Both the position numbers and the translations under genes were made by a program. From NCBI GenBank assembly GCA_019187225.1, contig JABAQQ010000033.1, positions 141,885 through 205,884 on the forward strand: DNA of 64,000 nt. The letters are read 5' to 3'. Below the pieces are notes generated by a model. The model made no database searches and was not told the origin of the DNA. It saw only the letters and a program-made list of their open reading frames with translations. Below, one piece after another: positions 1 to 64,000 of the stretch. This DNA comes from Saprospiraceae bacterium (GTDB taxonomy: Bacteria > Bacteroidota > Bacteroidia > Chitinophagales > Saprospiraceae). Numbering within the stretch: position 1 is the first letter of the stretch; every line of letters starts with the position of its first letter.

Positions 1-482
1 CCCGGAAAAGCGACCGGGTGCAAAGCCATCGAGTTTTCGCCGGATCGCCCGACGTAAATAAAAATCCCGGCCACTACCGCCAACGGAAACAGGTGCAGGT
101 AGCGCCATTTGAGCAGTTTTTCGCGTTCCACACACCAGCCGGCGAAAAAACCGCCGAGAAAAAACGCAAACAGCCACAGGAAGATCGAACCGGCTGTTCT
201 GATCTCTCCCTGATACAGATCCTGGGCGATTTGCGGCAGCAACCCCGTCACATTCGTCACCACGACCGAAAATGTCATCAGTCCGGCGTAAATGACGATA
301 CCCGAACTGAAGGGGTAAATGAAGGCATACAGCATTTTCATGCGGAACGAGCGCCGCCGGGCCTTCTCGCTCGGCCGCGGCAACATGCTCACCCAGACTG
401 GCGGATAAAGGTATTCGTACCACTTACTCGATTTCGCCCGCTCCGGTGTATCGGTCGGGCGCGGATGTTTGGTTTTGGACAT
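1..482 (-). CDS. Partial membrane protein, possibly YoaK/DUF1275-like
   Basis: The reading frame starts at an ATG (482) and runs off the left edge of the window, so only about 160 N-terminal residues are visible. The first 45 residues are hydrophilic and rich in Lys, Arg and Pro. Three hydrophobic segments follow (about residues 50-75, 95-115 and 125-140). The stretch with 'VVVTNVTG' followed later by 'AFFLGGFFAGW' resembles the TG-containing first half of DUF1275 (YoaK) membrane proteins. That match is recalled by eye, so the family is tentative. An inner-membrane protein is well supported; the substrate or role is unknown. It is divergent from the fumarylacetoacetase gene. Confidence 0.55.
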   Translation of the reverse strand, partial: MSKTKHPRPTDTPERAKSSKWYEYLYPPVWVSMLPRPSEKARRRSFRMKMLYAFIYPFSSGIVIYAGLMTFSVVVTNVTGLLPQIAQDLYQGEIRTAGSIFLWLFAFFLGGFFAGWCVEREKLLKWRYLHLFPLAVVAGIFIYVGRSGENSMALHPVAFP

Positions 483-528
483 TGAACTATGTTTGCTTTT
501 GATTTGCGACTTTTGCGCCGATTTTTTT

Positions 529-598
529 GAAACACATAGACATACACGCCGCATAAATTAAAAACCCTGCTGTGTTCTATGTGTCTATGTGTTTGATT
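529..598. repeat. Imperfect inverted repeat upstream of fahA
   Basis: A left arm containing 'aaacacatagacat' and a right arm containing 'gtgtctatgtgttt' can pair with one mismatch. A similar arrangement around 'aaacacatag' and 'ctatgtgttt' occurs near 53700-53757, so this is probably a dispersed intergenic repeat and not a gene-specific operator. Confidence 0.5.
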
Positions 599-614
599 CT
601 CATACTTAAAATCC

Positions 615-1874
615 ATGCAGACGTTCACTTCCTGGCTCCCCATTCCCGCCGATTCCGATTTTTCATTGTACAATCTGCCTTTCGGCATTTTCCATACCGG
701 CGACGGAAAAGCCCGCGCAGGCATCGCCATCGGCGACCACATCGTTGATCTGGCAACGGCTGCCGACGCCGGTTTGTTTGGGAAACGCCGCTTTTTTAAA
801 AAAATATTCGGGCAAAACACGCTCAACGACTTCATCGCCCTCGGCAAACCCGTTACCAGCCGCATCCGCCGGAAGGTACAGGACTGGCTGACCCGGGCTG
901 AAGCGCCTGAAAATGCTGCCCGCCTGCTCGCCGACCGCCACCAGGCGACCATGCTGCTCCCCGTCCGCGTGGGCAACTACACCGACTTTTACAGCAGCAT
1001 CGAACATGCTACCAACGTAGGCAAAATGTTCCGCCCCGACAATCCCCTGCTGCCCAACTGGCGCTGGTTGCCCGTGGGTTATCACGGCAGGGCGTCGTCG
1101 GTGGTCGTGAGCGGCACGCCCATTCGCCGTCCGTGGGGACAAATCGTGCCGAAAGGCCAGGAATCGCCCGTTTTCGCCCCTTCCCGCCAACTCGATTTCG
1201 AGCTCGAAATGGCTTTCGTCATCGGCAAGGACAGCGCGCTGGGCGAGCCGGTTTCCATTGACAAAGCGGAAGACCACATCTTCGGTCTGGCGCTTTTCAA
1301 CGACTGGAGTGCGCGCGACATCCAGCGCTGGGAATACGTGCCGCTCGGGCCCTTTTTGGGCAAAAACTTCGGCTCCTCGATGTCGCCCTGGATCGTGCCG
1401 CTCGAAGCGCTCAAACCCTTCCGGGTGAAAAGTCCGAAACAAATACCTGCTCCCCTTTCTTACCTGCAACACACCGCGCGGATTGGGCAGAATTACGATA
1501 TTTCACTGGAAGTAAGTGTTAAAACGGGAAAAATTAACGGAGAAACCGTAATTTCGCGTTCCAACACCAAATACCTTTACTGGTCTATGGCGCAGCAGTT
1601 GGCACATCATACGGTGAACGGCTGCAACGTCTGTGCAGGCGACCTGATGGCATCCGGTACGATCAGCGGGCCGCAGGCGGGAAGCTACGGCTCTATGCTC
1701 GAACTGAGTTGGGGCGGCCAGCGCCCGGTGGAACTGAACGACGGCTCTTCCCGGACTTTTCTTGCGGACGGCGATACCGTGACGATGCGGGCAGTGGCGG
1801 AGAGGGGCGGCATCCGGGTCGGATTCGGGGAAGTAAGCGGGATGATATTGCCGCCTTTTGAGTTGCAGCAATAG
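615..1874 (+). CDS. fahA: Fumarylacetoacetase
   Basis: Fumarylacetoacetase hydrolyses 4-fumarylacetoacetate to fumarate and acetoacetate, the last step of tyrosine/homogentisate breakdown in the cytoplasm. The 419-residue length is the usual one for the family. The small N-terminal SH3-like domain is followed by the beta-roll catalytic domain. Visible active-site elements are 'YTDFYSSIEHATNVG' (metal-binding Asp and catalytic His), 'QLDFELEMAF' (the two metal-binding Glu) and 'LFNDWSARDIQ' (metal-binding Asp). The ATG at 615 is taken as start because the protein begins with the typical 'SWLPIPADSDFSLYNLPFG'. No other tyrosine-degradation gene lies next to it in the window, so it appears to be a single-gene unit. 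Confidence 0.96.
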   Translation: MQTFTSWLPIPADSDFSLYNLPFGIFHTGDGKARAGIAIGDHIVDLATAADAGLFGKRRFFKKIFGQNTLNDFIALGKPVTSRIRRKVQDWLTRAEAPENAARLLADRHQATMLLPVRVGNYTDFYSSIEHATNVGKMFRPDNPLLPNWRWLPVGYHGRASSVVVSGTPIRRPWGQIVPKGQESPVFAPSRQLDFELEMAFVIGKDSALGEPVSIDKAEDHIFGLALFNDWSARDIQRWEYVPLGPFLGKNFGSSMSPWIVPLEALKPFRVKSPKQIPAPLSYLQHTARIGQNYDISLEVSVKTGKINGETVISRSNTKYLYWSMAQQLAHHTVNGCNVCAGDLMASGTISGPQAGSYGSMLELSWGGQRPVELNDGSSRTFLADGDTVTMRAVAERGGIRVGFGEVSGMILPPFELQQ

Positions 1875-1980
1875 AACAATTATGTGTCACCCCGGGTTCG
1901 GAAAACGGCTTCGCAGAAGCCAAACTCATACGAATCAGGGATTGTAGCGCAAGGGACTCGTTATAGACACCGTAGAGCCA

Positions 1981-2082
1981 TTTCCCGCAGATTTCCGCAG
2001 AAAAAATCCCGCAGATAACCGCAGACTTTGATTTCGATCTGCGAAAATCAGCGTAATTTTTTCTGCGGAAATCTGCGGGAAA
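1981..2082. repeat. Long palindromic intergenic repeat
   Basis: A 27-base arm at 1981-2007 is the exact reverse complement of 2056-2082. The spacer itself holds further 'ccgcag'/'ctgcgg' pairs. The structure could form a long hairpin between fahA and the first glycine-rich gene. Elements built on 'cgcagatttccgcag' are familiar intergenic repeats in Bacteroidota (recalled, not searched). It may help end fahA transcription, but there is no classical T-tract after the stem. Confidence 0.8.
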
Positions 2083-2160
2083 CATTTTTGCCCCGATTCG
2101 CACGACTCTTGTTTTTAATCCATATGATTTTTAACAATTTAACTCAACTTCCGCCTTCTT

Positions 2161-3600
2161 ATGACAATACTCACCTCTTTTAGGGAGCGGGTGCTCCGCT
2201 CGTTTTTCTCTCAACCTACAGGACTTTTCCCCTTTGTTGTCCTGCTATTCTTGTTCCCTTTTAAAAAAGCAACCTCGCAATGCAACGGGAATACCGTTAT
2301 CAACATCAATGCTGCTGGCGGGGCGATAACATTCCTTTGGGGGGCGCCATCCACCGGAGGACCGTTTAATGTTCAAATTACTGCTATAGGTGGTAGTGGC
2401 GGTGGCGTTCAGGGCGGGAATCTAGGTGGTGGAGGAGCAGAGGTAATTGGAACTTTTATTGTGGAAAACAATGAAAAACTTTTTGCAATAGCCGGCAGTG
2501 CTGGCGGATCAGGCACGAATGCAAACCACGCGGGCGGTGGCGGTGGCGCTTCCGGTGTAGTTAATTGTGGCACGATCCCTAATTGCGCAACTGGCGCCTT
2601 TTTGGTTATCGCTGCCGGTGGTAATGGAGGACAGGTAGATAATGCTGGCTTGGGCGGTTCGAATACGTATAACGGTTCAGGAAATGGTGGTTTAGGCGGC
2701 GGCAACAATGGCGGTGGTGGCGGAGCCGGAGATAGTGACGACGGTGGTGACGGAGCCAATGGAAACCGGGGATTTGGAGGTAATCAAGCCCAAACTACCG
2801 GTATCGTACTTGGTGGTGCGGGCAGCAATGGAACAAATAGGGGCGGTGATGGAATGGGCGGCGGCGGCGGCGGCGGTCTTAACAGTTCGGATGGATCAGG
2901 AGGAGGGGCAGGACAAACCGGTGCAGATGCTGGAAATACGATAAGTGCCACTTCCTTTAATTCCGGCAGTAATCAGGGAGGTCAGGATGGAGGTGTTGGT
3001 GTTACAGCTACTCCGGGCTCAGTTGTCGTAGTTTGCCTCGGCTCGCTCCCGGTCGAACTCATCAACTTCAAAGCCGTCCTGCTCGATCAGGAGGTCAAAC
3101 TCGTCTGGAGCACCGCCACCGAAAAAGACAACCACGGCTTCGACATCGAGCGCAGCGCCGACAACCGCAACTGGACGACCCTCGGCTTCGTGCCCGGCCA
3201 CGGCACCACCGCCGAAAAATCCGAGTACGCTTTCACCGACGACCATCCGCTCGCAGGCGTCAACTACTACCGCCTTAAGCAAATGGACACAGACGGAAGT
3301 TTCCAGCACACGCCGATGGTGGTGGCCGATGTGCACGCCAACGCGCTGCAATTCGACATTTTCCCCAACCCTTCCACCGACGGCACTTTAACCTTCCGCA
3401 CCGTGAGCCAACGGGAAGGCGAGGCACAGGTCGAGATATGGGACTGGGCGGGCTACAAAGTCTGGAACGAAACCCAGCGCCTCTGGGAAGGCACCACCGT
3501 CTGGCCCGTTCCGATGACCAATTTCCCGAAAGGTACCTATTCCGTCCGGCTGCAAATGCCCGACGGCACGGTGCAATTTAAGAAGATCGTGTTGCAGTAG
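2161..3600 (+). CDS. Secreted glycine-rich protein with T9SS sorting domain, copy 1
   Basis: The 479-residue protein has a long signal peptide ending near residue 40 ('FPFKKATSQ'). Residues about 55-290 form a domain rich in Gly runs, with the pattern 'GGGGGASGVVNCG...FLVIAAGGNGG' seen in ALK-type glycine-rich domains (PF12810-like, from memory). From about residue 296 ('LPVELINFKAV') comes a fibronectin-III-like module with 'ERSADNRNW' and 'GVNYYRLKQ'. The last 80 residues are a type A T9SS sorting domain ('FDIFPNPSTDGTLTF', ending 'KKIVLQ'). It is the first of four tandem paralogues. The glycine-rich half uses many GGT and GGA codons while the C-terminal half is GC-rich. It is probably a surface or secreted protein; the function is unknown. 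Confidence 0.9.
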   Translation: MTILTSFRERVLRSFFSQPTGLFPFVVLLFLFPFKKATSQCNGNTVININAAGGAITFLWGAPSTGGPFNVQITAIGGSGGGVQGGNLGGGGAEVIGTFIVENNEKLFAIAGSAGGSGTNANHAGGGGGASGVVNCGTIPNCATGAFLVIAAGGNGGQVDNAGLGGSNTYNGSGNGGLGGGNNGGGGGAGDSDDGGDGANGNRGFGGNQAQTTGIVLGGAGSNGTNRGGDGMGGGGGGGLNSSDGSGGGAGQTGADAGNTISATSFNSGSNQGGQDGGVGVTATPGSVVVVCLGSLPVELINFKAVLLDQEVKLVWSTATEKDNHGFDIERSADNRNWTTLGFVPGHGTTAEKSEYAFTDDHPLAGVNYYRLKQMDTDGSFQHTPMVVADVHANALQFDIFPNPSTDGTLTFRTVSQREGEAQVEIWDWAGYKVWNETQRLWEGTTVWPVPMTNFPKGTYSVRLQMPDGTVQFKKIVLQ

Positions 3601-3607
3601 TGTTCAC

Positions 3608-3698
3608 CGTGTCATTCTGAGCGCAGTGAAGAATCTGCTTAAAGGCAACTGATTATCAATTGCTTAGCCAGATTCTTCACTGCGCTCAGAATGACACG
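3608..3698. repeat. Perfect 30-bp inverted repeat
   Basis: The 30 bases at 3608-3637 (core 'cattctgagcgcagtgaag') are the exact reverse complement of 3669-3698, separated by a 31-base AT-rich spacer. It lies just after the stop codon of glycine-rich copy 1 and may act as a transcript 3' end, although it has the look of a dispersed palindromic element. Confidence 0.85.
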
Positions 3699-3732
3699 TT
3701 GGCAAGTGAATGAATATACATGCGTCGCTTTA

Positions 3733-3763
3733 GTGAGGCGGTGACTGCCAGTCACCGCCTCAC
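3733..3763. repeat. 31-base palindrome between glycine-rich genes
   Basis: Fifteen bases at 3733-3747 ('gtgaggcggtgactg') pair perfectly with 3749-3763 around a single central base. No T-run follows, so a terminator role is uncertain. It is a second, unrelated palindrome in the 360-base gap between copies 1 and 2. Confidence 0.75.
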
Positions 3764-3838
3764 TTGCATTCTACGAAGCCCAACCTTTCAAAGCGCCTGA
3801 TTTTACAAAATAATAATAACAGAAATCTTACACCCTTT

Positions 3839-3869
3839 TTGGTACGACTTTGGCAGGAAAATACCTTTG
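3839..3869 (+). promoter_or_regulatory. Bacteroidota-type promoter for glycine-rich copy 2
   Basis: TTG at 3839-3841, a 20-base spacer and TACCTTTG at 3862-3869 match the Bacteroidota primary-sigma form TTG-N19-21-TAnnTTTG. The predicted start of transcription would leave a leader of roughly 85 bases before the ATG at 3961. Confidence 0.65.
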
Positions 3870-3960
3870 CATTCTTTTTTACTGGAAATAGTCCTGATTG
3901 AAACAAACACACCATTTATCCTATTCTGTCGGATAGGGAATAATTAACGCCTTCCAACCG

Positions 3961-5349
3961 ATGCATTCTTTTAACAAACTGCTTAAAATCAGTCTCTTAT
4001 TCATCACGCCCCTTTTTATCCGGGCACAGGATTGCAACAACACGACCGTGATCGCCCTTACCGGCCCCGGCACGGCCGAATGGACTGCCCCTGCCAGCGG
4101 CGGGCCGTTTTCGGTGCGCATCACTGCGACCGGCGCAGGTGGCGGCGCCAATACGGTAAATTTTAACAAGCCCGGCGGCACCGGCGCCGTCATGTCCGGC
4201 ACTTTTATGGTACAGAACGGCCATAAGTTGTTCGCCATCGCCGGCGATTTCGGCAAGGATGCCACACTCGAAGGCGCGGGCGGCGGCGGCGGTTCGGGTG
4301 TCGTCAACTGCTTAGATGGGCCTTGTGTGCAGGGAACCATCCTGATCATCGCAGCAGGCGGCAACGGCGGCGGCGATGTGCTGGGGTCGGGTGGTTCGGC
4401 GCTCATCAACGGCAGCGGCAACGGCGGGCCCGCCGGCGGCGATCCGGCACATCCCGGCGACTGGGGCGGCGGCGGCGGCGGTGAAAACACCGACGGCCAG
4501 AGCGCGTCGGGCTCCGGGGGGAAAGGTGGTAGCAAAGTAAAGAAAAACGGCATTTCGGCAGGCGGCATGGGCAGCCGCACCCAGGACATCAACGACGGCG
4601 GCGACGGCATGGGCGGCGGCGGCGGCGGCGGCGACTACGGCGCGGGCGGCGGCGGCGGTCACACCGGCGGCACCGGCGGCAACCTGGCGCAAGCCAAATC
4701 GTGGAATTCCGGTACCAGCCAGGACAATTCAGACGGCGAATTGGGTGGTGGCAATAACCTCGGCACGATCACCGTCGTTTGTCTGGAGGCGCTCCCGGTC
4801 GAACTTGCCAATTTTAAAGCCGTGATACCGCGAGATGGCGAAGTGCACCTCATCTGGGAAACCGCTACGGAAAAAGACAACCACGGCTTCGATGTGGAGC
4901 GCAGCGCCGACGGACGCAGCTGGTCGGCATTGGGATTCGTGCCGGGCAACGGAACCACCGCCTTGCCGCAGGATTACTTTTTTATAGACGAAGCCCCGTT
5001 TGCAGGCGTCAATTATTACCGGCTGAAACAACACGACACCGACGGCGAATTTGAATACTCGCCGATGGTCGTGGCCGACGTGCGCACGGAGGGGCCGGAT
5101 TTCAATGTGTTCCCCAATCCCTCTGCCACCGGCGAATTGTCGTTCCGCATGGTAAGCCAAACGAAAGGCGAAGCCCTGCTGGAGATCTTTGACTGGGCGG
5201 GTTACAAAGTGTACAAAGAGCCTGTCGGCATTTTTGAAGGTACGACCGTTTGGCCCGTTTCTTTGGCCACATTTCCCAAAGGCGCCTATACCGCCCGTCT
5301 GGAAATGCCGGGAGGAGCAGTCGTTTTCAGGAAGATTGTACTTCCATAG
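3961..5349 (+). CDS. Secreted glycine-rich protein with T9SS sorting domain, copy 2
   Basis: This 462-residue paralogue has a signal peptide ending at 'FIRAQ' (residue 22). The glycine-rich domain (about 40-275) repeats the family landmarks 'GTFMVQNGHKLFAIAG', 'GGGGGSGVVNC' and 'ILIIAAGGNGG'. The fibronectin-III-like module starts at 'LPVELANFKAV' (about 277). A type A T9SS domain starts at 'FNVFPNPSATGELSF' and ends 'FRKIVLP'. Unlike copies 1 and 4, nearly all Gly codons here are GGC, making the region very GC-rich. It has its own promoter-like sequence upstream, so the four paralogues need not be one transcript. Confidence 0.9.
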   Translation: MHSFNKLLKISLLFITPLFIRAQDCNNTTVIALTGPGTAEWTAPASGGPFSVRITATGAGGGANTVNFNKPGGTGAVMSGTFMVQNGHKLFAIAGDFGKDATLEGAGGGGGSGVVNCLDGPCVQGTILIIAAGGNGGGDVLGSGGSALINGSGNGGPAGGDPAHPGDWGGGGGGENTDGQSASGSGGKGGSKVKKNGISAGGMGSRTQDINDGGDGMGGGGGGGDYGAGGGGGHTGGTGGNLAQAKSWNSGTSQDNSDGELGGGNNLGTITVVCLEALPVELANFKAVIPRDGEVHLIWETATEKDNHGFDVERSADGRSWSALGFVPGNGTTALPQDYFFIDEAPFAGVNYYRLKQHDTDGEFEYSPMVVADVRTEGPDFNVFPNPSATGELSFRMVSQTKGEALLEIFDWAGYKVYKEPVGIFEGTTVWPVSLATFPKGAYTARLEMPGGAVVFRKIVLP

Positions 5350-5355
5350 TTGTTT

Positions 5356-5437
5356 AAGGTTGTTTGAAATGGTTTGAAATCGTTTCCCGGCAACCTCACA
5401 CCATTTCAAACAATCTCAAACAACCTCAAACCATCCA
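5356..5437. repeat. Imperfect inverted repeat between copies 2 and 3
   Basis: The 97-base gap between the two glycine-rich genes is almost entirely made of 'ggttgtttgaaatggtttgaaat' type sequence on the left and its near reverse complement ('atttcaaacaatctcaaac') on the right. It could form a hairpin that separates the two transcripts. It is AT-rich in contrast to the flanking genes. Confidence 0.7.
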
Positions 5438-5446
5438 CCCAACCGC

Positions 5447-6904
5447 ATGAGAAAACGCTACGCCTTCGCCGTATCCCTGATTTCAACCCTTGTCGTCGCG
5501 TCGCTGCCTGCCCGCGTTCAGGCGCAATGCAACAACAACACTGTAATCACCCTTACAGGGCCCGGCACGGCAGAGTGGACGGCCCCGGCTACCGGCGGGC
5601 CGTTTGAGGTAACGATCTCGGCCACCGGCGCAGCGGGAGGTGCTTATATCCAAGCCAATCCGGATCGAACGGGCGGCACCGGCGCTACGATGAGCGGTAC
5701 CTTTATGGTGCAGAATGGTGAAAAATTGTTCGCCATCGCCGGCGGTGGCGGCTTCCATTCCCAATTGGAGGGCGGTGGCGGCGGCGGCGGTTCGGGTGTG
5801 GTCAACTGCGGTACAGGCGCGTGTGCGAGCGGCGCCATTCTCATCATCGCGGCCGGTGGCAACGGCGGTCAGCTCGGCGGGCCCAACGGCGGTTTCGGCC
5901 TGGGCGGCTCCGCCGCTATCGGCGGCGACGAGCAGGGCGGCGACAACGGTGGCGACAGCGACGGCGGCGGTGGCGGCGGCGGACTTCAAACGCCCGGCCA
6001 GGGCGCGCCCTCCGGCGGCGGGGGCGGCGGTAAGGTTTCCAAAACGGGGTTGGCGCCCGGGGGCCAGGGCAGTTTCAATCCGGTATCCGGCGACAACGAC
6101 GGCGGCGCGGGCATGGGCGGCGGCGGTGGCGGCGGCGACGGCGCTACCATAGACAATGCAGCCGGCGGCGGCGGGGGCCATACCGGCGGCGACGGCGGCA
6201 ACTTGTCGGCGGCGTCCTCTTTCAATTCCGGCAACGACCAGGCGAATCAGGACGGCACAGCCGGCGGCGGCAATCCCGGCGACCCGGACACTCCTCCCAG
6301 CACCCCCTCCAACCCGGGCACGGTCACCGTCGTTTGCCTCCAGGCGCTCCCGGTAAAACTCATTGATTTCAAGGCCGTTATCCAAAAAACCGGCGATGTC
6401 GCGCTGCTCTGGAGCACGGCCACCGAAAAAGACAACCACGGCTACGACGTGGAACGCAGCGCCGACAACCGCCATTGGACCACACTCGGTTTCGTGCCCG
6501 GCAGTGGCACCACTGCGGAGCGCCGCGATTACACTTTCACCGACCAGGCCCCTTTGGCAGGCGTCAATTACTACCGCCTCAAACAAACGGACTTCGACGG
6601 TAAATACGAATACTCGCCGATGGTGGTGGCCGACGTGCGCGCGCAACACCTGCAATTCGACGTTTTTCCCAACCCCTCCGCCGACGGCAATCTCTCCGTC
6701 CGCACGGTGAGCCGGCAGGAAGGCGACGCCCTGCTCGAACTTTTCGACTGGGCCGGATACAAAGTTTTTAAAGAAAAAATACGCCTCTACGAAGGCACCA
6801 CCGTGTGGCCGGTATCGCTGGCGACTTTCCCCAAAGGAACCTATACGGCGCGGATCGAAATGCCCGACGGAACGGCGCAGTATGAAAAGATTATTTTACA
6901 GTAA
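5447..6904 (+). CDS. Secreted glycine-rich protein with T9SS sorting domain, copy 3
   Basis: The third paralogue (485 residues) begins with a clear signal peptide cut near 'ARVQAQ' (residue 27). The glycine-rich domain shows 'GTFMVQNGEKLFAIAG', 'GGGGGGSGVVNCG' and 'ILIIAAGGNGG'. Near residues 275-290 a Pro/Thr-rich linker ('DPDTPPSTPSNPG') absent from the other copies precedes 'LPVKLIDFKAV'. The C-terminal module has 'ERSADNRHWTTLGFVPG' and 'GVNYYRLKQTDFDG', then the T9SS type A domain ending 'YEKIILQ'. Gly codons are mostly GGC as in copy 2. Function unknown; extracellular. Confidence 0.9.
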   Translation: MRKRYAFAVSLISTLVVASLPARVQAQCNNNTVITLTGPGTAEWTAPATGGPFEVTISATGAAGGAYIQANPDRTGGTGATMSGTFMVQNGEKLFAIAGGGGFHSQLEGGGGGGGSGVVNCGTGACASGAILIIAAGGNGGQLGGPNGGFGLGGSAAIGGDEQGGDNGGDSDGGGGGGGLQTPGQGAPSGGGGGGKVSKTGLAPGGQGSFNPVSGDNDGGAGMGGGGGGGDGATIDNAAGGGGGHTGGDGGNLSAASSFNSGNDQANQDGTAGGGNPGDPDTPPSTPSNPGTVTVVCLQALPVKLIDFKAVIQKTGDVALLWSTATEKDNHGYDVERSADNRHWTTLGFVPGSGTTAERRDYTFTDQAPLAGVNYYRLKQTDFDGKYEYSPMVVADVRAQHLQFDVFPNPSADGNLSVRTVSRQEGDALLELFDWAGYKVFKEKIRLYEGTTVWPVSLATFPKGTYTARIEMPDGTAQYEKIILQ

Positions 6905-6925
6905 AAGGATGGATGTCAAGCGCAT

Positions 6926-6958
6926 ACGTTTACGAAACCTTCAAGGTTTCGTAAACGT
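6926..6958. repeat. 16-bp palindrome after copy 3
   Basis: Sixteen bases at 6926-6941 ('acgtttacgaaacctt') pair perfectly with 6943-6958 around one central base. The palindrome sits 22 bases after the stop codon of copy 3. No T-tract follows. Confidence 0.75.
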
Positions 6959-7097
6959 GGCACAAGGTAAACACCAGATGCCGGATACCCGACAAAAAAA
7001 GTATCCGTCTACCCATTGTCCCCTACGCCATGCGTGGTATTTTTGGCAGTTCTTTTTTAACACACTCCCTCTCCCGTAACAAAAGCAGATTACAACT

Positions 7098-8552
7098 ATG
7101 AAAAAACACCCGACTCCCGGTCAACGAATGGTTCGTTCGTTTTTAGTCCTGAATTCAACGTTATTTTTCTTTTTTACCCTGTTCCTGCAACTTGCACCTG
7201 CCGTTTCATGGGCGCAATGCAATGGGAATACGGTGCTCACTATTACTGGGCCTCTTTCAACAACCTGGACTGCACCCGCAACAGGCGGGCCATTTTCTGT
7301 AAGGATTACTGCCACAGGCGGTGGGGGGGGTGATGTTACCGATTTTGATAGCGAAATAGGCGGCAGTGGTGCTACCATGTCCGGAACTTTTACAGTACAA
7401 AATAATCAGACAATCCGTGCAATCGCAGGGGGGCCGGGTGGTGACGCTCCTGACAAAGGCGGCGGTGGTGGCGGCGGTTCAGGTGCTGTAGATTGCGGAA
7501 CGGCCGGTCCGGGAGGATGCGGAAGTGGAACAATAATGATCGTCGCTGCGGGTGGTAATGGAGATAATGGCCCGGGTAACCCGGGCTTAGGTGGTTCTAT
7601 TGCTGAGGGAGACGGTTCCGGGGGAGCCGGTGGGGGGGTGGATGGCGGCGGCGGCGGCGGCGGCGAATCAGGCAATGGGGAAAACGCTGACCCATTGGAT
7701 CCAGATTCTCCTGGATTTGGAGGAGGATTTGGCGGATCGCAGATTTCACTGACAGGTATATCAGCCAGTGGTCAGGGCAGTAACAGCGGTGGCGGCGATG
7801 GCGGTGCAGGTATGGGCGGCGGCGGCGGCGGCGGCAATAATGGCAACGGTGGCGGCGGTGGACATACCGGCGCTCCCGGAGATAATGTAGCCGCAGCTCA
7901 ATCCTTCAACCAAGGAACAGACCAAGCCAATACTGATGGTGCTACTGGCGGAGGCGCTAATAACGGCACTGTCTTGATCGTCTGCCTCGGCGCCCTCCCC
8001 GTCGAACTCATCAACTTCAAAGCCGTGATCCAGGGAAGCAGCGAAGTGATGCTGCTCTGGAGCACCGCATCCGAAAAAGACAACCTCGGCTACGACGTGG
8101 AGCGCAGCGCCGACAACCGCAACTGGTCGTCGCTCGGTTTCGTGCCCGGCAGCGGCACTTCGGCGGAAAAACACGAATATAATTTCCACGACGAAAAACC
8201 CCTCGCGGGTGTCAACTACTACCGCCTCAAACAAATGGACACCGACGGCCAATACCAATACACGCCGATGGTGGTGGCCGATGTGCGCGGCGGCGGTTCG
8301 CAATTCGACGTTTTTCCCAATCCTTCTGCCAGCGGCGCTCTTTCCGTGCGCGCCGTGAGCACTAAGGAAGGCGACGCTCTGCTCGAAGTGTTCAGCTGGG
8401 CGGGCCTTCGGGTCTATAAAGAAACCTTCCGCGCCTACGAGGGCACCATCGTGTCGCCGCTCGATATGACGACGTTCCCGAAAGGCACCTACACCGCCCG
8501 GCTCGAAATGCCCGACGGCACGGTGCAGTTCAAAAAGATCGTGTTGCAGTGA
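7098..8552 (+). CDS. Secreted glycine-rich protein with T9SS sorting domain, copy 4
   Basis: The fourth paralogue (484 residues) has a long signal peptide ending near 'APAVSWAQ' (residue 40). Its glycine-rich domain has 'GTFTVQNNQTIRAIAG', 'GGGGGGSGAVDCG' and 'IMIVAAGGNGD'. The C-terminal half from 'LPVELINFKAV' (about 298) is very close to that of copy 1, while the glycine-rich part differs in codon use and insertions. It ends with a type A T9SS domain ('FDVFPNPSASGALSV', ending 'KKIVLQ'). The fibronectin-like module reads 'KDNLGYDVERSADNRNW'. Function unknown. Confidence 0.9.
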   Translation: MKKHPTPGQRMVRSFLVLNSTLFFFFTLFLQLAPAVSWAQCNGNTVLTITGPLSTTWTAPATGGPFSVRITATGGGGGDVTDFDSEIGGSGATMSGTFTVQNNQTIRAIAGGPGGDAPDKGGGGGGGSGAVDCGTAGPGGCGSGTIMIVAAGGNGDNGPGNPGLGGSIAEGDGSGGAGGGVDGGGGGGGESGNGENADPLDPDSPGFGGGFGGSQISLTGISASGQGSNSGGGDGGAGMGGGGGGGNNGNGGGGGHTGAPGDNVAAAQSFNQGTDQANTDGATGGGANNGTVLIVCLGALPVELINFKAVIQGSSEVMLLWSTASEKDNLGYDVERSADNRNWSSLGFVPGSGTSAEKHEYNFHDEKPLAGVNYYRLKQMDTDGQYQYTPMVVADVRGGGSQFDVFPNPSASGALSVRAVSTKEGDALLEVFSWAGLRVYKETFRAYEGTIVSPLDMTTFPKGTYTARLEMPDGTVQFKKIVLQ

Positions 8553-8603
8553 GGGTGGAAGGTAGATGGTAGAATCCCATTTTCCCGATGTGTCCCCGCC
8601 CAA

Positions 8604-8810
8604 GACCCCGAAGGGGTCGAACTTGAATAACCCGGCTTGAAATGCCGGGTCGAGGCCCCCAACCACGTGTCGCAACCGCGAAGCGGTTGAATGTGTGGCT
8701 TATAACTTTCTCAAATTCAACCGCTTTGCGGTTGTGACACGATCTGATATAACGAATAGCCCGGGGTGAAACCCCGGGCTATTCAAATTCGACCCCCTTC
8801 GGGGTCTGAA
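8604..8810. repeat. Nested palindromic repeat element
   Basis: The 577-base gap between copy 4 and the first propeller gene holds a dense nested structure and no gene. Small hairpins ('gaccccgaaggggtc', 'aaccgcgaagcggtt', 'agcccggggtgaaaccccgggct' split across its centre) are arranged so that the outer ones on the left mirror those on the right. The inner pair 'cgtgtcgcaaccgcg'/'cgctttgcggttgtgacacg' is also complementary. This could fold as one large cruciform-like RNA or DNA. It is of the kind found scattered in Saprospiria genomes (recalled). From 8820 to about 9060 nothing recognisable is seen. Confidence 0.75.
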
Positions 8811-9063
8811 ATGATCTGGTATTTGGAGAAAAACATTTTCAGGATGTGGGTACTCGGAAAGACTGGAGTGGGGCATCTCAATCCGCTCATTTTCAGTGGT
8901 ATGAGTTATTGCTGAAAAATTCGGGGTGACTTATGTTGACCTACCGTCGAGCGGACGGGTCCTTACAGGATGGCAAAAGGGAAATGGCGGTGGTATTGGC
9001 ATGACACGTAGGGTGAAAAGTTTTTTGAACGGACGGCTATTTTAAGCAAAATTTAAAAACCAT

Positions 9064-9094
9064 TTGGCGGATACATGGCTAAGGATTATATTTG
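9064..9094 (+). promoter_or_regulatory. Bacteroidota-type promoter for the propeller genes
   Basis: TTG at 9064-9066, a 20-base spacer and TATATTTG at 9087-9094 form a very good TTG-N20-TAnnTTTG promoter. Transcription would begin about 25-30 bases before the ATG at 9130 and could cover both propeller genes. Confidence 0.7.
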
Positions 9095-9129
9095 AACGAA
9101 CATTCAGATAAACGCAAAATCCTTAGCCA

Positions 9130-11199
9130 ATGGGACATCTTTTACCCGTTTTCCTGTTATTGCTTTTTGCCCAAAACCTCCTTTCCCAAAACAACGAATT
9201 CGACATCTTTTACGACCAGACCAATTCGCGGTGCCATTTCCAGCAAGCCGATACGCTGTGGGTGGGCTGCGAAGGCAGTTTGGTGAAAAGGCTCGCTCCC
9301 ACCGGCGAAGTCATCGGCGTGTGGGACGGCAACAACAGTCCTTTACAACACGGCATTTCTGACGTATGGGTGGATGCGCAAAACCGCATCTGGCTGGCGC
9401 TGGGCGACTACGGCGCGGCGCTCAAGGACGGCGATGCGTGGACGATGTGGACGACCGCCGAAGTGACGGGCAACACCGGCGATGCGCACATTTACAGCAT
9501 CGGCGCCGACGAGAACGGCAAAATCTGGGCGTACGAATGGGACGACCGGCTCATCTATTGGTACGAAAACGGCGCCTGGCAATCCTCGGGCTTTTCCTCT
9601 ACACAAGCAGGGTACAACGTCCGGTTTCTCAGCGACCCGCAGGGACAACTGTGGTGGCTCAACGACGCCGGCGTTCACCGTTTCCAAAACGGGATGTGGC
9701 AGCATTACCAGGCGCCCAACACCGGTTTCTGCGGCGCCCAGTTCCGCCACGACGGCCGACTGATCGTCTCTACGCAGGACGGACGTTTGCTCCGCTTTCA
9801 ACCCAACGGAAGTTTCAGCCTGATGGCCGTTTTTCAGGGCAGTTTCCTGGATTGTTCGAGTATCGCCCTCGATACTACCGGTAAAGTGTACGTCGCTTCC
9901 GGCACTACGGTCAGGATATTTACCGGTTCGGGCTGGGAGACTTATTACAACGATTATTTTACTTACAACGACGACACGCCCCGCCAAATATCGGCAGACA
10001 ACTACGGCAACGTCTGGATGTCGCGCTACAACTACGGCATACTGCAAAAGTTTTCCAACGGCGAGTTTACAAATCTGACAGCAGGCATCGTCGGCGGCAA
10101 CGACGTGTGCAGCGATGAAAGCGGCGAAAATATATGGTTCAACACGTTGTATTTTATTTCCCGGCTGCACGTGCCGACGATGACGTCTGCGCAGTACGAC
10201 CCCGGCGTTGATCTGCTATACGATTTCGCGCCTGCCGGTCCCGGCGGAAAAATGTGGCTGTGCACATCCGAAGGATTGTACCATTTCGACGGCGATGCCT
10301 GGCAAGCCGTGCCTGATCCTGCGCCCGGCGCCGAACAACATCTGTACAGCATTGCGGTAGGCGCTGCCGGCGAAGTGTTGGGGATCAATAGCCAACTGAT
10401 CAAAATATACCGCCCGGCGACCAACACCTGGGAGCATTACCCGATGGGCCAAAACGGCGTACCCGACGGGATCAACTGGTCGCCGTTCCGCGAGCCGAAC
10501 GGGCGGTTGTGGTTTCCCGGCTGGCAAGGCATCAGCAGCTATTATCTCGGCGAATGGACCTGGCTCACCCCTGCCAACAGCGGGATGCCTTATTCCGAAT
10601 GGTACAGGGTGGCTGTGACGCCCGACGGCCGTTTGTGGGCCACGCGGGAAGACGTCCTGTATAGTTACGACGGCGTCACCTGGACGCCGGAAATCGAAAT
10701 TCCGTGCTATTTCAACTGGAATCAATGGTTTTCCGACCTGTTCGTGGACAGCAGGGGATGGCTGTGGGTAACGAAGGGTTGCGGCAACGTGAGTGTTTTC
10801 GACGGCACTGCCTGGCAGCATTTCACACCCGCCAATTCCAACCTGCCCGGCTTCGGTTTCAGGAATATTGCCGAGGATCTTGCCAAAGACATCTGGATAG
10901 GCGCCGACCCTGCCGTGCGCTACCGCGTTGGAAGCGTGGGGTCGAACGAAGGCTCGCTTTCGTTGCCCGAAACGATCCATCTTTCCCCCAATCCTGCCAC
11001 CGGCGACGTGCAGGTGCAATTGCCCGGCAGCTCCGGTACGCTGGAAGTATCGGATGCGAAGGGCCGGGTGTTGCGGCGTCTTTCCATCGAAAGCAACACC
11101 GCCCTGATTTCCCGCGAAGGGCTTCCCACCGGCATTTATTTCGTCCGTTTTACCCAAACGAACGGGCGGATTTTTACACAAAAACTCTTCTTTTTCTAA
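9130..11199 (+). CDS. Secreted beta-propeller protein with T9SS sorting domain
   Basis: The 689-residue protein has a signal peptide (cut near 'AQNLLSQ', residue 20), then about 560 residues of repeated blades. Blade signatures such as 'DAQNRIWLALGDYG', 'DENGKIWAYEW', 'DNYGNVWMSRYNYG' and 'DSRGWLWVTKGCG' are those of two-component-regulator-type propellers ('D..G.lW'). The last 75 residues are a type A T9SS domain ('IHLSPNPATGDVQV' through 'KLFFF'). It is likely an extracellular or surface-anchored binding protein. Thirteen bases separate its stop from the next gene, which has the same architecture, so the two are probably co-transcribed from the promoter at 9064. Confidence 0.88.
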   Translation: MGHLLPVFLLLLFAQNLLSQNNEFDIFYDQTNSRCHFQQADTLWVGCEGSLVKRLAPTGEVIGVWDGNNSPLQHGISDVWVDAQNRIWLALGDYGAALKDGDAWTMWTTAEVTGNTGDAHIYSIGADENGKIWAYEWDDRLIYWYENGAWQSSGFSSTQAGYNVRFLSDPQGQLWWLNDAGVHRFQNGMWQHYQAPNTGFCGAQFRHDGRLIVSTQDGRLLRFQPNGSFSLMAVFQGSFLDCSSIALDTTGKVYVASGTTVRIFTGSGWETYYNDYFTYNDDTPRQISADNYGNVWMSRYNYGILQKFSNGEFTNLTAGIVGGNDVCSDESGENIWFNTLYFISRLHVPTMTSAQYDPGVDLLYDFAPAGPGGKMWLCTSEGLYHFDGDAWQAVPDPAPGAEQHLYSIAVGAAGEVLGINSQLIKIYRPATNTWEHYPMGQNGVPDGINWSPFREPNGRLWFPGWQGISSYYLGEWTWLTPANSGMPYSEWYRVAVTPDGRLWATREDVLYSYDGVTWTPEIEIPCYFNWNQWFSDLFVDSRGWLWVTKGCGNVSVFDGTAWQHFTPANSNLPGFGFRNIAEDLAKDIWIGADPAVRYRVGSVGSNEGSLSLPETIHLSPNPATGDVQVQLPGSSGTLEVSDAKGRVLRRLSIESNTALISREGLPTGIYFVRFTQTNGRIFTQKLFFF

Positions 11200-11212
11200 C
11201 ATTCTTTTACCC

Positions 11213-14200
11213 ATGTGCAAAACGATCTTTACCCGCCTTGCCTTCCTGGCATTCGCGCTGGCCGCATCCCTGCCGCTTGCCGCGCAACAAATTCAATTGG
11301 AAAAACTGCCTTTCTTCACGAACGGTTTCGTGTTCAAAGGCAATGAACTCTGGCAGGCTACCGCCGCCAGCCTGCTGCGACGCGACGCGGCAAGCGGCGA
11401 AATTTTGAAAAAATACGAATTGCTCTCCGGCGCCGACGGCTACGAGGGCATCGCGCTCGACGCCGCCGGAAATTTATGGCTCACCCTCGGACGCGGCGGT
11501 GTGGCGCGTTTCGACGGCGCCGACAACTGGCAGGTGTGGAATTGGCAAAATACGCCCGCTTTGCCGGAGGGTTTTTCCTTCAGCGGTATCGGCGCCAACC
11601 TCGCCGCCGGCGAGATATGGGTGAGCGGCTGGAACAGCGACTTCAGCGTCAACACTTTTTTCTGGTTCAATGGCGCCACCTGGCAGGAGGAAACGGGATT
11701 GGCCGGACATTACCTCCGCAAATTTCTGAACGGCCCGCAGGGAGAGTTCTTCCTCTGCGCCAGCGACACGCTTTTGCTGCGCGAAAACGGCGCCTGGATG
11801 AGCATCCCCGAACCGGACGAAGGGCTGTACAATTATGTGGAAAACCCGGTATTCGACAGCGAAGGCAAACTCTGGGTCACCTCCCTTCATACAAAATTCT
11901 ACCGCTACGACGACCTCAACCAGACACCCCAACTGATCACACAAAACAATCAGGAAGTGCTCGATATGTTGTTCGACGGCAACGGCAACCTGCTGACCGC
12001 CACTTTTGAGGGAGGTATGGGGCGTTGGGACGGTTCTTCCTGGGAATTCCTGCCCTCCGTCGCCGGAACGGATTTGAAAACATACATGCACGATTTGGAA
12101 CTGGCCCCCAACGGGAAACTGTGGATCGCCCAATCCGTCTCGGCGTATACGAGCATGCTGACTTTGTGGGACAATGGCGCCCCGGTCAAGAATTTTTACG
12201 CCGGCATTACCGAAGCGATCATGATGGAACATGACGGCGCCGGCAACATGTGGTTTGGCGGCTACGGCCCCGTACTGACGCGGCAAAACCTGTCCGACGG
12301 CTCGCTGAACCACTTCGAGTTGTTCGATTATGAGGACGAGTTTTGGATTGGCAGTGCCAAATTGATTACCGGCCCGGGGGACGATATCTGGCTGATCACC
12401 TCCGAAGGCAACGTGTTGCAATTCGACGGTGCGGAGTGGAAACTTTTCGATTCGCCCAATATTCCCGAAACCATGCTCGACATGGCCGTGGACGGAAACG
12501 GCGTTTTGTATTTTATCGGGTATTCTCCTCCGTCTTTTGAAAACGAACTAACTATCTACGACCCCGCCGGCGACTCCTGGAGCACCGTTGATTTTTCGAT
12601 CTTCGGTTCGTGGTCGCCGTATATCTCCGAACTTGAAGTGGACGAGTCGAACAACCTGTGGTTCAGCACCGACCAGGGCTTGGGCAAACGCAGCAGCGAC
12701 GGTTCGCTGGAAATATTCCCCACGCCCAACAGCAACCAATGGTCGTTCAACCAGATGAAGGTGCGAACCGGCCCCGGTGGAAAAGTTTATATAATAGAAG
12801 AAGATCAGTTCAATTCCGCCGGTCTGTACGAATTTGACATCGCCAGCAGCGAATGGACCGGTATCTCCTGGCCGGTTTCCGGTTTTCCTCAATGGCTTGA
12901 CTTGTATTACCTCAGGTGGCTGGCAGATCCGCAGGGCCGCATCTGGGTGGCTTATTCGCCCAACGGTTTTGGCGCCTACCAATACTGGTATTGGGAAGCG
13001 GGCATCTGGAACGCGGTCACGGACTCTTTGCCCGGCTCTTTTTACAACCTGGCATACGACGGCAACGGCACGGTGCATTTCGGATTTTACGAGCATATCG
13101 GCCGTTTCAAACCTTCCGGGCGCATCGAAGGGCTGCTCCGGCGCGATGGCGACGAAAACTGCACCGTAAGCGCCGCCGACACGCCGCTGCCGGGTTTTCT
13201 GCTCATGGCGACCAACGGCAACCAGCAATACCTCGGCCTGAGCCGCCCCGACGGTCAATACCGGATCTACAGCGGCGCGAGCGAGGTGACGGTGAACGCC
13301 GTTCCGCCCAACGATCTCTGGGAATCCTGCACGCCCGGAGGTGTGGCGGTCACCGTGAACGAGGACACGCCCGTCCAACTCGACCTGATGCTGCGGCCCC
13401 TGGCGGATTGTCCCGCGCTGTCGGTGGATCTGTCCACACCGTTTTTGCGCCGCTGTTTCAACAACATCTATACGGCCAGGATATGCAACAATGGCACGGC
13501 GACCGCCGAAGACGCCTATGTGGACATCAGTTTGCCTGCTGAAATGGGGATCAGCGGCGCGGGCCTGTCCTTTACCGAGATTGCCCCCCAAACATACCGT
13601 TTTCAACTCGGCGATCTTGCCGTGGGCGACTGCAAGGTATTTCCCGTCACCCTTCACGTGAGTTGCGAAAATACTGCGCTGGGGCAGACACTCTGCGTGA
13701 CGGCGGCGGTATTCCCCGATACCATCTGCGCGCCGCCTGCTGCCTGGAACGGCGCCACGGTGCTGCTCGACGCCGCCTGCGACGGCGATTCGGTGCGTTT
13801 TTCACTGAAAAATACCGGTACGGCGGCAACTTCTGCGGGGCTGCCATACCGTCTGCTGCGCAACCTGACCACCGAAACGAGCGGCAATTTCAGCCTCCAA
13901 CCCGGCCAGACCCGCACCTTCAGCGCGCCGGCTACCGGCGACACCTGGCGGCTCATGGCCGCCCAGGAACCGGGGCATCCTTTCCTGCCGGACATTCCGT
14001 CGCTCGCGGTGGAAGGCTGCACAACAGGAGGAGGAATGTTTGAAACCGGACACGTCACGGCTTTTGCCAACTCTTCCGGTTCGGCCTTCACCGAACGCGA
14101 ATGCCAGGAACTCATCGGTTCCTTCGATCCCAACGACAAGGCGGCCTCGCCCAAAGGTGCAGGCGAAAACACGCATTTCATTCCGCCCGGCACCGTGCTC

Positions 14201-14833
14201 GACTACACCATCCGCTTCCAGAACACCGGTACGGACACGGCTTTTACGGTCATCGTACGCGACACGCTCGACCGTCTGCTCGACCTGTCCACCTTCGAGC
14301 CCGGCGCGAGCAGCCACCCCTACCGCCTCGACATTGCGGGCGATGCGCTGGCGTTCGTGTTTGAGAACATCCTTTTGCCCGACAGCAACATCAACCTCGA
14401 AGCGTCGCAGGGATACGTCAGTTTCCGCATCCGCCCGCGCGCCGACATTCCGCTGGGCAGCGTGGTGACCAACGACGCTGCCATTTATTTCGACTTCAAC
14501 GAGCCGGTGCTGACCAATACCGTGTGGCACGTGGTACACAACGATTTCTGGCAAACGGTCTCGACGCAACAGCCGGATTACACGGCAAGGCCGCAACTCC
14601 TGGTATTCCCCAATCCGGCGCAAAATAGGTTTTGGGTAAAAACGCCTGCTGAAACAGGCATCCTTGAAATGTACGATCTGCAAGGGCGCCTGCTGCAACA
14701 GATCCGGGTTAACGGCGATGCGCCCGTTCCGGTGGAATGCGGCGATCATCCCGCCGGACTGTATACGCTGCGTTTTATCAGCAGCGGGAAAGCGGAAGTG
14801 ACGGGTGGGAAAGTGTTGTTGCGGCGGGAGTAA
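11213..14833 (+). CDS. Large secreted propeller protein with DUF7619-like and T9SS domains
   Basis: The 1206-residue protein begins with a signal peptide ending 'PLAAQQ' (residue 24). Residues about 40-640 carry propeller blades ('DAAGNLWLTLGRGG', 'DGAGNMWFGGYG', 'DESNNLWFSTDQG'). From about 645 there is an SdrD-like module ('GLLRRDGDENCTVSAADTPLPG'), followed by Ig-like segments with conserved Cys. The block 'SFDPNDKAASPKG' (about 968) to 'AAIYFDFNEPVLTN' matches the conserved domain often called DUF7619 in Bacteroidota surface proteins. The C-terminus is a type A T9SS domain ('LLVFPNPAQNRFWV'). The start at 11213 lies 13 bases after the preceding propeller gene. Probably exported to the cell surface; ligand unknown. 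Confidence 0.87.
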   Translation: MCKTIFTRLAFLAFALAASLPLAAQQIQLEKLPFFTNGFVFKGNELWQATAASLLRRDAASGEILKKYELLSGADGYEGIALDAAGNLWLTLGRGGVARFDGADNWQVWNWQNTPALPEGFSFSGIGANLAAGEIWVSGWNSDFSVNTFFWFNGATWQEETGLAGHYLRKFLNGPQGEFFLCASDTLLLRENGAWMSIPEPDEGLYNYVENPVFDSEGKLWVTSLHTKFYRYDDLNQTPQLITQNNQEVLDMLFDGNGNLLTATFEGGMGRWDGSSWEFLPSVAGTDLKTYMHDLELAPNGKLWIAQSVSAYTSMLTLWDNGAPVKNFYAGITEAIMMEHDGAGNMWFGGYGPVLTRQNLSDGSLNHFELFDYEDEFWIGSAKLITGPGDDIWLITSEGNVLQFDGAEWKLFDSPNIPETMLDMAVDGNGVLYFIGYSPPSFENELTIYDPAGDSWSTVDFSIFGSWSPYISELEVDESNNLWFSTDQGLGKRSSDGSLEIFPTPNSNQWSFNQMKVRTGPGGKVYIIEEDQFNSAGLYEFDIASSEWTGISWPVSGFPQWLDLYYLRWLADPQGRIWVAYSPNGFGAYQYWYWEAGIWNAVTDSLPGSFYNLAYDGNGTVHFGFYEHIGRFKPSGRIEGLLRRDGDENCTVSAADTPLPGFLLMATNGNQQYLGLSRPDGQYRIYSGASEVTVNAVPPNDLWESCTPGGVAVTVNEDTPVQLDLMLRPLADCPALSVDLSTPFLRRCFNNIYTARICNNGTATAEDAYVDISLPAEMGISGAGLSFTEIAPQTYRFQLGDLAVGDCKVFPVTLHVSCENTALGQTLCVTAAVFPDTICAPPAAWNGATVLLDAACDGDSVRFSLKNTGTAATSAGLPYRLLRNLTTETSGNFSLQPGQTRTFSAPATGDTWRLMAAQEPGHPFLPDIPSLAVEGCTTGGGMFETGHVTAFANSSGSAFTERECQELIGSFDPNDKAASPKGAGENTHFIPPGTVLDYTIRFQNTGTDTAFTVIVRDTLDRLLDLSTFEPGASSHPYRLDIAGDALAFVFENILLPDSNINLEASQGYVSFRIRPRADIPLGSVVTNDAAIYFDFNEPVLTNTVWHVVHNDFWQTVSTQQPDYTARPQLLVFPNPAQNRFWVKTPAETGILEMYDLQGRLLQQIRVNGDAPVPVECGDHPAGLYTLRFISSGKAEVTGGKVLLRRE

Positions 14834-14915
14834 ATGACGCAGTTTGCGATCGCGTGGCATCTGAAAGCGGTTTGAATTGCTTGGCAAATGATCAGGTTTC
14901 CCGACTTTTGCGGGG

Positions 14916-15959
14916 ATGATCTACCAGCTTTTCAAACCGCTCCTTTTTTTACTTCCCCCTGAAACCGCCCACCGCGTCACCGTTTTTTGGCTCGATCTCG
15001 CGGCGGCATTTCTGCCCGGCCGGTGGTTGCTGCGCATGTTATTCTGCCATCCTTCCAAAGAACTGGAACGCAGCGTAATGGGTCTGACTTTTCCCAACCC
15101 CATCGGTCTCGCCGCGGGCTTCGACAAGGACGGCAAACACATCGAAGGGCTGGCCTGCCTCGGCTTCGGCTTTGTCGAAGTCGGCACGGTGACGCCGCTG
15201 CCACAGGACGGCAACCCGCGCCCGCGCCTGTTTCGCCTGCCGAAAGACCGCGCCCTTATCAACCGCATGGGCTTCAACAACGAGGGTCTGGAAGCGCTGG
15301 CGGGCCGTTTGAAAAAACTCCGGCAAAAAGGTGTGCCGGGCGGCCTCATCATCGGCGGCAACATCGGCAAAAACAAGGCTACGCCCAACGACCAGGCCGA
15401 AAACGACTACCTGAAATGTTTCGAAGCGCTGTTCCCCTGGGTGGATTATTTTGTGGTCAACGTCAGTTCGCCCAACACGCCGGGGCTGCGCGACTTGCAG
15501 GAAAAAGAACCTCTGACCCGCCTTTTGAACCTTTTACAGGAAAAAAACAAGGCGCAGGCGACGCCCAAACCCATCCTGCTGAAAATCGCTCCCGACCTGA
15601 CCGGCAGCCAGTTGGACGACATCGCCGGCATCGTTCGCGCGACCGGGCTTTCCGGTGTAATTGCCACCAACACAACGATTTCGAGAAATAACCTGAAAAC
15701 TTCGGAAGCAGAAATCGCGGCCATCGGTGCGGGCGGACTGAGCGGCGCTCCCGTGCGCGAACGCGCCACGGACGTCATCCGTTATTTGCGGGAAAAGTTG
15801 GGGAAAGAGACCGTCATCATCGGCGTGGGCGGCATTGACTCGGCCGCATCGGCGCGGGAAAAGTTGGACGCCGGGGCGGATCTGGTGCAGGTATACACGG
15901 GGTTGGTGTATGAGGGGCCGGGGTTGGTGAAGGGGATATTGAAGAAGTTGGTTGAGTAA
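14916..15959 (+). CDS. pyrD: Dihydroorotate dehydrogenase (quinone), class 2
   Basis: This enzyme oxidises dihydroorotate to orotate in pyrimidine synthesis and passes electrons to quinone at the membrane. The 347-residue length and the amphipathic N-terminal segment ('MIYQLFKPLLFLLPPETAHR') are those of class 2 enzymes. FMN- and substrate-site motifs are 'GLAAGFDKDGKHIEGL', 'FVEVGTVTPLPQDGNP', 'NRMGFNNEG', 'NVSSPNTPGLRDLQ' (catalytic Ser) and 'IATNTTISR'. The C-terminal 'IIGVGGIDSAASAREKLDAG' and 'VQVYTGLVYEGP' bind phosphate. The gene follows the propeller gene by 82 bases and is convergent with the helicase gene. Confidence 0.97.
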   Translation: MIYQLFKPLLFLLPPETAHRVTVFWLDLAAAFLPGRWLLRMLFCHPSKELERSVMGLTFPNPIGLAAGFDKDGKHIEGLACLGFGFVEVGTVTPLPQDGNPRPRLFRLPKDRALINRMGFNNEGLEALAGRLKKLRQKGVPGGLIIGGNIGKNKATPNDQAENDYLKCFEALFPWVDYFVVNVSSPNTPGLRDLQEKEPLTRLLNLLQEKNKAQATPKPILLKIAPDLTGSQLDDIAGIVRATGLSGVIATNTTISRNNLKTSEAEIAAIGAGGLSGAPVRERATDVIRYLREKLGKETVIIGVGGIDSAASAREKLDAGADLVQVYTGLVYEGPGLVKGILKKLVE

Positions 15960-15986
15960 CGGAATGAGACGCTCCCTCTTACCGAC

Positions 15987-17297
15987 TTATGCCGCAGGAG
16001 ACTTTTCGCCGCCTCCTTTTCTTCTCCGGTTTCTTCCGCCCCGGTGGCGTTTTTTGGGACGTTCCTGACCTTCTGTCGCCGGCGTCTTTTGTTTTTCCCC
16101 GCTCCCTGCATTTCTGGATTTGGCTTTGTGCGGTGGTTTCCGCCCTGACCGCTCCCGCTCTTCCACAGCCCCGATATGCGCTGGCACCGCAATCTTCGGC
16201 ACCTCGTTGCCGATCAGTTTTTCGATGCGTTTGAGGCGAATGAGATCGGCGTGCGAAACAAGGGTGAGCGCTGCGCCTTTGCGCGCGGCGCGGGCGGTGC
16301 GGCCGATGCGGTGTACGTAGTCCTCGGCGTCGCGCGGCACGTCGTAGTTGATCACCAGGTCAATGCCTTCCACGTCTATGCCCCGGCTGAGCACGTCGGT
16401 GGCGACGATGATGTCTACCTGGCGGTTGCGGAAGGCGAGCATCACTTTTTCGCGCTCTTCCTGTTCGAGGTCGCTGCTGATTTGCCCGACGTTCATGCCT
16501 TTGGCCCTCAGTTGTTTGTAGAGCGTGCCGACGGCTAATTTGCTCGAACAGAACACCAGAATACGCTGACCTACCTTGTCTTTGAGGATGTCGGCGATGA
16601 GTGCCAGTTTTTGCCGCTCGTGCACTAAGTAAGCCGCCTGCGTGACGCCTTCGGCAGGTTTGGAAAGCGCGATGCTCACCGTGGCGGGGTTGCGGAGCAG
16701 CGTTTTGGCCAGTTTCATCACGCCTTGCGGCATGGTGGCTGAAAACAGCAGGCTTTGGCGGTTGGGGTTCAGCGTTTTGATGATCTTGTTGAGATCGGGC
16801 ATAAAACCCATATCGAGCATGCGGTCGGCTTCGTCGAGCACGAGAAAGCGCAGGCGAGAAAAATTCACGTAGCCCAGATTCATGTGTGCAAGCAGGCGTC
16901 CCGGCGTGGCGATGATGATGTCGGTCCCGCCGGTGATGGCCTCTTTGCCCTGGGCGAAGTCCTTGCCGCCGCCGCCGCCGTATATGGCGATGGAGGAGAT
17001 GCCGGCGAAATAGGAATATGCGCCGATGGCCTGGTCAATCTGCATCGCCAGTTCGCGCGTCGGCACGATGATGAGTGCCTGGGTATAGTGCGACTCGTTG
17101 GATTCCAGTATCTTCTGGATGATGGGCAGGACGAACGCTGCCGTTTTACCGGTGCCCGTCTGCGCGATGCCGATGAGGTCTCTGCCTTCCAGGATCAAAG
17201 GGATGGCCTGCTCCTGAATGGGGGTTGCGGTTTTAAAATTGAGGGCTTCGATGCCATCAAGCAAGTCGGGGTAAAAGCCAAATTCGGAAAAGTCCAA
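15987..17297 (-). CDS. DEAD-box RNA helicase (RhlE-like)
   Basis: All landmark motifs of an ATP-dependent RNA helicase are present: the Q motif ('FKTATPIQEQAIP'), motif I ('AQTGTGKTAAF'), Ia ('PTRELAMQI'), DEAD ('VLDEADRMLDMGF'), SAT ('LLFSATMP') and motif VI ('HRIGRTARAARKG'). The tail after about residue 380 is basic and low-complexity, as in RhlE-type proteins that act in ribosome assembly or cold adaptation. No ATG is available near the N-terminus. The frame is open back to a TTG at 17336, but the TTG at 17297 gives 'MDFSEFGFYPDLLDG', the usual beginning of the family, and a 'GACCTTTG' promoter-like sequence overlaps the longer start. I therefore prefer 17297 (436 residues). Confidence 0.93.
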   Translation of the reverse strand: MDFSEFGFYPDLLDGIEALNFKTATPIQEQAIPLILEGRDLIGIAQTGTGKTAAFVLPIIQKILESNESHYTQALIIVPTRELAMQIDQAIGAYSYFAGISSIAIYGGGGGKDFAQGKEAITGGTDIIIATPGRLLAHMNLGYVNFSRLRFLVLDEADRMLDMGFMPDLNKIIKTLNPNRQSLLFSATMPQGVMKLAKTLLRNPATVSIALSKPAEGVTQAAYLVHERQKLALIADILKDKVGQRILVFCSSKLAVGTLYKQLRAKGMNVGQISSDLEQEEREKVMLAFRNRQVDIIVATDVLSRGIDVEGIDLVINYDVPRDAEDYVHRIGRTARAARKGAALTLVSHADLIRLKRIEKLIGNEVPKIAVPAHIGAVEERERSGRKPPHKAKSRNAGSGEKQKTPATEGQERPKKRHRGGRNRRRKGGGEKSPAA

Positions 17298-17429
17298 GCA
17301 GAGGGTGTTTTTGATAAAGGATAAATTCCGGCGCAAAGGTCGTCAATTTTTGGGGAAATTGGGAAGTACCTGAAAGTATGAAGTAATTGAATGCCATCGG
17401 GTTTACCTGATAGTTTGAAAAATGACTTC

Positions 17430-17474
17430 AATGACCTCCCTGCCTTCGTTAAAACTCCGGCGGGTAAAAATGAC
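17430..17474. repeat. 45-bp dispersed repeat, inverted copy A
   Basis: These 45 bases are the exact reverse complement of 19796-19840. The core 'cctgccttcgttaaaactcc' is itself part of a short imperfect palindrome (cctgcc...ggcggg). A shorter, diverged copy lies at 56692-56722. It stands in the gap upstream of the helicase gene, after the TolC-like gene. Confidence 0.85.
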
Positions 17475-17494
17475 CACAATAACTTCAAGCTTCC

Positions 17495-18214
17495 TTATTC
17501 ATCTTTCGCCGGGTGCTGTACCTGTTCCCATTTGATGCCGATCATTTCTTCCAGGTTGATCTTGGCCAGCATCACGTCCGTCTCGGCTTTCAGGCGCGCT
17601 TCCTGGGCGGCGTAGTAGGCGGCGGAGGCGGTGGTGTACTCTTCGAACGTTTTTTCGTCGGTTTTGTACAACTGCTGAATAACCAGGTAGTTGGCGTTGA
17701 CTTCCTGTTCGGCGATGGTCCGGGTTTTGTAGAGTTCTCTGGCGAGTTTGTAGAGGGCGTAGCGTTGCAGCGTTTCGGCGCGGATCTCGAGTTTGCGTTG
17801 GTTCACTTTGTGTTCGGCGATCCGGATGTCGCGTTTGGCAACGGTATTTTTGCCTTTTTGGCTGGCGACATTAAAAAGGTTGATTCCCACACCGAAATTG
17901 TAGCGCGGAAAGAAAACATTGCCGTCTTCGCCGGCGCCTTTCAGGTTTCCTTCGTTGATGTTGAACGATGCCTGCACGTCGCGCATCCATTCCTTGCGGG
18001 TGGTTTTGGCTTCGTCCTGCGCGTTTTTTACTTCGTCCTGCGCAATAGAGCTTTCGGGTTGGTTGAGCCAGGCGAGTTGCACGAGGTATTCGGAAAAGTC
18101 GCGGGCTTTCGTTTCCACCGGGATCACCACGGCGTCGAAATCTGCTTGCTGAGCGCTCAAAAGGCCGGTAAGGCCGAGCGAGATGCTGAGGGTTAAAATG
18201 TGTTTTCTGTACAT
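17495..18214 (-). CDS. TolC-like outer-membrane protein, short form
   Basis: The 239-residue protein starts with a signal peptide ('LTLSISLGLTGLLSAQ') and continues as long amphipathic helices ('RKLEIRAETLQRYALYKLARELYKTR', split here only by the cited positions 135-160, and 'AYYAAQEARLKAETDVMLAKI'-like sequence near 205-225) typical of the TolC/OEP family. At about half the normal TolC length it holds a single OEP-type repeat, as is common for Bacteroidota proteins in polysaccharide loci. It is the last gene of the minus-strand exopolysaccharide cluster and is 63 bases from the ligase gene. A role in export across the outer membrane is inferred from family and context. Confidence 0.72.
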   Translation of the reverse strand: MYRKHILTLSISLGLTGLLSAQQADFDAVVIPVETKARDFSEYLVQLAWLNQPESSIAQDEVKNAQDEAKTTRKEWMRDVQASFNINEGNLKGAGEDGNVFFPRYNFGVGINLFNVASQKGKNTVAKRDIRIAEHKVNQRKLEIRAETLQRYALYKLARELYKTRTIAEQEVNANYLVIQQLYKTDEKTFEEYTTASAAYYAAQEARLKAETDVMLAKINLEEMIGIKWEQVQHPAKDE

Positions 18215-18228
18215 AGTATGATTGGATT

Positions 18229-18273
18229 GCGGATTTCGGATTGCGGATTTCGGATTTCGGATTTCGGATTGTA
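18229..18273. repeat. Tandem 'ggattgc/ggatttc' heptamers
   Basis: Six or more copies of a seven-base unit (ggattgc or ggatttc) fill the gap between the ligase stop and the TolC-like start. It is a simple tandem repeat in a position where it can influence expression of the downstream gene. Confidence 0.8.
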
Positions 18274-18277
18274 CTTC

Positions 18278-19780
18278 TCACACCTCTCTCGCTTCAAATG
18301 CCGGATCGAAATTTTTAAGCGTCACCAGGAGGGCGAGGAATACGTTGTAGATCACGTTCATCGGCAGTTGTAAGATGGCTTCCTGCACGTAACAAGCCAC
18401 GGCGAGCATGAACATCCAGGTCGTGATGCCCGCGTAGATCGCTTTGATCAGCGGGTCGCGGCACCGGATAAAATAGTACAGGCCCGTTCGAAGGACGACG
18501 TAATGCAGCAAAGTGTACAAGATCAAACCTATCCACCCCAGTTCGACGCCCATGCGCACAAAGCTGGAGTCGTGGGGGAATTTGGAGAGCTCCGATTCCG
18601 GATTAAAACGTTTGCCCCATACGCCGCAACTGCCCAGTCCGCCGCCGATCGGATGACTCTGGATGTAGGGTTGTATTTTTTTCTGATTTTCCAGGCGCAG
18701 GTTCATCGAATCGTCCTGCGCAGGCCGGAATGCCGACTGGATGCGGAAGATCACCCCGCTGCTCGTAGATTTCAGGACGAAACCGGCGCCCAAAACTGCC
18801 AGTAAGCCGCTGATCAGGACCACTTTCCTGTTGAGGATCAATCCTGCATAAAAAACCGCTCCCACCGGTACGAGGGCGAAGGCCGTGCGCGTGCCGGTGT
18901 AGGCCATAGCCCACAGGGAACAGATCAGCATCACAGCCCACAGTAATTTGTGCTCGATTTTGACAGGGCCGACCATAAATACCAGGCAAAAAATGGCAAA
19001 ACAAGCCATTAGAATGCCGAATGTTGTAGGGTCGTAACAGAACGAGGGGATGCGCATCATATTCCACTGGTAGTACAACTGGAACCGTTCCGGGTCGGCC
19101 ATCACCCAGGCTGTTTCCGCTGCGCTGAAACCGAAAAATTGTTGTTTCAAACCATACAACGCCGCGGCAAAACACATGAGGACAATAAGTTTCAATACGG
19201 CAAAAATCGCCTTGCGATTGTTCCGGAATGCATAAGCTCCGATGAAAAACACCACCTGCTGGATGGCTACGCTCCGCACGGTGTACAGCCAGGCCATTTT
19301 CGACTCGGCATAGGGATTCAATACCTGCATCGCGTTGTAATACAACCAGATGAGGATCATGTAACTGAGCGGATACTTCGCAAAGGTCCAGTCTCGCTCC
19401 TTGATCTGTCTCAATAAAATCCCCACTGCGCCTAACAGGATCAGCAAATCGAGGAGGGTGCCTATCGGAACGTTTACAAACTTGGTCACAAACGGCACCA
19501 TCAGGGCTACGAACAACATCATCCCGATACTGAAGGCCACGTTGAACAGGCACAATACGATCAGCGGCGCTCCCACCAATACCACGTACAACACAAAACC
19601 CGTGCGGAAACTCAACGACGACATCACCCATGCCACGGCAAGCGATGCCAGCAGCACCAGGGCCACACCCAGCGGGTTGTTGAGTTTCTGTACCCACAAC
19701 CGGCGTTCGAGCCAGGTTTTCGCCCGCCCTAATACCGAAGTGTGGCGGAGAAAAAGATGTCCGTGATTGAATCGGCGCAT
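18278..19780 (-). CDS. O-antigen ligase / Wzy-type polymerase family protein
   Basis: The 500-residue protein is very hydrophobic, with about eleven or twelve membrane spans beginning at 'LGVALVLLASLAVAW'. A long periplasmic loop near residues 350-420 holds 'HPIGGGLGSCGVWGKRFNPE' and 'FPHDSSFVRMGVELGWIGL', the pattern of the WaaL/Wzy_C domain where the conserved 'GxGxG' and 'H(N)xxL/F' motifs lie. Such proteins polymerise or ligate lipid-linked glycans on the outer face of the inner membrane. Its place between a glycosyltransferase and a TolC-like gene supports an exopolysaccharide polymerase. Polymerase versus ligase cannot be told from sequence alone. Confidence 0.85.
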   Translation of the reverse strand: MRRFNHGHLFLRHTSVLGRAKTWLERRLWVQKLNNPLGVALVLLASLAVAWVMSSLSFRTGFVLYVVLVGAPLIVLCLFNVAFSIGMMLFVALMVPFVTKFVNVPIGTLLDLLILLGAVGILLRQIKERDWTFAKYPLSYMILIWLYYNAMQVLNPYAESKMAWLYTVRSVAIQQVVFFIGAYAFRNNRKAIFAVLKLIVLMCFAAALYGLKQQFFGFSAAETAWVMADPERFQLYYQWNMMRIPSFCYDPTTFGILMACFAIFCLVFMVGPVKIEHKLLWAVMLICSLWAMAYTGTRTAFALVPVGAVFYAGLILNRKVVLISGLLAVLGAGFVLKSTSSGVIFRIQSAFRPAQDDSMNLRLENQKKIQPYIQSHPIGGGLGSCGVWGKRFNPESELSKFPHDSSFVRMGVELGWIGLILYTLLHYVVLRTGLYYFIRCRDPLIKAIYAGITTWMFMLAVACYVQEAILQLPMNVIYNVFLALLVTLKNFDPAFEAREV

Positions 19781-19795
19781 TATCGGGTCATTAAA

Positions 19796-19840
19796 GTCAT
19801 TTTTACCCGCCGGAGTTTTAACGAAGGCAGGGAGGTCATT
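19796..19840. repeat. 45-bp dispersed repeat, inverted copy B
   Basis: This is the exact reverse complement of 17430-17474. It lies just upstream of the ligase gene start (minus strand) and is followed by several 'gtcattgaa' direct repeats (19833-19893) and then by 'ccacactcca' tandem units (19910-19938). Confidence 0.85.
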
Positions 19841-19943
19841 AGGGTCATTGAAGTCATTGGGTCATTGAAGTCGTTAAGGTCATTTTTATCTTCTACCCTC
19901 CACCTTCCACCTTCCACACTCCACACTCCACACTCCACCAATT

Positions 19944-20057
19944 TTAAATAACCAAAACTTTCAGAAAAATGGCCAACAGCGTGAGAATAATGAAGGCGTG
20001 CATCATCGTCTCTATAAAGCGCTGGTAGCGTGTGAGTTCTATTTTAGGCCCTTTCAT
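19944..20057 (-). CDS. 37-residue single-span membrane peptide
   Basis: A small frame begins at an ATG at 20057, inside the last 14 bases of the glycosyltransferase gene, in a different frame, and ends with TAA at 19944. The product has a charged N-terminal part ('MKGPKIELTRYQRFIET') and one hydrophobic span ('AFIILTLLAIFLKVLVI'). The overlapping start suggests translational coupling with the glycosyltransferase. It lies between the glycosyltransferase and the ligase/polymerase of an exopolysaccharide operon, so a small accessory membrane subunit is plausible. No family was recognised; the coding call rests on the overlap, the neat amphipathic/hydrophobic layout and the context. Confidence 0.55.
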   Translation of the reverse strand: MKGPKIELTRYQRFIETMMHAFIILTLLAIFLKVLVI

Positions 20058-21330
20058 CAGTTAAGAAGTGTTTGAGTGTTGGAGTGTTTGAGTGTTGGAG
20101 TGTTTGAGTGTTGGAGTATTTGAGTGTTGGAGTATATGTTTCTACGATTTCCCACAATTGCCGGATACGGGTTTCCCAGGTATTCGAATGTGCCGTTTCT
20201 ATGCGGTGGCGAACCCCGTGGGGGTTGTTCTCTACGATCGCCTCGTCAATCTTGTTAATAAAATCCGCGTGGTTTTCCGCCAGATAAATACAGTCTGCAA
20301 AACTGCGAATATCCTCCGAAAAATCCGTTGACACGACCGGTTTTCCTGCCGCTAAGTATTCATTGATCTTCAGGGGGTAAATACTCTTTGTCAGGGTGTT
20401 GCATAAGAATGGGATCAGCACGGCATCCATGTGTTGAAGCAGGGGCGGCAGTTCGCCGAGTTGCCGGCTGCCGGTGAAAATGACGTTGGGCAACTTATCC
20501 AGGCCAATCTGTTGCGGCTCCGTGCTATTGACCGGCCCCACGAGCAGCAGTGTTTTATCCGGATGTGCCAACGCGATCTTTTTCAACAAAGGATAGTCCA
20601 TCCGCAATTCGTCTAAGTTGCCGATGAAACCGATGACTTTGCCCTGGCGGCCCTGCAACTCCAGCGGACGCGGGTATTTTTCAGTCATCGCTTTTTGAAA
20701 AACGGATACGTCGGCGGCGTTGAAAAAAGTCTCCACATGACCGCAAAACGGCTGTTTCAATCTTTTCAAATTCGCACTCGTCACCAGTGTCACATCGGTG
20801 TGACGCATCGCCTCACGCTCCAGATCTGCGCCATGTCTGGCAGTGTAGGGGTTTTGTGTGATGTCGTCAATGCAATGGTAAATGCACAACGCGGCGCCCA
20901 TTTCTTTCGGCAATGCGCCTGCAAAAAACGGGTCGTAGCAATTGATATAGATATAGTTGCGCACATCGTGGTCGCGCAATACTTTCCGAATAGAGCCGAG
21001 TACGATGCCGTTGTTCAGTCGCTGGAAAAAATCGTAAATCCGTCCTTTCGGGAGCCAGTTGATGGGCAGCGTCAGCGGCGGTTGGGCGGCAACAAAGTTC
21101 TTCGGAATCGTTTCCTCTTCCTCGTAACGCACCCGTCCGCTGAGCAGCCACGGCAGACGCGCGCGGAGCATTTTGTCGCCGCGCAATAGTCCCGCTACCA
21201 GGTCTTTCAGCGAATACGGGTGATGCACATAAAAGACGCGGTGCGTTTTCGCCAATTCCTTCGCCATCGAAAGCGAAATGGACGAATACGGATTGTCCGT
21301 GCGGAAAAGGGTGAAAAAAACGATGTCCAT
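20044..21330 (-). CDS. Glycosyltransferase (GT4/TuaH-like)
   Basis: The 428-residue protein has two Rossmann-like halves. The N-terminal half begins 'MDIVFFTLFRTDNPY'. The C-terminal half has 'GFIGNLDELRMDYPLLK', 'VIFTGSRQLGELP' and 'SIYPLKINEYLAAGKPVV', the sugar-nucleotide-binding region of GT-B enzymes related to TuaH. It probably adds a sugar to a lipid-linked glycan at the cytoplasmic membrane face. The last 25 residues ('SNTQTLQHSNTPTLKH') are encoded by a simple DNA repeat and are probably not part of the fold. It is 40 bases downstream of the flippase gene, and its 3' end overlaps the small membrane peptide gene. Confidence 0.85.
   Translation of the reverse strand: MDIVFFTLFRTDNPYSSISLSMAKELAKTHRVFYVHHPYSLKDLVAGLLRGDKMLRARLPWLLSGRVRYEEEETIPKNFVAAQPPLTLPINWLPKGRIYDFFQRLNNGIVLGSIRKVLRDHDVRNYIYINCYDPFFAGALPKEMGAALCIYHCIDDITQNPYTARHGADLEREAMRHTDVTLVTSANLKRLKQPFCGHVETFFNAADVSVFQKAMTEKYPRPLELQGRQGKVIGFIGNLDELRMDYPLLKKIALAHPDKTLLLVGPVNSTEPQQIGLDKLPNVIFTGSRQLGELPPLLQHMDAVLIPFLCNTLTKSIYPLKINEYLAAGKPVVSTDFSEDIRSFADCIYLAENHADFINKIDEAIVENNPHGVRHRIETAHSNTWETRIRQLWEIVETYTPTLKYSNTQTLQHSNTPTLKHFLTDERA
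20062..20134. repeat. Tandem repeat encoding the glycosyltransferase tail
   Basis: Alternating eight-base units 'tttgagtg' and 'ttggagtg' (16-base period) run through the 3' end of the glycosyltransferase gene. On the coding strand they give the SNTxTLxHSNT-like tail. Eight-base changes in copy number would alter the C-terminal frame. Confidence 0.8.
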
Positions 21331-21370
21331 TTTTACAAGTTTCCCAGCGGCGAACCGGCGGGTTTATGTC

Positions 21371-22783
21371 TCAGCCCACCGATTTATCGGTAGGGAATTT
21401 ATCGGTTCGGGATTTACCCGCGGGAAAAAAGAATTTTTCCCGCGCTATATCCCAGCCCGTTCCGTATACCTCCGGCATATACCGAAAGGAGTTTAAGGCA
21501 TTGATCTTAAAATGTTTGAACAAATATATCTGCATCCATGTAAAACTCAGGGTATACCCAAAAAGGGTTGCAAATGCCGCGCCAAAAAGCCCGAATTCGG
21601 CCACGAACCAGTAACTCAAACCGAGGTTAAGGAAGGCGGTTAACAATGTAAAAACGAAGTTTGCTGCCGGTCGGCCGGTGGAATCCAGCACCGTACCGAA
21701 CTGAACGGCAAAAGGCAGGAACAACCCGAAAAAAGCTGTCAGCCGCAGTAAGTCTGCTGAAGCCATGTATTGCTCTCCGGCAAACAGCCGGATGATCGGT
21801 TCGGCAAATACCACCACCAGTACAAGAAAAGGCAGGATGATGGCGAGGATGGCTGCGACGCTGCGTTCGTATAGTCGCTTTACACCCGCCGCGCCATTGC
21901 GCGCCATGCGTTCAGCGCTGTGTGGGAACACAACGGCAGCGATGCTGAATGAAGGCGTTTCCACCATTTGGGTCACTTTGCCTGCCACGTCGTATAGGGC
22001 AAATGCTGCCGGTCCGAGCAGGTGGCCCAGCGTCAGTTTGTCAATGTTTTTATAGAACATGGTGCTCAGGTTGGTGCCCAGCACGTATTTCCCGAAGGCG
22101 AATAACTTTTTGACCCACTGAAAATCAATTGTTGAAGATAGTAAAAGAAAAGGGCGGGCGAACATCCAGGCGGCAATTCCACCTGTGAAAGCGCCGGCCA
22201 GCATTGCTCCGGCAAGGTGCGGCAATTCAACTGGCTTTCCGGAGAGCCAACAAAACAATACCCAGAAAAATGGCATTCCCCGGAAAAAAAATGCACCCCA
22301 AAACACGCCGCGAAATTCGGCATTGGCCTGTTGGACAAATTGGCAATGCGTATAAGGCGCCATCACCAGGTTGATGATAAAATAGACCGGCAACAACGAT
22401 GCGATTTGGAGCGCCTGATAGTTTTGCGTTATCCAGGCGGCGCCCCACCACAACAGGAGATTCGTGACAATGGAAAAAGTGATATTGAGCGCAAAGGAAG
22501 CCATTGAAATGGCCGCATATGTATTCCGGTCATCGCGGTACACGGCGAGGTGACGCACCAAACCGTTCTGGATCAGCCCGCTGCGGCCCATTTCCACAAA
22601 ATACGTCAGAATGATAAAAACACCCCATGCGGCAAAATCTTCCTTGGTCAGCAGCCGCAGCAACAATACCGTCGTGCCAAGGTTGAATGCCAGCGCCACC
22701 CCTTTTTCGAGCAGGGAAAAAAAGCCGGAGCGCAGCCAGTGTGACGGTAGACGGTAGACGGTAGACGGTAGACGGTGGGACAT
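21371..22783 (-). CDS. Polysaccharide flippase (Wzx/MATE-like)
   Basis: About 470 residues with roughly 12 to 14 hydrophobic spans, starting 'LRSGFFSLLEKGVALAF' and 'TVLLLRLLTKEDFAAWG', the usual opening of oligosaccharide flippases of the MOP superfamily. Such proteins move lipid-linked repeat units across the inner membrane. The only ATG (22783, preceded by a GTG at 22786) lies just before a heptamer repeat that encodes 'HRLPSTVYRLPS', and there is no other in-frame ATG for about 60 residues. Change in repeat number would therefore shift the frame. Upstream is the Wzc-like gene, downstream the glycosyltransferase gene. Confidence 0.88.
   Translation of the reverse strand: MSHRLPSTVYRLPSHWLRSGFFSLLEKGVALAFNLGTTVLLLRLLTKEDFAAWGVFIILTYFVEMGRSGLIQNGLVRHLAVYRDDRNTYAAISMASFALNITFSIVTNLLLWWGAAWITQNYQALQIASLLPVYFIINLVMAPYTHCQFVQQANAEFRGVFWGAFFFRGMPFFWVLFCWLSGKPVELPHLAGAMLAGAFTGGIAAWMFARPFLLLSSTIDFQWVKKLFAFGKYVLGTNLSTMFYKNIDKLTLGHLLGPAAFALYDVAGKVTQMVETPSFSIAAVVFPHSAERMARNGAAGVKRLYERSVAAILAIILPFLVLVVVFAEPIIRLFAGEQYMASADLLRLTAFFGLFLPFAVQFGTVLDSTGRPAANFVFTLLTAFLNLGLSYWFVAEFGLFGAAFATLFGYTLSFTWMQIYLFKHFKINALNSFRYMPEVYGTGWDIAREKFFFPAGKSRTDKFPTDKSVG
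22743..22777. repeat. Heptamer tandem repeat in the flippase 5' end
   Basis: Four units of 'gacggta' and one of 'gacggtg' (coding strand 'ccgtcta') lie six bases inside the flippase reading frame. Seven is not a multiple of three, so gain or loss of one unit would put the gene out of frame. Confidence 0.9.
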
Positions 22784-22909
22784 CACTTGTGTTTACAATT
22801 GTTTTGTCTCTCGAGAGGTAACTTTGTTCAGGTGAGTTTTAAGTTTTACTATTCTGATTCAGCCACTCATTGCTCAGGAGTACCCTCAGCCCAAAACAGC
22901 CGGTGTGTG

Positions 22910-23021
22910 CCGTCTACCGTCCACCGTCTACCGTCCACCGTCTACCGTCCACCGTCTACCGTCCACCGTCTACCGTCTACCGTCCACCGTCTACCGTCCA
23001 CCGTCTACCGTCTACCGTCTA
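22910..23021. repeat. Sixteen-unit heptamer array next to the Wzc-like gene
   Basis: Sixteen uninterrupted seven-base units, 'ccgtcta' or 'ccgtcca' often alternating, end four bases before the stop codon of the Wzc-like gene (23025). The array is inverted relative to the smaller one at 22743-22777, with about 130 bases between them. It is not a CRISPR array because there are no spacers. Confidence 0.92.
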
Positions 23022-23024
23022 CCG

Positions 23025-25265
23025 TTAATTCAGATTCCGCGCATCCACCTCAGTCAATACCGCTCCGGCAAATTTGTCGCCGATGCTTTGCAGGTACTGG
23101 AGCGAGTCTTTGTCGGCGGGTTTGATGACCGAGCGGGCATTGAACACGGCAATGACCTTGTCCACGAAAGGCACGAGTTCCTGCGCGTCGGAATAGTCGT
23201 TGAGGGAAGCCGATTCGAGGAAAATGTAATCGTAGTGTTCGCGCAGGTCGCTGATAAACTGGCGGAATTGGTTGGTTTCGAGCACTTCGGAAGGCGATTT
23301 CTGCAGGCCGTGGTTGCCGATGATGTCCACCTTTTGTTTTTTGGCTGCGCCGCCGAGGGGCGTTTTGAGTTGGAATACCTTGGTCAGATTGTTTTCCCGG
23401 ATGATCTTGTTCAACACCGCAGCACCGTTGGTAGGCCGGTCGGTGTAATCCTCCGGCAGCGGGGTTTTAAAATTCGTATCGAGCATGAGGACGCGGTTGT
23501 GGTTGGCTGCGAGTGAGTGCGCCAGTGCGTGCATGGTGAACGTTTTGCCCTCGCGGCTTTTAAGGCTCACGATGAGGAACACGTGGTCGTTTTCGTTTTG
23601 CAGCAATACCGTGCGGATCTTGCGCAGGCTCTCGCGAAACAGGGTGTATTTCGGCATTTCGCCGTTGGTAGAGAACACCTGTCCGAGGTTAAGACCTTGC
23701 AGCGGCACGGTGCTGACCGCACCGAGCAGGGGCAGATTGCCGGTGTAGCGTTTGAACAGATCGGGCGATTGCAGGCTGCCATCCATGTAGGCCAGCAGGA
23801 AGATGGCGATGGTCGCGAGGGTGCCCGCAACCACGGCTGCGAATAGGCTGAGCAGTACCTGGCGGTTGGGTTCGGGCCATTCGGGCAATTGCGCGTTTTC
23901 GACGATGGAGAGCGGACTTTCCTGCTTGGAGAGGTCGAGTTTGGCGTCAATCAATTGTTCGTTCACCTTGTTGAACTCCTCGCGGGCGCGCTCTTCGTCC
24001 ACCGCCAGGCTGGAAGAATATTCGTCGTCTACCACCATGGTGCTAAGGCGACTTTTCAAAGCGGCGATCTTTCCGCTGAGCTGGCCGACTGTTTTTTCCG
24101 CGTCTATGCGATCGAGGTCGGCGCTGACGCGTTCTTTGTACAGGTCTTCGCGGGTGCGTTTGGACTCTTCTTTTTCTTTCGGTTTGCCGATGCTGCGGGC
24201 CGATTTTTGAATGGATTCCTGGAGTTGTTGTTTGGCTTCGGCCAGTTCCTCTTCGACGTCGGGGTCTTTTCCGCCGGCAGCGACGCTCATTTGGGTGAGC
24301 TCGCGGACCCGCGCCATTTGTTCGTCGGTGTCTGATTTGTCAATGATGCGCGCCTGGGTCTCGCCCGCGTCGCGGGCGCCGCGGCGGTTGAGATAGTCGT
24401 CAATTTTCCGCACCGACGCTTCGGCGGCGTTGCGTTTGGAAGCTGCCATCTCGCGGTCGCGCTCGAAGTTGGATATCTGGGTGATGAGGTCCTCACTTTG
24501 TTTGCCGATGGAGGGCAGGCCCCGTGTGCGGAGGTAGGCGTAACGTATTTCAGTAATAGAATCCACGGTGAATTTTTTCCGGGCCGCCAGGTCGGTCAAA
24601 AATTCGGCCTTTTTCCGCTTTTCGCGCACGCTCAGGTTTTGGTAATACGTCATAAATCGTTTGGCGTACTCATTGGCCATGTATTGCGAAAGCGCCGGGC
24701 TCTCCGTCGTCATTTCAATGGTCAGGTAGTCGGTGGCGGAGCGGCGTTTGACCAAAAGGCCGCGCAGGATGGCGTCGTTGTCATATCCGTAGGCACGGGC
24801 GATCTTATCGAGCAGGTAGTCGAATTGCTGGCTGAAGGCGGGGTCGCTGATGCTGTCGAGGTTGATTTTGACCAGTTCGGCCAACAGGGTGCTGCGCTCT
24901 TCACTGCTGAAGTCGGACAGACCTTTGTTGGCTTGCCGGAAAGGTTGTTCCGTGCCGCTAACTTCGGCCAGCAGGTCGTGTTTGAGCATCTGGATGGTCA
25001 GCAGTTTCACGCTGGAGCGCGAACGAATGAATTCGATGAGGTTGGAAAAGGCGTTTTCCACCTGGTATTGCTGCACAAAAGCGTCGTCGTCGTTCGAGTT
25101 CAGTCCCTTGTAATTGACGATGCCCGTTGACATGATGACCGTAGCCCTGTATTGCTCCGGTTTGCGCCCGATAAAAAGAAAAGTTGCGACCGCCGCAGCA
25201 ACCATTGCGATGAGAATTAGCCATTTGCGGCGCGCCAGTATGCGTAGAAGGTAGCCTACATCCAT
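23025..25265 (-). CDS. Wzz/Wzc-like exopolysaccharide chain-length and export protein
   Basis: The 746-residue protein starts with a Wzz domain: a membrane span at about 15-33 ('WLILIAMVAAAVATFLF'), a long coiled-coil periplasmic region (200-470) and a second span near 490-510. A cytoplasmic P-loop domain follows, with 'VSLKSREGKTFTMHALA' as Walker A. Two usual elements are altered: the Walker A' motif reads 'VLMLDTNFKTP' (Asn for the second Asp), and the Walker B position reads 'YIFLESASLND' in place of an IDxPP-like motif. There is no Tyr cluster at the C-terminus. It probably sets chain length and forms part of the secretion envelope complex, but may not be an active tyrosine kinase. Confidence 0.85.
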   Translation of the reverse strand: MDVGYLLRILARRKWLILIAMVAAAVATFLFIGRKPEQYRATVIMSTGIVNYKGLNSNDDDAFVQQYQVENAFSNLIEFIRSRSSVKLLTIQMLKHDLLAEVSGTEQPFRQANKGLSDFSSEERSTLLAELVKINLDSISDPAFSQQFDYLLDKIARAYGYDNDAILRGLLVKRRSATDYLTIEMTTESPALSQYMANEYAKRFMTYYQNLSVREKRKKAEFLTDLAARKKFTVDSITEIRYAYLRTRGLPSIGKQSEDLITQISNFERDREMAASKRNAAEASVRKIDDYLNRRGARDAGETQARIIDKSDTDEQMARVRELTQMSVAAGGKDPDVEEELAEAKQQLQESIQKSARSIGKPKEKEESKRTREDLYKERVSADLDRIDAEKTVGQLSGKIAALKSRLSTMVVDDEYSSSLAVDEERAREEFNKVNEQLIDAKLDLSKQESPLSIVENAQLPEWPEPNRQVLLSLFAAVVAGTLATIAIFLLAYMDGSLQSPDLFKRYTGNLPLLGAVSTVPLQGLNLGQVFSTNGEMPKYTLFRESLRKIRTVLLQNENDHVFLIVSLKSREGKTFTMHALAHSLAANHNRVLMLDTNFKTPLPEDYTDRPTNGAAVLNKIIRENNLTKVFQLKTPLGGAAKKQKVDIIGNHGLQKSPSEVLETNQFRQFISDLREHYDYIFLESASLNDYSDAQELVPFVDKVIAVFNARSVIKPADKDSLQYLQSIGDKFAGAVLTEVDARNLN

Positions 25266-25339
25266 GGGTGGTGTCAGTTTTTGGTGAAAATTCGATTAAA
25301 AGGCGGGAAACGACTGAAAAGCGGCGGTATTATTACAGG

Positions 25340-25347
25340 CAAAGGTA
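25340..25347 (-). promoter_or_regulatory. Putative -7 element for the exopolysaccharide operon
   Basis: TACCTTTG on the minus strand fits the Bacteroidota -7 form TAnnTTTG and would start a transcript about 70 bases before the Wzc-like gene. No clear TTG is seen at the right distance upstream. The rest of the 356-base gap between this gene and the protease gene (25266-25621) holds nothing else recognisable apart from the divergent element at 25589. Confidence 0.4.
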
Positions 25348-25588
25348 ATGCCAAATGGAGGATTGGAGATAAATTCGTCTTGCGCTTCATCATTATGCCT
25401 GGTTTGTGCTTTTCAATTTCAACCGGTCACAACGACCGAAAAACCTTTCCCGTCATAAGTTTGTAGAAAAAATCGCGCCGTCCGACACAAACCGTGCATT
25501 CTTACGTTTCATTCCGTACCTCCCGCCGCCGCGCGTTATTGTTTTCTAAAACAAGCCGTTCGGACAACCGCGACAAACCACAACTGTT

Positions 25589-25596
25589 TATCTTTG
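25589..25596 (+). promoter_or_regulatory. Putative -7 element for the tail-specific protease gene
   Basis: TATCTTTG matches TAnnTTTG, 26 bases upstream of the ATG at 25622. The -33 TTG is not clear. Confidence 0.45.
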
Positions 25597-25621
25597 TTAA
25601 TTAAAAAACACCTCGCAAAAG

Positions 25622-27817
25622 ATGTTGAATTTTAACAGCCCCTTCGGCAAATTTGATTTAGATAAATTTCTCCTGGACATGAAATTGAAATCGTCCGTCG
25701 TATTTTTCTCCTTCCTCGGCATCGCGGGCATCGCGTTTTTTGTCAGTCAGTTCAATCCTTTCCGCACTCCCGCATCGAGCCCCGAAAAGGAAGCCGCACT
25801 CATGCAGGCCATTCTGCAGGGATTGAACCGCTTGCATTTTCAACCCAAAGAAATAGATGACAAATTTTCGCAACAAGTCTACGATCTTTATCTGAAAGAC
25901 GTGGACGGCGGCAAACGCTTTTTCATTCAAAGCGAAATTGCCCAACTGAAGAGCTTCGAAAAACAATTGGACGACGAAGCCAACAGAGGTACCTTCCATT
26001 TCTTCGATCTCTCTGTCATGCTCATGGATAAAGCGATCGTGAAAACCCAGAACTGGTATCGCGAGATATTGGCCAAACCTCTGGATTTCAATAAAAACGA
26101 AATAATGGAAGGCGACGGCAAAAAACTCGATTGGGCAAAAGACGACGCCGAATTGCGCGACCGATGGGAAAAGCAAATGAAATACGAAGTGATCTCGCGC
26201 ATTACCGACGAACTCGAAAAGCAGGAAAAACCGGATTTCAAGGGCGAGAAAAAATCTTTCGCGCAACTCGAAGAAGAACAGCGCAAAAAAGTGCTCGATA
26301 CTTATGACAAATGGTTCAAGCGCCTGCAGAAAACCGATCGTCCCCGCCGTCTGGAAATATACCTGAACGCTTTTACCAACGTCTTCGACCCGCACTCCGG
26401 CTATTTTTCTCCTAAAGAAAAGGAGAATTTTGACATCCAGATGTCAGGCAAACTCGAAGGCATCGGTGCGCGTTTGCAGACCGACGACGAAAAAACCATC
26501 GTCTCCGAGATCGTACCGGGCGGCCCGGCCTGGAAACAGGGCGTTCTCCAGCCCAAAGACGCGATCCTTAAGGTCGCCCAGGGCGAAAACGATGCGGAAT
26601 CGGTAGACGTGATGGGTTGGGACCTCGACGATGTAGTGGGTAAAATCCGCGGGCCGAAAGGCACAAAAGTGACGCTGACGATCCAAAAACCCGATGGCGC
26701 GGAGAAAGTGATCACCATTACCCGCGACGTGGTCATCATGGAAGAGGGTTTTGCCAAGTCGCTCATGCTCAGCGCCAATACCGCCCAGGACAAAGTGGGC
26801 TATATCTACCTGCCGAAATTTTATGCCGATTTCACTTCGCAGGGACTTACTTCCTGCGCAGCGGATGTAGCGAAAGAGATCGAAAAACTGAAGAAAGAAA
26901 ACGTGAAAGGCATCATCCTCGACCTGCGCGGCAATGGCGGCGGTTCGCTCCGCGATGTGGTGCAAATGAGCGGACTTTTCATCGAGGAAGGTCCCATTGT
27001 ACAGGTGAAAAACCGGGCGCGCAAACCCGAGATCATGACCGACAACGACCCCCGCGTTCAATGGGGTGGTCCGCTTGTCGTCATGGTGAATAGTTTCAGC
27101 GCGTCGGCCTCCGAAATCCTCGCCGCCGCTATGCAGGACTACGGCCGCGCCGTTATCGTCGGATCGGCAGGCACATACGGCAAAGGCACGGTGCAGCGCT
27201 TCCTCGATCTCGACAATTCCACCGGCGACGAGTCGGTAAAGCCTTTGGGTGAAATGAAACTGACCATCCAGAAATTTTACCGCATCACCGGCAAAACAAC
27301 GCAACTCGACGGTGTAAAACCCGATATCGTGCTGCCCGACTTCTACAACCTCGTAGACCTCGGCGAGCGCGAAAATGATTACCCGCTCGAATCCACTACC
27401 ATCGAGGCCGTGCCGTTCAACCAAAATGCATATCACATCACCGATCTGGCCAAACTCAAAACAACCAGCGAAGCCCGCGTCAATGCCGACGAAACGTTTA
27501 AAAAAGTAAACGAAAATGCCGTGCGTTTGCGCAAGATAAAAGATCAGTCCCAATACCCCCTGCAGGCAGAAAAATTCCGCCAGTGGCATAAACGCCAGGA
27601 AGAAGAAGCCGACAGATACGACAACCTGTTCAAACCCATCGAAGGCTTCAACCTGGCCAATCTTGTTGCCGATATGCCGCAAATTCAAAGCGACACATCC
27701 CGGCAGGCGCGCAACGACAGCTGGGTGAAAGACAAACAAAAAGACATCCAACTCTATGAGGCGTACCGCATCATGCAGGACATGATCAGGTTGGATGCGC
27801 TGGCGGGGAAGAATTGA
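25622..27817 (+). CDS. prc: Tail-specific protease (Prc/CtpA, peptidase S41)
   Basis: The protein cleaves periplasmic proteins from a C-terminal tail. Domains in order are an N-terminal signal/anchor ('SSVVFFSFLGIAGIAFFV'), an N-terminal helical domain (60-250), PDZ (about 255-350, 'IGARLQTDDEKTIVSEIVPGG'), the S41 protease core and a C-terminal helical domain as in E. coli Prc. The serine-lysine dyad is visible: Ser495 in 'SFSASASEI' and Lys521 in 'GTYGKGTVQ'. The ATG at 25622 gives 731 residues. An internal ATG at 25679 would begin directly at the hydrophobic segment and is a good alternative. The gene is convergent with bshA across a strong hairpin. Confidence 0.93.
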   Translation: MLNFNSPFGKFDLDKFLLDMKLKSSVVFFSFLGIAGIAFFVSQFNPFRTPASSPEKEAALMQAILQGLNRLHFQPKEIDDKFSQQVYDLYLKDVDGGKRFFIQSEIAQLKSFEKQLDDEANRGTFHFFDLSVMLMDKAIVKTQNWYREILAKPLDFNKNEIMEGDGKKLDWAKDDAELRDRWEKQMKYEVISRITDELEKQEKPDFKGEKKSFAQLEEEQRKKVLDTYDKWFKRLQKTDRPRRLEIYLNAFTNVFDPHSGYFSPKEKENFDIQMSGKLEGIGARLQTDDEKTIVSEIVPGGPAWKQGVLQPKDAILKVAQGENDAESVDVMGWDLDDVVGKIRGPKGTKVTLTIQKPDGAEKVITITRDVVIMEEGFAKSLMLSANTAQDKVGYIYLPKFYADFTSQGLTSCAADVAKEIEKLKKENVKGIILDLRGNGGGSLRDVVQMSGLFIEEGPIVQVKNRARKPEIMTDNDPRVQWGGPLVVMVNSFSASASEILAAAMQDYGRAVIVGSAGTYGKGTVQRFLDLDNSTGDESVKPLGEMKLTIQKFYRITGKTTQLDGVKPDIVLPDFYNLVDLGERENDYPLESTTIEAVPFNQNAYHITDLAKLKTTSEARVNADETFKKVNENAVRLRKIKDQSQYPLQAEKFRQWHKRQEEEADRYDNLFKPIEGFNLANLVADMPQIQSDTSRQARNDSWVKDKQKDIQLYEAYRIMQDMIRLDALAGKN

Positions 27818-27834
27818 GGGAAATTAGAAATTGG

Positions 27835-27894
27835 AAATTAGAAATTGAGCGCCCTGTTCCGGGTCATTGGAACAGGGCGCTCAATTTCTAATTT
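27835..27894. terminator. Bidirectional hairpin between prc and bshA
   Basis: Twenty-six bases at 27835-27860 pair perfectly with 27869-27894 around an 8-base loop. The stem has a GC core ('gcgccctgttcc') and AT-rich outer parts, so each strand ends its stem in an AT-rich stretch. It lies in the 101-base gap between two convergent genes, the expected place for a shared terminator. Confidence 0.7.
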
Positions 27895-27918
27895 CTAATT
27901 TCCAATTTTCCCACCTCT

Positions 27919-29082
27919 TCACTCCACCTGCACCACACTCCTTTCCAATACTTCCTCGTAATAGGCTTCGTAGTGCGGCAGGATATTTTCAATGTCGAAT
28001 CGTTTGGCCTGGGCGAGCGCGTTGCCGCGGAATTTTTGCAGCATTTCTTCGTCGCTGAGCAATTGTATGGCGTAGTGCGCCATTTCGTCCACGTTGCCGG
28101 GACAACTGAGAAAACCCGTGACGCCGTGGATGTTCACTTCCGGCAGGCCGCCGCTGTTGGACGAGATCACCGGAACTTCGCAGGCCATGGCTTCGAGTGC
28201 TGCGAGGCCGAAACTTTCATTTTCAGAAGGGATCAGGAACAGATCGCAGATAGCGAGCAATTCTTCAACGGCATCCTGTTTGCCGAGGAAGCGCACTACA
28301 TTCGTCAGGCCCAGCTCGCGGCTGAGGCGTTCGACGTTCTGGCGTTCCGGACCGTCGCCGATCATCAGAAGTTTCGACGGTACTTTGTCGTGTACCTGCT
28401 TGAAGATCAGGATGACGTCTTCCACCCGTTTCACCTTGCGGAAATTGGAAGTATGCGCCAGGATGCGTTCGCCTTCGGGTGCGATGATCTTTTTGAAGTG
28501 TTCCTTGTTGGTTTTTCTAAACCTTTCAAAATCAATGAAATTATAAATCACCCGGATGTCGCGCTGGATGTCGAACAAGCGCAGGGTGTCGTCTTTCAGG
28601 TTTTGGGATACCGCCGTCACGCCGTCGCTTTTGTTGATGCTGAATTCCACGACGGGTGCGAAAGCGCGGTTGTTGCCCACCAGCGTAATATCCGTGCCGT
28701 GCAGGGTCGTGACCACCGGCACGTAGCGCCCCTGCGAGATCAGTATCTTTTTGGCCATGTAAGCCACCGCCGCATGCGGAATAGCGTAATGGACGTGCAG
28801 CAAGTCGAGGTTGGAATACTGCACTACGTCAACGATTTTGGACGCCAACGCCGTGTCGTAAGGCGGGTATTCGAACAGCGGATAATCTTCGTTGTCCACT
28901 TCATGATAAAATACATTGGCGTCGAAATGGGCGAGCCGAACGGGGCGGCGATAGGTGATGAAGTGGATTTCGTGGCCTTTTCGGGCAAGTCCGAGGCCGA
29001 GTTCGGTGGCGACCACGCCCGAGCCGCCATAAGTCGGGTAACAAACGATACCGATTTTCATTCCGTGCTGTTTATTGTTCAT
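27919..29082 (-). CDS. bshA: N-acetyl-alpha-D-glucosaminyl L-malate synthase (bacillithiol synthesis)
   Basis: BshA joins L-malate and N-acetylglucosamine (from UDP-GlcNAc) in the first step of bacillithiol synthesis. The protein matches the family from 'MKIGIVCYPTYGGSGV' through 'ATELGLGLARKGHEIHFIT', 'VTTLHGTDITLVG', 'ISNFRKVKRVEDV'-like sequence (here 'TSNFRKVKRVEDV') and 'ENESFGLAALEAMACEVPV' with the GT4 ExxxxxxxE-type loop. The frame is open to 29196, but the family begins at or just before 'MKIGIV'. I take the ATG at 29082 (387 residues); 29061 is also possible. No other bacillithiol gene (bshB, bshC) is in the window. Confidence 0.95.
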   Translation of the reverse strand: MNNKQHGMKIGIVCYPTYGGSGVVATELGLGLARKGHEIHFITYRRPVRLAHFDANVFYHEVDNEDYPLFEYPPYDTALASKIVDVVQYSNLDLLHVHYAIPHAAVAYMAKKILISQGRYVPVVTTLHGTDITLVGNNRAFAPVVEFSINKSDGVTAVSQNLKDDTLRLFDIQRDIRVIYNFIDFERFRKTNKEHFKKIIAPEGERILAHTSNFRKVKRVEDVILIFKQVHDKVPSKLLMIGDGPERQNVERLSRELGLTNVVRFLGKQDAVEELLAICDLFLIPSENESFGLAALEAMACEVPVISSNSGGLPEVNIHGVTGFLSCPGNVDEMAHYAIQLLSDEEMLQKFRGNALAQAKRFDIENILPHYEAYYEEVLERSVVQVE

Positions 29083-29128
29083 CGAACGTGAGCCATAACA
29101 AACATTTTCCCCGCTTTGTTGCCGTCTT

Positions 29129-31378
29129 TTACCGGACGACTGACACCGATCCACTCCTTGAAAAATCCGAAACCGTATTTCCGTTTGACAGAACACCTCT
29201 TATCTGAAAGACATATACGCCCGGCGCTACTGTGCGTCCCCGCGAAGTGCCATCCCAAAATTGCACCGGGTCTTTGCTTTCAAACACCAGATTACCCCAA
29301 CGGTCGAAGATGCGCAGCGAATATTCGAGCGCCAGGCAATTCGTATAGATGCCGAATGCTCCGTTTTCGCCTCCCGAATCCGGCCTGATCACATTGGGTA
29401 AATAAACGAAACATTCCGGACAGGGAGTCAATGCGACCTGCATGGAGTCGGCCAGCATGCAGCCTTCCGGTGAAGTAGCCAGTAAGGTATACATGCCTGC
29501 GGTATAAATAAACCTGCCTGTTCCCGGGAAGCCATCCGCCCAGACAAATTGCCAATCCTGGGGCGTCGGTATTTCGAGATAAAGTGGCGTGTTTTCACAG
29601 GAAAAGGTATCAGCCGGCAAGGGTTCCCGGGGAAAATCAACGGTCTTTACCTGTACGGCGCCAACATCGGAACAGCCCACCGCATTGGTTACAGTGACCG
29701 AAAAATTGCCCGGCGCTTTTGCCCACCGGCTGGCAAGCGCGACGCCGTCGTTCCAATGATACTGCCAGCCCGGACCACTGCCGGGGTTGATCAGGATGCT
29801 GCTGTCCGGGCATACCAAAGTATCGGATGGCAGCACTAGCGCCGGCTTTTCTCCGATGCGGATGTTGACTTGGGTCGTATCGCGGCACCCCGCTTGTTCG
29901 AGGATATGCAGGACGGTGAAATTGCCGGTATCGGGAAAAATGACGCCCGGCGGTTCCGGCCCGTAAAAACGGTCAGGGACGCCTCCCTCCAACAACCACT
30001 TCGAAGCACCCGTCGTCAGACTGTCGCGATGAAAAACAAACGCATCGCCGGTACAGCCGCTCGTATCGGAAATCAGGATATCCGCGTTGAATGATGGCAG
30101 TGGCGCGCAATAATCGGTGCTGGTCAATGTTTGAAATACCGACGTCGCCGGCCGGGCGACGATGTGGGTGACATTTTCGGTTGTCCAGGAGGGTGGGGGG
30201 AGCGGCTGCAACAAGGTATCGCGCATATTGACCTGGCACAATTGTCCTGCGGGGCAAGCATCGAGGCGGCCATCCGCATTGGTTTTGACAAAAACGAAGG
30301 CCCGCAGCGGGTTGTTTGTGCTGAACGATGTCCAGGCCCATCCACCGCCGGGAAGGGCGAGCAATTTGTTGAACGCGGCTTCTTTCGACGGCAGGAAATG
30401 ACCTCTTGAAAAATTTCCGTTCAGATCGAATTGCATCAACAGGCGTTGTTCCTCCAACGCCGCGCTTTGAAAGGACACCATGAGGCTGTCATGGGCGCCG
30501 TTGAAAGCCAATGCACCGTAGAAATACGCGTCTGCCGGCAGGCAGGGCACTTTTGTCCATTGCAATTGTCCGTTCTGAATCTGACCCAGGAGTATCTTTT
30601 CCGCCGTATTGCCAAGAAAAAACAGGCGCCCGTCGGGGTGCTCGAGGGCGTGCATGAATGTAAAACCGCCCAGCGAAAGCACGTTGGTAAAATTCCCCGC
30701 ATCATCGAGCACAGCCAGATGGCCGGCGGAAAGGTTGGCATTCTCGGTGTGCAGCAGGAGCAAAATTCGCTGGCCGGCCAACGCTTGTGTGCCGGAAATG
30801 GCGACCGTCCCCAAGTCCGACGATAAGTCTTTTTCCCAAAGCACGGTACCGTTGTCGGCCAGACAAGCCAGGTAGCGTTTGTACGGCGACGGCGGATACC
30901 GGGCCGCCACAAAGGTGCGCCCACCGGAACGTTCCAGAAAATCGTCGAGCAAACCCACGCCGGCGATCTGGCGGTTCCATTGCACCATGCCGTCCGGCCC
31001 TAATTTTACCAAGGCCCATCCTTGCTGTACCACTTGCGACTGGTACGATTTGCTGACCATGACGATACAGCCATTATCACTTGTTGCCGCAATGGGGCCT
31101 TCCACAAATCCTTCGCTTCCCGTGATATTGGTATGCGCCCGCAACCGGACGCTCCATCCAACTGCACCGTCGGATTCCAGGCAGGTTACATGCAGGCGAA
31201 CGGAATCGTCGTTGACCATGTGCGACACCAGGAATTTGCCGTCGGGCCGCAGCGCGGCGTTGTACGGAATGACAGAGCCGCCGCCGGCAGGGGCGTATTC
31301 TTTCTGGAACGACTGGCCACACAACTGCCGGGCTGCAAGCAGCAGTAGCACGAGCAGGATGCGGCGGCGGTTCGGCAC
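29129..31378 (-). CDS. Large secreted protein with T9SS type B sorting domain
   Basis: The 749-residue protein has a signal peptide ('ILLVLLLLAARQLCGQ'). Residues about 25-390 look like a propeller of the kind seen in Bacteroidota ('LVSHMVNDDSVRL', 'HPDGRLFFLGN'). Two or three PKD/Ig-like segments with Cys pairs follow (about 430-650, e.g. 'VCPDSSILINPG'). The C-terminal 95 residues, from 'CFVYLPNVIRPDSGGENG' through 'IFDRWGNLVFESKD' to 'GVYVFQIRG', are the gliding-motility-associated (type B) T9SS domain. The protein is exported to the cell surface or medium. It lies 46 bases upstream of bshA on the same strand, with no functional link apparent. Confidence 0.88.
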   Translation of the reverse strand: MPNRRRILLVLLLLAARQLCGQSFQKEYAPAGGGSVIPYNAALRPDGKFLVSHMVNDDSVRLHVTCLESDGAVGWSVRLRAHTNITGSEGFVEGPIAATSDNGCIVMVSKSYQSQVVQQGWALVKLGPDGMVQWNRQIAGVGLLDDFLERSGGRTFVAARYPPSPYKRYLACLADNGTVLWEKDLSSDLGTVAISGTQALAGQRILLLLHTENANLSAGHLAVLDDAGNFTNVLSLGGFTFMHALEHPDGRLFFLGNTAEKILLGQIQNGQLQWTKVPCLPADAYFYGALAFNGAHDSLMVSFQSAALEEQRLLMQFDLNGNFSRGHFLPSKEAAFNKLLALPGGGWAWTSFSTNNPLRAFVFVKTNADGRLDACPAGQLCQVNMRDTLLQPLPPPSWTTENVTHIVARPATSVFQTLTSTDYCAPLPSFNADILISDTSGCTGDAFVFHRDSLTTGASKWLLEGGVPDRFYGPEPPGVIFPDTGNFTVLHILEQAGCRDTTQVNIRIGEKPALVLPSDTLVCPDSSILINPGSGPGWQYHWNDGVALASRWAKAPGNFSVTVTNAVGCSDVGAVQVKTVDFPREPLPADTFSCENTPLYLEIPTPQDWQFVWADGFPGTGRFIYTAGMYTLLATSPEGCMLADSMQVALTPCPECFVYLPNVIRPDSGGENGAFGIYTNCLALEYSLRIFDRWGNLVFESKDPVQFWDGTSRGRTVAPGVYVFQIRGVLSNGNTVSDFSRSGSVSVVR

Positions 31379-31457
31379 GGTGAAAGTTTTTTCAAAACTA
31401 TATAAAAAATGCCAAACGGAGTGCGCAAATGTGCTTAAAGGCTAATTTTGGAGCATA

Positions 31458-32306
31458 TCAGCCTTTCAACACCAGGTTATCAATCAGTCGCACCTCTCCG
31501 GCGAAGGCCGCCGTGCAGGCTACGATAAAATCGCTGCCGGCCCAACGCGCTACCGGTAAAAGCGAAATGCCGTCCACGATGTCGAAATATTCCGGTTGCA
31601 ATCCGGCTTCAGAAAGCCGTTGCATGGCTTCGGCCCCGATCTCCGTTGCCGGACGGGCTTCCAGTTCTTTTTTCGCCCATTGCAAGGTTTTATGGATTAC
31701 CGGCGCGATGGTTCGCATTTCAGGAGTGAGGCGCATGTTGCGGCTGCTCATGGCCAGGCCGTCGGCTTCGCGCACCGTGGGGCACATCACCAGTTCGACG
31801 GGCAGTTGCAGTTGGCGGATCATGTCGCGTACGATGCTCAGTTGCTGAAAATCTTTTTGTCCCATGTACAGCTGCTGCGGCTGCACGATGTCGAGCAGGC
31901 GTTTGACCACTGTCGCCATGCCTTTGAAGTGCCCGGGGCGGAACACGCCTTCCATCACTTTGTCGAGTTGTCTGAAGTCCAGTTCGATCGTCAGCTCTAT
32001 GCCGGGCGGATACACCTCTTCCACCGGGGGCATAAAAAGTGCGTCGCAATGGGCGCCGAGGAGCAGGGCCGCGTCTTTTTCCGGCAGCCGCGGGTATTTT
32101 TCCAGGTCTTTCGGGTCGTTGAACTGGGTGGGGTTGACGAAGATGCTGGCCACGGCGAGGCAGCCGTCGCGTTTGGCCATGCGGATAAGCTCGAGGTGGC
32201 CGTCGTGCAGGGCGCCCATGGTGGGCGCGAAGCCGATTTTATCGCCTTTGGCGCGCTGGCTGTCCAGCCAGGATTGCAGGTCGGCGACTTTTTTGAAAAG
32301 GAGCAT
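31458..32306 (-). CDS. panC: Pantoate--beta-alanine ligase (pantothenate synthetase)
   Basis: PanC condenses pantoate and beta-alanine with ATP to give pantothenate (coenzyme A pathway). The 282-residue protein has the HxGH-type nucleotide motif in 'PTMGALHDGHLELI', the family signature 'VASIFVNPTQFNDPKDLE', 'YMGQKDFQQLSIVR' and the KMSKS-equivalent 'SSRNMRLTPE'. It appears as a single gene here, without panB or panD. Confidence 0.97.
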   Translation of the reverse strand: MLLFKKVADLQSWLDSQRAKGDKIGFAPTMGALHDGHLELIRMAKRDGCLAVASIFVNPTQFNDPKDLEKYPRLPEKDAALLLGAHCDALFMPPVEEVYPPGIELTIELDFRQLDKVMEGVFRPGHFKGMATVVKRLLDIVQPQQLYMGQKDFQQLSIVRDMIRQLQLPVELVMCPTVREADGLAMSSRNMRLTPEMRTIAPVIHKTLQWAKKELEARPATEIGAEAMQRLSEAGLQPEYFDIVDGISLLPVARWAGSDFIVACTAAFAGEVRLIDNLVLKG

Positions 32307-32392
32307 TGAGGAGAAAGTTGGTTTTGAAGGGGCGAAGATTGGGAATTTCGCGGATTGTGCTATACCTCCTGCTGAAGCACATCCAGCCGGTA

Positions 32393-33130
32393 TTAACTGG
32401 TATTCTTTTGAACGCTAACACCTTTGATCAAAAGCCATAGAATAAACGGGATCTCTCCTGTAAAATAAGTGGGATAAATGAACTTTAAAACGGTTTTCAA
32501 CAGCTCAGGGAACAATATAAACGTAAAGCAGTGAATGATATAACCAAGACCGTTGACTATTAGCAATATCCCAAATATCCGGGGAATAAATCCGGACTTA
32601 TAGACCAGCCAGCCCAATGGCATCAGCCAGAGCCCCCAGTATACGGTCAGCATTTGAGCGGAATATTGGCTGATTTTGATAATGGTCATGCCTATATCCT
32701 GCGCCTGTTCTGTTGGGAATGATTGCAAAATATTCCCCTTAAAAATGTTCAGAGCAGTCATTTCCAGTGCATCTCCCGTAAATGCAACCGGGATAAATAT
32801 GATCACCAAGGCCACCATCAATTTGGCCTGATGCTCGTTTACCTGTTTGAGTAAACGATACAACAGCAATACAATGATCACAAACAGGATATTGGTAACT
32901 ACCCCGGCAGCCTTGCTCATTCGGAATAAAAATTCGTTTGCCAACATGCTATTGGCGGTGGCAGCAGCGTCCGTACCCGCCAATAGCTTTGGCTGAACAT
33001 AAGCAAAGATGCAGAAACCGGAGAGCGCAAGAATAAGATATAAGAAGCCGGCGAGCCTTGCAGTTTTGCGCAAATCCATGTCTGCAGCGTAGTTTGCCAT
33101 TGCGATTCTTGAATTTATGTTCAGTGTCAT
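32393..33130 (-). CDS. DUF4386 family membrane protein
   Basis: About 245 residues with six hydrophobic spans. The opening 'MDLRKTARLAGFLYLILALSG' and the middle 'TGDALEMTALN' are typical of DUF4386 integral membrane proteins, whose function is not known. Internal ATG codons (residues 11 and 18) are alternative starts; the last one begins right at the family motif. It is 15 bases downstream of the haloperoxidase-like gene on the same strand, so the two may share a transcript. Confidence 0.8.
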   Translation of the reverse strand: MTLNINSRIAMANYAADMDLRKTARLAGFLYLILALSGFCIFAYVQPKLLAGTDAAATANSMLANEFLFRMSKAAGVVTNILFVIIVLLLYRLLKQVNEHQAKLMVALVIIFIPVAFTGDALEMTALNIFKGNILQSFPTEQAQDIGMTIIKISQYSAQMLTVYWGLWLMPLGWLVYKSGFIPRIFGILLIVNGLGYIIHCFTFILFPELLKTVLKFIYPTYFTGEIPFILWLLIKGVSVQKNTS

Positions 33131-33145
33131 CGTTGATGTCAGAAG

Positions 33146-34522
33146 TCAATGCCTACCGGAAGAAACTGCCGGAGCATGATCTCGGGTATTCATCTTTGTA
33201 TGCTTGTCTGTCGCAGGTATATCGTCGGCTCCGTCGCCCCGCACTTTTTGAACGATCAGGGCGCCTACTTTCCGGCCCATCTCCAGTCCCACCTCGTTGT
33301 CGGTGCGGAAATGGATGCCCCCCTGGAAGCGTGATTCGGCTCCGTCTCTGGCTCTTTTCTGAAAATAGGCGCGTTCAGCCGGGAAGAAATAGGAGTACAG
33401 TTCGGCCATCACGCCGCCCACCATAGCGTGCCCGGAGGGATAGCCGGGGAAGGGTGGAGAGAAAAACAGTATCGGGTGGAAGGTGGTGTCGTACTGGTCG
33501 GGACGAGTACCCCAATAAGTGTACTTGGCATCCCAACAGGAAACAAAGCCGTCGTACGTCCCAATGGCGGCGATGGCGTACATCCTTGCAGCCCGGGGCG
33601 GGTTCAGGTGGAGGTTGTATTCGAATATTTTTTTACTGAGCACGTCATCCGTCTGGCTGGCAAAATGAAAAGCATTGGCTGTGGAGCGGAAGTTCGGCTT
33701 GAATTTTTTCAACTCCTCCATGTCTTTCGAAAAATCGGGCGGCGGGCCGGGCCGGAACTGGCTGCTGCTGTCCAGCACCACGGTCTTGCTGCGCCCGGCC
33801 AGCGGAAAGAGCGGCTGACCCTGCCACACGTTGGTTCCTTGCGGTCGCTTTCCATCCCAGGCCGTTTTGGGCACGAAACCTTTGGTGCGCCCGATTTCCG
33901 CTTCGGCGATCTGCCGGCCCAGGTCAAAGCCCGCCCTGGTGTCGCTGGGGAAAGCGACGCCGGCTGCTACCCGCGAAGCCAGTGCCCGTTGAGCCATGCG
34001 ATTCACTGAATCGGCCATTGCCGGATAAAAATGGGCAATAACCTTGACCGCCACACCCGCCGCCACGGAATACTCGCAGGGATAGGAGGGGCTGGCCGGT
34101 TCCGGCACAAGCGCCTTGATCCTGTTGTCGGCCCTGAAAGGCCGGGGGCGTTTGTAGGCATATTTGGTATCCCAGGTGGCAATGGTGGCGTCGTAGATGG
34201 CCACTCCGAGCAGCATGTTGGCCAGGGCGCCGTTGTGGCTGGTATCATACATCCAGAGTTTGTCCATCATGTTCTGCCAGCGATAACCGGGCGCCCCTGC
34301 ATTCCAGTACAGGACCTGTTGCAGACCCGCAGAGTCGAGTTCCCGTTGCCTGGCCAATACCTGGGCGATTTCCGCCTTGTAGGCGGGCGGCGCGGGCAGG
34401 CGCCATTCCTTGCCCGATGAAATAAACCAGGTTTTCCAGGTGCCGGCAGCAGGTTCAACCTGGGCGTGTACATAAGGCGCTGCAAAGAGTGCCATCGCGA
34501 TAAAGAGAAAGATCTTGTTCAT
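33146..34522 (-). CDS. PAP2 / vanadium-dependent haloperoxidase-like secreted protein
   Basis: The start is placed at the ATG 34522, which gives a clean signal peptide ('KIFLFIAMALFAAPYVHAQ') and 458 residues; the longer frame to 34627 is intergenic. The C-terminal half carries the complete phosphatase/haloperoxidase signature: K-x6-RP ('KYTYWGTRP'), PSGH ('YPSGHAMVGG') and SR-x5-H-x3-D ('SRFQGGIHFRTD'). The N-terminal half repeats the pattern in worn form: 'KYAYKRPRP', 'YPCEYSVAAG' in place of PSGH, and 'SRVAAGVAFPSD' without the His. Only the second half is likely to bind vanadate or phosphate. Whether it is a haloperoxidase or an acid phosphatase cannot be decided by reading. Divergent from the LytS gene. 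Confidence 0.83.
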   Translation of the reverse strand: MNKIFLFIAMALFAAPYVHAQVEPAAGTWKTWFISSGKEWRLPAPPAYKAEIAQVLARQRELDSAGLQQVLYWNAGAPGYRWQNMMDKLWMYDTSHNGALANMLLGVAIYDATIATWDTKYAYKRPRPFRADNRIKALVPEPASPSYPCEYSVAAGVAVKVIAHFYPAMADSVNRMAQRALASRVAAGVAFPSDTRAGFDLGRQIAEAEIGRTKGFVPKTAWDGKRPQGTNVWQGQPLFPLAGRSKTVVLDSSSQFRPGPPPDFSKDMEELKKFKPNFRSTANAFHFASQTDDVLSKKIFEYNLHLNPPRAARMYAIAAIGTYDGFVSCWDAKYTYWGTRPDQYDTTFHPILFFSPPFPGYPSGHAMVGGVMAELYSYFFPAERAYFQKRARDGAESRFQGGIHFRTDNEVGLEMGRKVGALIVQKVRGDGADDIPATDKHTKMNTRDHAPAVSSGRH

Positions 34523-34655
34523 AAGCTTGCATTTTCCCGCAAGAATATCCGCCCGAAAAAAATGCCCCAAACGGGCGTCAACAAACAGCAGATCATCGTC
34601 AACAATCAACGGTCTCCGGTCAACCAATACAAGACCCCGATTGGCTATTTCTCTT

Positions 34656-34663
34656 TAGGTTTG
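34656..34663 (+). promoter_or_regulatory. Putative -7 element for the lytS-lytR pair
   Basis: TAGGTTTG fits TAnnTTTG and ends 16 bases before the sensor ATG. The nearest TTG (34641) is only 12 bases upstream, closer than usual. Confidence 0.35.
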
Positions 34664-34679
34664 TCCGCAGAAAAGAACG

Positions 34680-35720
34680 ATGCGTTATCCGGACATCAAT
34701 CGCCTGAAATTTTACGGATGGGTGGGCCTCGCTTACCTGGTGCTATCGTCGTTTGGCGACTTAGTAAGCCATACCGATACCTTCTCCGGCAGGCTGGTCA
34801 ATCAAATATGGCGGGCCCTCTTCATCACTGCCGCCAATATCGTCTTCTTCGAATATACGCTGCCTTTCGTCCGGCAACACTGGAAAAAAGTGTTCGCCCC
34901 GCTGGCAGCCCTCGGTGGCCAGTTCCTGCTTTTTTCTTTCGGCATGTATGCCTGGCGGGCCATCGGTATTCAATTGTATATCTGGACACCGTATACGACT
35001 TATGAAAAGTTTCTGGACGGTGTCTGCGATCAGTTTTCGTCCAATGTCTTTTCCCTTTTCTTTTTTGCGATCATCCGGCATGTTTACGACTATATACAAC
35101 TGCGACAGACGGCGCAACAACTGCGCATCGAGAAACAGGAAGCGGAGTTGAACTACCTCAAGTCGCAGACCAACCCCCATTTTTTATTCAACACGCTCAA
35201 CAACATTTACGCGCTGTCCAAAGACAAATCCGACCTGACCCCTGAATCCATCCTGCGTCTGTCGAAGATCCTGCGTTTTATGCTGTATGAAGCGGGCGGC
35301 GCGTATATCGCGATTGAAAAGGAGTTGAAGATCATCGGCGACTACATCGCGCTGGAGCAGTTGCGCTACGACGATTCGCTGCGGGTCAACTTCAACTACG
35401 ACGTGGAAGATATGCGGCAGGCCCTGCCGCCGTTGTTGCTGATCCCGCTGGTGGAAAACGCGTTCAAACACGGCGCTGCCGAAACGCGGCGCCAGCCTTT
35501 CGTTGACATCCACCTGTCGGTCAGGGAGCGGCACCTCGCATTTTTTGTGAAAAACTCGACCGAAGAACCTGCCGGAGAAGAGCGTGTTAAAGAAAACATC
35601 GGCCTGTCGAACCTGCGGCGCCAACTGGAACTGCTGTATACTGATTACCAACTGTCGGTGCATCAAAGCGACCACCAGTTTACCGCGACTTTAAAAATTA
35701 ACCTGGCAAGCCATGTCTGA
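34680..35720 (+). CDS. LytS-type sensor histidine kinase
   Basis: The 346-residue protein has four membrane spans in its first 135 residues, then a helical linker and the His_kinase domain (PF06580 type). The phospho-accepting His is H167 in 'SQTNPHFLFNTLN'. The ATP-binding half shows 'LLLIPLVENAFKHG' (N box) and 'NIGLSNLRRQLELLY' (G box). It phosphorylates the LytTR regulator encoded next, whose gene overlaps by 8 bases (35713-35720). The signal sensed is unknown. Confidence 0.93.
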   Translation: MRYPDINRLKFYGWVGLAYLVLSSFGDLVSHTDTFSGRLVNQIWRALFITAANIVFFEYTLPFVRQHWKKVFAPLAALGGQFLLFSFGMYAWRAIGIQLYIWTPYTTYEKFLDGVCDQFSSNVFSLFFFAIIRHVYDYIQLRQTAQQLRIEKQEAELNYLKSQTNPHFLFNTLNNIYALSKDKSDLTPESILRLSKILRFMLYEAGGAYIAIEKELKIIGDYIALEQLRYDDSLRVNFNYDVEDMRQALPPLLLIPLVENAFKHGAAETRRQPFVDIHLSVRERHLAFFVKNSTEEPAGEERVKENIGLSNLRRQLELLYTDYQLSVHQSDHQFTATLKINLASHV

Positions 35721-36402
35721 CATCCGCTGTATCATCATTGAAGACGAGCCGCTGGCTGTAAAAATTTTGAGCGGTTACATCGCCCAGGTGCCGTTTCTCC
35801 GGCTGGAAGCTGCGTTCAAGGACGCCATCCTGGCCACAGACTACCTGCGGCAACACCCCGTTGACCTCATTTTCCTCGATATCCACCTGCCCAAACTAAA
35901 GGGCATGGCTTTTTTAAAAACGCTCACCCATCCGCCGGCCGTCATTGTCACCACGGCATATCACCAGTACGCGGTGGAAGGGTTCAACCTGAACGTGACG
36001 GACTACCTGCTCAAACCTTTCGAGTTCGAGCGTTTCCTTGTGGCCGTGAACAAAGTGAACGCTACACGGGGCGAACAACCGGCTCCTTCCGAAAACCGGG
36101 AAAAGGATTTCGTGTTCCTGAACGTACAAAAAAAGAAAGTGAAAGTGCTGTTTTCCGAGATCGTGTACATCGAGAGCCAGCGGGAATACGTCCGGATCGT
36201 GACGACCAAAAAGGAATTTCTTTCCAAAATGAGCACCCATGAGATTGAAGACCTGCTCCCGGCGGGAATGTTCAAACGCATACACCGCTCGTTTATCGTT
36301 TCCGTCGAAATGATCGAATCCTATACGGCCGAGGAAGTGGAAGTGCGTGGCGTGTGTTTGCCGGTGGGGCGGGGGTATCGGGAGGTGTTGGAGGGGTTGT
36401 AG
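35713..36402 (+). CDS. LytTR-family response regulator
   Basis: The 229-residue regulator has a receiver domain with the acidic pair in 'IIIEDEP', phospho-acceptor Asp56 in 'LIFLDIHLPKLKG' and Lys101 in 'DYLLKPFEF'. The C-terminal LytTR DNA-binding domain follows, with 'VKVLFSEIVYIESQREYVRI' and 'FKRIHRSFIVSVEMIE'. It is translationally coupled to the sensor kinase gene. Targets are not evident; the divergent haloperoxidase-like gene is a candidate. Confidence 0.94.
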   Translation: MSDIRCIIIEDEPLAVKILSGYIAQVPFLRLEAAFKDAILATDYLRQHPVDLIFLDIHLPKLKGMAFLKTLTHPPAVIVTTAYHQYAVEGFNLNVTDYLLKPFEFERFLVAVNKVNATRGEQPAPSENREKDFVFLNVQKKKVKVLFSEIVYIESQREYVRIVTTKKEFLSKMSTHEIEDLLPAGMFKRIHRSFIVSVEMIESYTAEEVEVRGVCLPVGRGYREVLEGL

Positions 36403-36416
36403 GGTTTTAACACACA

Positions 36417-36452
36417 TCACACCTCCTGCCTTAACACCTCCAGCGGCGGCTT
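36417..36452 (-). pseudogene. Remnant of a permease gene 3' end
   Basis: On the minus strand these bases read 'FKPPLEVLRQEV' and a TGA stop, almost the same as the last codons of the ABC permease gene at 37353-37388 ('NKPPLEVLRQEV'). Only three or four of the 36 bases differ. It appears to be the leftover tail of a second, deleted copy of such a permease. Confidence 0.6.
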
Positions 36453-36459
36453 GAATTAT

Positions 36460-36801
36460 TTACAAATCCAAAACCACACGCAACCTGTTTTTCAATTCGT
36501 CAAAAATGGCAGGGGTGATGTTGCCCAATTCGCCGGAGAAAATAGACTTGTCCAGCGTCGCCAGTTTATCCATCTTAAAAACGGAAGTTCATTTCAAACC
36601 AGTTTGTCCAAAGGCTGGGTCGCTGTCCGAATGGATAAAATCGGAAGGAGATGCTTTTGTCGGGAGGACAGAAGAAATAAAGGCGACAATAACGTCAGGA
36701 TCAACAGAGTCAACTTTGGAAACAATGACGGCCGGTCGCCGTTTTGTGGCGCTCAAATCGGTAAAAGGAAATATGGTGAGCACGATTGTGCCTCTTTTCA
36801 T
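36460..36801 (-). pseudogene. MazF/PemK-like toxin gene interrupted by an in-frame TGA
   Basis: From the ATG at 36801 the frame gives 70 residues ('MKRGTIVLTIFPFTDLSATK', 'RRPAVIVSK', 'FGQTGLK') typical of PemK/MazF endoribonuclease toxins, then meets TGA at 36589-36591. In the same frame the sequence continues for 42 more codons with the expected family ending ('TSVFKMDKLATLDKSIFSG', 'LGNITPAIFDELKNRLRVV') and a TAA at 36460. A single nonsense mutation at codon 71 is the simplest reading. Other genes here end in TGA, so TGA is a normal stop. The antitoxin gene 19 bases upstream is intact. Confidence 0.75.
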
Positions 36802-36820
36802 ACGTATACAACAGTTATAT

Positions 36821-37063
36821 TTAATATTTTACTTTCAAATCTGCATCCGAATATATATCCTCTTCTTCGGTAGTGAGAAAGTCAAACGAAGGACTAGCCG
36901 CCTGCAAAGCATGAAGGTCTTTTGCAGCAATTGGTGTTTCCTCGTCGCCGTTTTCTTCCGGGTATTCAAGGAAAATCACAATCACTTGCTGCGGCTTTTT
37001 AATATTCAATGGCCGGGATAATTTCAAATGCTGGCCGTCGTATGTGGCTCTGACGCTAATCAT
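36821..37063 (-). CDS. Antitoxin partner of the MazF-like toxin
   Basis: An 80-residue acidic protein. The beginning 'MISVRATYDGQHLKLSRPL' resembles the DUF104/AF2212-like antitoxin fold ('vrAiyd.g.lkl'). The C-terminal 'FDFLTTEEEDIYSDADLKVKY' is the unstructured toxin-binding tail type seen in Bacteroidota antitoxins. It stands 19 bases before the toxin gene, the usual order antitoxin then toxin. With the toxin broken, it may be a relic or may still repress its own promoter. Confidence 0.7.
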   Translation of the reverse strand: MISVRATYDGQHLKLSRPLNIKKPQQVIVIFLEYPEENGDEETPIAAKDLHALQAASPSFDFLTTEEEDIYSDADLKVKY

Positions 37064-37352
37064 AATTGTCTCAAATTTTCTCCAAAGGTACAGGTTTTTC
37101 GTTGAAAATCGTAGTGTTGGTCATCGTTGGGGTAAGGTTGCACTTTTTGAGATGGGGTTGCCAGGATGAAAGCAGGCACAACTCCTAAGATAGGACAGAG
37201 GAGGTACAACCTTGCGCGAACGCAGGTGGGGTGATGTCGGGAGGCAATTCGAAATTTAGTACACACGGGGTGTAGTCTCAAACGAAGAGGGGTTAGCCTT
37301 AGCCCTCTGTGCACTATCTGAACCGTCCCTCACCGCACTAAAAACGAATTAC
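37064..37352. other. Unassigned 289-base intergenic stretch
   Basis: No convincing gene is seen between the antitoxin start and the permease stop. An open frame on the minus strand (37060-37314) has no recognisable protein features. The minus-strand sequence contains 'gaggGACGGTTCAGATAG' followed by 'agagggctaaggctaacccc', which can form small hairpins and looks more like a structured RNA remnant or decayed mobile element than coding DNA. I cannot assign it. Confidence 0.35.
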
Positions 37353-39938
37353 TCACACCTCTTGCCGTAACACCTCCAGCGGCGGTTTATTCACCACCTC
37401 CCGACTGTTGAACAGTCCAATAATAACTGTAATGACCGTAATGACGACAAATGTCGCCGCCAGCGGCCACCACTCCACCTCGAACGGAATTTTGAACGCG
37501 AATTGCGCCAGCGCCCAGGCCCCGACCACCGACAGTCCGATGCCGGCGAGACAGGCCAGCGCCCCGAGCAGAAAATACTCCAACGCATTGATCGCCAGTA
37601 TCTGGCGGCGGCTGGCGCCGAGAGTGCGCAACAGCACGCTTTCGCGGATGCGGGCGAATTTGCCCTGGTAGATCGAACTCACCAGCACCAGCAAACCAGT
37701 GAGAATACTGAACAAAGCCATGAAGCGGATGACGAACGACACCTTGCCCAGCACCTCGTCCACCGATTTCAGGATCTGGGTCAGGTCTATAGCCGACACG
37801 CCGGGAAAACGCCGTACTAATTCTGACTGAAACTGAGCGGATTGTTGTGCACTGCCCACACGGGATATAACGACGTGGAACTGCGGCGCTTTTTCCAGAA
37901 CACCCGTCGGGAACACGACGAGAAAGTTAGTCTGCACCCGGTTGAAGTCCACTTTACGGACGCTGCCGACTTCCGTTTCGAGCCGTGCGCCTTGCACGTT
38001 GAAAACGATCTTCGTCCCGATTTTGGCTTTCATGCTTTTCTGCAGGCCGTCGGAAATGGAGATCTTGACAGGCTGACCGGGTTTGTGTGTGCCGATCCAC
38101 TCCCCCTCGATGATCTCCTCCGTATTGATCAGGGTGTCGCGGAACGTGACGCGGTATTCGTGGTCCCACACCCAGCGGTTTATCCTGTTTTCGTCTCTTT
38201 CCCCCGGCGGCCCGTTCCGGCGGCCTTCCGCTTTCGGGATGGAATCGGAGTCGGGATTTTCAGCCTCGTACTGCGCTTTCGTCACGCCATCAATCGTTTC
38301 GAGGCGGGTAGTCACGACGGCCACCTGCTGCATCAACGGCATGGCGTGTGTGCGTACGAGTGCTGCCACTTCGTCCTTGTCAGCCGTCTGGATGTCGAAG
38401 AGGATCATGTTGGGCTGGTTGCCGCTGCCGGAGAATTCAACCTGTTTGAGCAACAGGTTCTGGATCAAAAACAGGGTCGAAAGCAACATGGTGCCGAGTC
38501 CGATAGTGACGACGAGCAACACCGTCTGGTTTTCGGGGCGAAACAGGTTGGCAATGCCTTGTCGCAGCACATAATTCCATTTTTTCGGGAAAAAACGGCG
38601 CAGCAAAAAAGTCAGCAAACGGGCGATGCCCCACAGTACCAAAAATGCGCCCGCGATACCGCCCATGAAGATCAGCGTTTCTTTCCAATCCCTGATGAGC
38701 CACCAGGTGAAGCCGAATATGGCGAGCAGGATGAGCGAATAAACGCTCCAGCGCAGCATCCGGTTATCGTCCTCGTGTTCGCCGAACGAGGCGCGCAGGG
38801 TGCGCAGCGGCGAGGTTTTCAAGATGCCGGAGAGCGGCAACAAAGCGAACAACACCGCCACCGACAATCCCAGTGCCATGCCCTGCGCCACGGATGCCCA
38901 TGAAAAATCGGTGCTCACATTCTCGATGGGCAGCAGGTCGCGTACGATCCAGGGAAGCAATTTTTGAATGAGCGACCCTGCTATTGCTCCTGCCACAGCG
39001 CCCAATAACCCAATGCCCGCCACTTGTACCAGGTAAACATAAAAAGCCTTGCGCCCGCTGGCGCCGAGGCAGCGCAGGATGGCGACCGTCGGCAATTTGT
39101 CCTTGATGTAAATGTGCACTGCGCCCGCCACGCCGATACAGCCGAGTAGCAACGCAATGAAACCGACGAGGTTCAGAAAGGTGCCGAAATTGCCGAATGC
39201 CCTGCTGACGTTGCGCTTGCGGTCTTCTACGGTGTCCCAGTCGAGATTGGCTAGTTCTAACTGTTTTTCATGCGGTCGAACTACCGCGCCTACATCCGTA
39301 CCCTCGGGCATTTTGTAAAAATATTGATAATCCACCCGGCTGCCGCGCTGGATGAGGCCCGTGCTGTCGAGCCAGGCTGAGGGAATAAAAACGACCGGCG
39401 CAATGCTGCTGGCGATGCCCGCCCGGCCTGGGGAGGAGAGCAATTCGCCCTCGATGAAAAAGGTCACGTTGCCCACCTGGATGCTGTCGCCCGGTTGTAC
39501 GCCGTATTGCAGCATAAGCGAATGGTCAACGAGGGCTTTTTTGCCGTTGCGGAAAGTTTGCCACGAGTTCTCCGGGTTGCTTTTCCATTTGCCGAAAAAC
39601 GGATAGTTGCCTTCGAGTGCACGAATCTGGGAGAGGCGGGTGCCTCCGTTTTCCGGGAATCGCACCATGCTCAAAAAATTGGTCACCTGTGCGGTCTCCG
39701 TGCCGGGCGTTATTAATTTCGACAACAAGGTATCCGGCGCCGGCTGATTGGAATCGAGTAAAAGGTCGGCACCGAGTAAGGTTTTGGCTTCCCGGTCGAT
39801 ATCGGCGGTCAGGTTGACGGAGAAAGAGCGCACGGCGGTGAGTGCCGCGATGCCGACCGTGATGGCGGATATGAACAGGAAGAGGCGGGCGCGGTTGCGG
39901 CGGCTGTCGCGCCAGGCCATTTTCAGGATAAAGGACAT
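37353..39938 (-). CDS. YbbP-like ABC transporter permease (FtsX family)
   Basis: The start is set at ATG 39938 ('MSFILKMAWRDSRRNRARLF'), giving 861 residues; the longer frame to 40070 runs through intergenic repeat DNA. There are about ten membrane spans in the arrangement of large FtsX-type permeases: one near 20-40, then two blocks of three to four spans around residues 270-400 and 430-500, and a final block at 735-850, with a large periplasmic domain between. The protein ends 'KPPLEVLRQEV'. It resembles E. coli YbbP. A TesA-like lipase gene lies divergently, as in the E. coli tesA-ybbAP arrangement, but the ATPase gene (ybbA) is not in the window. Confidence 0.87.
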   Translation of the reverse strand: MSFILKMAWRDSRRNRARLFLFISAITVGIAALTAVRSFSVNLTADIDREAKTLLGADLLLDSNQPAPDTLLSKLITPGTETAQVTNFLSMVRFPENGGTRLSQIRALEGNYPFFGKWKSNPENSWQTFRNGKKALVDHSLMLQYGVQPGDSIQVGNVTFFIEGELLSSPGRAGIASSIAPVVFIPSAWLDSTGLIQRGSRVDYQYFYKMPEGTDVGAVVRPHEKQLELANLDWDTVEDRKRNVSRAFGNFGTFLNLVGFIALLLGCIGVAGAVHIYIKDKLPTVAILRCLGASGRKAFYVYLVQVAGIGLLGAVAGAIAGSLIQKLLPWIVRDLLPIENVSTDFSWASVAQGMALGLSVAVLFALLPLSGILKTSPLRTLRASFGEHEDDNRMLRWSVYSLILLAIFGFTWWLIRDWKETLIFMGGIAGAFLVLWGIARLLTFLLRRFFPKKWNYVLRQGIANLFRPENQTVLLVVTIGLGTMLLSTLFLIQNLLLKQVEFSGSGNQPNMILFDIQTADKDEVAALVRTHAMPLMQQVAVVTTRLETIDGVTKAQYEAENPDSDSIPKAEGRRNGPPGERDENRINRWVWDHEYRVTFRDTLINTEEIIEGEWIGTHKPGQPVKISISDGLQKSMKAKIGTKIVFNVQGARLETEVGSVRKVDFNRVQTNFLVVFPTGVLEKAPQFHVVISRVGSAQQSAQFQSELVRRFPGVSAIDLTQILKSVDEVLGKVSFVIRFMALFSILTGLLVLVSSIYQGKFARIRESVLLRTLGASRRQILAINALEYFLLGALACLAGIGLSVVGAWALAQFAFKIPFEVEWWPLAATFVVITVITVIIGLFNSREVVNKPPLEVLRQEV

Positions 39939-40248
39939 AGTTTGACGTGGGACATTGGACGCTGGACAGCGAGTCGACAGGTAATGGACATTGACTTGCC
40001 GGCCTATACATTCATTTTTAATCAGAAATCCCCAACCTCGCTCTCCAATGTCCAACGTCTTACAGTCCAACGTCCAACAACGGTCAAAGGTGGGAAGGGT
40101 TGCGGTTCTTTGGGAAAAAACGGATAAAAAGCGGGAAGGTATAGATGAAAAACAGGTTCACCGGGTTTCAAAATACAGCCGGTGGTACCGGAAACATTCT
40201 CCATCGACGCTTGTTTTTACGATTTGTAAACAAACAACGGTTCTGTAA
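39939..40248. repeat. Intergenic region with 'ggacattgga' repeats
   Basis: The 310 bases between the divergent permease and lipase genes contain several short copies of 'ggacattgga' and 'ggacgttgga' in both orientations (for example near 39952 and 40045-40078), so parts can pair. No gene is seen. A frame extending the permease N-terminus across this region is an artefact. Confidence 0.55.
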
Positions 40249-40926
40249 ATGAAGTATTTGCTCCCGATCCTATTCCTGGCCATCGGTTTTGTAGCCTGCC
40301 AGGACAAAACCCAAAATACCACTGCAACCAACGCTGCCCCGAGCGCAACTCCGGTGGCGACCCCAGCTGCTCCGGTTGCACGTAAAAACATCGTTTTTTT
40401 CGGGAACAGCATTACGGCTGCTTACCAACTTTCACCGGAGCAGGGTTTTACGCACCTGATCCAATTGAAAATTGACTCCCTCGGCTTGCCCTACAAATGC
40501 ATCAATGCGGGCCTGAGCGGCGAGACGACCGCCGACGGCGTGAGCCGCATCGAATGGGTGCTTCAGCAGCCGGTGGACATTTTTGTGCTCGAACTCGGCG
40601 GCAACGATGCCTTGCGCGGGCTCCCGCTCGCGGAATCGAAAAAAAACCTGCAAACCATCATAGACAAGGTAAAAGAGAAGAATCCCGATTGCAAGATCGT
40701 CGTAGCGGGCATGATGGCGCCGCCCAACCTCGGCTCCTATTCGAAAGACTTTCACAACATTTTTCCAGCCATTGCCAAAAAGAACAAGGCAGCGCTCATT
40801 CCTTTCCTGCTGGAAGGGGTAGGAGGCGACCCGAAGCTCAATTTGCCCGACGGCATCCACCCTACTGCGGAAGGACACACAATTCTGGCGGAGACGGTCT
40901 GGAAAACACTGAGGCCGCTTTTGTGA
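40249..40926 (+). CDS. TesA-like SGNH lipase/arylesterase lipoprotein
   Basis: The 225-residue protein has a lipoprotein signal peptide ('LLPILFLAIGFVACQ', lipid on the Cys), a Thr/Ala/Pro linker and an SGNH hydrolase domain. The four blocks are visible: catalytic Ser in 'VFFGNSITAAYQL', Gly in 'INAGLSGETTADG', Asn in 'VLELGGNDALRGL', and Asp/His in 'LPDGIHPTAEGH'. It is likely a periplasmic multifunctional acyl-CoA thioesterase, lysophospholipase L1 or arylesterase. The YbbP-like permease is divergent, a neighbourhood conserved in distant bacteria. Confidence 0.93.
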   Translation: MKYLLPILFLAIGFVACQDKTQNTTATNAAPSATPVATPAAPVARKNIVFFGNSITAAYQLSPEQGFTHLIQLKIDSLGLPYKCINAGLSGETTADGVSRIEWVLQQPVDIFVLELGGNDALRGLPLAESKKNLQTIIDKVKEKNPDCKIVVAGMMAPPNLGSYSKDFHNIFPAIAKKNKAALIPFLLEGVGGDPKLNLPDGIHPTAEGHTILAETVWKTLRPLL

Positions 40927-40968
40927 AGCGGCTTCGACGAGTTTTAAGCAAGGCAAATTGCAAACCTA

Positions 40969-41409
40969 CTATTTTATCTCCTGCAGATCAGAGTAATAGA
41001 TCAGCGCCCACTCCCCGTCCGCTTGTTTGGCGAAGCGCCGCTCGATGCCGTAATTGGCCGTTTTGGGGCGGATGCGTTCTATGATCAGTATATCGCCGAG
41101 CATCTTCCGGTCGAACACATAATCATTGTGGTTGAAGTCTAATTTTTGCATACGCCAATCCGCCTGTTGCCAGGCGGTATTTTTTTTCTGGAAATGAGTG
41201 CTGTCAATGCGTTCGTCCGTGTCGCCTTGTAAAGGCCAGTTGATGTGGGCTACCTGGTACAGGCTGTCGCGGTGGAATTTTTCATAAAAGTCAAGAAAAT
41301 CCTGCGGCACCTGTACATTGGTTTGTGTCACCTGTTCCGCTTCTTTGGGCTGGTTTTTACAAGCTGGTAAGATGCAGGCAAAAAGAAAAAACAGTGGGAA
41401 CAATCTCAT
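40969..41409 (-). CDS. Lipoprotein, DUF4348-like
   Basis: A 146-residue lipoprotein: from the ATG at 41409 the signal peptide is 'MRLFPLFFLFACILPAC' with the Cys as lipidation site. The mature part 'FLDFYEKFHRDSLYQVAHINWPL' resembles the 'F..Fy..F..D..fQ..rI.fPL' pattern of DUF4348 proteins of Bacteroidota. Function unknown. Convergent with the lipase gene. Confidence 0.7.
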   Translation of the reverse strand: MRLFPLFFLFACILPACKNQPKEAEQVTQTNVQVPQDFLDFYEKFHRDSLYQVAHINWPLQGDTDERIDSTHFQKKNTAWQQADWRMQKLDFNHNDYVFDRKMLGDILIIERIRPKTANYGIERRFAKQADGEWALIYYSDLQEIK

Positions 41410-41479
41410 TTGAGCGGCGATTTTAATTCGAAAAACAGGAGGCAAAAATAGACAGGTGTCCGAACGTTTTTTCTGAAAG

Positions 41480-41487
41480 TATATTTG
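41480..41487 (+). promoter_or_regulatory. Putative -7 element for the DUF486 gene
   Basis: TATATTTG matches TAnnTTTG, 59 bases upstream of the ATG at 41547. No clear TTG at the usual distance. Confidence 0.35.
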
Positions 41488-41546
41488 CTGCTGCCTGCCA
41501 AAACCCCGCGAAGGCAGTTTTTTTACCCGCTTTTCACTTGTCGCAC

Positions 41547-41912
41547 ATGAAAGGATTTTACACCATTGCGCTCCTGGTGCTTTCGAACGTTTTTATGACG
41601 TTTGCCTGGTACGGGCACCTCAAATTCCAGCATCTGAAGTTTTTTCAAAAGACCGGCTTGTTCGGATTGATCCTCGTCAGTTGGCTGATCGCTTTCATGG
41701 AATACTGTCTGATGGTTCCCGCCAACCGGATCGGTTACAAGGAGAATGGAGGCCCCTTCACCCTCGTTCAATTGAAAGTAACGCAGGAGATCATTACGCT
41801 TCTGGTGTTTACCGTATTCACTTTGCTGCTGTTCAAAAACGAGTCCCTGAAATGGAATCATTTCGTGGGATTCGTCTTCCTGGTGTTGGCGGTGTATTTT
41901 ATCCGGAAATGA
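41547..41912 (+). CDS. DMT-family small membrane protein (DUF486)
   Basis: A 121-residue protein with four membrane spans. The motifs 'FMTFAWYGHLKF' and 'WLIAFMEYCLMVPANRIGY' are hallmarks of DUF486, a four-span relative of drug/metabolite transporters of unknown substrate. The ATG at 41547 is used; the upstream TTG at 41538 adds only three residues. It ends 7 bases from the convergent nitroreductase gene. Confidence 0.92.
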   Translation: MKGFYTIALLVLSNVFMTFAWYGHLKFQHLKFFQKTGLFGLILVSWLIAFMEYCLMVPANRIGYKENGGPFTLVQLKVTQEIITLLVFTVFTLLLFKNESLKWNHFVGFVFLVLAVYFIRK

Positions 41913-41919
41913 GCTGCGT

Positions 41920-42504
41920 CTACAACCAGGCGGTTTTTTCCGCCACCGGCCTTCTTTTGCCAGGCAATTCAGGCATCGTGTGCCAGCCGAGGTAGAACAG
42001 GCCGAGGCAGCGTTCGCCCGGCTGCAAATTCAGGAATGTACCGGCCTCCAAAGCTGCCCTTGGTGTGCTCCAGTAACAACCCAACCCCATCGCTGTGCAG
42101 GTGAGCCACATATTCTGAACGGCCATGGCGACCGAGGCGATTTCTTCAAATTCGGGTACCCTTGCTTCGGGGTCGCGCTGCATCACAATAGCGATGACGG
42201 CCCCCGACCGCATAGGGTTTTCGCCGTTTTTCTTCATCTTTTCTTCCGAAAACTGTTCCGGCGGGGTGTTTTTCCTGTAAAATTCAGCCATATAGTCGCC
42301 CAAACGGCGGCGGCTTTCTTCCGAGTGAAATACCCGGAAACGCCAGGGTTCGGTCAGTCGGTGGGTAGGCGCCCAGTTGGCGTTTTCCAGCAATTGTTCG
42401 ATGAAACCGCGCTCGACGGGTTTTCCGGGAATGTAGAATTTGGGAAAAATGGCGCGGCGGTGGTGGATGAGGGAGGAGATGTCGGAGGGAGAGATGCCGG
42501 TCAT
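41920..42504 (-). CDS. Nitroreductase family flavoprotein
   Basis: The 194-residue protein belongs to the FMN-dependent nitroreductase fold: 'HRRAIFPKFY' near the N-terminus binds phosphate of FMN, 'ANWAPTHRLTEPWRFRVF' is the usual second block, and 'AMGLGCYWSTP' lies near the dimer core. It probably uses NAD(P)H to reduce nitro or quinone compounds. It stands alone in its strand context. Confidence 0.92.
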   Translation of the reverse strand: MTGISPSDISSLIHHRRAIFPKFYIPGKPVERGFIEQLLENANWAPTHRLTEPWRFRVFHSEESRRRLGDYMAEFYRKNTPPEQFSEEKMKKNGENPMRSGAVIAIVMQRDPEARVPEFEEIASVAMAVQNMWLTCTAMGLGCYWSTPRAALEAGTFLNLQPGERCLGLFYLGWHTMPELPGKRRPVAEKTAWL

Positions 42505-42586
42505 ATTTTAAATGGGCAAAGGAAGGTAGATTTCAGTAACTTGTGATTATCATGAGAATTAAGGGAGTGTAGAAATTTATCTAAAA

Positions 42587-43483
42587 CTATTTTTCTATGA
42601 CAGTGAACTTCCCAAACCAAAGCGCTTTATGACCGCCATCCTCCCGCTTTTGACCGATCACAAGGTAATAGAGGCCGGGGCGGATTTTGAGTTTCGTTTC
42701 AAAATCCACTTGATACGAGCCATCGTTTTTTAATTTTATATTGAAAGGGGTAATGAAACTTGGTTGCTTATTTTGCCATGCCTCGGTTCGGTTCGAGTAA
42801 ACAAGCAATTCGAGAGGCTGATCAGAAGTGATTTCTTTTCCGGTCACAGTACCTCGAACGGCAAGTGTTATTTGGGCGTTTTGCAGATGGAACGACGCGC
42901 CGACAGGGGGGCTGCTTATTTCAAAATGAAGGTTGCCGCCGCGCATCATGTCGCCGATCCGGGCCTCCAGAACGGGGTTCGGCTCAAAATCTGCCGGGTC
43001 AGCTACGGCAATAGTTTTGTTTGGACTGGGGCTGGGAGGAAGGTTGGCTGTATCGGTTGGAGTGGCTTTTTGCGGGGACGAGGCGGTATCGGCGGATGGC
43101 TGTTTCGCAGGTTGGGAAGAGGGAGCGGGTGTGGAATCGCTTCCGGGAACCACCCATCGCCAAATCATGTATCCGAATGCTGCGAGCAAAATTATGACAC
43201 CCGCCAAGCGAAGCCAACCGGGGCGCGACGCAAGCGGGAAGGGCGTTTTAGTAGTGAGAGTACCATCCAAAGGCGGCGGGTTGCGCAGCAAGTCGTCGAG
43301 TGCCGAACGCAATTGAAAATTGCCTTTGTCGCCCAGCGATATGTGCAGGGCACGTTGGATTTCCACTTCGGCGCGAAACTCTGCGTCGGTTGCCATTTGA
43401 TGTTCCACTTCCTCACGCTCTGCATCTGCCAGTGTGTTGTCTAAGTATCGCTCAATCAAGTCGTACAATTCTTCCTTGTTCAT
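42587..43483 (-). CDS. Single-span anti-sigma factor (putative)
   Basis: From the ATG at 43483 the protein has 298 residues. Residues 1-68 form a helical domain ('DLIERYLDNTLADAEREEV', 'ATDAEFRAEVEIQRAL') typical of Bacteroidota anti-sigma factors without zinc ligands. A membrane span lies at about 91-110 ('LRLAGVIILLAAFGYMIW'). A Pro/Ser/Thr-rich linker (112-160) leads to a periplasmic domain with 'LYYLVIGQKREDGG' near its end. The start overlaps the sigma gene stop by four bases (ATGA), a strong sign that the two act together. The frame to 43678 is a shadow of the sigma gene. Confidence 0.8.
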   Translation of the reverse strand: MNKEELYDLIERYLDNTLADAEREEVEHQMATDAEFRAEVEIQRALHISLGDKGNFQLRSALDDLLRNPPPLDGTLTTKTPFPLASRPGWLRLAGVIILLAAFGYMIWRWVVPGSDSTPAPSSQPAKQPSADTASSPQKATPTDTANLPPSPSPNKTIAVADPADFEPNPVLEARIGDMMRGGNLHFEISSPPVGASFHLQNAQITLAVRGTVTGKEITSDQPLELLVYSNRTEAWQNKQPSFITPFNIKLKNDGSYQVDFETKLKIRPGLYYLVIGQKREDGGHKALWFGKFTVIEK

Positions 43484-44046
43484 ACTTCGAGCAGTTCCCG
43501 GTATTCCGGACGATTTTTGACCAATTCCACCAGCCGTTCTTTGCATTGGAGTTTGCGGCGGCGGGCATAGCCTTCGCTGCCAAAGCCCATTTGCAAGGCG
43601 ATGGTTTCCATAGGTAGTTTTTGAAAAAACAGTTCGAGGAGTTTTTGACAATCTTCGCCGAGCTGGCGGAAAGCGCACCAGAAAAGATTATCCCTCTCTA
43701 CCTGAAGAAATTCGGCTTCGAGGGAGCTTTCATCAGCAGTATATTTCGCATCTTCTGAAATTATTACCTCTAAAAAGGTAGATTTTTTGGAACGGTGATT
43801 GAGCCATATATTGCGACAAATGCCGTAAAAAAAGGCACTGAACTGACTCGTTAATTGAAAATCAGGCTGTTTGGCTTTCTGATACACCACGAGCACGGCA
43901 TCCTGAAACACATCTTTTGCATCCATTTCCGAGCCGCCATTTTTCCGCAGCAAATCCCGGATAGCGGGGAATTGTTCCCGGTACAGCCGTTCGAGCGCAG
44001 TGCGGTCGCCTGCGAGGATAGCGGAAAGGTCGTCTGTGTGCTTCAT
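43480..44046 (-). CDS. ECF-type RNA polymerase sigma factor
   Basis: The 188-residue protein shows sigma region 2 ('RLYREQFPAIRDLLRKNGG', 'DAKDVFQDAVLVVYQKA', 'FSAFFYGICRNIWLNHRS') and region 4 ('CQKLLELFFQKLPMETIALQ', 'GSEGYARRRKLQCKERL'). It would direct transcription of an unknown regulon once freed from its anti-sigma partner. It lies 46 bases after the TPR-CHAT gene and overlaps the anti-sigma gene, so all three probably form one transcript. Confidence 0.92.
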   Translation of the reverse strand: MKHTDDLSAILAGDRTALERLYREQFPAIRDLLRKNGGSEMDAKDVFQDAVLVVYQKAKQPDFQLTSQFSAFFYGICRNIWLNHRSKKSTFLEVIISEDAKYTADESSLEAEFLQVERDNLFWCAFRQLGEDCQKLLELFFQKLPMETIALQMGFGSEGYARRRKLQCKERLVELVKNRPEYRELLEV

Positions 44047-44092
44047 AGTGTTAAGAGGTCAAAAGTCCATTTTATCCGTGATTTTTTCGATT

Positions 44093-47047
44093 TTACTCTA
44101 CCAGCACAAACCCGGCCCATGCCGACGCGCTCCCCTGATACTTTGTTCGCATGACTTGTTGTGCTCCCCGAAATGCATCGGGTACGTTTTTTTTCTCCTC
44201 CAGATATTGCTTGTAAAACTCTGTCATCAACTCGCCTGTCATTCGGTCGCTCACCTGCCAAAGACTCATGATAAGGTACTTCGCTCCGGCGATTTTGAAC
44301 GCCCGTTGCAAACCATACACACCCTCGTTGCCAACTAAGTCGCCAAGGCCGGTTTCACAGGCGGAAAGCACTGCCAGTTCTGTGTTCGACAGGTTCATCT
44401 GGCTGATTTCGTAGGCTGTCAATATGCCGTCGTCGCCCTGTACCGGGGGCTTGCCCGTGGTCCAGGTAGGGTTTGCCCCGGCGAGGATGAGACCGGAACG
44501 AATCATGGGGTGACTGCTCGCTTTAAAGGCGGGGGTGTTGCCGTCAACTTTTTGCCGTTTGCTTTCCGCCGACTGTTTCGGGTCTGGAAAAAAATAGCCG
44601 TGTGTGGCAAGGTGCAGGATGCGCGGCGATGGTTTGGTGCGGCCAAGTTGTTTGAAAGCTTCTTCTGTGGCTGCTGTGCCGGTGTGCAGGCTGGTTTTAA
44701 GGCCTCGCTTTTTGAGCAGCGCTGCGATGTTGCGGACTTCGGTTTCGGTAGCGGGCAGGGGCCTCCAGGGGTTATTGTTGCCGCCGCGCAGGGTGGTATC
44801 GTAAGGGAAGGGCAAATCAGTGGCAGTGGCAGTGGCAGTGGCAGTAGCAGTGGCAGTGGCAGTAGTAGTGACCGGAGGGAGTCCCGTACCGGAGGTCGAG
44901 ATGGCAGTGCCCCGCATAGCGTCCGAATCCGAATTGGTGTTTTGGCCAGAAGCGGCAGCGATTTTTGAATCGTACTGAATCCCACCAAACAGTGCCGCAC
45001 TACCGCCACTGCTACTGCCACTGCCGCTGCCACTGTTCACCACCAACTGCCTCGTGCTGCCGACAAGAACGAGTTGGTAACGGTCTGCAAAAGTTTGGGT
45101 GGAATTAAGCGGGATAGCGCCAAGGTTGACGCGGTGCAGCAGCCCGGAGGGTGAGCAATATATCGTGTTGATGCCTTGAAGGAGGGTATCGAGTGGTTGC
45201 CAGATAAGCGTGTGGAAATCGTTTTTGTTGTTGCGGAAGGTGTAGCGCTGGTCTATCAGGTCGAAGTCTGGGTCTTGTGTACTAACCAATAAGGGAGCAA
45301 TCTGGCGTTCCTCTAAAAGGGGAACAAAGATGGGAACAGTATCGCCGGGGCGAAGGAGGAGAGCAGCGTACATCACACTGTCGGTGGGCTCAGGAGTGTA
45401 GTAGTTGTAGTGAATAAATTCAATGGCAGCCTCACCCGGCTTGAGAGCCGCCTGCACTTCCTGCCAAGTAACTTGCCGGATGGCGTTGCGATAGCCCGCT
45501 ACGGTGCGCACGAGTTCCTTCTCGATAGCGTTGGCTTTTTCTTCGAGTTCTTCTATGTTCTTACGCTCGGCAATGGGTTTAGAATATTCGGCGGCGAGGT
45601 AGCGTTGATAGGACTTGAAGAGGTTGAATCTAATTGTTGCCAGACTGTCTGCATCAATTAATCTTTTTATCTGCGTTGAAGAATTTAAAACAAATCCTTT
45701 ATAAAAAAGTGAATTATCAAAACAAGTCTCTGATAAAACAGATGAATTCTTGGATGTGATTTGGGCGTAAGAATGGTATTGGTCAATCTCATTATTAAAA
45801 AGATTGAAATAAGAAGAAATCTCCTTTTCAGAGAGATGGCTGATAGACGTAGTTAATAATGACTTGTGAATATTACAGGCCTCTTGAACAACAAGTTCAA
45901 CATCTTTTATGCGATTAGTTTTGAGATATAATATAGATAGATTATTTAGACATGCAGCATGATTGGGTGTAATATCTCCTCTTGCTATTCTTAATATTGA
46001 TGCAGCTTCTCTTAGTAATAATTCAGATTTTTTGTAATCATTTTTCATCAAAAAAACAAATCCCAAGTAATTGAGATTCTGCGCATAGTTTGGATGATCT
46101 TTTCCGTACAGATTTTCCCAAACTGCTTTAGATTCTTCAAGCAATAATTCTGCAGCTTCAAAATCACCTTTAGATAAATACAGTTTCGCAAGGTGGTGCA
46201 GGCTCCATGCATAACCATTAGACATTTTACCTAATTTTTTTGCCCTAATTTCTTTAACCATGACAAGAAGTCGCTCAGATTCTGTATATTTTCCTGTAAT
46301 TCTATAAATATTGGCAAGCCCAATCATTGACCCAGTAATATTTACATTGTTTTTATCAATATTTTCTCGTATGCCTTTGCTTTCCAAATACAACTTCTCT
46401 GATTTGGCATATTGACCAGTTATCATGTAAAGTCCTGCCAAACTTTGAATAGTTGCAGAATATCTAATGTTTTCTTTTCCTATTATGTTTTCTTGAACTG
46501 TTTTAACTCTAGTGTAGAGCGTCTCAGCTAGTGAATACCTTCCAGTTAGTTGGCACAAGACTGCTAAATTATATAATGTAGCAGCATATTCAATATTCTC
46601 TGTGTCATTTATACTTTCCCAAAGAGATTTGCATTCTAAGTGTATTGTCTCGGCCATGTCATATCTTCCGATAATTTTTAGGTAATTTCCATGGGAGCGA
46701 AGTTCCTTGGTATATGCATAAATATCTCTGCTTAGCGATTTTTTCCAAATGTCTCTCGCTAAGCGATACCAGTTTTCTGCTTCCGCATAATCGAATTTGG
46801 CATCGAATATTTTGCCATGATTAATATATGCACTGGCTAGGGAAAGCGATGAGGGCCCCAGGCTTTTAATAGCCAATTTTTCAGCAGTCTCGTTTTTGAT
46901 CAATGCCTCATCGAATCTCTTTTCCTCTGCCAGGATGTTCGCTATCTTGAGTAGGCTATCCACCTGTCTTACCACAGTCGAATCTATGACTTGGGAAAAA
47001 GCCAGCCACGGAAGGAGCCAAGGCAGGAAAAGAAAGGTTGTTTTCAT
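44093..47047 (-). CDS. Secreted TPR-CHAT caspase-like protease
   Basis: The 984-residue protein has a signal peptide ('FLFLPWLLPWLAFSQ'). About ten TPR units follow (residues 25-410, e.g. 'ADAKFDYAEAENWYRLARD'-like repeats each with A-E-x-L-Y), then a helical linker (430-560) and a CHAT domain (about 600-984). The caspase-like dyad is His816 ('HLATHGYFF') and Cys897 ('VLSACETGLGD'), so proteolytic activity is possible. Two low-complexity stretches, Gly/Ser (about 672-681) and Thr/Ala (about 727-743), are encoded by inverted hexamer repeats. The TPR half is clearly AT-rich while the CHAT half is GC-rich. It heads an operon with an ECF sigma and anti-sigma gene; a role as their activator is inferred. 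Confidence 0.88.
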   Translation of the reverse strand: MKTTFLFLPWLLPWLAFSQVIDSTVVRQVDSLLKIANILAEEKRFDEALIKNETAEKLAIKSLGPSSLSLASAYINHGKIFDAKFDYAEAENWYRLARDIWKKSLSRDIYAYTKELRSHGNYLKIIGRYDMAETIHLECKSLWESINDTENIEYAATLYNLAVLCQLTGRYSLAETLYTRVKTVQENIIGKENIRYSATIQSLAGLYMITGQYAKSEKLYLESKGIRENIDKNNVNITGSMIGLANIYRITGKYTESERLLVMVKEIRAKKLGKMSNGYAWSLHHLAKLYLSKGDFEAAELLLEESKAVWENLYGKDHPNYAQNLNYLGFVFLMKNDYKKSELLLREAASILRIARGDITPNHAACLNNLSILYLKTNRIKDVELVVQEACNIHKSLLTTSISHLSEKEISSYFNLFNNEIDQYHSYAQITSKNSSVLSETCFDNSLFYKGFVLNSSTQIKRLIDADSLATIRFNLFKSYQRYLAAEYSKPIAERKNIEELEEKANAIEKELVRTVAGYRNAIRQVTWQEVQAALKPGEAAIEFIHYNYYTPEPTDSVMYAALLLRPGDTVPIFVPLLEERQIAPLLVSTQDPDFDLIDQRYTFRNNKNDFHTLIWQPLDTLLQGINTIYCSPSGLLHRVNLGAIPLNSTQTFADRYQLVLVGSTRQLVVNSGSGSGSSSGGSAALFGGIQYDSKIAAASGQNTNSDSDAMRGTAISTSGTGLPPVTTTATATATATATATATDLPFPYDTTLRGGNNNPWRPLPATETEVRNIAALLKKRGLKTSLHTGTAATEEAFKQLGRTKPSPRILHLATHGYFFPDPKQSAESKRQKVDGNTPAFKASSHPMIRSGLILAGANPTWTTGKPPVQGDDGILTAYEISQMNLSNTELAVLSACETGLGDLVGNEGVYGLQRAFKIAGAKYLIMSLWQVSDRMTGELMTEFYKQYLEEKKNVPDAFRGAQQVMRTKYQGSASAWAGFVLVE
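44819..44870. repeat. Hexamer repeat in the CHAT gene (Thr/Ala coding)
   Basis: Units of 'ggcagt' with a few 'agcagt' variants. On the coding strand they give alternating Thr and Ala. The array is inverted relative to the one at 45005-45035. Confidence 0.85.
45005..45035. repeat. Hexamer repeat in the CHAT gene (Gly/Ser coding)
   Basis: Units of 'gccact' and 'gctact', the reverse complement of the array at 44819-44870. On the coding strand they give alternating Ser and Gly. About 134 bases separate the two inverted arrays. Confidence 0.85.
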
Positions 47048-47406
47048 GGTCAGAAAATTTGAGAATTAAATCCCGCCCGTTTTGTTTTCCCAAGGCGAGC
47101 GGGCAAAAGAAAAAGAAGTGTGGTGTGCGAAAAAAATGCTTTCGCTCCGTGTCACATTCCGTCCACTCGGCAAATATACAAACAATCAGGTAAAAATCCA
47201 CCGTAGAAGCGTTCGCTCGTCAACTTTGGCGCTTCGAATGACTGAGCCTTCGCTTAAACGCATTTCCAACCTGAAAAAGCGATCATCTTTCTCCGCCCTT
47301 CTTATTTGACCTTGTCTTAGATGAAGCCACAGTGCAGGGGAGGGGAGGATGTCCGGATCGTCGCGATAGATGATGAATTATATGAACTAATAAAAACCAT
47401 TGCAAT
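47048..47406. other. Divergent intergenic region
   Basis: The 359 bases between the CHAT gene and the M23-like gene hold no gene I can support. Open frames here are short and without features. No TAnnTTTG element is obvious on either strand. Divergent promoters for both units must lie here. Confidence 0.4.
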
Positions 47407-49278
47407 ATGAACAATTACATTTTTGAAAACAGAAGAACAGCCTTGTATTCTCAACCACTAATCTGGTTGTTGATTTATGGCGCGTTTAATTCCATTTCTG
47501 CTCAAGAAACAGTATCTTTCCCGGCTAGATCTTCAGATTTAATAAATGGAAGGTATTGGACAGTAGCAGAGTTTAGTGAAGGATGTTGTAAAATGGACTT
47601 CCAAGTTAAAAGGTACGTTAATAATCATTGGGTTGGGGCTGATGATCAAGGGGCGTCGTTAGATTATGGGGTGCCACTATATGCCCCCGCAAATGGAGAG
47701 GTTTGTAGTTGTTGGAGAAATTTTCCAGATGAAAATTCTGATCAAATATTCAAAGGAGGTAATCATATAAAAATTAAGACTGCAGAAAACAATATTATTT
47801 CATTAAATCATCTCAAACCAGGTTCTATACCACAAGGTCTTTGCCCTAATAATAATGACAATACTGTTTATCCCAGTAATATGACTCATCAGGGAAAATG
47901 GTATGTTGCTGGTTATATTGAGCCTCAGAATAGACCTAAAATTAAAGAAGGTGAATTTATAGGTCAGGTAGGTGACTCTGGTAACTCAGCAGGAGCTCAT
48001 TTGCATATGTCAATTGCCCCAGTGATTGGAATCGACCAATTTGGACGAGAAGACGTCGGAAACGAAAGACCACTTCGATTTCGCCAAGCTTGGGGGCATT
48101 CCTATACAAATAATCAGAATGTAAGGCCAGAAGGATGGTATCGATATTTAGGAGGAGAGTTTACGAATAACGGTTTTAAAATTATTCACCCTTCTCCTTT
48201 TTTACGACGTGCAACTATGGATGCCGGGAGTATCAGAAAAGTTGATGTAGCTTTTATTTCTGGAGATAGGTTTGTTACAGCTTTGATAGATTCTGATCAC
48301 AAATTAAAGCTGATTAGTTGGGATTTGGTAGGCTTAGACAATATCATCCGAAGAGAAGATATTGAAGCTGGAATAGTAAGTGATGTGCAAGTAATTAAGG
48401 GTCAGTCCGATGATGTGGTTGTAGCAGTAAAAGCTTTGAACGGTGAGTTGAAATTAATTTGGTATGGGATCACTCCTTCTGGAGCATTTAGTCGCCGTGC
48501 TGAAATATCAGCCGGTCTAATAATGGAATTAGATCTATTACGAACAGGGAATCTTCCACGTCTGGACTTCAGTTTTGTCACAGTTGTGAGAGATGCTACC
48601 AGTAATCTTAAAATAATCGCGTGGGACTTAAGGTCAACACTTTCGGGTTCTTCAATTATTAGAAGAGGCGATGTCCAAGCTGGAAGGGTTTCTTCCCTCT
48701 CATCATCTCCTGCAGAAAATTTCAGGGGACTATATACTGCCGTTCGCGATAATGACAATAATTTGAAAATAATCCCGTGGCGAATTTCCTCAAATGGAAT
48801 GTCCATTACAAGGGGACAAGATATAAGTGCCGGCGAGATAAATGGGAAAATATCGATTGTGGCAATAAACCAAGGAGCATGTATTGCCGTAGGAGATAGT
48901 GAAAACAACACACGAATTATTACAGTGGAATCTACATCGGACGGTGACATCATAGAAAGAAAATCAACGTTAGTCCTCAATGAAGTAAGAGAAGTTAACC
49001 TCTTGTCCACCCCCAACGCAGGCTCTAATATTTCCGCTATTGTAAAAGACTCTGAAGGCGACTTGAGATTGATTGGCTTATTGATTAACAGAGATGGTTC
49101 AAACCTTCGACGTATAGGTTCAAGTGTCGCTGGAAATGCATCGCAAATTTCGGCAGATGGGGTATCAAGATCATATCCAGGAAACTCCCCTCGTGACATG
49201 ATTCTCACAGCCTTAAGTGATAGTAATGGTAATTTAAAACTGATAGCCTGGGATACCAATCTCAACAATCCAGAGTGA
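47407..49278 (+). CDS. Secreted M23-like / propeller-repeat protein
   Basis: The 623-residue protein has a signal peptide (cut near 'FNSISAQ', residue 32). Residues about 60-215 resemble a LytM/M23 metallopeptidase: 'LDYGVPLYAPANGEV', 'GGNHIKIKT', 'IISLNHLKPG', 'IGQVGDSGNSAGAHLHMSI'. The HxH ligand is kept, but the first HxxxD His position is Gln/Asp ('DDQGASLD'), so activity is doubtful. Residues 265-620 consist of about seven repeats of roughly 45-50 residues with 'AGxV...V.AVxDxxxNLKLIxWD' ('GNLKLIAWD' at the end), a propeller-like lectin pattern. The gene is AT-rich and divergent from the CHAT operon. It may bind cell-wall glycans; inference only. Confidence 0.7.
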   Translation: MNNYIFENRRTALYSQPLIWLLIYGAFNSISAQETVSFPARSSDLINGRYWTVAEFSEGCCKMDFQVKRYVNNHWVGADDQGASLDYGVPLYAPANGEVCSCWRNFPDENSDQIFKGGNHIKIKTAENNIISLNHLKPGSIPQGLCPNNNDNTVYPSNMTHQGKWYVAGYIEPQNRPKIKEGEFIGQVGDSGNSAGAHLHMSIAPVIGIDQFGREDVGNERPLRFRQAWGHSYTNNQNVRPEGWYRYLGGEFTNNGFKIIHPSPFLRRATMDAGSIRKVDVAFISGDRFVTALIDSDHKLKLISWDLVGLDNIIRREDIEAGIVSDVQVIKGQSDDVVVAVKALNGELKLIWYGITPSGAFSRRAEISAGLIMELDLLRTGNLPRLDFSFVTVVRDATSNLKIIAWDLRSTLSGSSIIRRGDVQAGRVSSLSSSPAENFRGLYTAVRDNDNNLKIIPWRISSNGMSITRGQDISAGEINGKISIVAINQGACIAVGDSENNTRIITVESTSDGDIIERKSTLVLNEVREVNLLSTPNAGSNISAIVKDSEGDLRLIGLLINRDGSNLRRIGSSVAGNASQISADGVSRSYPGNSPRDMILTALSDSNGNLKLIAWDTNLNNPE

Positions 49279-49434
49279 ATTCATTGCAAAGTCTGTAATG
49301 CTCAGGTTGCCTCAACCTATAGCATGATTATCAATATTTGGTAGAGTTGATTGAGGAAGCATTGACCTTAAAACGAATTCCAGAATATGGAATATTGAAC
49401 CCCAATTTTTTCACTTTTAAAAAACTTCAACATC

Positions 49435-49854
49435 ATGGCCAATGTATCAAGCATCACCTTGCGAATCCAGACCAGCAATCGTTTACTTGCTGGCACAAAC
49501 GGTCGACTCTACCTCGGTTTCGGAGGGCGAGAGTACCGTCTAAACAACCCCACTCTAAATGATCTTGAAAGAGGTGATTGGAACACTTTTGTTTTAGGTG
49601 TGGGAGCAACTATTGCCAACCCTGTATTCAACGACCCGAATAGTCATTTGCCCATCGCCGATTCAGATATTTTTAATTTCCCCCGCTATCTACGTTTTGA
49701 GCCTCAAGACTCGAACGACGATTGGGATATTGAAGGGTTCGAAGTATTTGTACAATACGTTGGAGGAAGTAATTCTGTATTTACACGCCCAGGTCTGGCC
49801 GGAGGAAATCATCTTTGGTTGGGCGAACGAAATTCAAAAATCATGTACTTCTAA
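49435..49854 (+). CDS. Small PLAT/LH2-like protein without signal peptide
   Basis: The 139-residue protein begins 'MANVSSITLRIQTSNRLLAG' and continues 'NGRLYLGFGGREYRLN' and 'DLERGDWNTFVLG'. This spacing of 'TSn...AGTnG.vyl.l.Gre' and 'F.rG..d.F' is that of PLAT/LH2 beta-sandwich domains (by eye). There is no signal peptide or membrane span, unlike all its neighbours. The real start is supported by the family-like first strand beginning at once. Function unknown; possibly a lipid- or protein-binding accessory of the neighbouring module. Confidence 0.6.
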   Translation: MANVSSITLRIQTSNRLLAGTNGRLYLGFGGREYRLNNPTLNDLERGDWNTFVLGVGATIANPVFNDPNSHLPIADSDIFNFPRYLRFEPQDSNDDWDIEGFEVFVQYVGGSNSVFTRPGLAGGNHLWLGERNSKIMYF

Positions 49855-49955
49855 ATCTTGAAAAGGAAGCAGAGCCTTCCCATCAGACACCTCCTCCCAA
49901 CACTTTCTCCTTTTTGAGAAATTTTCAACTCACTTTCAACCAAAAAATCACGATT

Positions 49956-50546
49956 ATGAAAAGATTCATCAAGTTTTCGATGTTCTTTGGCCTGATGGCG
50001 CTATTTCTCGGCGCTTGCCAACCACCCAATAAATTCACCACAGGCAATGAAAAAAACCTTGCAGAAATCCTTGAAGATTACTCAAAGAACCAACCCGGAG
50101 TTGGATTCACCATCGTCACCAATCAGCCAAGCAGCGTATTTGGGTTTAACGGGCCGCCTGCAACATGGACATTAGGCACCCTCAAAAAATCTTCTCCAAG
50201 CGAATCTGACCCTATTGGCGGTATCTCCATTGGTGGTTTTGTTTTAAGAAGTCCTAATACTGGCGCCGACCGTTATTGGAGTTACAGGACATCTTCCAAT
50301 GATGTTGCTCATCCTTTCGACCCTGCACAAACTGACCGTATTGTCTTGGAAATCCGTGTCACTGGCAACGATGCTGTGCAAATAAAAATATTTAAGGAGG
50401 AGACAAACGGCAACATCACAACCTTCCCGGTAGAAATTTATGGCTACTTGACCGGCGCAAAAGGTCATCTGATTTATGGCCGATATGGAGGTTTCAATGG
50501 CTTGATAACTATTAGCTTATGGGATGCGCAATCTGGCCCGGGGTGA
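49956..50546 (+). CDS. Lipoprotein of unknown function
   Basis: From the ATG at 49956 the product is a 196-residue lipoprotein with signal peptide 'FFGLMALFLGAC' and the Cys as lipidation site. The mature domain ('GVGFTIVTNQPSSVFGFNG', 'GGISIGGFVLRSP', 'VEIYGYLTGAKGHLIYGRYG') looks all-beta, but no family was recognised. The frame open to 49815 is not needed. Its stop lies 131 bases before the next gene on the same strand. Confidence 0.65.
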   Translation: MKRFIKFSMFFGLMALFLGACQPPNKFTTGNEKNLAEILEDYSKNQPGVGFTIVTNQPSSVFGFNGPPATWTLGTLKKSSPSESDPIGGISIGGFVLRSPNTGADRYWSYRTSSNDVAHPFDPAQTDRIVLEIRVTGNDAVQIKIFKEETNGNITTFPVEIYGYLTGAKGHLIYGRYGGFNGLITISLWDAQSGPG

Positions 50547-50677
50547 TTCTTAATACGGGGCGACTCATAACCATTAATTCTGCTGGGTTTGCCTGCCAAA
50601 ATTCACAAGATCTGCCGGTGGGTTTCCACAGCACGCTGGCAGGTTTTTCTTCTTCGCTTTCCAAAAACGCTGTCAAC

Positions 50678-51577
50678 ATGAAAAACGCCCTCCTCCTCGC
50701 TCTCTTCCTCCAAACAACCGCTTTTACCCAATCCAAATCCTGTCAAAACCTATTCATCTGGCCTTTTAGCACGGATTCCGGCAAACGTCCCGAACTGGCG
50801 AAGCAGATGACGTTGGATATGGAAGAAGCCTTTCTCAAAAATAATTGCACCGTGTTTACGAGCAGTGACTTACCCAAACTGGCCGAAAAAATTGCAGTTT
50901 TACCTGCTGTTGCTACCGTGGATGACATCCCGGCAGACATTGTAACAGAACTGCTCGCTGCTTCTTCTGACAAACTGCTGATTGGCAGAATAAGGCTCGA
51001 CAACGGAGGTAATGCGATTTTCCAGGCCACCATCTACAGCCTACCGGGAAAAGAACTGACAGGAACGAAAAAGCTGATGTTCTCAGAATTGGAGATTCAA
51101 AAAGACTCGCTCCGCAAAAGAAAAACAGAGCAGATTTTAACCCTTCTTCCGGAAAGGGGAGCTCCTTCAAATGTTGCGACAGCACCTGAAGTTGCACAGC
51201 CTGTCGCTCAGGAAGCACCAGGAAGTACACCGCAGCCCCCGGTGGTTGTCGTGAATATTCCTCCCGTAACCTTGCCTAACACACCGGAAACTAACCCCAC
51301 ACGCCCAGCACCGCGTCCCAAACTGTCGCCACCCCCACCACCGAAGCAAGAGCCCTCCTATGAAATTACTTTTGTAGTGGGTAAAAAAGTAGACCGGATT
51401 TCGGTGACTGGCTACGGTAATTTGAGATTGACGAAGAGAAATGATGGCAATCAGGAAGCCTCGCTCAAGTTGAAGAATGGAGACTATGAACTTCGCGTTT
51501 TTGAAGATGGCAAATTGAAATGTAACAAGTTTTTCAAGGCCGACCGCGCTAAAACAATTGACTTCCCCTGCCGGTAG
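50678..51577 (+). CDS. Secreted protein with Pro-rich linker, unknown function
   Basis: From the ATG at 50678 the product has 299 residues and a signal peptide ('LLLALFLQTTAFTQS'). Residues 20-160 ('FIWPFSTDSGKRPELAKQM', 'NNCTVFTSSDLPKLAEK', 'LIGRIRLDNGGNAIFQATIY') resemble in layout the nucleotide-free 'assembly'-type domains of TolB-N/CsgG-like proteins, which gauge by name only. A Pro-rich linker (175-230, 'RPKLSPPPPPKQEP') leads to a small C-terminal beta domain ('NGDYELRVFEDGKLKCNKFF'). Function unknown. It closes the plus-strand group that starts at the M23-like gene. Confidence 0.68.
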   Translation: MKNALLLALFLQTTAFTQSKSCQNLFIWPFSTDSGKRPELAKQMTLDMEEAFLKNNCTVFTSSDLPKLAEKIAVLPAVATVDDIPADIVTELLAASSDKLLIGRIRLDNGGNAIFQATIYSLPGKELTGTKKLMFSELEIQKDSLRKRKTEQILTLLPERGAPSNVATAPEVAQPVAQEAPGSTPQPPVVVVNIPPVTLPNTPETNPTRPAPRPKLSPPPPPKQEPSYEITFVVGKKVDRISVTGYGNLRLTKRNDGNQEASLKLKNGDYELRVFEDGKLKCNKFFKADRAKTIDFPCR

Positions 51578-51785
51578 GTCATCGTTTTAAGGAGCGCGAT
51601 CCTTAAGTTGCGCCCACTCTTGGTGTTCCCTCTGCCGGTCTTGTTACCCGGCGCAAGTCGACATGAGTGACCAAAGCGGAATTATTATCTTGTCTTGTAT
51701 TAGCACCAAACAGAATGCTCACTTCAATCGCCGTTAATCCCAATGGTACCGGGCTGGCCATTTTGACTAAGCCATGCGAAAAACC

Positions 51786-53669
51786 TCACCGCACCACCAT
51801 TATTTTCTCCGACCGCAACTCCCCTCCGGCATTTAGTATCAACCAATACAGCCCGGCGGGGAATTGCAGTCCTTCGGGTATTTCCACCCTGTGTTTTCCT
51901 TTAGAAAACTGTTTTTTTGAAAAAACATCTTCCACTCTTTTGCCCAGGGAGTTGAACAATACCGCGGAGCAATGCGCTGTGTGGTTCAGATAAAATTCAA
52001 AGGTAACAGGGCCATCCGTCGGGTTGGGGTAAACAGTGGTGACGGTACCGGATGGATAGGCAGGTTCATTTGTCCTGGTCGGCAGCAGGTCCTGCAGGCA
52101 GGCGAATTTAAAGTTGCGATGCGGGTTGGTCACATCGTCGGTGAGGCCCCAGCAGCCATAGCGGTTGTAGCCGCTGGTGAGGGTGAATTGCATGGCCAAT
52201 GTACCGCCCAATTGGATGAAGGCGTCGTCGAGGTTGTAGCGCATTTCATCGCACATGCCTGCGCTGCGCTCGGCGAGGATGCGGTTGGCGATGTTGACCG
52301 TGCTGCCGCCTCCGTGGTCGGGGCCGCCCTCGTAGGATACGAAGCCCCCCGGCAGGTTCCAGTCATTGGCTTTGGTAATCCACTGCGTCCGCCCGGCCTC
52401 GTTTATTCCCATGTCGGTGATCTGGCCGGTAATGCTGGAATGGCAGTCGTCTAAGATCTTGCTGACGTTTTCGCCGTTGCTGGCGCCGCCGGAAAAGTAG
52501 GTTTGACAGCCGATGGCGTAGATATAATCGGAAGGAGCACCGAAATTGGTCTGGATATATTGCAGCATCGGCTCGACCCACCATTTCAGCATGGGTTGGT
52601 GGCTGCACAGCACGACCCGGATGCGATCGTTCAGCGCATTCGGACCGAACACCGATTCGAAGATCTGCGCCAGTTCCACCGTCCGGCGGGCGTGGTTTTC
52701 GTGTTCACCGATGCCCAGTGCGGCGGCCTGTGCCTGATTGTACAAGCTTTGCTCGAAGCCGGGGGCGGTATTCCAGACCTCGTTGCTGCTTTCCACGTAA
52801 ATATTCAGGCCAGCGTCGAGCGTGTTTTTGAGCATGGCGGCCAATTGGGCGACGTAATCCGCTGAAGCGGAGACCGGCACATTGATCCAGGCATCGGTAT
52901 GGGTGCGGTTGGCGAGTTCGATCACATGTTCCCAACAGGCGCCGTCGTTTTTCCCGATGGTAGGCACGGGCGATTGCGAGGCGTCGGTGGGCAATTTGCG
53001 GTCGGCCCATTCCGTCACGCCGGGATACGCAGGATTGCTGCCGTTGGTTCCGGTAAAGACCATATACCGGATGGCCGAAAACCGGATGGAATCGAACAGG
53101 CCCAGGAATGGCGGGTAAAAAAGTTGGCTGTCATCGCTATAACCCGGTCGCAGCATTTTGAAATCTGTAAGCCCCGAATTCAGCGGATCGGATGGCGTTC
53201 GGCGGGTATTGCTGAAATTGATGAGGAACAGCCCGTTGCTATTGGGCGCCACGATGAAATCAAAGGTTGTCGAGTTGGTTCCGGCGTTGTACTGGGCATT
53301 CTGTACCGAACCGCCCGTAGCGGCGCTTACCGCGCCCTGGCCTATGAACGAGCATTTCCACGTCCCGCTCACATCGAGGCGATACACTTCCGGGTCGTCA
53401 ATCGAACCCGCCCATTCGGCTACAGGGCGGAAGTCGGCGATGTACTGCGCATCTGTTTTCGGCCAGCCACGATCGTCCACCTGGCCACTGCCGATGGAAG
53501 CGCCTGAGTTCAGATTGTTCCAGCGGTAATTCTCGCGGGCGAGGTCAATGTAAGTGCCTCCCCGCTCCGGCAGGCCGATGTTGACACCAATCTGGGCGTG
53601 GGACACGGTATGGAGCAGGCAGAGGAAGGAGAGTAACGTAATCCGTAAAAAAAACAAGTGGCCAAACAT
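51786..53669 (-). CDS. Secreted glycoside-hydrolase-like protein with T9SS domain
   Basis: From the ATG at 53669 the 627-residue product has a signal peptide ('[17 protein letters not shown]'). The central part (about 200-510) looks like a clan A TIM barrel: '[19 protein letters not shown]' has the Asn-Glu pair of the acid/base, and '[14 protein letters not shown]' has a Glu suited as nucleophile. The C-terminal 75 residues ('[16 protein letters not shown]' to 'SEKIMVVR') are a type A T9SS domain. It probably acts on an extracellular polysaccharide; the GH family was not identified. The longer frame to 53726 crosses a repeat. Confidence 0.78.
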
Positions 53670-53769
53670 TTTAAATATTTGAACACATTTAATTGTTGTT
53701 AAACACATAGCATTGAAAATCAACAAACTATGTGATCTGTGTGACTATGTGTTTATTTTGTACATGCGT

Positions 53770-54657
53770 TTATCCTTTTAATTCAGCCCGGATTTTTGCC
53801 ACTACTTCCGGCGTGGTTTCAAAAATGCCGGCTATTTTGACATCATCCCAATCAACAGTCATGATGAGTTTGCGGATGTTGTTCATTTTTTCTTTTTCAA
53901 TGCCTTTGATCTCACCTTTTTCCTCGGCTTCTTTGAGACGCTTTTGTTCAGCATGAAATTCGCTTGCCTCACGCGCCCACGACATCATAGCCAAAGCATA
54001 TTCTTCCGGACTCATTTTTCGCGTATCAAGTGCATCCAACGCTGCACGAATCCAATCCTCGTTCATGAATTCAGGTTGAGCGGTGGCAGGGGCAGTTTGT
54101 GCATTTTTCATAGTATAAATCAATTTATCCAAATCGGAGCTGCAATCTTCGCCATTTTTGGTGAATTTTCCAAGTTCAACAAAGATATATTCGGTCTGGT
54201 TGTCAACCACGAAACCATTCTCATCGCGCAAACAGGCGCGAACATGATAATGCTCTTTAGGAAAAAGGGCGAACCCCAGGATGCCAATGCAGTATATTTT
54301 TAGGAAGTTTTCAAAGGTGGATTCACCTTTGTTTGCCAGGAGATTAAATTGATGATTGCCGTAGAATCGCAACCGTTGCACAAAACCGGGAAAATGCCCT
54401 TTTTGCATTTCTACCAAAAAAATTTGTCCGTTTTTATCCCGGCAAACGAGATCATATATGCCGGCTCGGCTGCTCATGGTTTCTCCTTCCTGGGTGTTTT
54501 TGGGGAATTCAATTTCAATTATAGGTACCGACGATTGTATGAGGGCTTGCAAAGCCTTTCTCAAAAACAAGGTGTTTGTCCGGTTGCCAAAAGTAACCTT
54601 AAAACCATAGTCAGAGGTAATTGGAAGAAAATCGGGTAATTCAAGCGGTTTTTCCAT
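53770..54657 (-). CDS. Rpn family PD-(D/E)XK nuclease / transposase-like protein
   Basis: The 295-residue protein opens 'LPITSDYGFKVTFGNRTNT' and has the nuclease core 'AGIYDLVCRDKNGQIFLVEMQ' given here as the Asp in 'YDLVC' and the Glu-x-Gln in 'LVEMQ', with 'LRFYGNHQF' after it, as in recombination-promoting nucleases (PDDEXK_2). Rpn proteins cut DNA and promote recombination; in Bacteroidota they occur in many copies. The tail contains a Glu/Lys coiled coil ('QKRLKEAEEKGEIKG') and 'IFETTPEVVAKI'. No terminal inverted repeats are seen, so it is not part of a visible IS. Confidence 0.88.
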   Translation of the reverse strand: MEKPLELPDFLPITSDYGFKVTFGNRTNTLFLRKALQALIQSSVPIIEIEFPKNTQEGETMSSRAGIYDLVCRDKNGQIFLVEMQKGHFPGFVQRLRFYGNHQFNLLANKGESTFENFLKIYCIGILGFALFPKEHYHVRACLRDENGFVVDNQTEYIFVELGKFTKNGEDCSSDLDKLIYTMKNAQTAPATAQPEFMNEDWIRAALDALDTRKMSPEEYALAMMSWAREASEFHAEQKRLKEAEEKGEIKGIEKEKMNNIRKLIMTVDWDDVKIAGIFETTPEVVAKIRAELKG

Positions 54658-54719
54658 GGATAATTTTTTAGATTAAATTGCGTGTTAAAGATGTTTTCCA
54701 TTTCGGGGAACAACACTAC

Positions 54720-56615
54720 TCATGTTTCAGCCACTTCTACTGGCTCTACCTGCGCCTCCTCTTCCGGCGTATCGATGATATCCAGCTCGACACGCAGGTT
54801 CCCAATAATAAATTCCTGGCGCTCCGGCGTGTTTTTGCCCATGTAGTAGTCCAGCACATGGTCGAGGTTGGTGTCTTCGGGCAGGATGACCGGGTCGAGG
54901 CGGATGTTGTCGCTGATAAAATCGGCGAACTCGTGTGGCGATATCTCGCCCAAGCCTTTGAATCGGGTGATCTCGGGTTTGCCGCGCAGTTTTTGTATAG
55001 CTTCCTGTTTTTCCGTTTCCGAATAGCAATAAAATGTCTGCTGCTTGTCGCGCACCCGAAACAGCGGCGTATCGAGGATGTAGAGATGACCGTTTCTGAC
55101 CAGGTCGGGGAAAAACTGGAGGAAAAAAGTGAGCATCAGCAGGCGAATGTGCATCCCGTCCACGTCAGCGTCCGTGGCGATGACCACTCGGTTGTAGCGC
55201 AGGTCGTCGAGCGAGTCTTCGATGTTCAGCGCGTGCTGAAGCAGGTTGAACTCCTCGTTCTGATAAACGATTTTTTTGGTCAGGCCGTAGCAGTTCAAGG
55301 GTTTTCCGCGCAGGCTGAACACGGCCTGTGTGTTCACGTCGCGGGCTTTGGTGATGGAGCCGCTGGCCGAGTCGCCTTCGGTGATGAAAACCGTGGTGGC
55401 GAGCCGCATTTCCTCCGGGCCCTTTTCGTTGAGGTGGTATTTGCAGTCGCGCAGTTTTTTGTTGTGGACGTTGGCGGCTTTGGCGCGCTGGTTGGCGAGC
55501 TTTTTTACCTCCGAGATTTCCTTGCGCTCGCGCTCGCTTTGTTTGATGCGCGACTCCATCGCTTTTGTCGTTTCCGGGTTTTTGTGCAGGAAGTCGTCGA
55601 GCGCCTTCGACAGGAAGTCGTTCATCCAGGTGCGGATGGCGGGACCGTCGGGGGCGATGCGTTCCGAGCCGAGGCGGGTTTTTGTCTGGCTTTCGAACAC
55701 AGGTTCTTCCACGCGTACGCTGACAGCGGCAATGATGCTTTCGCGAATATCTTTGGCGTCGTATTCCTTTTTGAAGTGGGTCCGGATCACTTTCACCAAT
55801 GCCTCGCGGAAAGCGTTGAGGTGGGTGCCGCCCTGCGTGGTGTTCTGGCCGTTCACAAAGGAATAGTTCTGCTCGCCGTAGTGATTGCCGTGCGTCATGG
55901 CGATCTCGATGTCTTCTCCTTTGAGGTGGATGATGGGGTAGCGCGTTTCCTCCGAGCCGGTCTTTTTCTCCAGCAGGTCGAGCAGGCCGTTTTTGGAGTA
56001 AAAAGTTTTGCCGTTGTAATTGATCTTCAGGCCCGAATTGAGGTAGGCGTAGTTCCACAACTGTTGCTCGACGAACTCCGGCACCCAACGGAAATGGCGG
56101 AACATGCCGTTGTCGGGTTTGAAAACGATGAGTGTGCCGTTTTCTTCTTTCGTCGGCTCTAACTTACTCTCCTTCTTTAAGTTGCCAAACTGGAATTCTG
56201 CCCATTTCATCTGCCCCTCCCGTACGGCGGCGACCTTGAAATACTCCGAAAGTGCGTTCACGGCCTTTGTGCCCACGCCATTGAGGCCGACAGATTTTTT
56301 GAACGCTTTCGAGTCATATTTAGCGCCGGTGTTGATTTTACTCACCACGTCCACCACTTTGCCGAGCGGGATTCCGCGCCCGTAGTCGCGCACGGTGACG
56401 CCGTGGTCGTTGATGGTCACGTCAATTGTGCGGCCGTAGCCCATCGCGTATTCGTCAATCGAGTTGTCGAGCACTTCTTTGAGCAGCACGTAAATGCCGT
56501 CTTCGGGTGAGGAGCCGTCGCCGAGTTTGCCGATGTACATGCCAGGGCGCAGGCGGATGTGCTCGCGCCATTCAAGGGTCTTGATCTCTTCTTCAGTATA
56601 GCGGATTTCCGTCAT
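54720..56615 (-). CDS. parE: DNA topoisomerase IV subunit B
   Basis: This is the ATPase subunit of a type IIA topoisomerase that unlinks daughter chromosomes. From the ATG at 56615 (631 residues) it begins '[20 protein letters not shown]'. GHKL ATPase motifs are '[10 protein letters not shown]', 'DYGRGIPLG' and '[16 protein letters not shown]'. The TOPRIM domain has '[13 protein letters not shown]' (catalytic Glu) and '[13 protein letters not shown]' (DxDxD). It is ParE-type because it lacks the extra GyrB insert. The frame upstream to 56804 includes repeat DNA and is rejected. parC is not directly next to it. Confidence 0.95.
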
Positions 56616-57025
56616 CGGAGCTTGCTGGTTATTGCCTGCCTGCTGAAGCCTTGGCGCAGGCAGGGTCGGCTGTCGGTTGTTGGTTGTAGATTTACCCGCC
56701 GAAGTTTTAACGAAGGCGGGTTGCTTGCCATTTGGCAATTCAAGAAGGTTGCCATTTTTTTTGACGCCCTTCCCTGTTTTCGATGTTTTGTGATTTGCGC
56801 CCAAAGTAACGAAGATTTAGAGTTTTAACCGGTGGAAACAAAAATGACGGGCAAAATTAAAACATTTTTTGTTTAAAAACAAATTGTGTTTAAATTGATT
56901 TTTACCCGCCTATACGAGAAGTGCCACAAGAAATTATATTTACCTTACAAATGGTTAAGAAGCCTTCCCGCTGCCACTTTTGCCGTTTGGTTCCTGTCTA
57001 TTTTCATGGAAACTTGCAGATATCT
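56616..57025. other. Divergent intergenic region with short repeats
   Basis: The gap between parE and the cyclase gene holds an inverted pair 'cctgcctgctgaag'/'cgcaggcagg' near 56635-56663 and a diverged copy (56692-56722, 'acccgccgaagttttaacg') of the 45-bp repeat found at 17430 and 19796. The rest is AT-rich promoter-like DNA. The frame of the cyclase gene is open back to a GTG at 56921, but I regard that extension as non-coding. Confidence 0.5.
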
Positions 57026-58795
57026 GTGAAAAAACAAATCTTTTTACTGTTGTTCGCCATTGGCACTGGCGCTTGCGATGGTATCGCTCAGCCTGCCATC
57101 GTGTTCAATAACCTTGTGCAGCAAATCCGCCAACATCCTGCGGATACCGCTGCGTGGTCGGCCCTGCAAACCTGGTTCGACACCACCGCTTTGCCGCCGC
57201 GGGAATTAAGCACCGCACTGGAGCATACCTTGCGCGCCATACCACTCGAAACCGACGGACGACTTCGCGCCGAACTCCTGCGGCAAAGCGGCATTTCATA
57301 CATGGATGCGGGAGACTTTCAACAATCTTCCGAACGCTTGATGGAAGCGATCCGCCTGTTTGAGGCACTTTCCGATGCGCGGGGAACAGCCAATGTACAG
57401 GTCAACCTCGGCGCGCTGAATTATCATCTGAGCCAATTGGAAGAATCCATCCGCTTTTGGCGGCAAGCGGCGCTCTTTTTCGAGCGAAACGGGCCCGCTG
57501 CGCGTTTGGGCCTGGTATACAGCAACATTGGTTCTGCCTTTTCGGAATTGGAGCAATTAGACAGCGCCGAAACCTACCACCGCCGCGCCCTCCGCATACA
57601 CGAACAGAACAAGGACACGGAAGGCATGTCGAAGGCGTGGAACAATCTCGGTGTCACTTTTGAATACCGCGAACGATATAGTGAGGCATTGGCCTGTTAC
57701 AGGAAAGCCCGTGCCCTTTGCGACAGTTTGCACGATCTGACGGGAAGCATCCGGGCTATGTTGAATGAGGCAACGATACTCGAATACCAACAAAAATATT
57801 CTGAAGCGCTTGACGCAAACCTGCGGGCCTTAGCCATGATGCCCCAATGCCGGGAAAAAGCCCTGTACCGCTTTATTTATCTCAATCTGGCGGGTGTATA
57901 CAGCAAAATGAACCGCTATAAAGAAGCGTTCGTGTCGCTTGGCAACTACCACACGTACAAAGATTCGCTGGTCAACGAAGATAATACCCGCTATATCCAA
58001 AGCCTCCAGGCGCAATACGAATCCGAAAAAAAGGAGAAAGAAATAGCCTTGCTGAGTCGTGCGAGTGAAACCCAGTCGCTGCGCCTGCAACAACAACGCC
58101 TCCTGACGACGGGATTGCTGGTGATCTCACTCCTGCTGATCGCTTTGGTGTGGATGGCTGTACGCAACCAGCGACGTACCGATCGTCTGCTGCTCAACAT
58201 CCTGCCTGTAGCAGTCGCCTCAGAACTGCGACGTACCGGATCGGTACAACCCAAACGCCATGAGAACGTGACGGTGCTTTTTGCGGACCTCGTTGGTTTT
58301 ACTGAATTTGGTCATGCGCTTCCGCCGGAGACTTTGGTCGGGCTGATAGACCGATACTACCGGGCTTTCGATGCTATCATCGCGCGCAACAGGATTGAAA
58401 AGATCAAAACCATAGGCGATTCTTATATGTGTGCCGGCGGTTTGCCTGAACCCGACCCGCAACACGCCCGGCGCGTTTTTCAGGCAGCCACCGATATGCT
58501 GCGCTGGGTTCGCGAAAGCGCCGCCATTTCCGAAGATCTGCCCCACCTCCAGATTCGCATCGGTATCCATTCCGGGCCGGTGGTGGCCGGCGTGGTAGGT
58601 AAAAGCAAGTATGCCTACGATATCTGGGGGGATACCGTCAATACCGCTGCCCGGATGGAACAGTTCGGTATACAAGACCGGATCAACCTCTCCGAAGAGA
58701 CGCGGCAATTGCTGGGCGACGATGCGAATGCCACGCCGCGGGAGCCGGTGGAAGTGAAAGGGATTGGACGGGTAAAGATGTATCTGGCAGGTTGA
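57026..58795 (+). CDS. TPR-containing class III adenylate cyclase
   Basis: A GTG start at 57026 gives a clean signal peptide ('KKQIFLLLFAIGTGACDG') and 589 residues; the longer frame from GTG 56921 is possible. About seven TPR units (residues 80-340, 'YSNIGSAFSELEQLDSAE') face the periplasm, a membrane span follows ('LLTTGLLVISLLLIALVWM') and a cytoplasmic cyclase domain ends the protein. Metal-binding Asp are in 'VLFADLVGFTEF' and 'IKTIGDSYM'. The base-reading Lys ('KIKTIG') and Asp ('YDIWGDTVN') are those of adenylate, not guanylate, cyclases, and the transition-state Asn/Arg are in 'NTAARM'. It probably makes cAMP in response to a periplasmic signal. Confidence 0.9.
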   Translation: MKKQIFLLLFAIGTGACDGIAQPAIVFNNLVQQIRQHPADTAAWSALQTWFDTTALPPRELSTALEHTLRAIPLETDGRLRAELLRQSGISYMDAGDFQQSSERLMEAIRLFEALSDARGTANVQVNLGALNYHLSQLEESIRFWRQAALFFERNGPAARLGLVYSNIGSAFSELEQLDSAETYHRRALRIHEQNKDTEGMSKAWNNLGVTFEYRERYSEALACYRKARALCDSLHDLTGSIRAMLNEATILEYQQKYSEALDANLRALAMMPQCREKALYRFIYLNLAGVYSKMNRYKEAFVSLGNYHTYKDSLVNEDNTRYIQSLQAQYESEKKEKEIALLSRASETQSLRLQQQRLLTTGLLVISLLLIALVWMAVRNQRRTDRLLLNILPVAVASELRRTGSVQPKRHENVTVLFADLVGFTEFGHALPPETLVGLIDRYYRAFDAIIARNRIEKIKTIGDSYMCAGGLPEPDPQHARRVFQAATDMLRWVRESAAISEDLPHLQIRIGIHSGPVVAGVVGKSKYAYDIWGDTVNTAARMEQFGIQDRINLSEETRQLLGDDANATPREPVEVKGIGRVKMYLAG

Positions 58796-58807
58796 AAGCA
58801 AAAAGAT

Positions 58808-60349
58808 TTAAAAATTTTCTTCCCACGTTTTCACTTCGCGGTAAGAGATCACCCACAGCCCGAAGAAAGTGATCAGGCCGTTGATAAGAATGGTGAGAAA
58901 GCCCACGTCGAACCATTGTTTGCAGGAAACTTCGATGACCCAGGTGAGAAGGGGAGCGAGAACGCAGACGAGCGGCGCCCAATTGTCGCGGATTTTCAGA
59001 CCGGTGAACAGGCCGAACATAAACAAGCCCAGCAAGGGGCCGTAAGTATAGCCGGCGATCTTAAAGATCAGGTTGATAACGGCGTCGCTACTCAAGGCAT
59101 TGAGCGCCAGAATAATCAGGATGAACAGAATGGAAAATCCCAGGTGCACCCACGAACGGATTCGTTGCTGGCTCAGCACCGCATGCTGGTATGCCATCAG
59201 TTCGGCCTCATCTGCGTATTCGTGCGGCTGCACGGAAATCTTTTTTTCAAAATGCAGAAAGTCAACGCAAAAACTCGTCGTCAGCGCTGTTAGTGCTGAG
59301 TCCGAGCTGGCGTAGGTACTGGCGATGAGGCCAAGTATAAAGAATATACCTGCCCCCAAACCGAGGTGTTCAAAAGCGATTTTGGGGTAGAGATGGTCGG
59401 TGCGCTCCGGTATTTCGAGGCCAAGCCCATTGGCATAGAGATAGAGTAATGCGCCAAGGGTAAGGAAAAGAAAATTTATAATGACCAGGTAAATGCAAAA
59501 GACGAACATATTCTTTTGCGCCTCGCGGATATTCTTGCAGGCGAGGTTTTTTTGCATCAGATCCTGGTCGAGCCCTGTCATGGCGATGGCGATCAACGCG
59601 CCGCTTACGAATTGTTTTACAAAGTGATTGGGATCGGACAGGAAGTTGTCGAAGAAAAATACCTGGCCGTATTTACTGCCTGTGACTGCAGGAATAATAT
59701 CGCCGTATTGAAAATCCAGCGCCTTTCCGATCGTGACCACCGTAAATACCAGCGCTGCCAGGAAGAACGTGGTCATGATCGTATCCGTCCAGATGATGGT
59801 TTTCAGCCCGCCTTTAAAAGTATAGCCGTAGATCAGGGCCAGCATCAATGTTACCGTCACGGCAAAGGGCACCCCCAGCGGACTGAACACAAACATTTGC
59901 AATACGCTGGCTGCTAAGAACATCCGTGCCGCCGACCCCAGGGTGCGCGACAACAGGAAAAAAGCCGAACCGGTCTGGTGTGACCAATGGCCGAATCGTT
60001 GTTCCAGATAGCCGTAAATGGAAGTGAGTTGCAGGCGATAATACAAAGGCATCAGGACAGTGGCAATGAAAAAGTAACCTGCCAGATATCCCAACACGAC
60101 CTGCATGTAGGAAAACGCCATGTTCAACCCCGTACCTCCTACTTTCCCTGGAATGGAAATAAAGGTGACGCCACTGATGCTGGTGCCGATCATTGCATAG
60201 GCCACTACATACCAGGGTACTCTGCGGTTGGCGAGAAAAAAACCTTCATTGCCGACATTGCGCCCGGTGAACCACGCCACTCCCACCAACATGGCGAAAT
60301 ACAGGAACAAAACGATCAAAACGAGCGCAGGTGTAAGATGTCCGGTCAT
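58808..60349 (-). CDS. Sodium:solute symporter (SSS family)
   Basis: The 513-residue protein has about 13 membrane spans. Family features are 'NRRVPWYVVAYAMIGTSISG', 'YLEQRFGHWSHQTGSAFFLL' and 'ATVLMPLYYRLQLTSIYGYLE', all typical of Bacteroidota SSS transporters related to SglT/NanT types. It imports a small solute with sodium; the substrate cannot be told. The nearby cyclase gene is convergent (12 bases between stops), with no functional link evident. Confidence 0.92.
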   Translation of the reverse strand: MTGHLTPALVLIVLFLYFAMLVGVAWFTGRNVGNEGFFLANRRVPWYVVAYAMIGTSISGVTFISIPGKVGGTGLNMAFSYMQVVLGYLAGYFFIATVLMPLYYRLQLTSIYGYLEQRFGHWSHQTGSAFFLLSRTLGSAARMFLAASVLQMFVFSPLGVPFAVTVTLMLALIYGYTFKGGLKTIIWTDTIMTTFFLAALVFTVVTIGKALDFQYGDIIPAVTGSKYGQVFFFDNFLSDPNHFVKQFVSGALIAIAMTGLDQDLMQKNLACKNIREAQKNMFVFCIYLVIINFLFLTLGALLYLYANGLGLEIPERTDHLYPKIAFEHLGLGAGIFFILGLIASTYASSDSALTALTTSFCVDFLHFEKKISVQPHEYADEAELMAYQHAVLSQQRIRSWVHLGFSILFILIILALNALSSDAVINLIFKIAGYTYGPLLGLFMFGLFTGLKIRDNWAPLVCVLAPLLTWVIEVSCKQWFDVGFLTILINGLITFFGLWVISYREVKTWEENF

Positions 60350-60753
60350 GTCTTTTCAATCTGTAGCGGGTTTGGCAGTTCACTGCCCGCAATGTCCAGG
60401 AAGACTAAAAAAGCCCGCCTCACTTGCAAAACGAGGGTTTAACCATCTGGGGTGCGCGGCAAAAGTAGTTTTTTTTGGAAAAAAGCCTATTGCGGCATGG
60501 TTGGACGAGGAACTTCAACGCTTGTCCGAAAATGGAAAAGAAGAAGGGGCGGATCGAAATATTTTATTTCCTTTTCGTTCAAAATTCTGCAAACGTTGTA
60601 ATTTCAGAAACCGCGTTTGGTAAAAAATCGGAATGTGCCTGAAATAAACACAAATCGAAAACAAAGTTAAAAAAAACTATGGATTGCTGAAAGTGCTTTA
60701 CGTTTGCCGGCTAAGAAGTCTTAATCAAGTTTTTCACTAAAATCTGTTCAGTT
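60350..60753. other. Upstream region of the susC-like gene
   Basis: The 404 bases contain no convincing gene. The part next to the SusC-like gene is AT-rich and contains TACGTTTG (60699-60706), a -7-like element 48 bases before the ATG. The nearest TTG (60684) is only 12 bases upstream of it. Confidence 0.4.
60699..60706 (+). promoter_or_regulatory. Putative -7 element for the SusC-like gene
   Basis: TACGTTTG fits TAnnTTTG and would give a leader of about 40 bases before the ATG at 60754. The -33 element is not at ideal spacing. Confidence 0.4.
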
Positions 60754-63700
60754 ATGAAGTACAAATTCCTTTGCAAGAGCGCGTTGCCGCTCTTGTTGCT
60801 CCTGATGGGCGCACAAATGGCACTCGCGCAATTCACCGTTTCCGGTCGGATTACCGATGCCTCCGGCGAAGGCCTCCCCGGCGCTACCATCGCCGTAGTA
60901 GGCGCTACGCGTGGTACTACAGCCGACCTCGACGGCAACTACCGCCTCGAAGTGCCGGGCACCGCAGCCACGCTCGCTATTTCCTACACGGGTTACAAAA
61001 CGGTCAACGTCCAGGTGACGTCTGCCAACCCTGTGGCCAATGTAATCATGGAAGAGGACTATGCCGGTCTCGAAGAAGTGGTGATCTCAGGTTTGGCGAC
61101 CAACGTCAAACGCGCCAACCTGGCCAACTCCGTCGCTACCATCAGCGCAAAAGAACTAACTGGCGTGACCAACCAAAGCACGATGGACGGCGCCTTGTAC
61201 GGTAAGTTCCGGGGCGCTGAGATCCGCGCCAATTCCGGTGCGCCGGGCGGCGGCATTTCAGTTCGCCTGCGGGGCGTCACCTCGATCTTTGGCAACCAAC
61301 AGCCGCTGTACATCGTGGACGGCGTGTTCGTCAACAACGACGCTATCCCGCTCGGAACCAACATCGTCACGGCAGCAGCTGCCGGTGGCAACGCTTCCAA
61401 CACCCAGGATGATGCTTCCAACCGGATTGCAGACCTGGACCCGGAGGACATCGAAAACATTGAAATCCTGAAAGGCGCGTCGGCAGCAGCCATTTACGGC
61501 TCGCGTGCTGCCGGCGGCGTGGTGGTCATTACGACCAAAAGGGGCAAATCGGGCGATACCCGGGTGACGCTTTCCCAAACCATCGGATTCAGCCAGCCCC
61601 TCAGGCTGCTGGGTATGCGCGAAGGTTGGACCGCACAAAAAATAGCCGACGAATTCTGGGCCCCGCGTCCCAACGAAACCCCGGAACAAACTGCAGCCCG
61701 CGAAGCGGCAAGAGATGCTGACATTGCATTGTTCAACAAAAACGGTGTTACAGACTACGAAAAAGAATTGTACGACAACCGTCCCTTAGCCGCAACTACC
61801 CGTGTAGATGTATCCGGCGGCAACGAAAAAACGAATTTTTTCCTTGGCGGCACTTACAAAAACGAAGGCGGATTGGTAAACAACACAGGTTTTGAAAAAA
61901 TCTCCGGGCGCCTCAATATCGGCCACCGGTTCAACAACTGGCTCGACATCTATGTGACCAACAATTACATCAACTCTACGGCAGACAGGGGATTTTTCAA
62001 CAACTCGAATACGAATGCTACCATCGGCTATGCAGCGGCATTTACCAAGCCCTGGTTCGACCTTTTCCCCGTCGGGAATGACTATCCTGCCATCAACGAG
62101 GTCGGTTCCAACATTCTGGAAACGGTCGCACTCGTCACCAACCGGGAGAACACCAATCGCTACATCGGCGGCGCCACGGTCAACGTCAAACTCTGGAGCA
62201 CGGAGCGGCAGGAGTTGAAAGCCGTCGTGCGGGCCGGCCTCGACCAGTACACCCTGCGCAGCACTTCCATATTCCCGCAAAACCTCTCCTATTTCCGCGA
62301 TCCCGGCACATTGGGCGGTGTATCCATCAGTGGTACGACTGTCAACACCAATACCAACCTGTGGGGCTTTTTGGTCTATACGCTCAATACGACCAATAAT
62401 ATGACTTTCCGCACCCAGCTTGGCGCTACTCAGGATGATTTCAACCAAAATACTGTGCTGACCACTGCCACCGGCCTGAACGGTTCGCAAACCAATGTGG
62501 ACCAATCCGGTAGCGTTTCCGCTTTCCAGCGCCGTTTCCCGCAAAAAGACCGGGGCGTTTTCCTGCAACAAGAGGTCAACTGGCGCGACTTTATCGTAGC
62601 CACTGTCGGCATTCGCGCTGATAAATCCACCAACAACGGCGACGCCAACAAACTGTATTATTACCCGAAAGCCAATCTCGCCCTGAATCTGCATGAGATG
62701 GACAGTTGGACCCTGGAATCCGTCAGCCAGGCCAAATTGCGCGTCGCTTACGGTCAGGCCGGCCGTTTCGCTAATTTTAACGACCGCTTCAATGCAATGG
62801 ACGGGACGTTCATCGCCGGTTCCAATGGTTTGTTTACCAATGTGTTGCGCGGCAACGCGGATGTCGGCCCGGAACGCCAGAGCGAACTCGAATTCGGCAC
62901 CGACCTCGGGTTTTTCAAAAACCGCATCGTCGTAGATGTCACATACTACATCAAATCCATCGACGACTTGTTGCTGCGCGCTGAAGTCCCAACCTCGACG
63001 GGTTATACCCGCCAGGTACTGAACGCCGGAGCATTGCGCAACAACGGCATCGAGATCGGGGTTGACATTACCCCTGTAAAAGGTGCTTTCACCTGGAATA
63101 CCGGCATCAATTTCTGGAAAAATACATCCGAAGTAACCCGCCTCGATATTCCGGCATTCAACATCGGCGGCTTTGCTGCCAGCCTCGGCCAATACCGCAT
63201 CGAAGAAGGCAAAAGCGCCACCCAAATCGTCGGTACCTATGAAGAAGGTTGCGCCGATTGCGACCCGGACGGCGACGGCTTTAAAGTGTACGGCAATGCA
63301 GAGCCGGACTTCAACATGTCGTTCAACAACAGCTTGTATTTTAAAAACTTCGAACTCAATTTCCTTTTCCACTGGAAACAAGGCGGCGACAACATCAACC
63401 TGAGTACCTTCCTCTACGACCTGGGCAAACTCACATGGGATTACGATGACAAAACCCTCGACCCGACAGGTACACTCGGCAACGGCCCATACCGCCTGGC
63501 CGAAACGGATAAAGGCAACACAGGCCCCTGGATCGAAGACGGCGGCTACGTGCGTCTCCGCGAAGCAGGCTTATACTACAATATTCCGAAAAGGGTGTTC
63601 AAGGACAAATGCAGCATGCGCGTGGGCTTCAGCGGACGCAACCTGCTCAACTTCTTTGATTACAACAGCTACGACCCCGAGGTGTCCAACTTCGGCAACA

Positions 63701-63780
63701 ACGTGCTGGCCAACACCGTGGAAGTAACGCCGTTCCCCAGTGCCAAACGCTTCAATTTCCACATTTCCGCCACTTTCTAA
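60754..63780 (+). CDS. SusC/RagA family TonB-linked outer-membrane receptor
   Basis: The 1008-residue protein imports glycans or peptides across the outer membrane with TonB energy. It has a signal peptide ('LPLLLLLMGAQMALAQ'), an N-terminal carboxypeptidase-like domain (27-105, 'VSGRITDASGEGLPGATIAV'), a TonB box region and plug ('LEEVVISGLATNVKRANL', 'NIEILKGASAAAIYGSRAAG', 'GGVVVITTKRG') and a 22-stranded barrel ending in Phe ('FNFHISATF'). No SusD partner gene begins within the 220 bases left of the window, which is unusual. The function is known for the family; the substrate is not. Confidence 0.95.
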   Translation: MKYKFLCKSALPLLLLLMGAQMALAQFTVSGRITDASGEGLPGATIAVVGATRGTTADLDGNYRLEVPGTAATLAISYTGYKTVNVQVTSANPVANVIMEEDYAGLEEVVISGLATNVKRANLANSVATISAKELTGVTNQSTMDGALYGKFRGAEIRANSGAPGGGISVRLRGVTSIFGNQQPLYIVDGVFVNNDAIPLGTNIVTAAAAGGNASNTQDDASNRIADLDPEDIENIEILKGASAAAIYGSRAAGGVVVITTKRGKSGDTRVTLSQTIGFSQPLRLLGMREGWTAQKIADEFWAPRPNETPEQTAAREAARDADIALFNKNGVTDYEKELYDNRPLAATTRVDVSGGNEKTNFFLGGTYKNEGGLVNNTGFEKISGRLNIGHRFNNWLDIYVTNNYINSTADRGFFNNSNTNATIGYAAAFTKPWFDLFPVGNDYPAINEVGSNILETVALVTNRENTNRYIGGATVNVKLWSTERQELKAVVRAGLDQYTLRSTSIFPQNLSYFRDPGTLGGVSISGTTVNTNTNLWGFLVYTLNTTNNMTFRTQLGATQDDFNQNTVLTTATGLNGSQTNVDQSGSVSAFQRRFPQKDRGVFLQQEVNWRDFIVATVGIRADKSTNNGDANKLYYYPKANLALNLHEMDSWTLESVSQAKLRVAYGQAGRFANFNDRFNAMDGTFIAGSNGLFTNVLRGNADVGPERQSELEFGTDLGFFKNRIVVDVTYYIKSIDDLLLRAEVPTSTGYTRQVLNAGALRNNGIEIGVDITPVKGAFTWNTGINFWKNTSEVTRLDIPAFNIGGFAASLGQYRIEEGKSATQIVGTYEEGCADCDPDGDGFKVYGNAEPDFNMSFNNSLYFKNFELNFLFHWKQGGDNINLSTFLYDLGKLTWDYDDKTLDPTGTLGNGPYRLAETDKGNTGPWIEDGGYVRLREAGLYYNIPKRVFKDKCSMRVGFSGRNLLNFFDYNSYDPEVSNFGNNVLANTVEVTPFPSAKRFNFHISATF

Positions 63781-63935
63781 GCCAGACTGCCTGAATAAGA
63801 AGGGCGAAATGCGACATCTTCATTTTCATCAAAAATTGAACGACAATGAAAAATTTAAATATAAAAAAATTCAGTAAAAACTTAGGCATACAACCCAAGT
63901 CTATGTAAAACTGTTTTAGCGAATAAATCTGTTTC

Positions 63936-64000
63936 ATGGCGTTATCAGATGACATATCGGTATTAAAGGATTTGGTCATAGTCTTGCTTGCCAAGGTTGA
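63936..64000 (+). CDS. Partial N-terminus, possibly IS66 transposase (TnpC)
   Basis: An ATG at 63936 opens a frame to the window edge: 'MALSDDISVLKDLVIVLLAK'. This resembles the start of IS66-family TnpC transposases ('lp.d..aLk.lvl.l...v'), which leads into a leucine-zipper helix. Only 21 codons are visible, so the call is weak. The preceding stretch (63781-63935) is AT-rich with no gene seen. Confidence 0.3.
   Translation, partial: MALSDDISVLKDLVIVLLAKV

Follow-up and report, generated by a model that had tools for sequence, protein, structure and literature searches.

Linking a CHAT protein to the control of an ECF sigma factor has precedents, namely Craspase, DdvA and the CHAT genes that a review notes beside ECF54 sigma factors. 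In Myxococcus xanthus, DdvA is the cognate anti-sigma factor of the ECF sigma factor DdvS; as of 2015 what triggers it had not been identified (PMC4374960). The DdvA of the PDB (8ROT, 8RW5) is presumably, judging from its name and the titles, this M. xanthus protein, with a CHAT domain that would be periplasmic; our literature search found no paper describing the structure. In type III-E CRISPR, Csx29 cleaves Csx30 and Csx30 inhibits a sigma factor (PMC10028731). For the ECF54 group, the review (PMC8999054) reports CHAT, subtilase and carboxypeptidase genes in the genomic context, proposes control by proteolysis and describes these sigma factors as being without an anti-sigma factor. In the RpoE-RseA-DegS pathway, the site-1 protease that cuts the membrane anti-sigma factor belongs to the HtrA family (PMC10028731, PMC8103513). 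Only 6% of the ECF sigma factors of Bacteroidetes were found beside class I anti-sigma factors and other classes are suspected (PMC7406223). No report of a sigma/anti-sigma/CHAT triple outside type III-E was found in the literature search.

ORF calling in the window (the whole stretch of 64,000 nucleotides that was analysed, from a Saprospiraceae-like genome) identified a three-gene module, encoding an exported TPR-CHAT protein, an ECF sigma factor and a single-span anti-sigma factor, all on the minus strand (Table 1). The CHAT and sigma genes are separated by 46 bases, and the anti-sigma start and the sigma stop share the four bases ATGA; because of this overlap the anti-sigma start was placed there and a longer, GTG-started ORF was dropped. 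The genome contains about sixteen modules of this kind, the window module among them. A known defence system was also considered and rejected, since none of the three window proteins had a match in PADLOC.

Table 1. Features of the CHAT/sigma/anti-sigma module, in positions of the window.
Feature	Position	Strand	Evidence
Exported TPR-CHAT protein, 984 aa	44093..47047	-	ORF; Pfam TPR and CHAT; AlphaFold model
Signal-peptide-like N-terminus, residues 1-19	46991..47047	-	By eye
CHAT domain PF12770, residues 612-983	44099..45214	-	Pfam, E 9e-55
Predicted catalytic His816 codon	44600..44602	-	Invariant in alignments
Predicted catalytic Cys897 codon	44357..44359	-	At least 90% in own-genome alignment; invariant among homologues
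ECF sigma factor, 188 aa, divergent CHAT-linked sigma family	43480..44046	-	PF04542; TIGR02937; family profile A1; tree
Single-span anti-sigma factor, 298 aa	42587..43483	-	ATGA overlap; NF052375 below cut-off; structure model
Anti-sigma transmembrane helix, residues 90-111	43151..43216	-	Model and hydropathy
Anti-sigma periplasmic beta-sandwich (Ig-like) domain, residues 183-296	42596..42937	-	Model; Foldseek, low TM-scores

The window CHAT protein carries TPRs besides its CHAT domain, and its AlphaFold model has a mean pLDDT of 83.2. His816 was invariant across 26 aligned CHAT proteins of the same genome and Cys897 was present in at least 90% of them, and both residues were invariant in 32 aligned homologues. 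Both were also found in 78 of the 80 CHAT ORFs that share a fetched locus with a sigma factor of the CHAT-linked family, the other two ORFs being cut off by contig ends. By its PF12770 domain and intact dyad the window protein falls among the CHAT proteases; its activity is predicted. Its N-terminus, MKTTFLFLPWLLPWLAFSQ, resembles a signal peptide by eye and was missed by our crude script rule, which found such stretches in 64/76 linked full-length CHAT proteins. Signal-like N-termini were equally common in unlinked CHAT proteins (74/76) and export is therefore not particular to the module. The window protein has no C-terminal membrane segment, and a hydrophobic tail was found in only 20/76 of the linked full-length CHAT proteins in the set of relatives. 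In one locus (L143) the CHAT protein is without a clear signal peptide, yet the anti-sigma factor spans the membrane. The use of topology as a natural experiment was abandoned, as the single case (L144, an anti-sigma factor without a clear span beside a CHAT protein with a doubtful signal peptide) is ambiguous and L143 points in the opposite direction.

The window sigma factor is an ECF sigma factor by its sigma-70 region 2, matching Pfam Sigma70_r2 (PF04542; E 3.4e-6, 27.2 bits against a cut-off of 24) and NCBIfam TIGR02937 sigma70-ECF (60.4 against a cut-off of 42.9). No Pfam match to region 4 was obtained at E 0.001; the TIGR02937 match covers residues 17-174 of 188. The anti-sigma factor matched NCBIfam NF052375 with E 6e-8 but with 33 bits against a cut-off of 100, and its N-terminal profile (A8) gave nothing significant in the PDB (best E 0.018, to a protein unrelated by name). 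In the structure model, helices at residues 3-67 are followed by a stretch of low confidence and by one hydrophobic helix, and the beta-sandwich domain had beta-sandwich proteins as its Foldseek matches. The protein thus fits the plan of a helical cytoplasmic domain and one membrane span, coupled to a sigma gene, and would inhibit the sigma factor. The gene arrangement, the intact dyad and the identities of the sigma factor and single-span anti-sigma factor, as given in the initial annotation, were all borne out, and the signal peptide was by eye.

Comparison of the CHAT fold with solved structures gave DdvA as the top match and a Cas7-11/Csx29/Csx30 chain as the second, and a CHAT-domain profile against PDB sequences likewise placed DdvA first (E 8.8e-11; best Csx29-type match 5e-8). 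Like the window module, DdvS-DdvA comprises an ECF sigma factor, a transmembrane anti-sigma factor and a CHAT domain that retains His and Cys at the catalytic positions; in DdvA, however, CHAT and anti-sigma are joined in one chain of 991 residues, whereas the window has separate genes, a CHAT protein exported alone and modules in multiple copies. Craspase/CASP (Csx29, Csx30 and CASP-sigma) also brings together a TPR-CHAT protease, a sigma inhibitor and an ECF-like sigma factor, but its trigger is target RNA, whereas the window module is without Cas7-11, its CHAT protein is exported and its inhibitor is membrane-anchored. In a genome-wide search for Cas7-11 with a CHAT gene, RAMP matches lay only on contig C36 (344, 364 and 625 aa, each in a frame of its own), which had no CHAT match. 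Craspase, originally offered as the analogue, shares the parts but is not the sole analogue, and DdvA must be named beside it. The ECF54 systems, with which the window sigma factor is compared through their published description, have the same parts in another arrangement and are described as having no anti-sigma factor. The protease of RpoE-RseA-DegS is trypsin-like, whereas that of the window is caspase-like with TPRs; a DegS/HtrA-like gene takes the protease slot in one locus of the phylum sample (L255, below).

Among the CHAT matches listed, at least 16 of the 20 family sigma factors of this genome had a CHAT gene no more than 10 kb away (about 1.4 expected), as did at least 57/99 in relatives (about 2.8 expected) and at least 29/43 where both flanks reached 5.4 kb. 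For the other ECF-like sigma factors of this genome the count was 0/25 among the matches listed (Fisher's exact test against 16/20, 7e-9), these 25 being lower-scoring profile matches of which one (C14:7170) may be non-ECF. The linkage and orientation counts rest on the 150 CHAT matches listed out of a larger number (25/26 for this genome). Since the sixteen own-genome cases seeded the profile, the less biased figures are 57/99 in other genomes and 14/40 in the phylum sample. Genes for C14 caspases also occurred within 10 kb of the sigma gene in 5/99 cases in relatives and 3/20 in this genome (1.9 and 0.6 expected). Such proximity could be a by-product of paralogue expansion of the two families in large genomes, as sigma and CHAT counts both scale with genome size (rho 0.86 and 0.88). 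Their agreement nevertheless persisted after genome size was accounted for (partial rho 0.68), adjacency was found in all four orientations and extended to further families within the phylum, and the remaining ECF sigma factors of the genome were not near CHAT genes among the matches listed, making this explanation highly improbable.

The 73 linked sigma-CHAT pairs among the matches listed included all four orientations, with 46 pairs on opposite strands (G013:C121 was scored as unlinked, though locus L086 retains the beginning of a CHAT ORF that runs off the contig). A single operon, as initially proposed for the co-directional window genes, is thus not the general pattern. The refuting condition set initially, that CHAT genes rarely adjoin sigma/anti-sigma pairs, gave a mixed outcome: such co-occurrence is common in the lineage, but when the 79 best CHAT homologues from elsewhere were examined, only 9 had both partners in the fetched flanks, many of which were short.

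A sample of the phylum Bacteroidota, comprising 40 loci of the 54 non-own matches listed with at least one from each of 37 genomes, overturned the idea, taken from the survey of best homologues, that the module is confined to Saprospiraceae. The figure of 38/198 from the phylum search is a lower bound, with at most 16 candidates per genome scored at E 1e-30. An anti-sigma factor was present in 38 of the 40 loci, a CHAT gene nearby in 14 and an anti-sigma factor with a trypsin-like domain in 13, while CHAT and the trypsin-fused form never occurred together (Fisher's exact test, 0.001); the trypsin-type assignments use a profile built from two sequences. The 13 loci with neither protease type included two without a recognised anti-sigma factor and L255, in which the sigma gene is followed by a gene for a 187-aa anti-sigma-like membrane protein and then by a gene judged DegS/HtrA-like from the same profile and our own reading. 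All 14 CHAT proteins of this sample keep His and Cys and end in a hydrophobic segment by eye, and 12 have a clear signal-like start, those of L256 and L260 being uncertain. Regarding the novelty of trypsin-fused anti-sigma factors, PMC8999054, PMC8103513 and PMC7406223 do not mention trypsin.

At nine loci the CHAT gene is preceded on its own strand, at a distance of -9 to 67 bases, by the end of a gene from one neighbour family, some of whose members carry PKD and DUF7619 domains. This arrangement would suit a CHAT protein whose substrate is a third protein, for instance the product encoded directly before it, or one that binds a ligand and partners the anti-sigma factor without cutting. The catalytic pair is, however, kept in the linked CHAT ORFs (78/80, the others truncated) and throughout the phylum sample (14/14), and the alternatives that occupy the slot are proteases, so we consider such roles quite unlikely. 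No gene of the window locus belonged to any of the 25 largest families of neighbours, and the earlier suggestion that the divergent secreted genes are targets or sensors found no support there.

ECF sigma factors often control their own locus. An autoregulated operon could include the CHAT gene, because in the window it is co-directional with the sigma gene and 46 bases from it; the CHAT protein would then be an output, transcribed by a sigma factor that another protease has freed, and would hit envelope or extracellular targets, for example in stress or cell death. Against this, the upstream regions of sigma genes and opposite-strand CHAT genes had no more in common than did mismatched pairs taken from one genome (35 loci, low power; percentile 0.496 +- 0.054), and a sigma-driven CHAT promoter was dropped as a candidate. 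The output role also leaves unexplained the 13 trypsin-fused anti-sigma factors without a nearby CHAT gene and the single chain of DdvA, and it appears unlikely.

Covariation was analysed in 66 of the 75 CHAT-bearing modules (CHAT at least 700 aa and at most 6 kb away, clear span, duplicates dropped). The correlation of CHAT with the periplasmic half of the anti-sigma factor was reached by 0/1000 within-genome CHAT shuffles, as was that with the cytoplasmic half (0/1000), and CHAT tracked the periplasmic half better than sigma in no more than 84% of bootstrap replicates. By eye, an Arg-Gly cleavage motif seemed conserved behind an aromatic-Pro segment; it was discarded, as the candidate Arg motif occurred in 56/69 (input of 111 anti-sigma factors, each clearly membrane-spanning and no longer than 450 aa) and barely exceeded shuffles (mean 47.3, maximum 56). 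Fusions of CHAT and anti-sigma were likewise rejected, as no ORF matched both profiles in loci L009-L036 and L053-L151, and the anti-sigma N-terminal profile, searched against the N-termini of CHAT proteins, reached E 0.085 at best.

Given the gene content, linkage, alternation pattern, intact dyad, export-type sequences and folds observed, CHAT is probably the periplasmic protease that initiates cleavage of the anti-sigma factor, exchangeable with trypsin-like ones; the cutting, its cue, the downstream steps and the regulon are what we infer. The helical cytoplasmic domain of the anti-sigma factor, which would cross the inner membrane once, would hold the ECF sigma factor, and the exported protein would reside in the periplasm with its TPR superhelix sensing a cue or partner. 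Its Cys-His domain would start by cleaving the anti-sigma factor within its periplasmic portion, as DegS does with RseA, and further proteolysis would free the sigma factor. The protease slot would be interchangeable, filled by CHAT in trans, by a C14 caspase, a DegS/HtrA-like gene or a fused trypsin-like domain in sister units, and by fused CHAT in DdvA. The original proposal of a periplasmic CHAT protein acting on the anti-sigma factor outside CRISPR thereby gained support from comparison, through the repeated linkage, the compartments that match, the alternation with trypsin-like proteases and the example of DdvA, while cutting remains the predicted step.

More tentatively, Bacteroidota may possess a class of periplasmic caspase-gated transcription switches, with up to about sixteen insulated sets per cell and a swappable initiating protease (CHAT, caspase C14, HtrA or a fused trypsin-like domain), of which the type III-E cassette and DdvA might be two offshoots. 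If the proposed role of CHAT is true, caspase-fold proteases would steer gene expression through anti-sigma cleavage far beyond CRISPR, with many parallel channels per cell. This would provide a plausible ancestry for Craspase, a testable activation mechanism for DdvA and a naturally occurring collection of protease-sigma switches that work in parallel, and would bear on the gap left by the 6% of Bacteroidetes ECF sigma factors beside class I anti-sigma factors (PMC7406223). Because the proteases alternate between cis and trans, this role can be tested directly.

The three-gene arrangement described in the initial annotation, in which an ECF sigma factor gene lies 46 bases behind a TPR-CHAT gene and overlaps the following anti-sigma gene by 4 bases, was borne out in both particulars, and it extends further than the sequence alone could show. 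The nearest named relatives of the CHAT protein of the window were from Saprospiraceae MAGs. The structural model of this protein was good (mean pLDDT 83.2, pTM 0.80); Thr-Ala low-complexity repeats lie in a low-confidence loop at about residues 696-757 and also occur in several CHAT paralogues, including those at loci L010, L011 and L015. In the model of the anti-sigma factor (mean pLDDT 70.7) a predicted helical cytoplasmic domain is followed by a single hydrophobic helix, and a linker of low confidence then leads to a putative periplasmic beta-sandwich, for which the PDB matches were weak Ig-like folds.

Features of the module and related loci
Feature	Location	Strand	Remarks
TPR-CHAT protein, predicted from sequence to be exported	window, 44093-47047	minus	
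ECF sigma factor	window, 43480-44046	minus	
Anti-sigma factor proper	window, 42587-43483	minus	overlap with sigma gene ATGA, 4 bases
Three separate RAMP-family genes	source genome (G000), contig C36:20287-26671		no CHAT on C36
Anti-sigma factors with trypsin-like domain in the same chain	L235, L237, L242-L245, L247-L253		sister sigmas, 13/40 phylum loci
Neighbour family, partly with PKD and DUF7619 domains	L025, L027, L028, L030, L088, L103, L126, L127, L133		gaps to CHAT -9 to 67 bases

The linkage was examined in 30 genomes (the source genome and 29 relatives) using profile thresholds of E 1e-22 for the sigma factor and 1e-10 for CHAT. Each profile matched in 23/30 genomes, presence was concordant in 28/30, and the numbers of the two genes were correlated (rho 0.92; 0.68 once genome size was allowed for). 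Outside the source genome and among the matches listed, a CHAT gene was found within 10 kb of 57/99 sigma genes, as compared with 2.8 expected, and for 29 of the 43 sigmas with at least 5.4 kb of sequence on each side. Among the matches listed, 27 of the 73 linked pairs were co-directional and 46 were opposite, and this free orientation argues for retained proximity rather than one frozen operon. A recognisable anti-sigma gene was located downstream of 117/120 sigma ORFs (119 distinct), and both catalytic residues were kept in 78 of the 80 CHAT ORFs sharing a locus with a sigma of the family, the remaining two running off contig ends. Among the linked full-length modules, L144 had the weakest anti-sigma membrane span (1.02) and its CHAT signal peptide is doubtful.

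Seen from the CHAT side, a family sigma was present within 10 kb of 18/25 CHATs in the source genome, 49/93 in the same genus and 12/32 in other genera (among the matches listed). Co-occurrence, which the initial annotation proposed to check, is frequent among the relatives, but elsewhere only 9 of the best 79 CHAT relatives in named genomes had both sigma and anti-sigma (two had an anti-sigma only), many of the fetched flanks being short. Given these rates, the CHAT type serves several contexts, of which sigma linkage is only one. Signal-like N-termini were equally common in unlinked (74/76) and linked (10/10) CHATs.

The source genome (7.18 Mb, 73 contigs) has 26 CHAT matches, and mapping the surroundings of all of them showed that 16 sigma/anti-sigma pairs serve 18 CHAT genes. 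Eight CHAT genes are without a pair; of these, L024 and L025 lie at a contig start or close to one, and L031 is short and lacks the Cys. At L011 (C26:49497-59074) one pair is followed by three tandem TPR-CHAT genes. Sigma-profile scores across the genome were two-humped: 20 genes scored at least 94 bits and the remainder no more than 68, and 16 of the 20 were near a CHAT gene. Since the profile seeds score high by construction, a separate tree of 37 sigmas was built, in which 16/17 other ECF sigmas formed one clade (100/98) and the CHAT-linked sigmas fell outside it in several deep lines, not as a single clade. None of the 25 other ECF-like sigmas of this genome had a CHAT gene within 10 kb.

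The sigma family was present in at least 38/198 Bacteroidota genomes, the source genome included, and 40 loci were sampled from the other 37. An anti-sigma was found in 38/40 and a CHAT gene within about 7 kb in 14/40 (same family 4/8, same order 1/7, beyond 9/25). CHAT was present in 14/17 loci with an anti-sigma of at most 265 aa and in 0/21 with a longer one. When eight anti-sigmas were scanned against Pfam, two long ones proved to have a Trypsin_2 domain (E about 1e-24) on the C-terminal side of their membrane span, and a profile made from these two sequences detected a trypsin-like domain in 13/40 loci (Ser motif in 13, His motif in 12). A trypsin-fused anti-sigma and a linked CHAT were never found together in the 40 loci (Fisher 0.001, which overstates independence as the loci are related by descent). 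The 13 loci with neither include L266 and L269, in which no anti-sigma was recognised, and L255, where the sigma gene is followed by a small anti-sigma-like membrane protein and a membrane-anchored DegS/HtrA-like protease. All 14 CHATs in this sample kept His and Cys and had a hydrophobic C-terminal segment (by eye), and 12 had a clear signal-like start. Such tails fit, as expected, inner-membrane anchoring that would leave the CHAT domain in the periplasm; they occurred in only 20/76 linked full-length CHATs of the relatives' set and not in the CHAT protein of the window.

Caspase C14 genes stood beside or in place of CHAT at L018, L021, L035, L086, L104, L142 and L145 (Pfam) and, assigned by position and similarity, at L134, with a signal-like start at L021, L142 and L145 (by eye). 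Papain-like C1 genes were found at L134 and L145. Enrichment of C14 near sigmas was modest (5/99 in relatives against 1.9 expected, 3/20 in the source genome against 0.6). At L145, L142 and L134 the C14 gene near sigma/anti-sigma, with C1 at L145 and L134, makes up an alternative protease set. In nine loci a neighbour family, partly with PKD and DUF7619 domains, lies directly in front of CHAT and is a possible substrate or sensor.

A Foldseek search of the PDB with the CHAT model returned the transmembrane anti-sigma factor DdvA first, then a Csx29-containing complex and separase; query-normalised TM-scores were low (DdvA 0.22, Csx29-containing complex 0.39) and the whole-chain overlay was loose. 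By sequence, the CHAT-domain profile also ranked DdvA top (E 8.8e-11), with Csx29-type chains next (5e-8), and the His and Cys positions are conserved in DdvA. A Myxococcus paper (PMC4374960) names DdvA as the cognate anti-sigma of the ECF sigma factor DdvS and calls its trigger unknown. As a natural anti-sigma/CHAT fusion, DdvA supports a joint function of the split genes, and it is already a precedent for CHAT in anti-sigma control outside CRISPR. In type III-E systems the sigma inhibitor Csx30 is cut by Csx29 (PMC10028731). The RAMP genes of the source genome are on a different contig, on which no CHAT was found, and probably belong to a type III CRISPR locus of the multi-subunit kind.

Over 66 CHAT/anti-sigma/sigma triplets, CHAT-domain distances correlated at 0.22 with the anti-sigma periplasmic half, 0.15 with the cytoplasmic half and 0.12 with the sigma; the sigma correlated best with the cytoplasmic half (0.28), and the two halves with each other at 0.10. 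When CHATs were shuffled within genomes, these values were reached in 0/1000, 0/1000 and 24/1000 cases for periplasmic half, cytoplasmic half and sigma, and the preference of CHAT for the periplasmic half over the sigma was seen in 84% of bootstraps only. The pattern suggests, rather than proves, that CHAT and anti-sigma are in contact in the periplasm. The best-supported reading, which we consider somewhat probable, is that CHAT would make the initiating cut in the anti-sigma factor.
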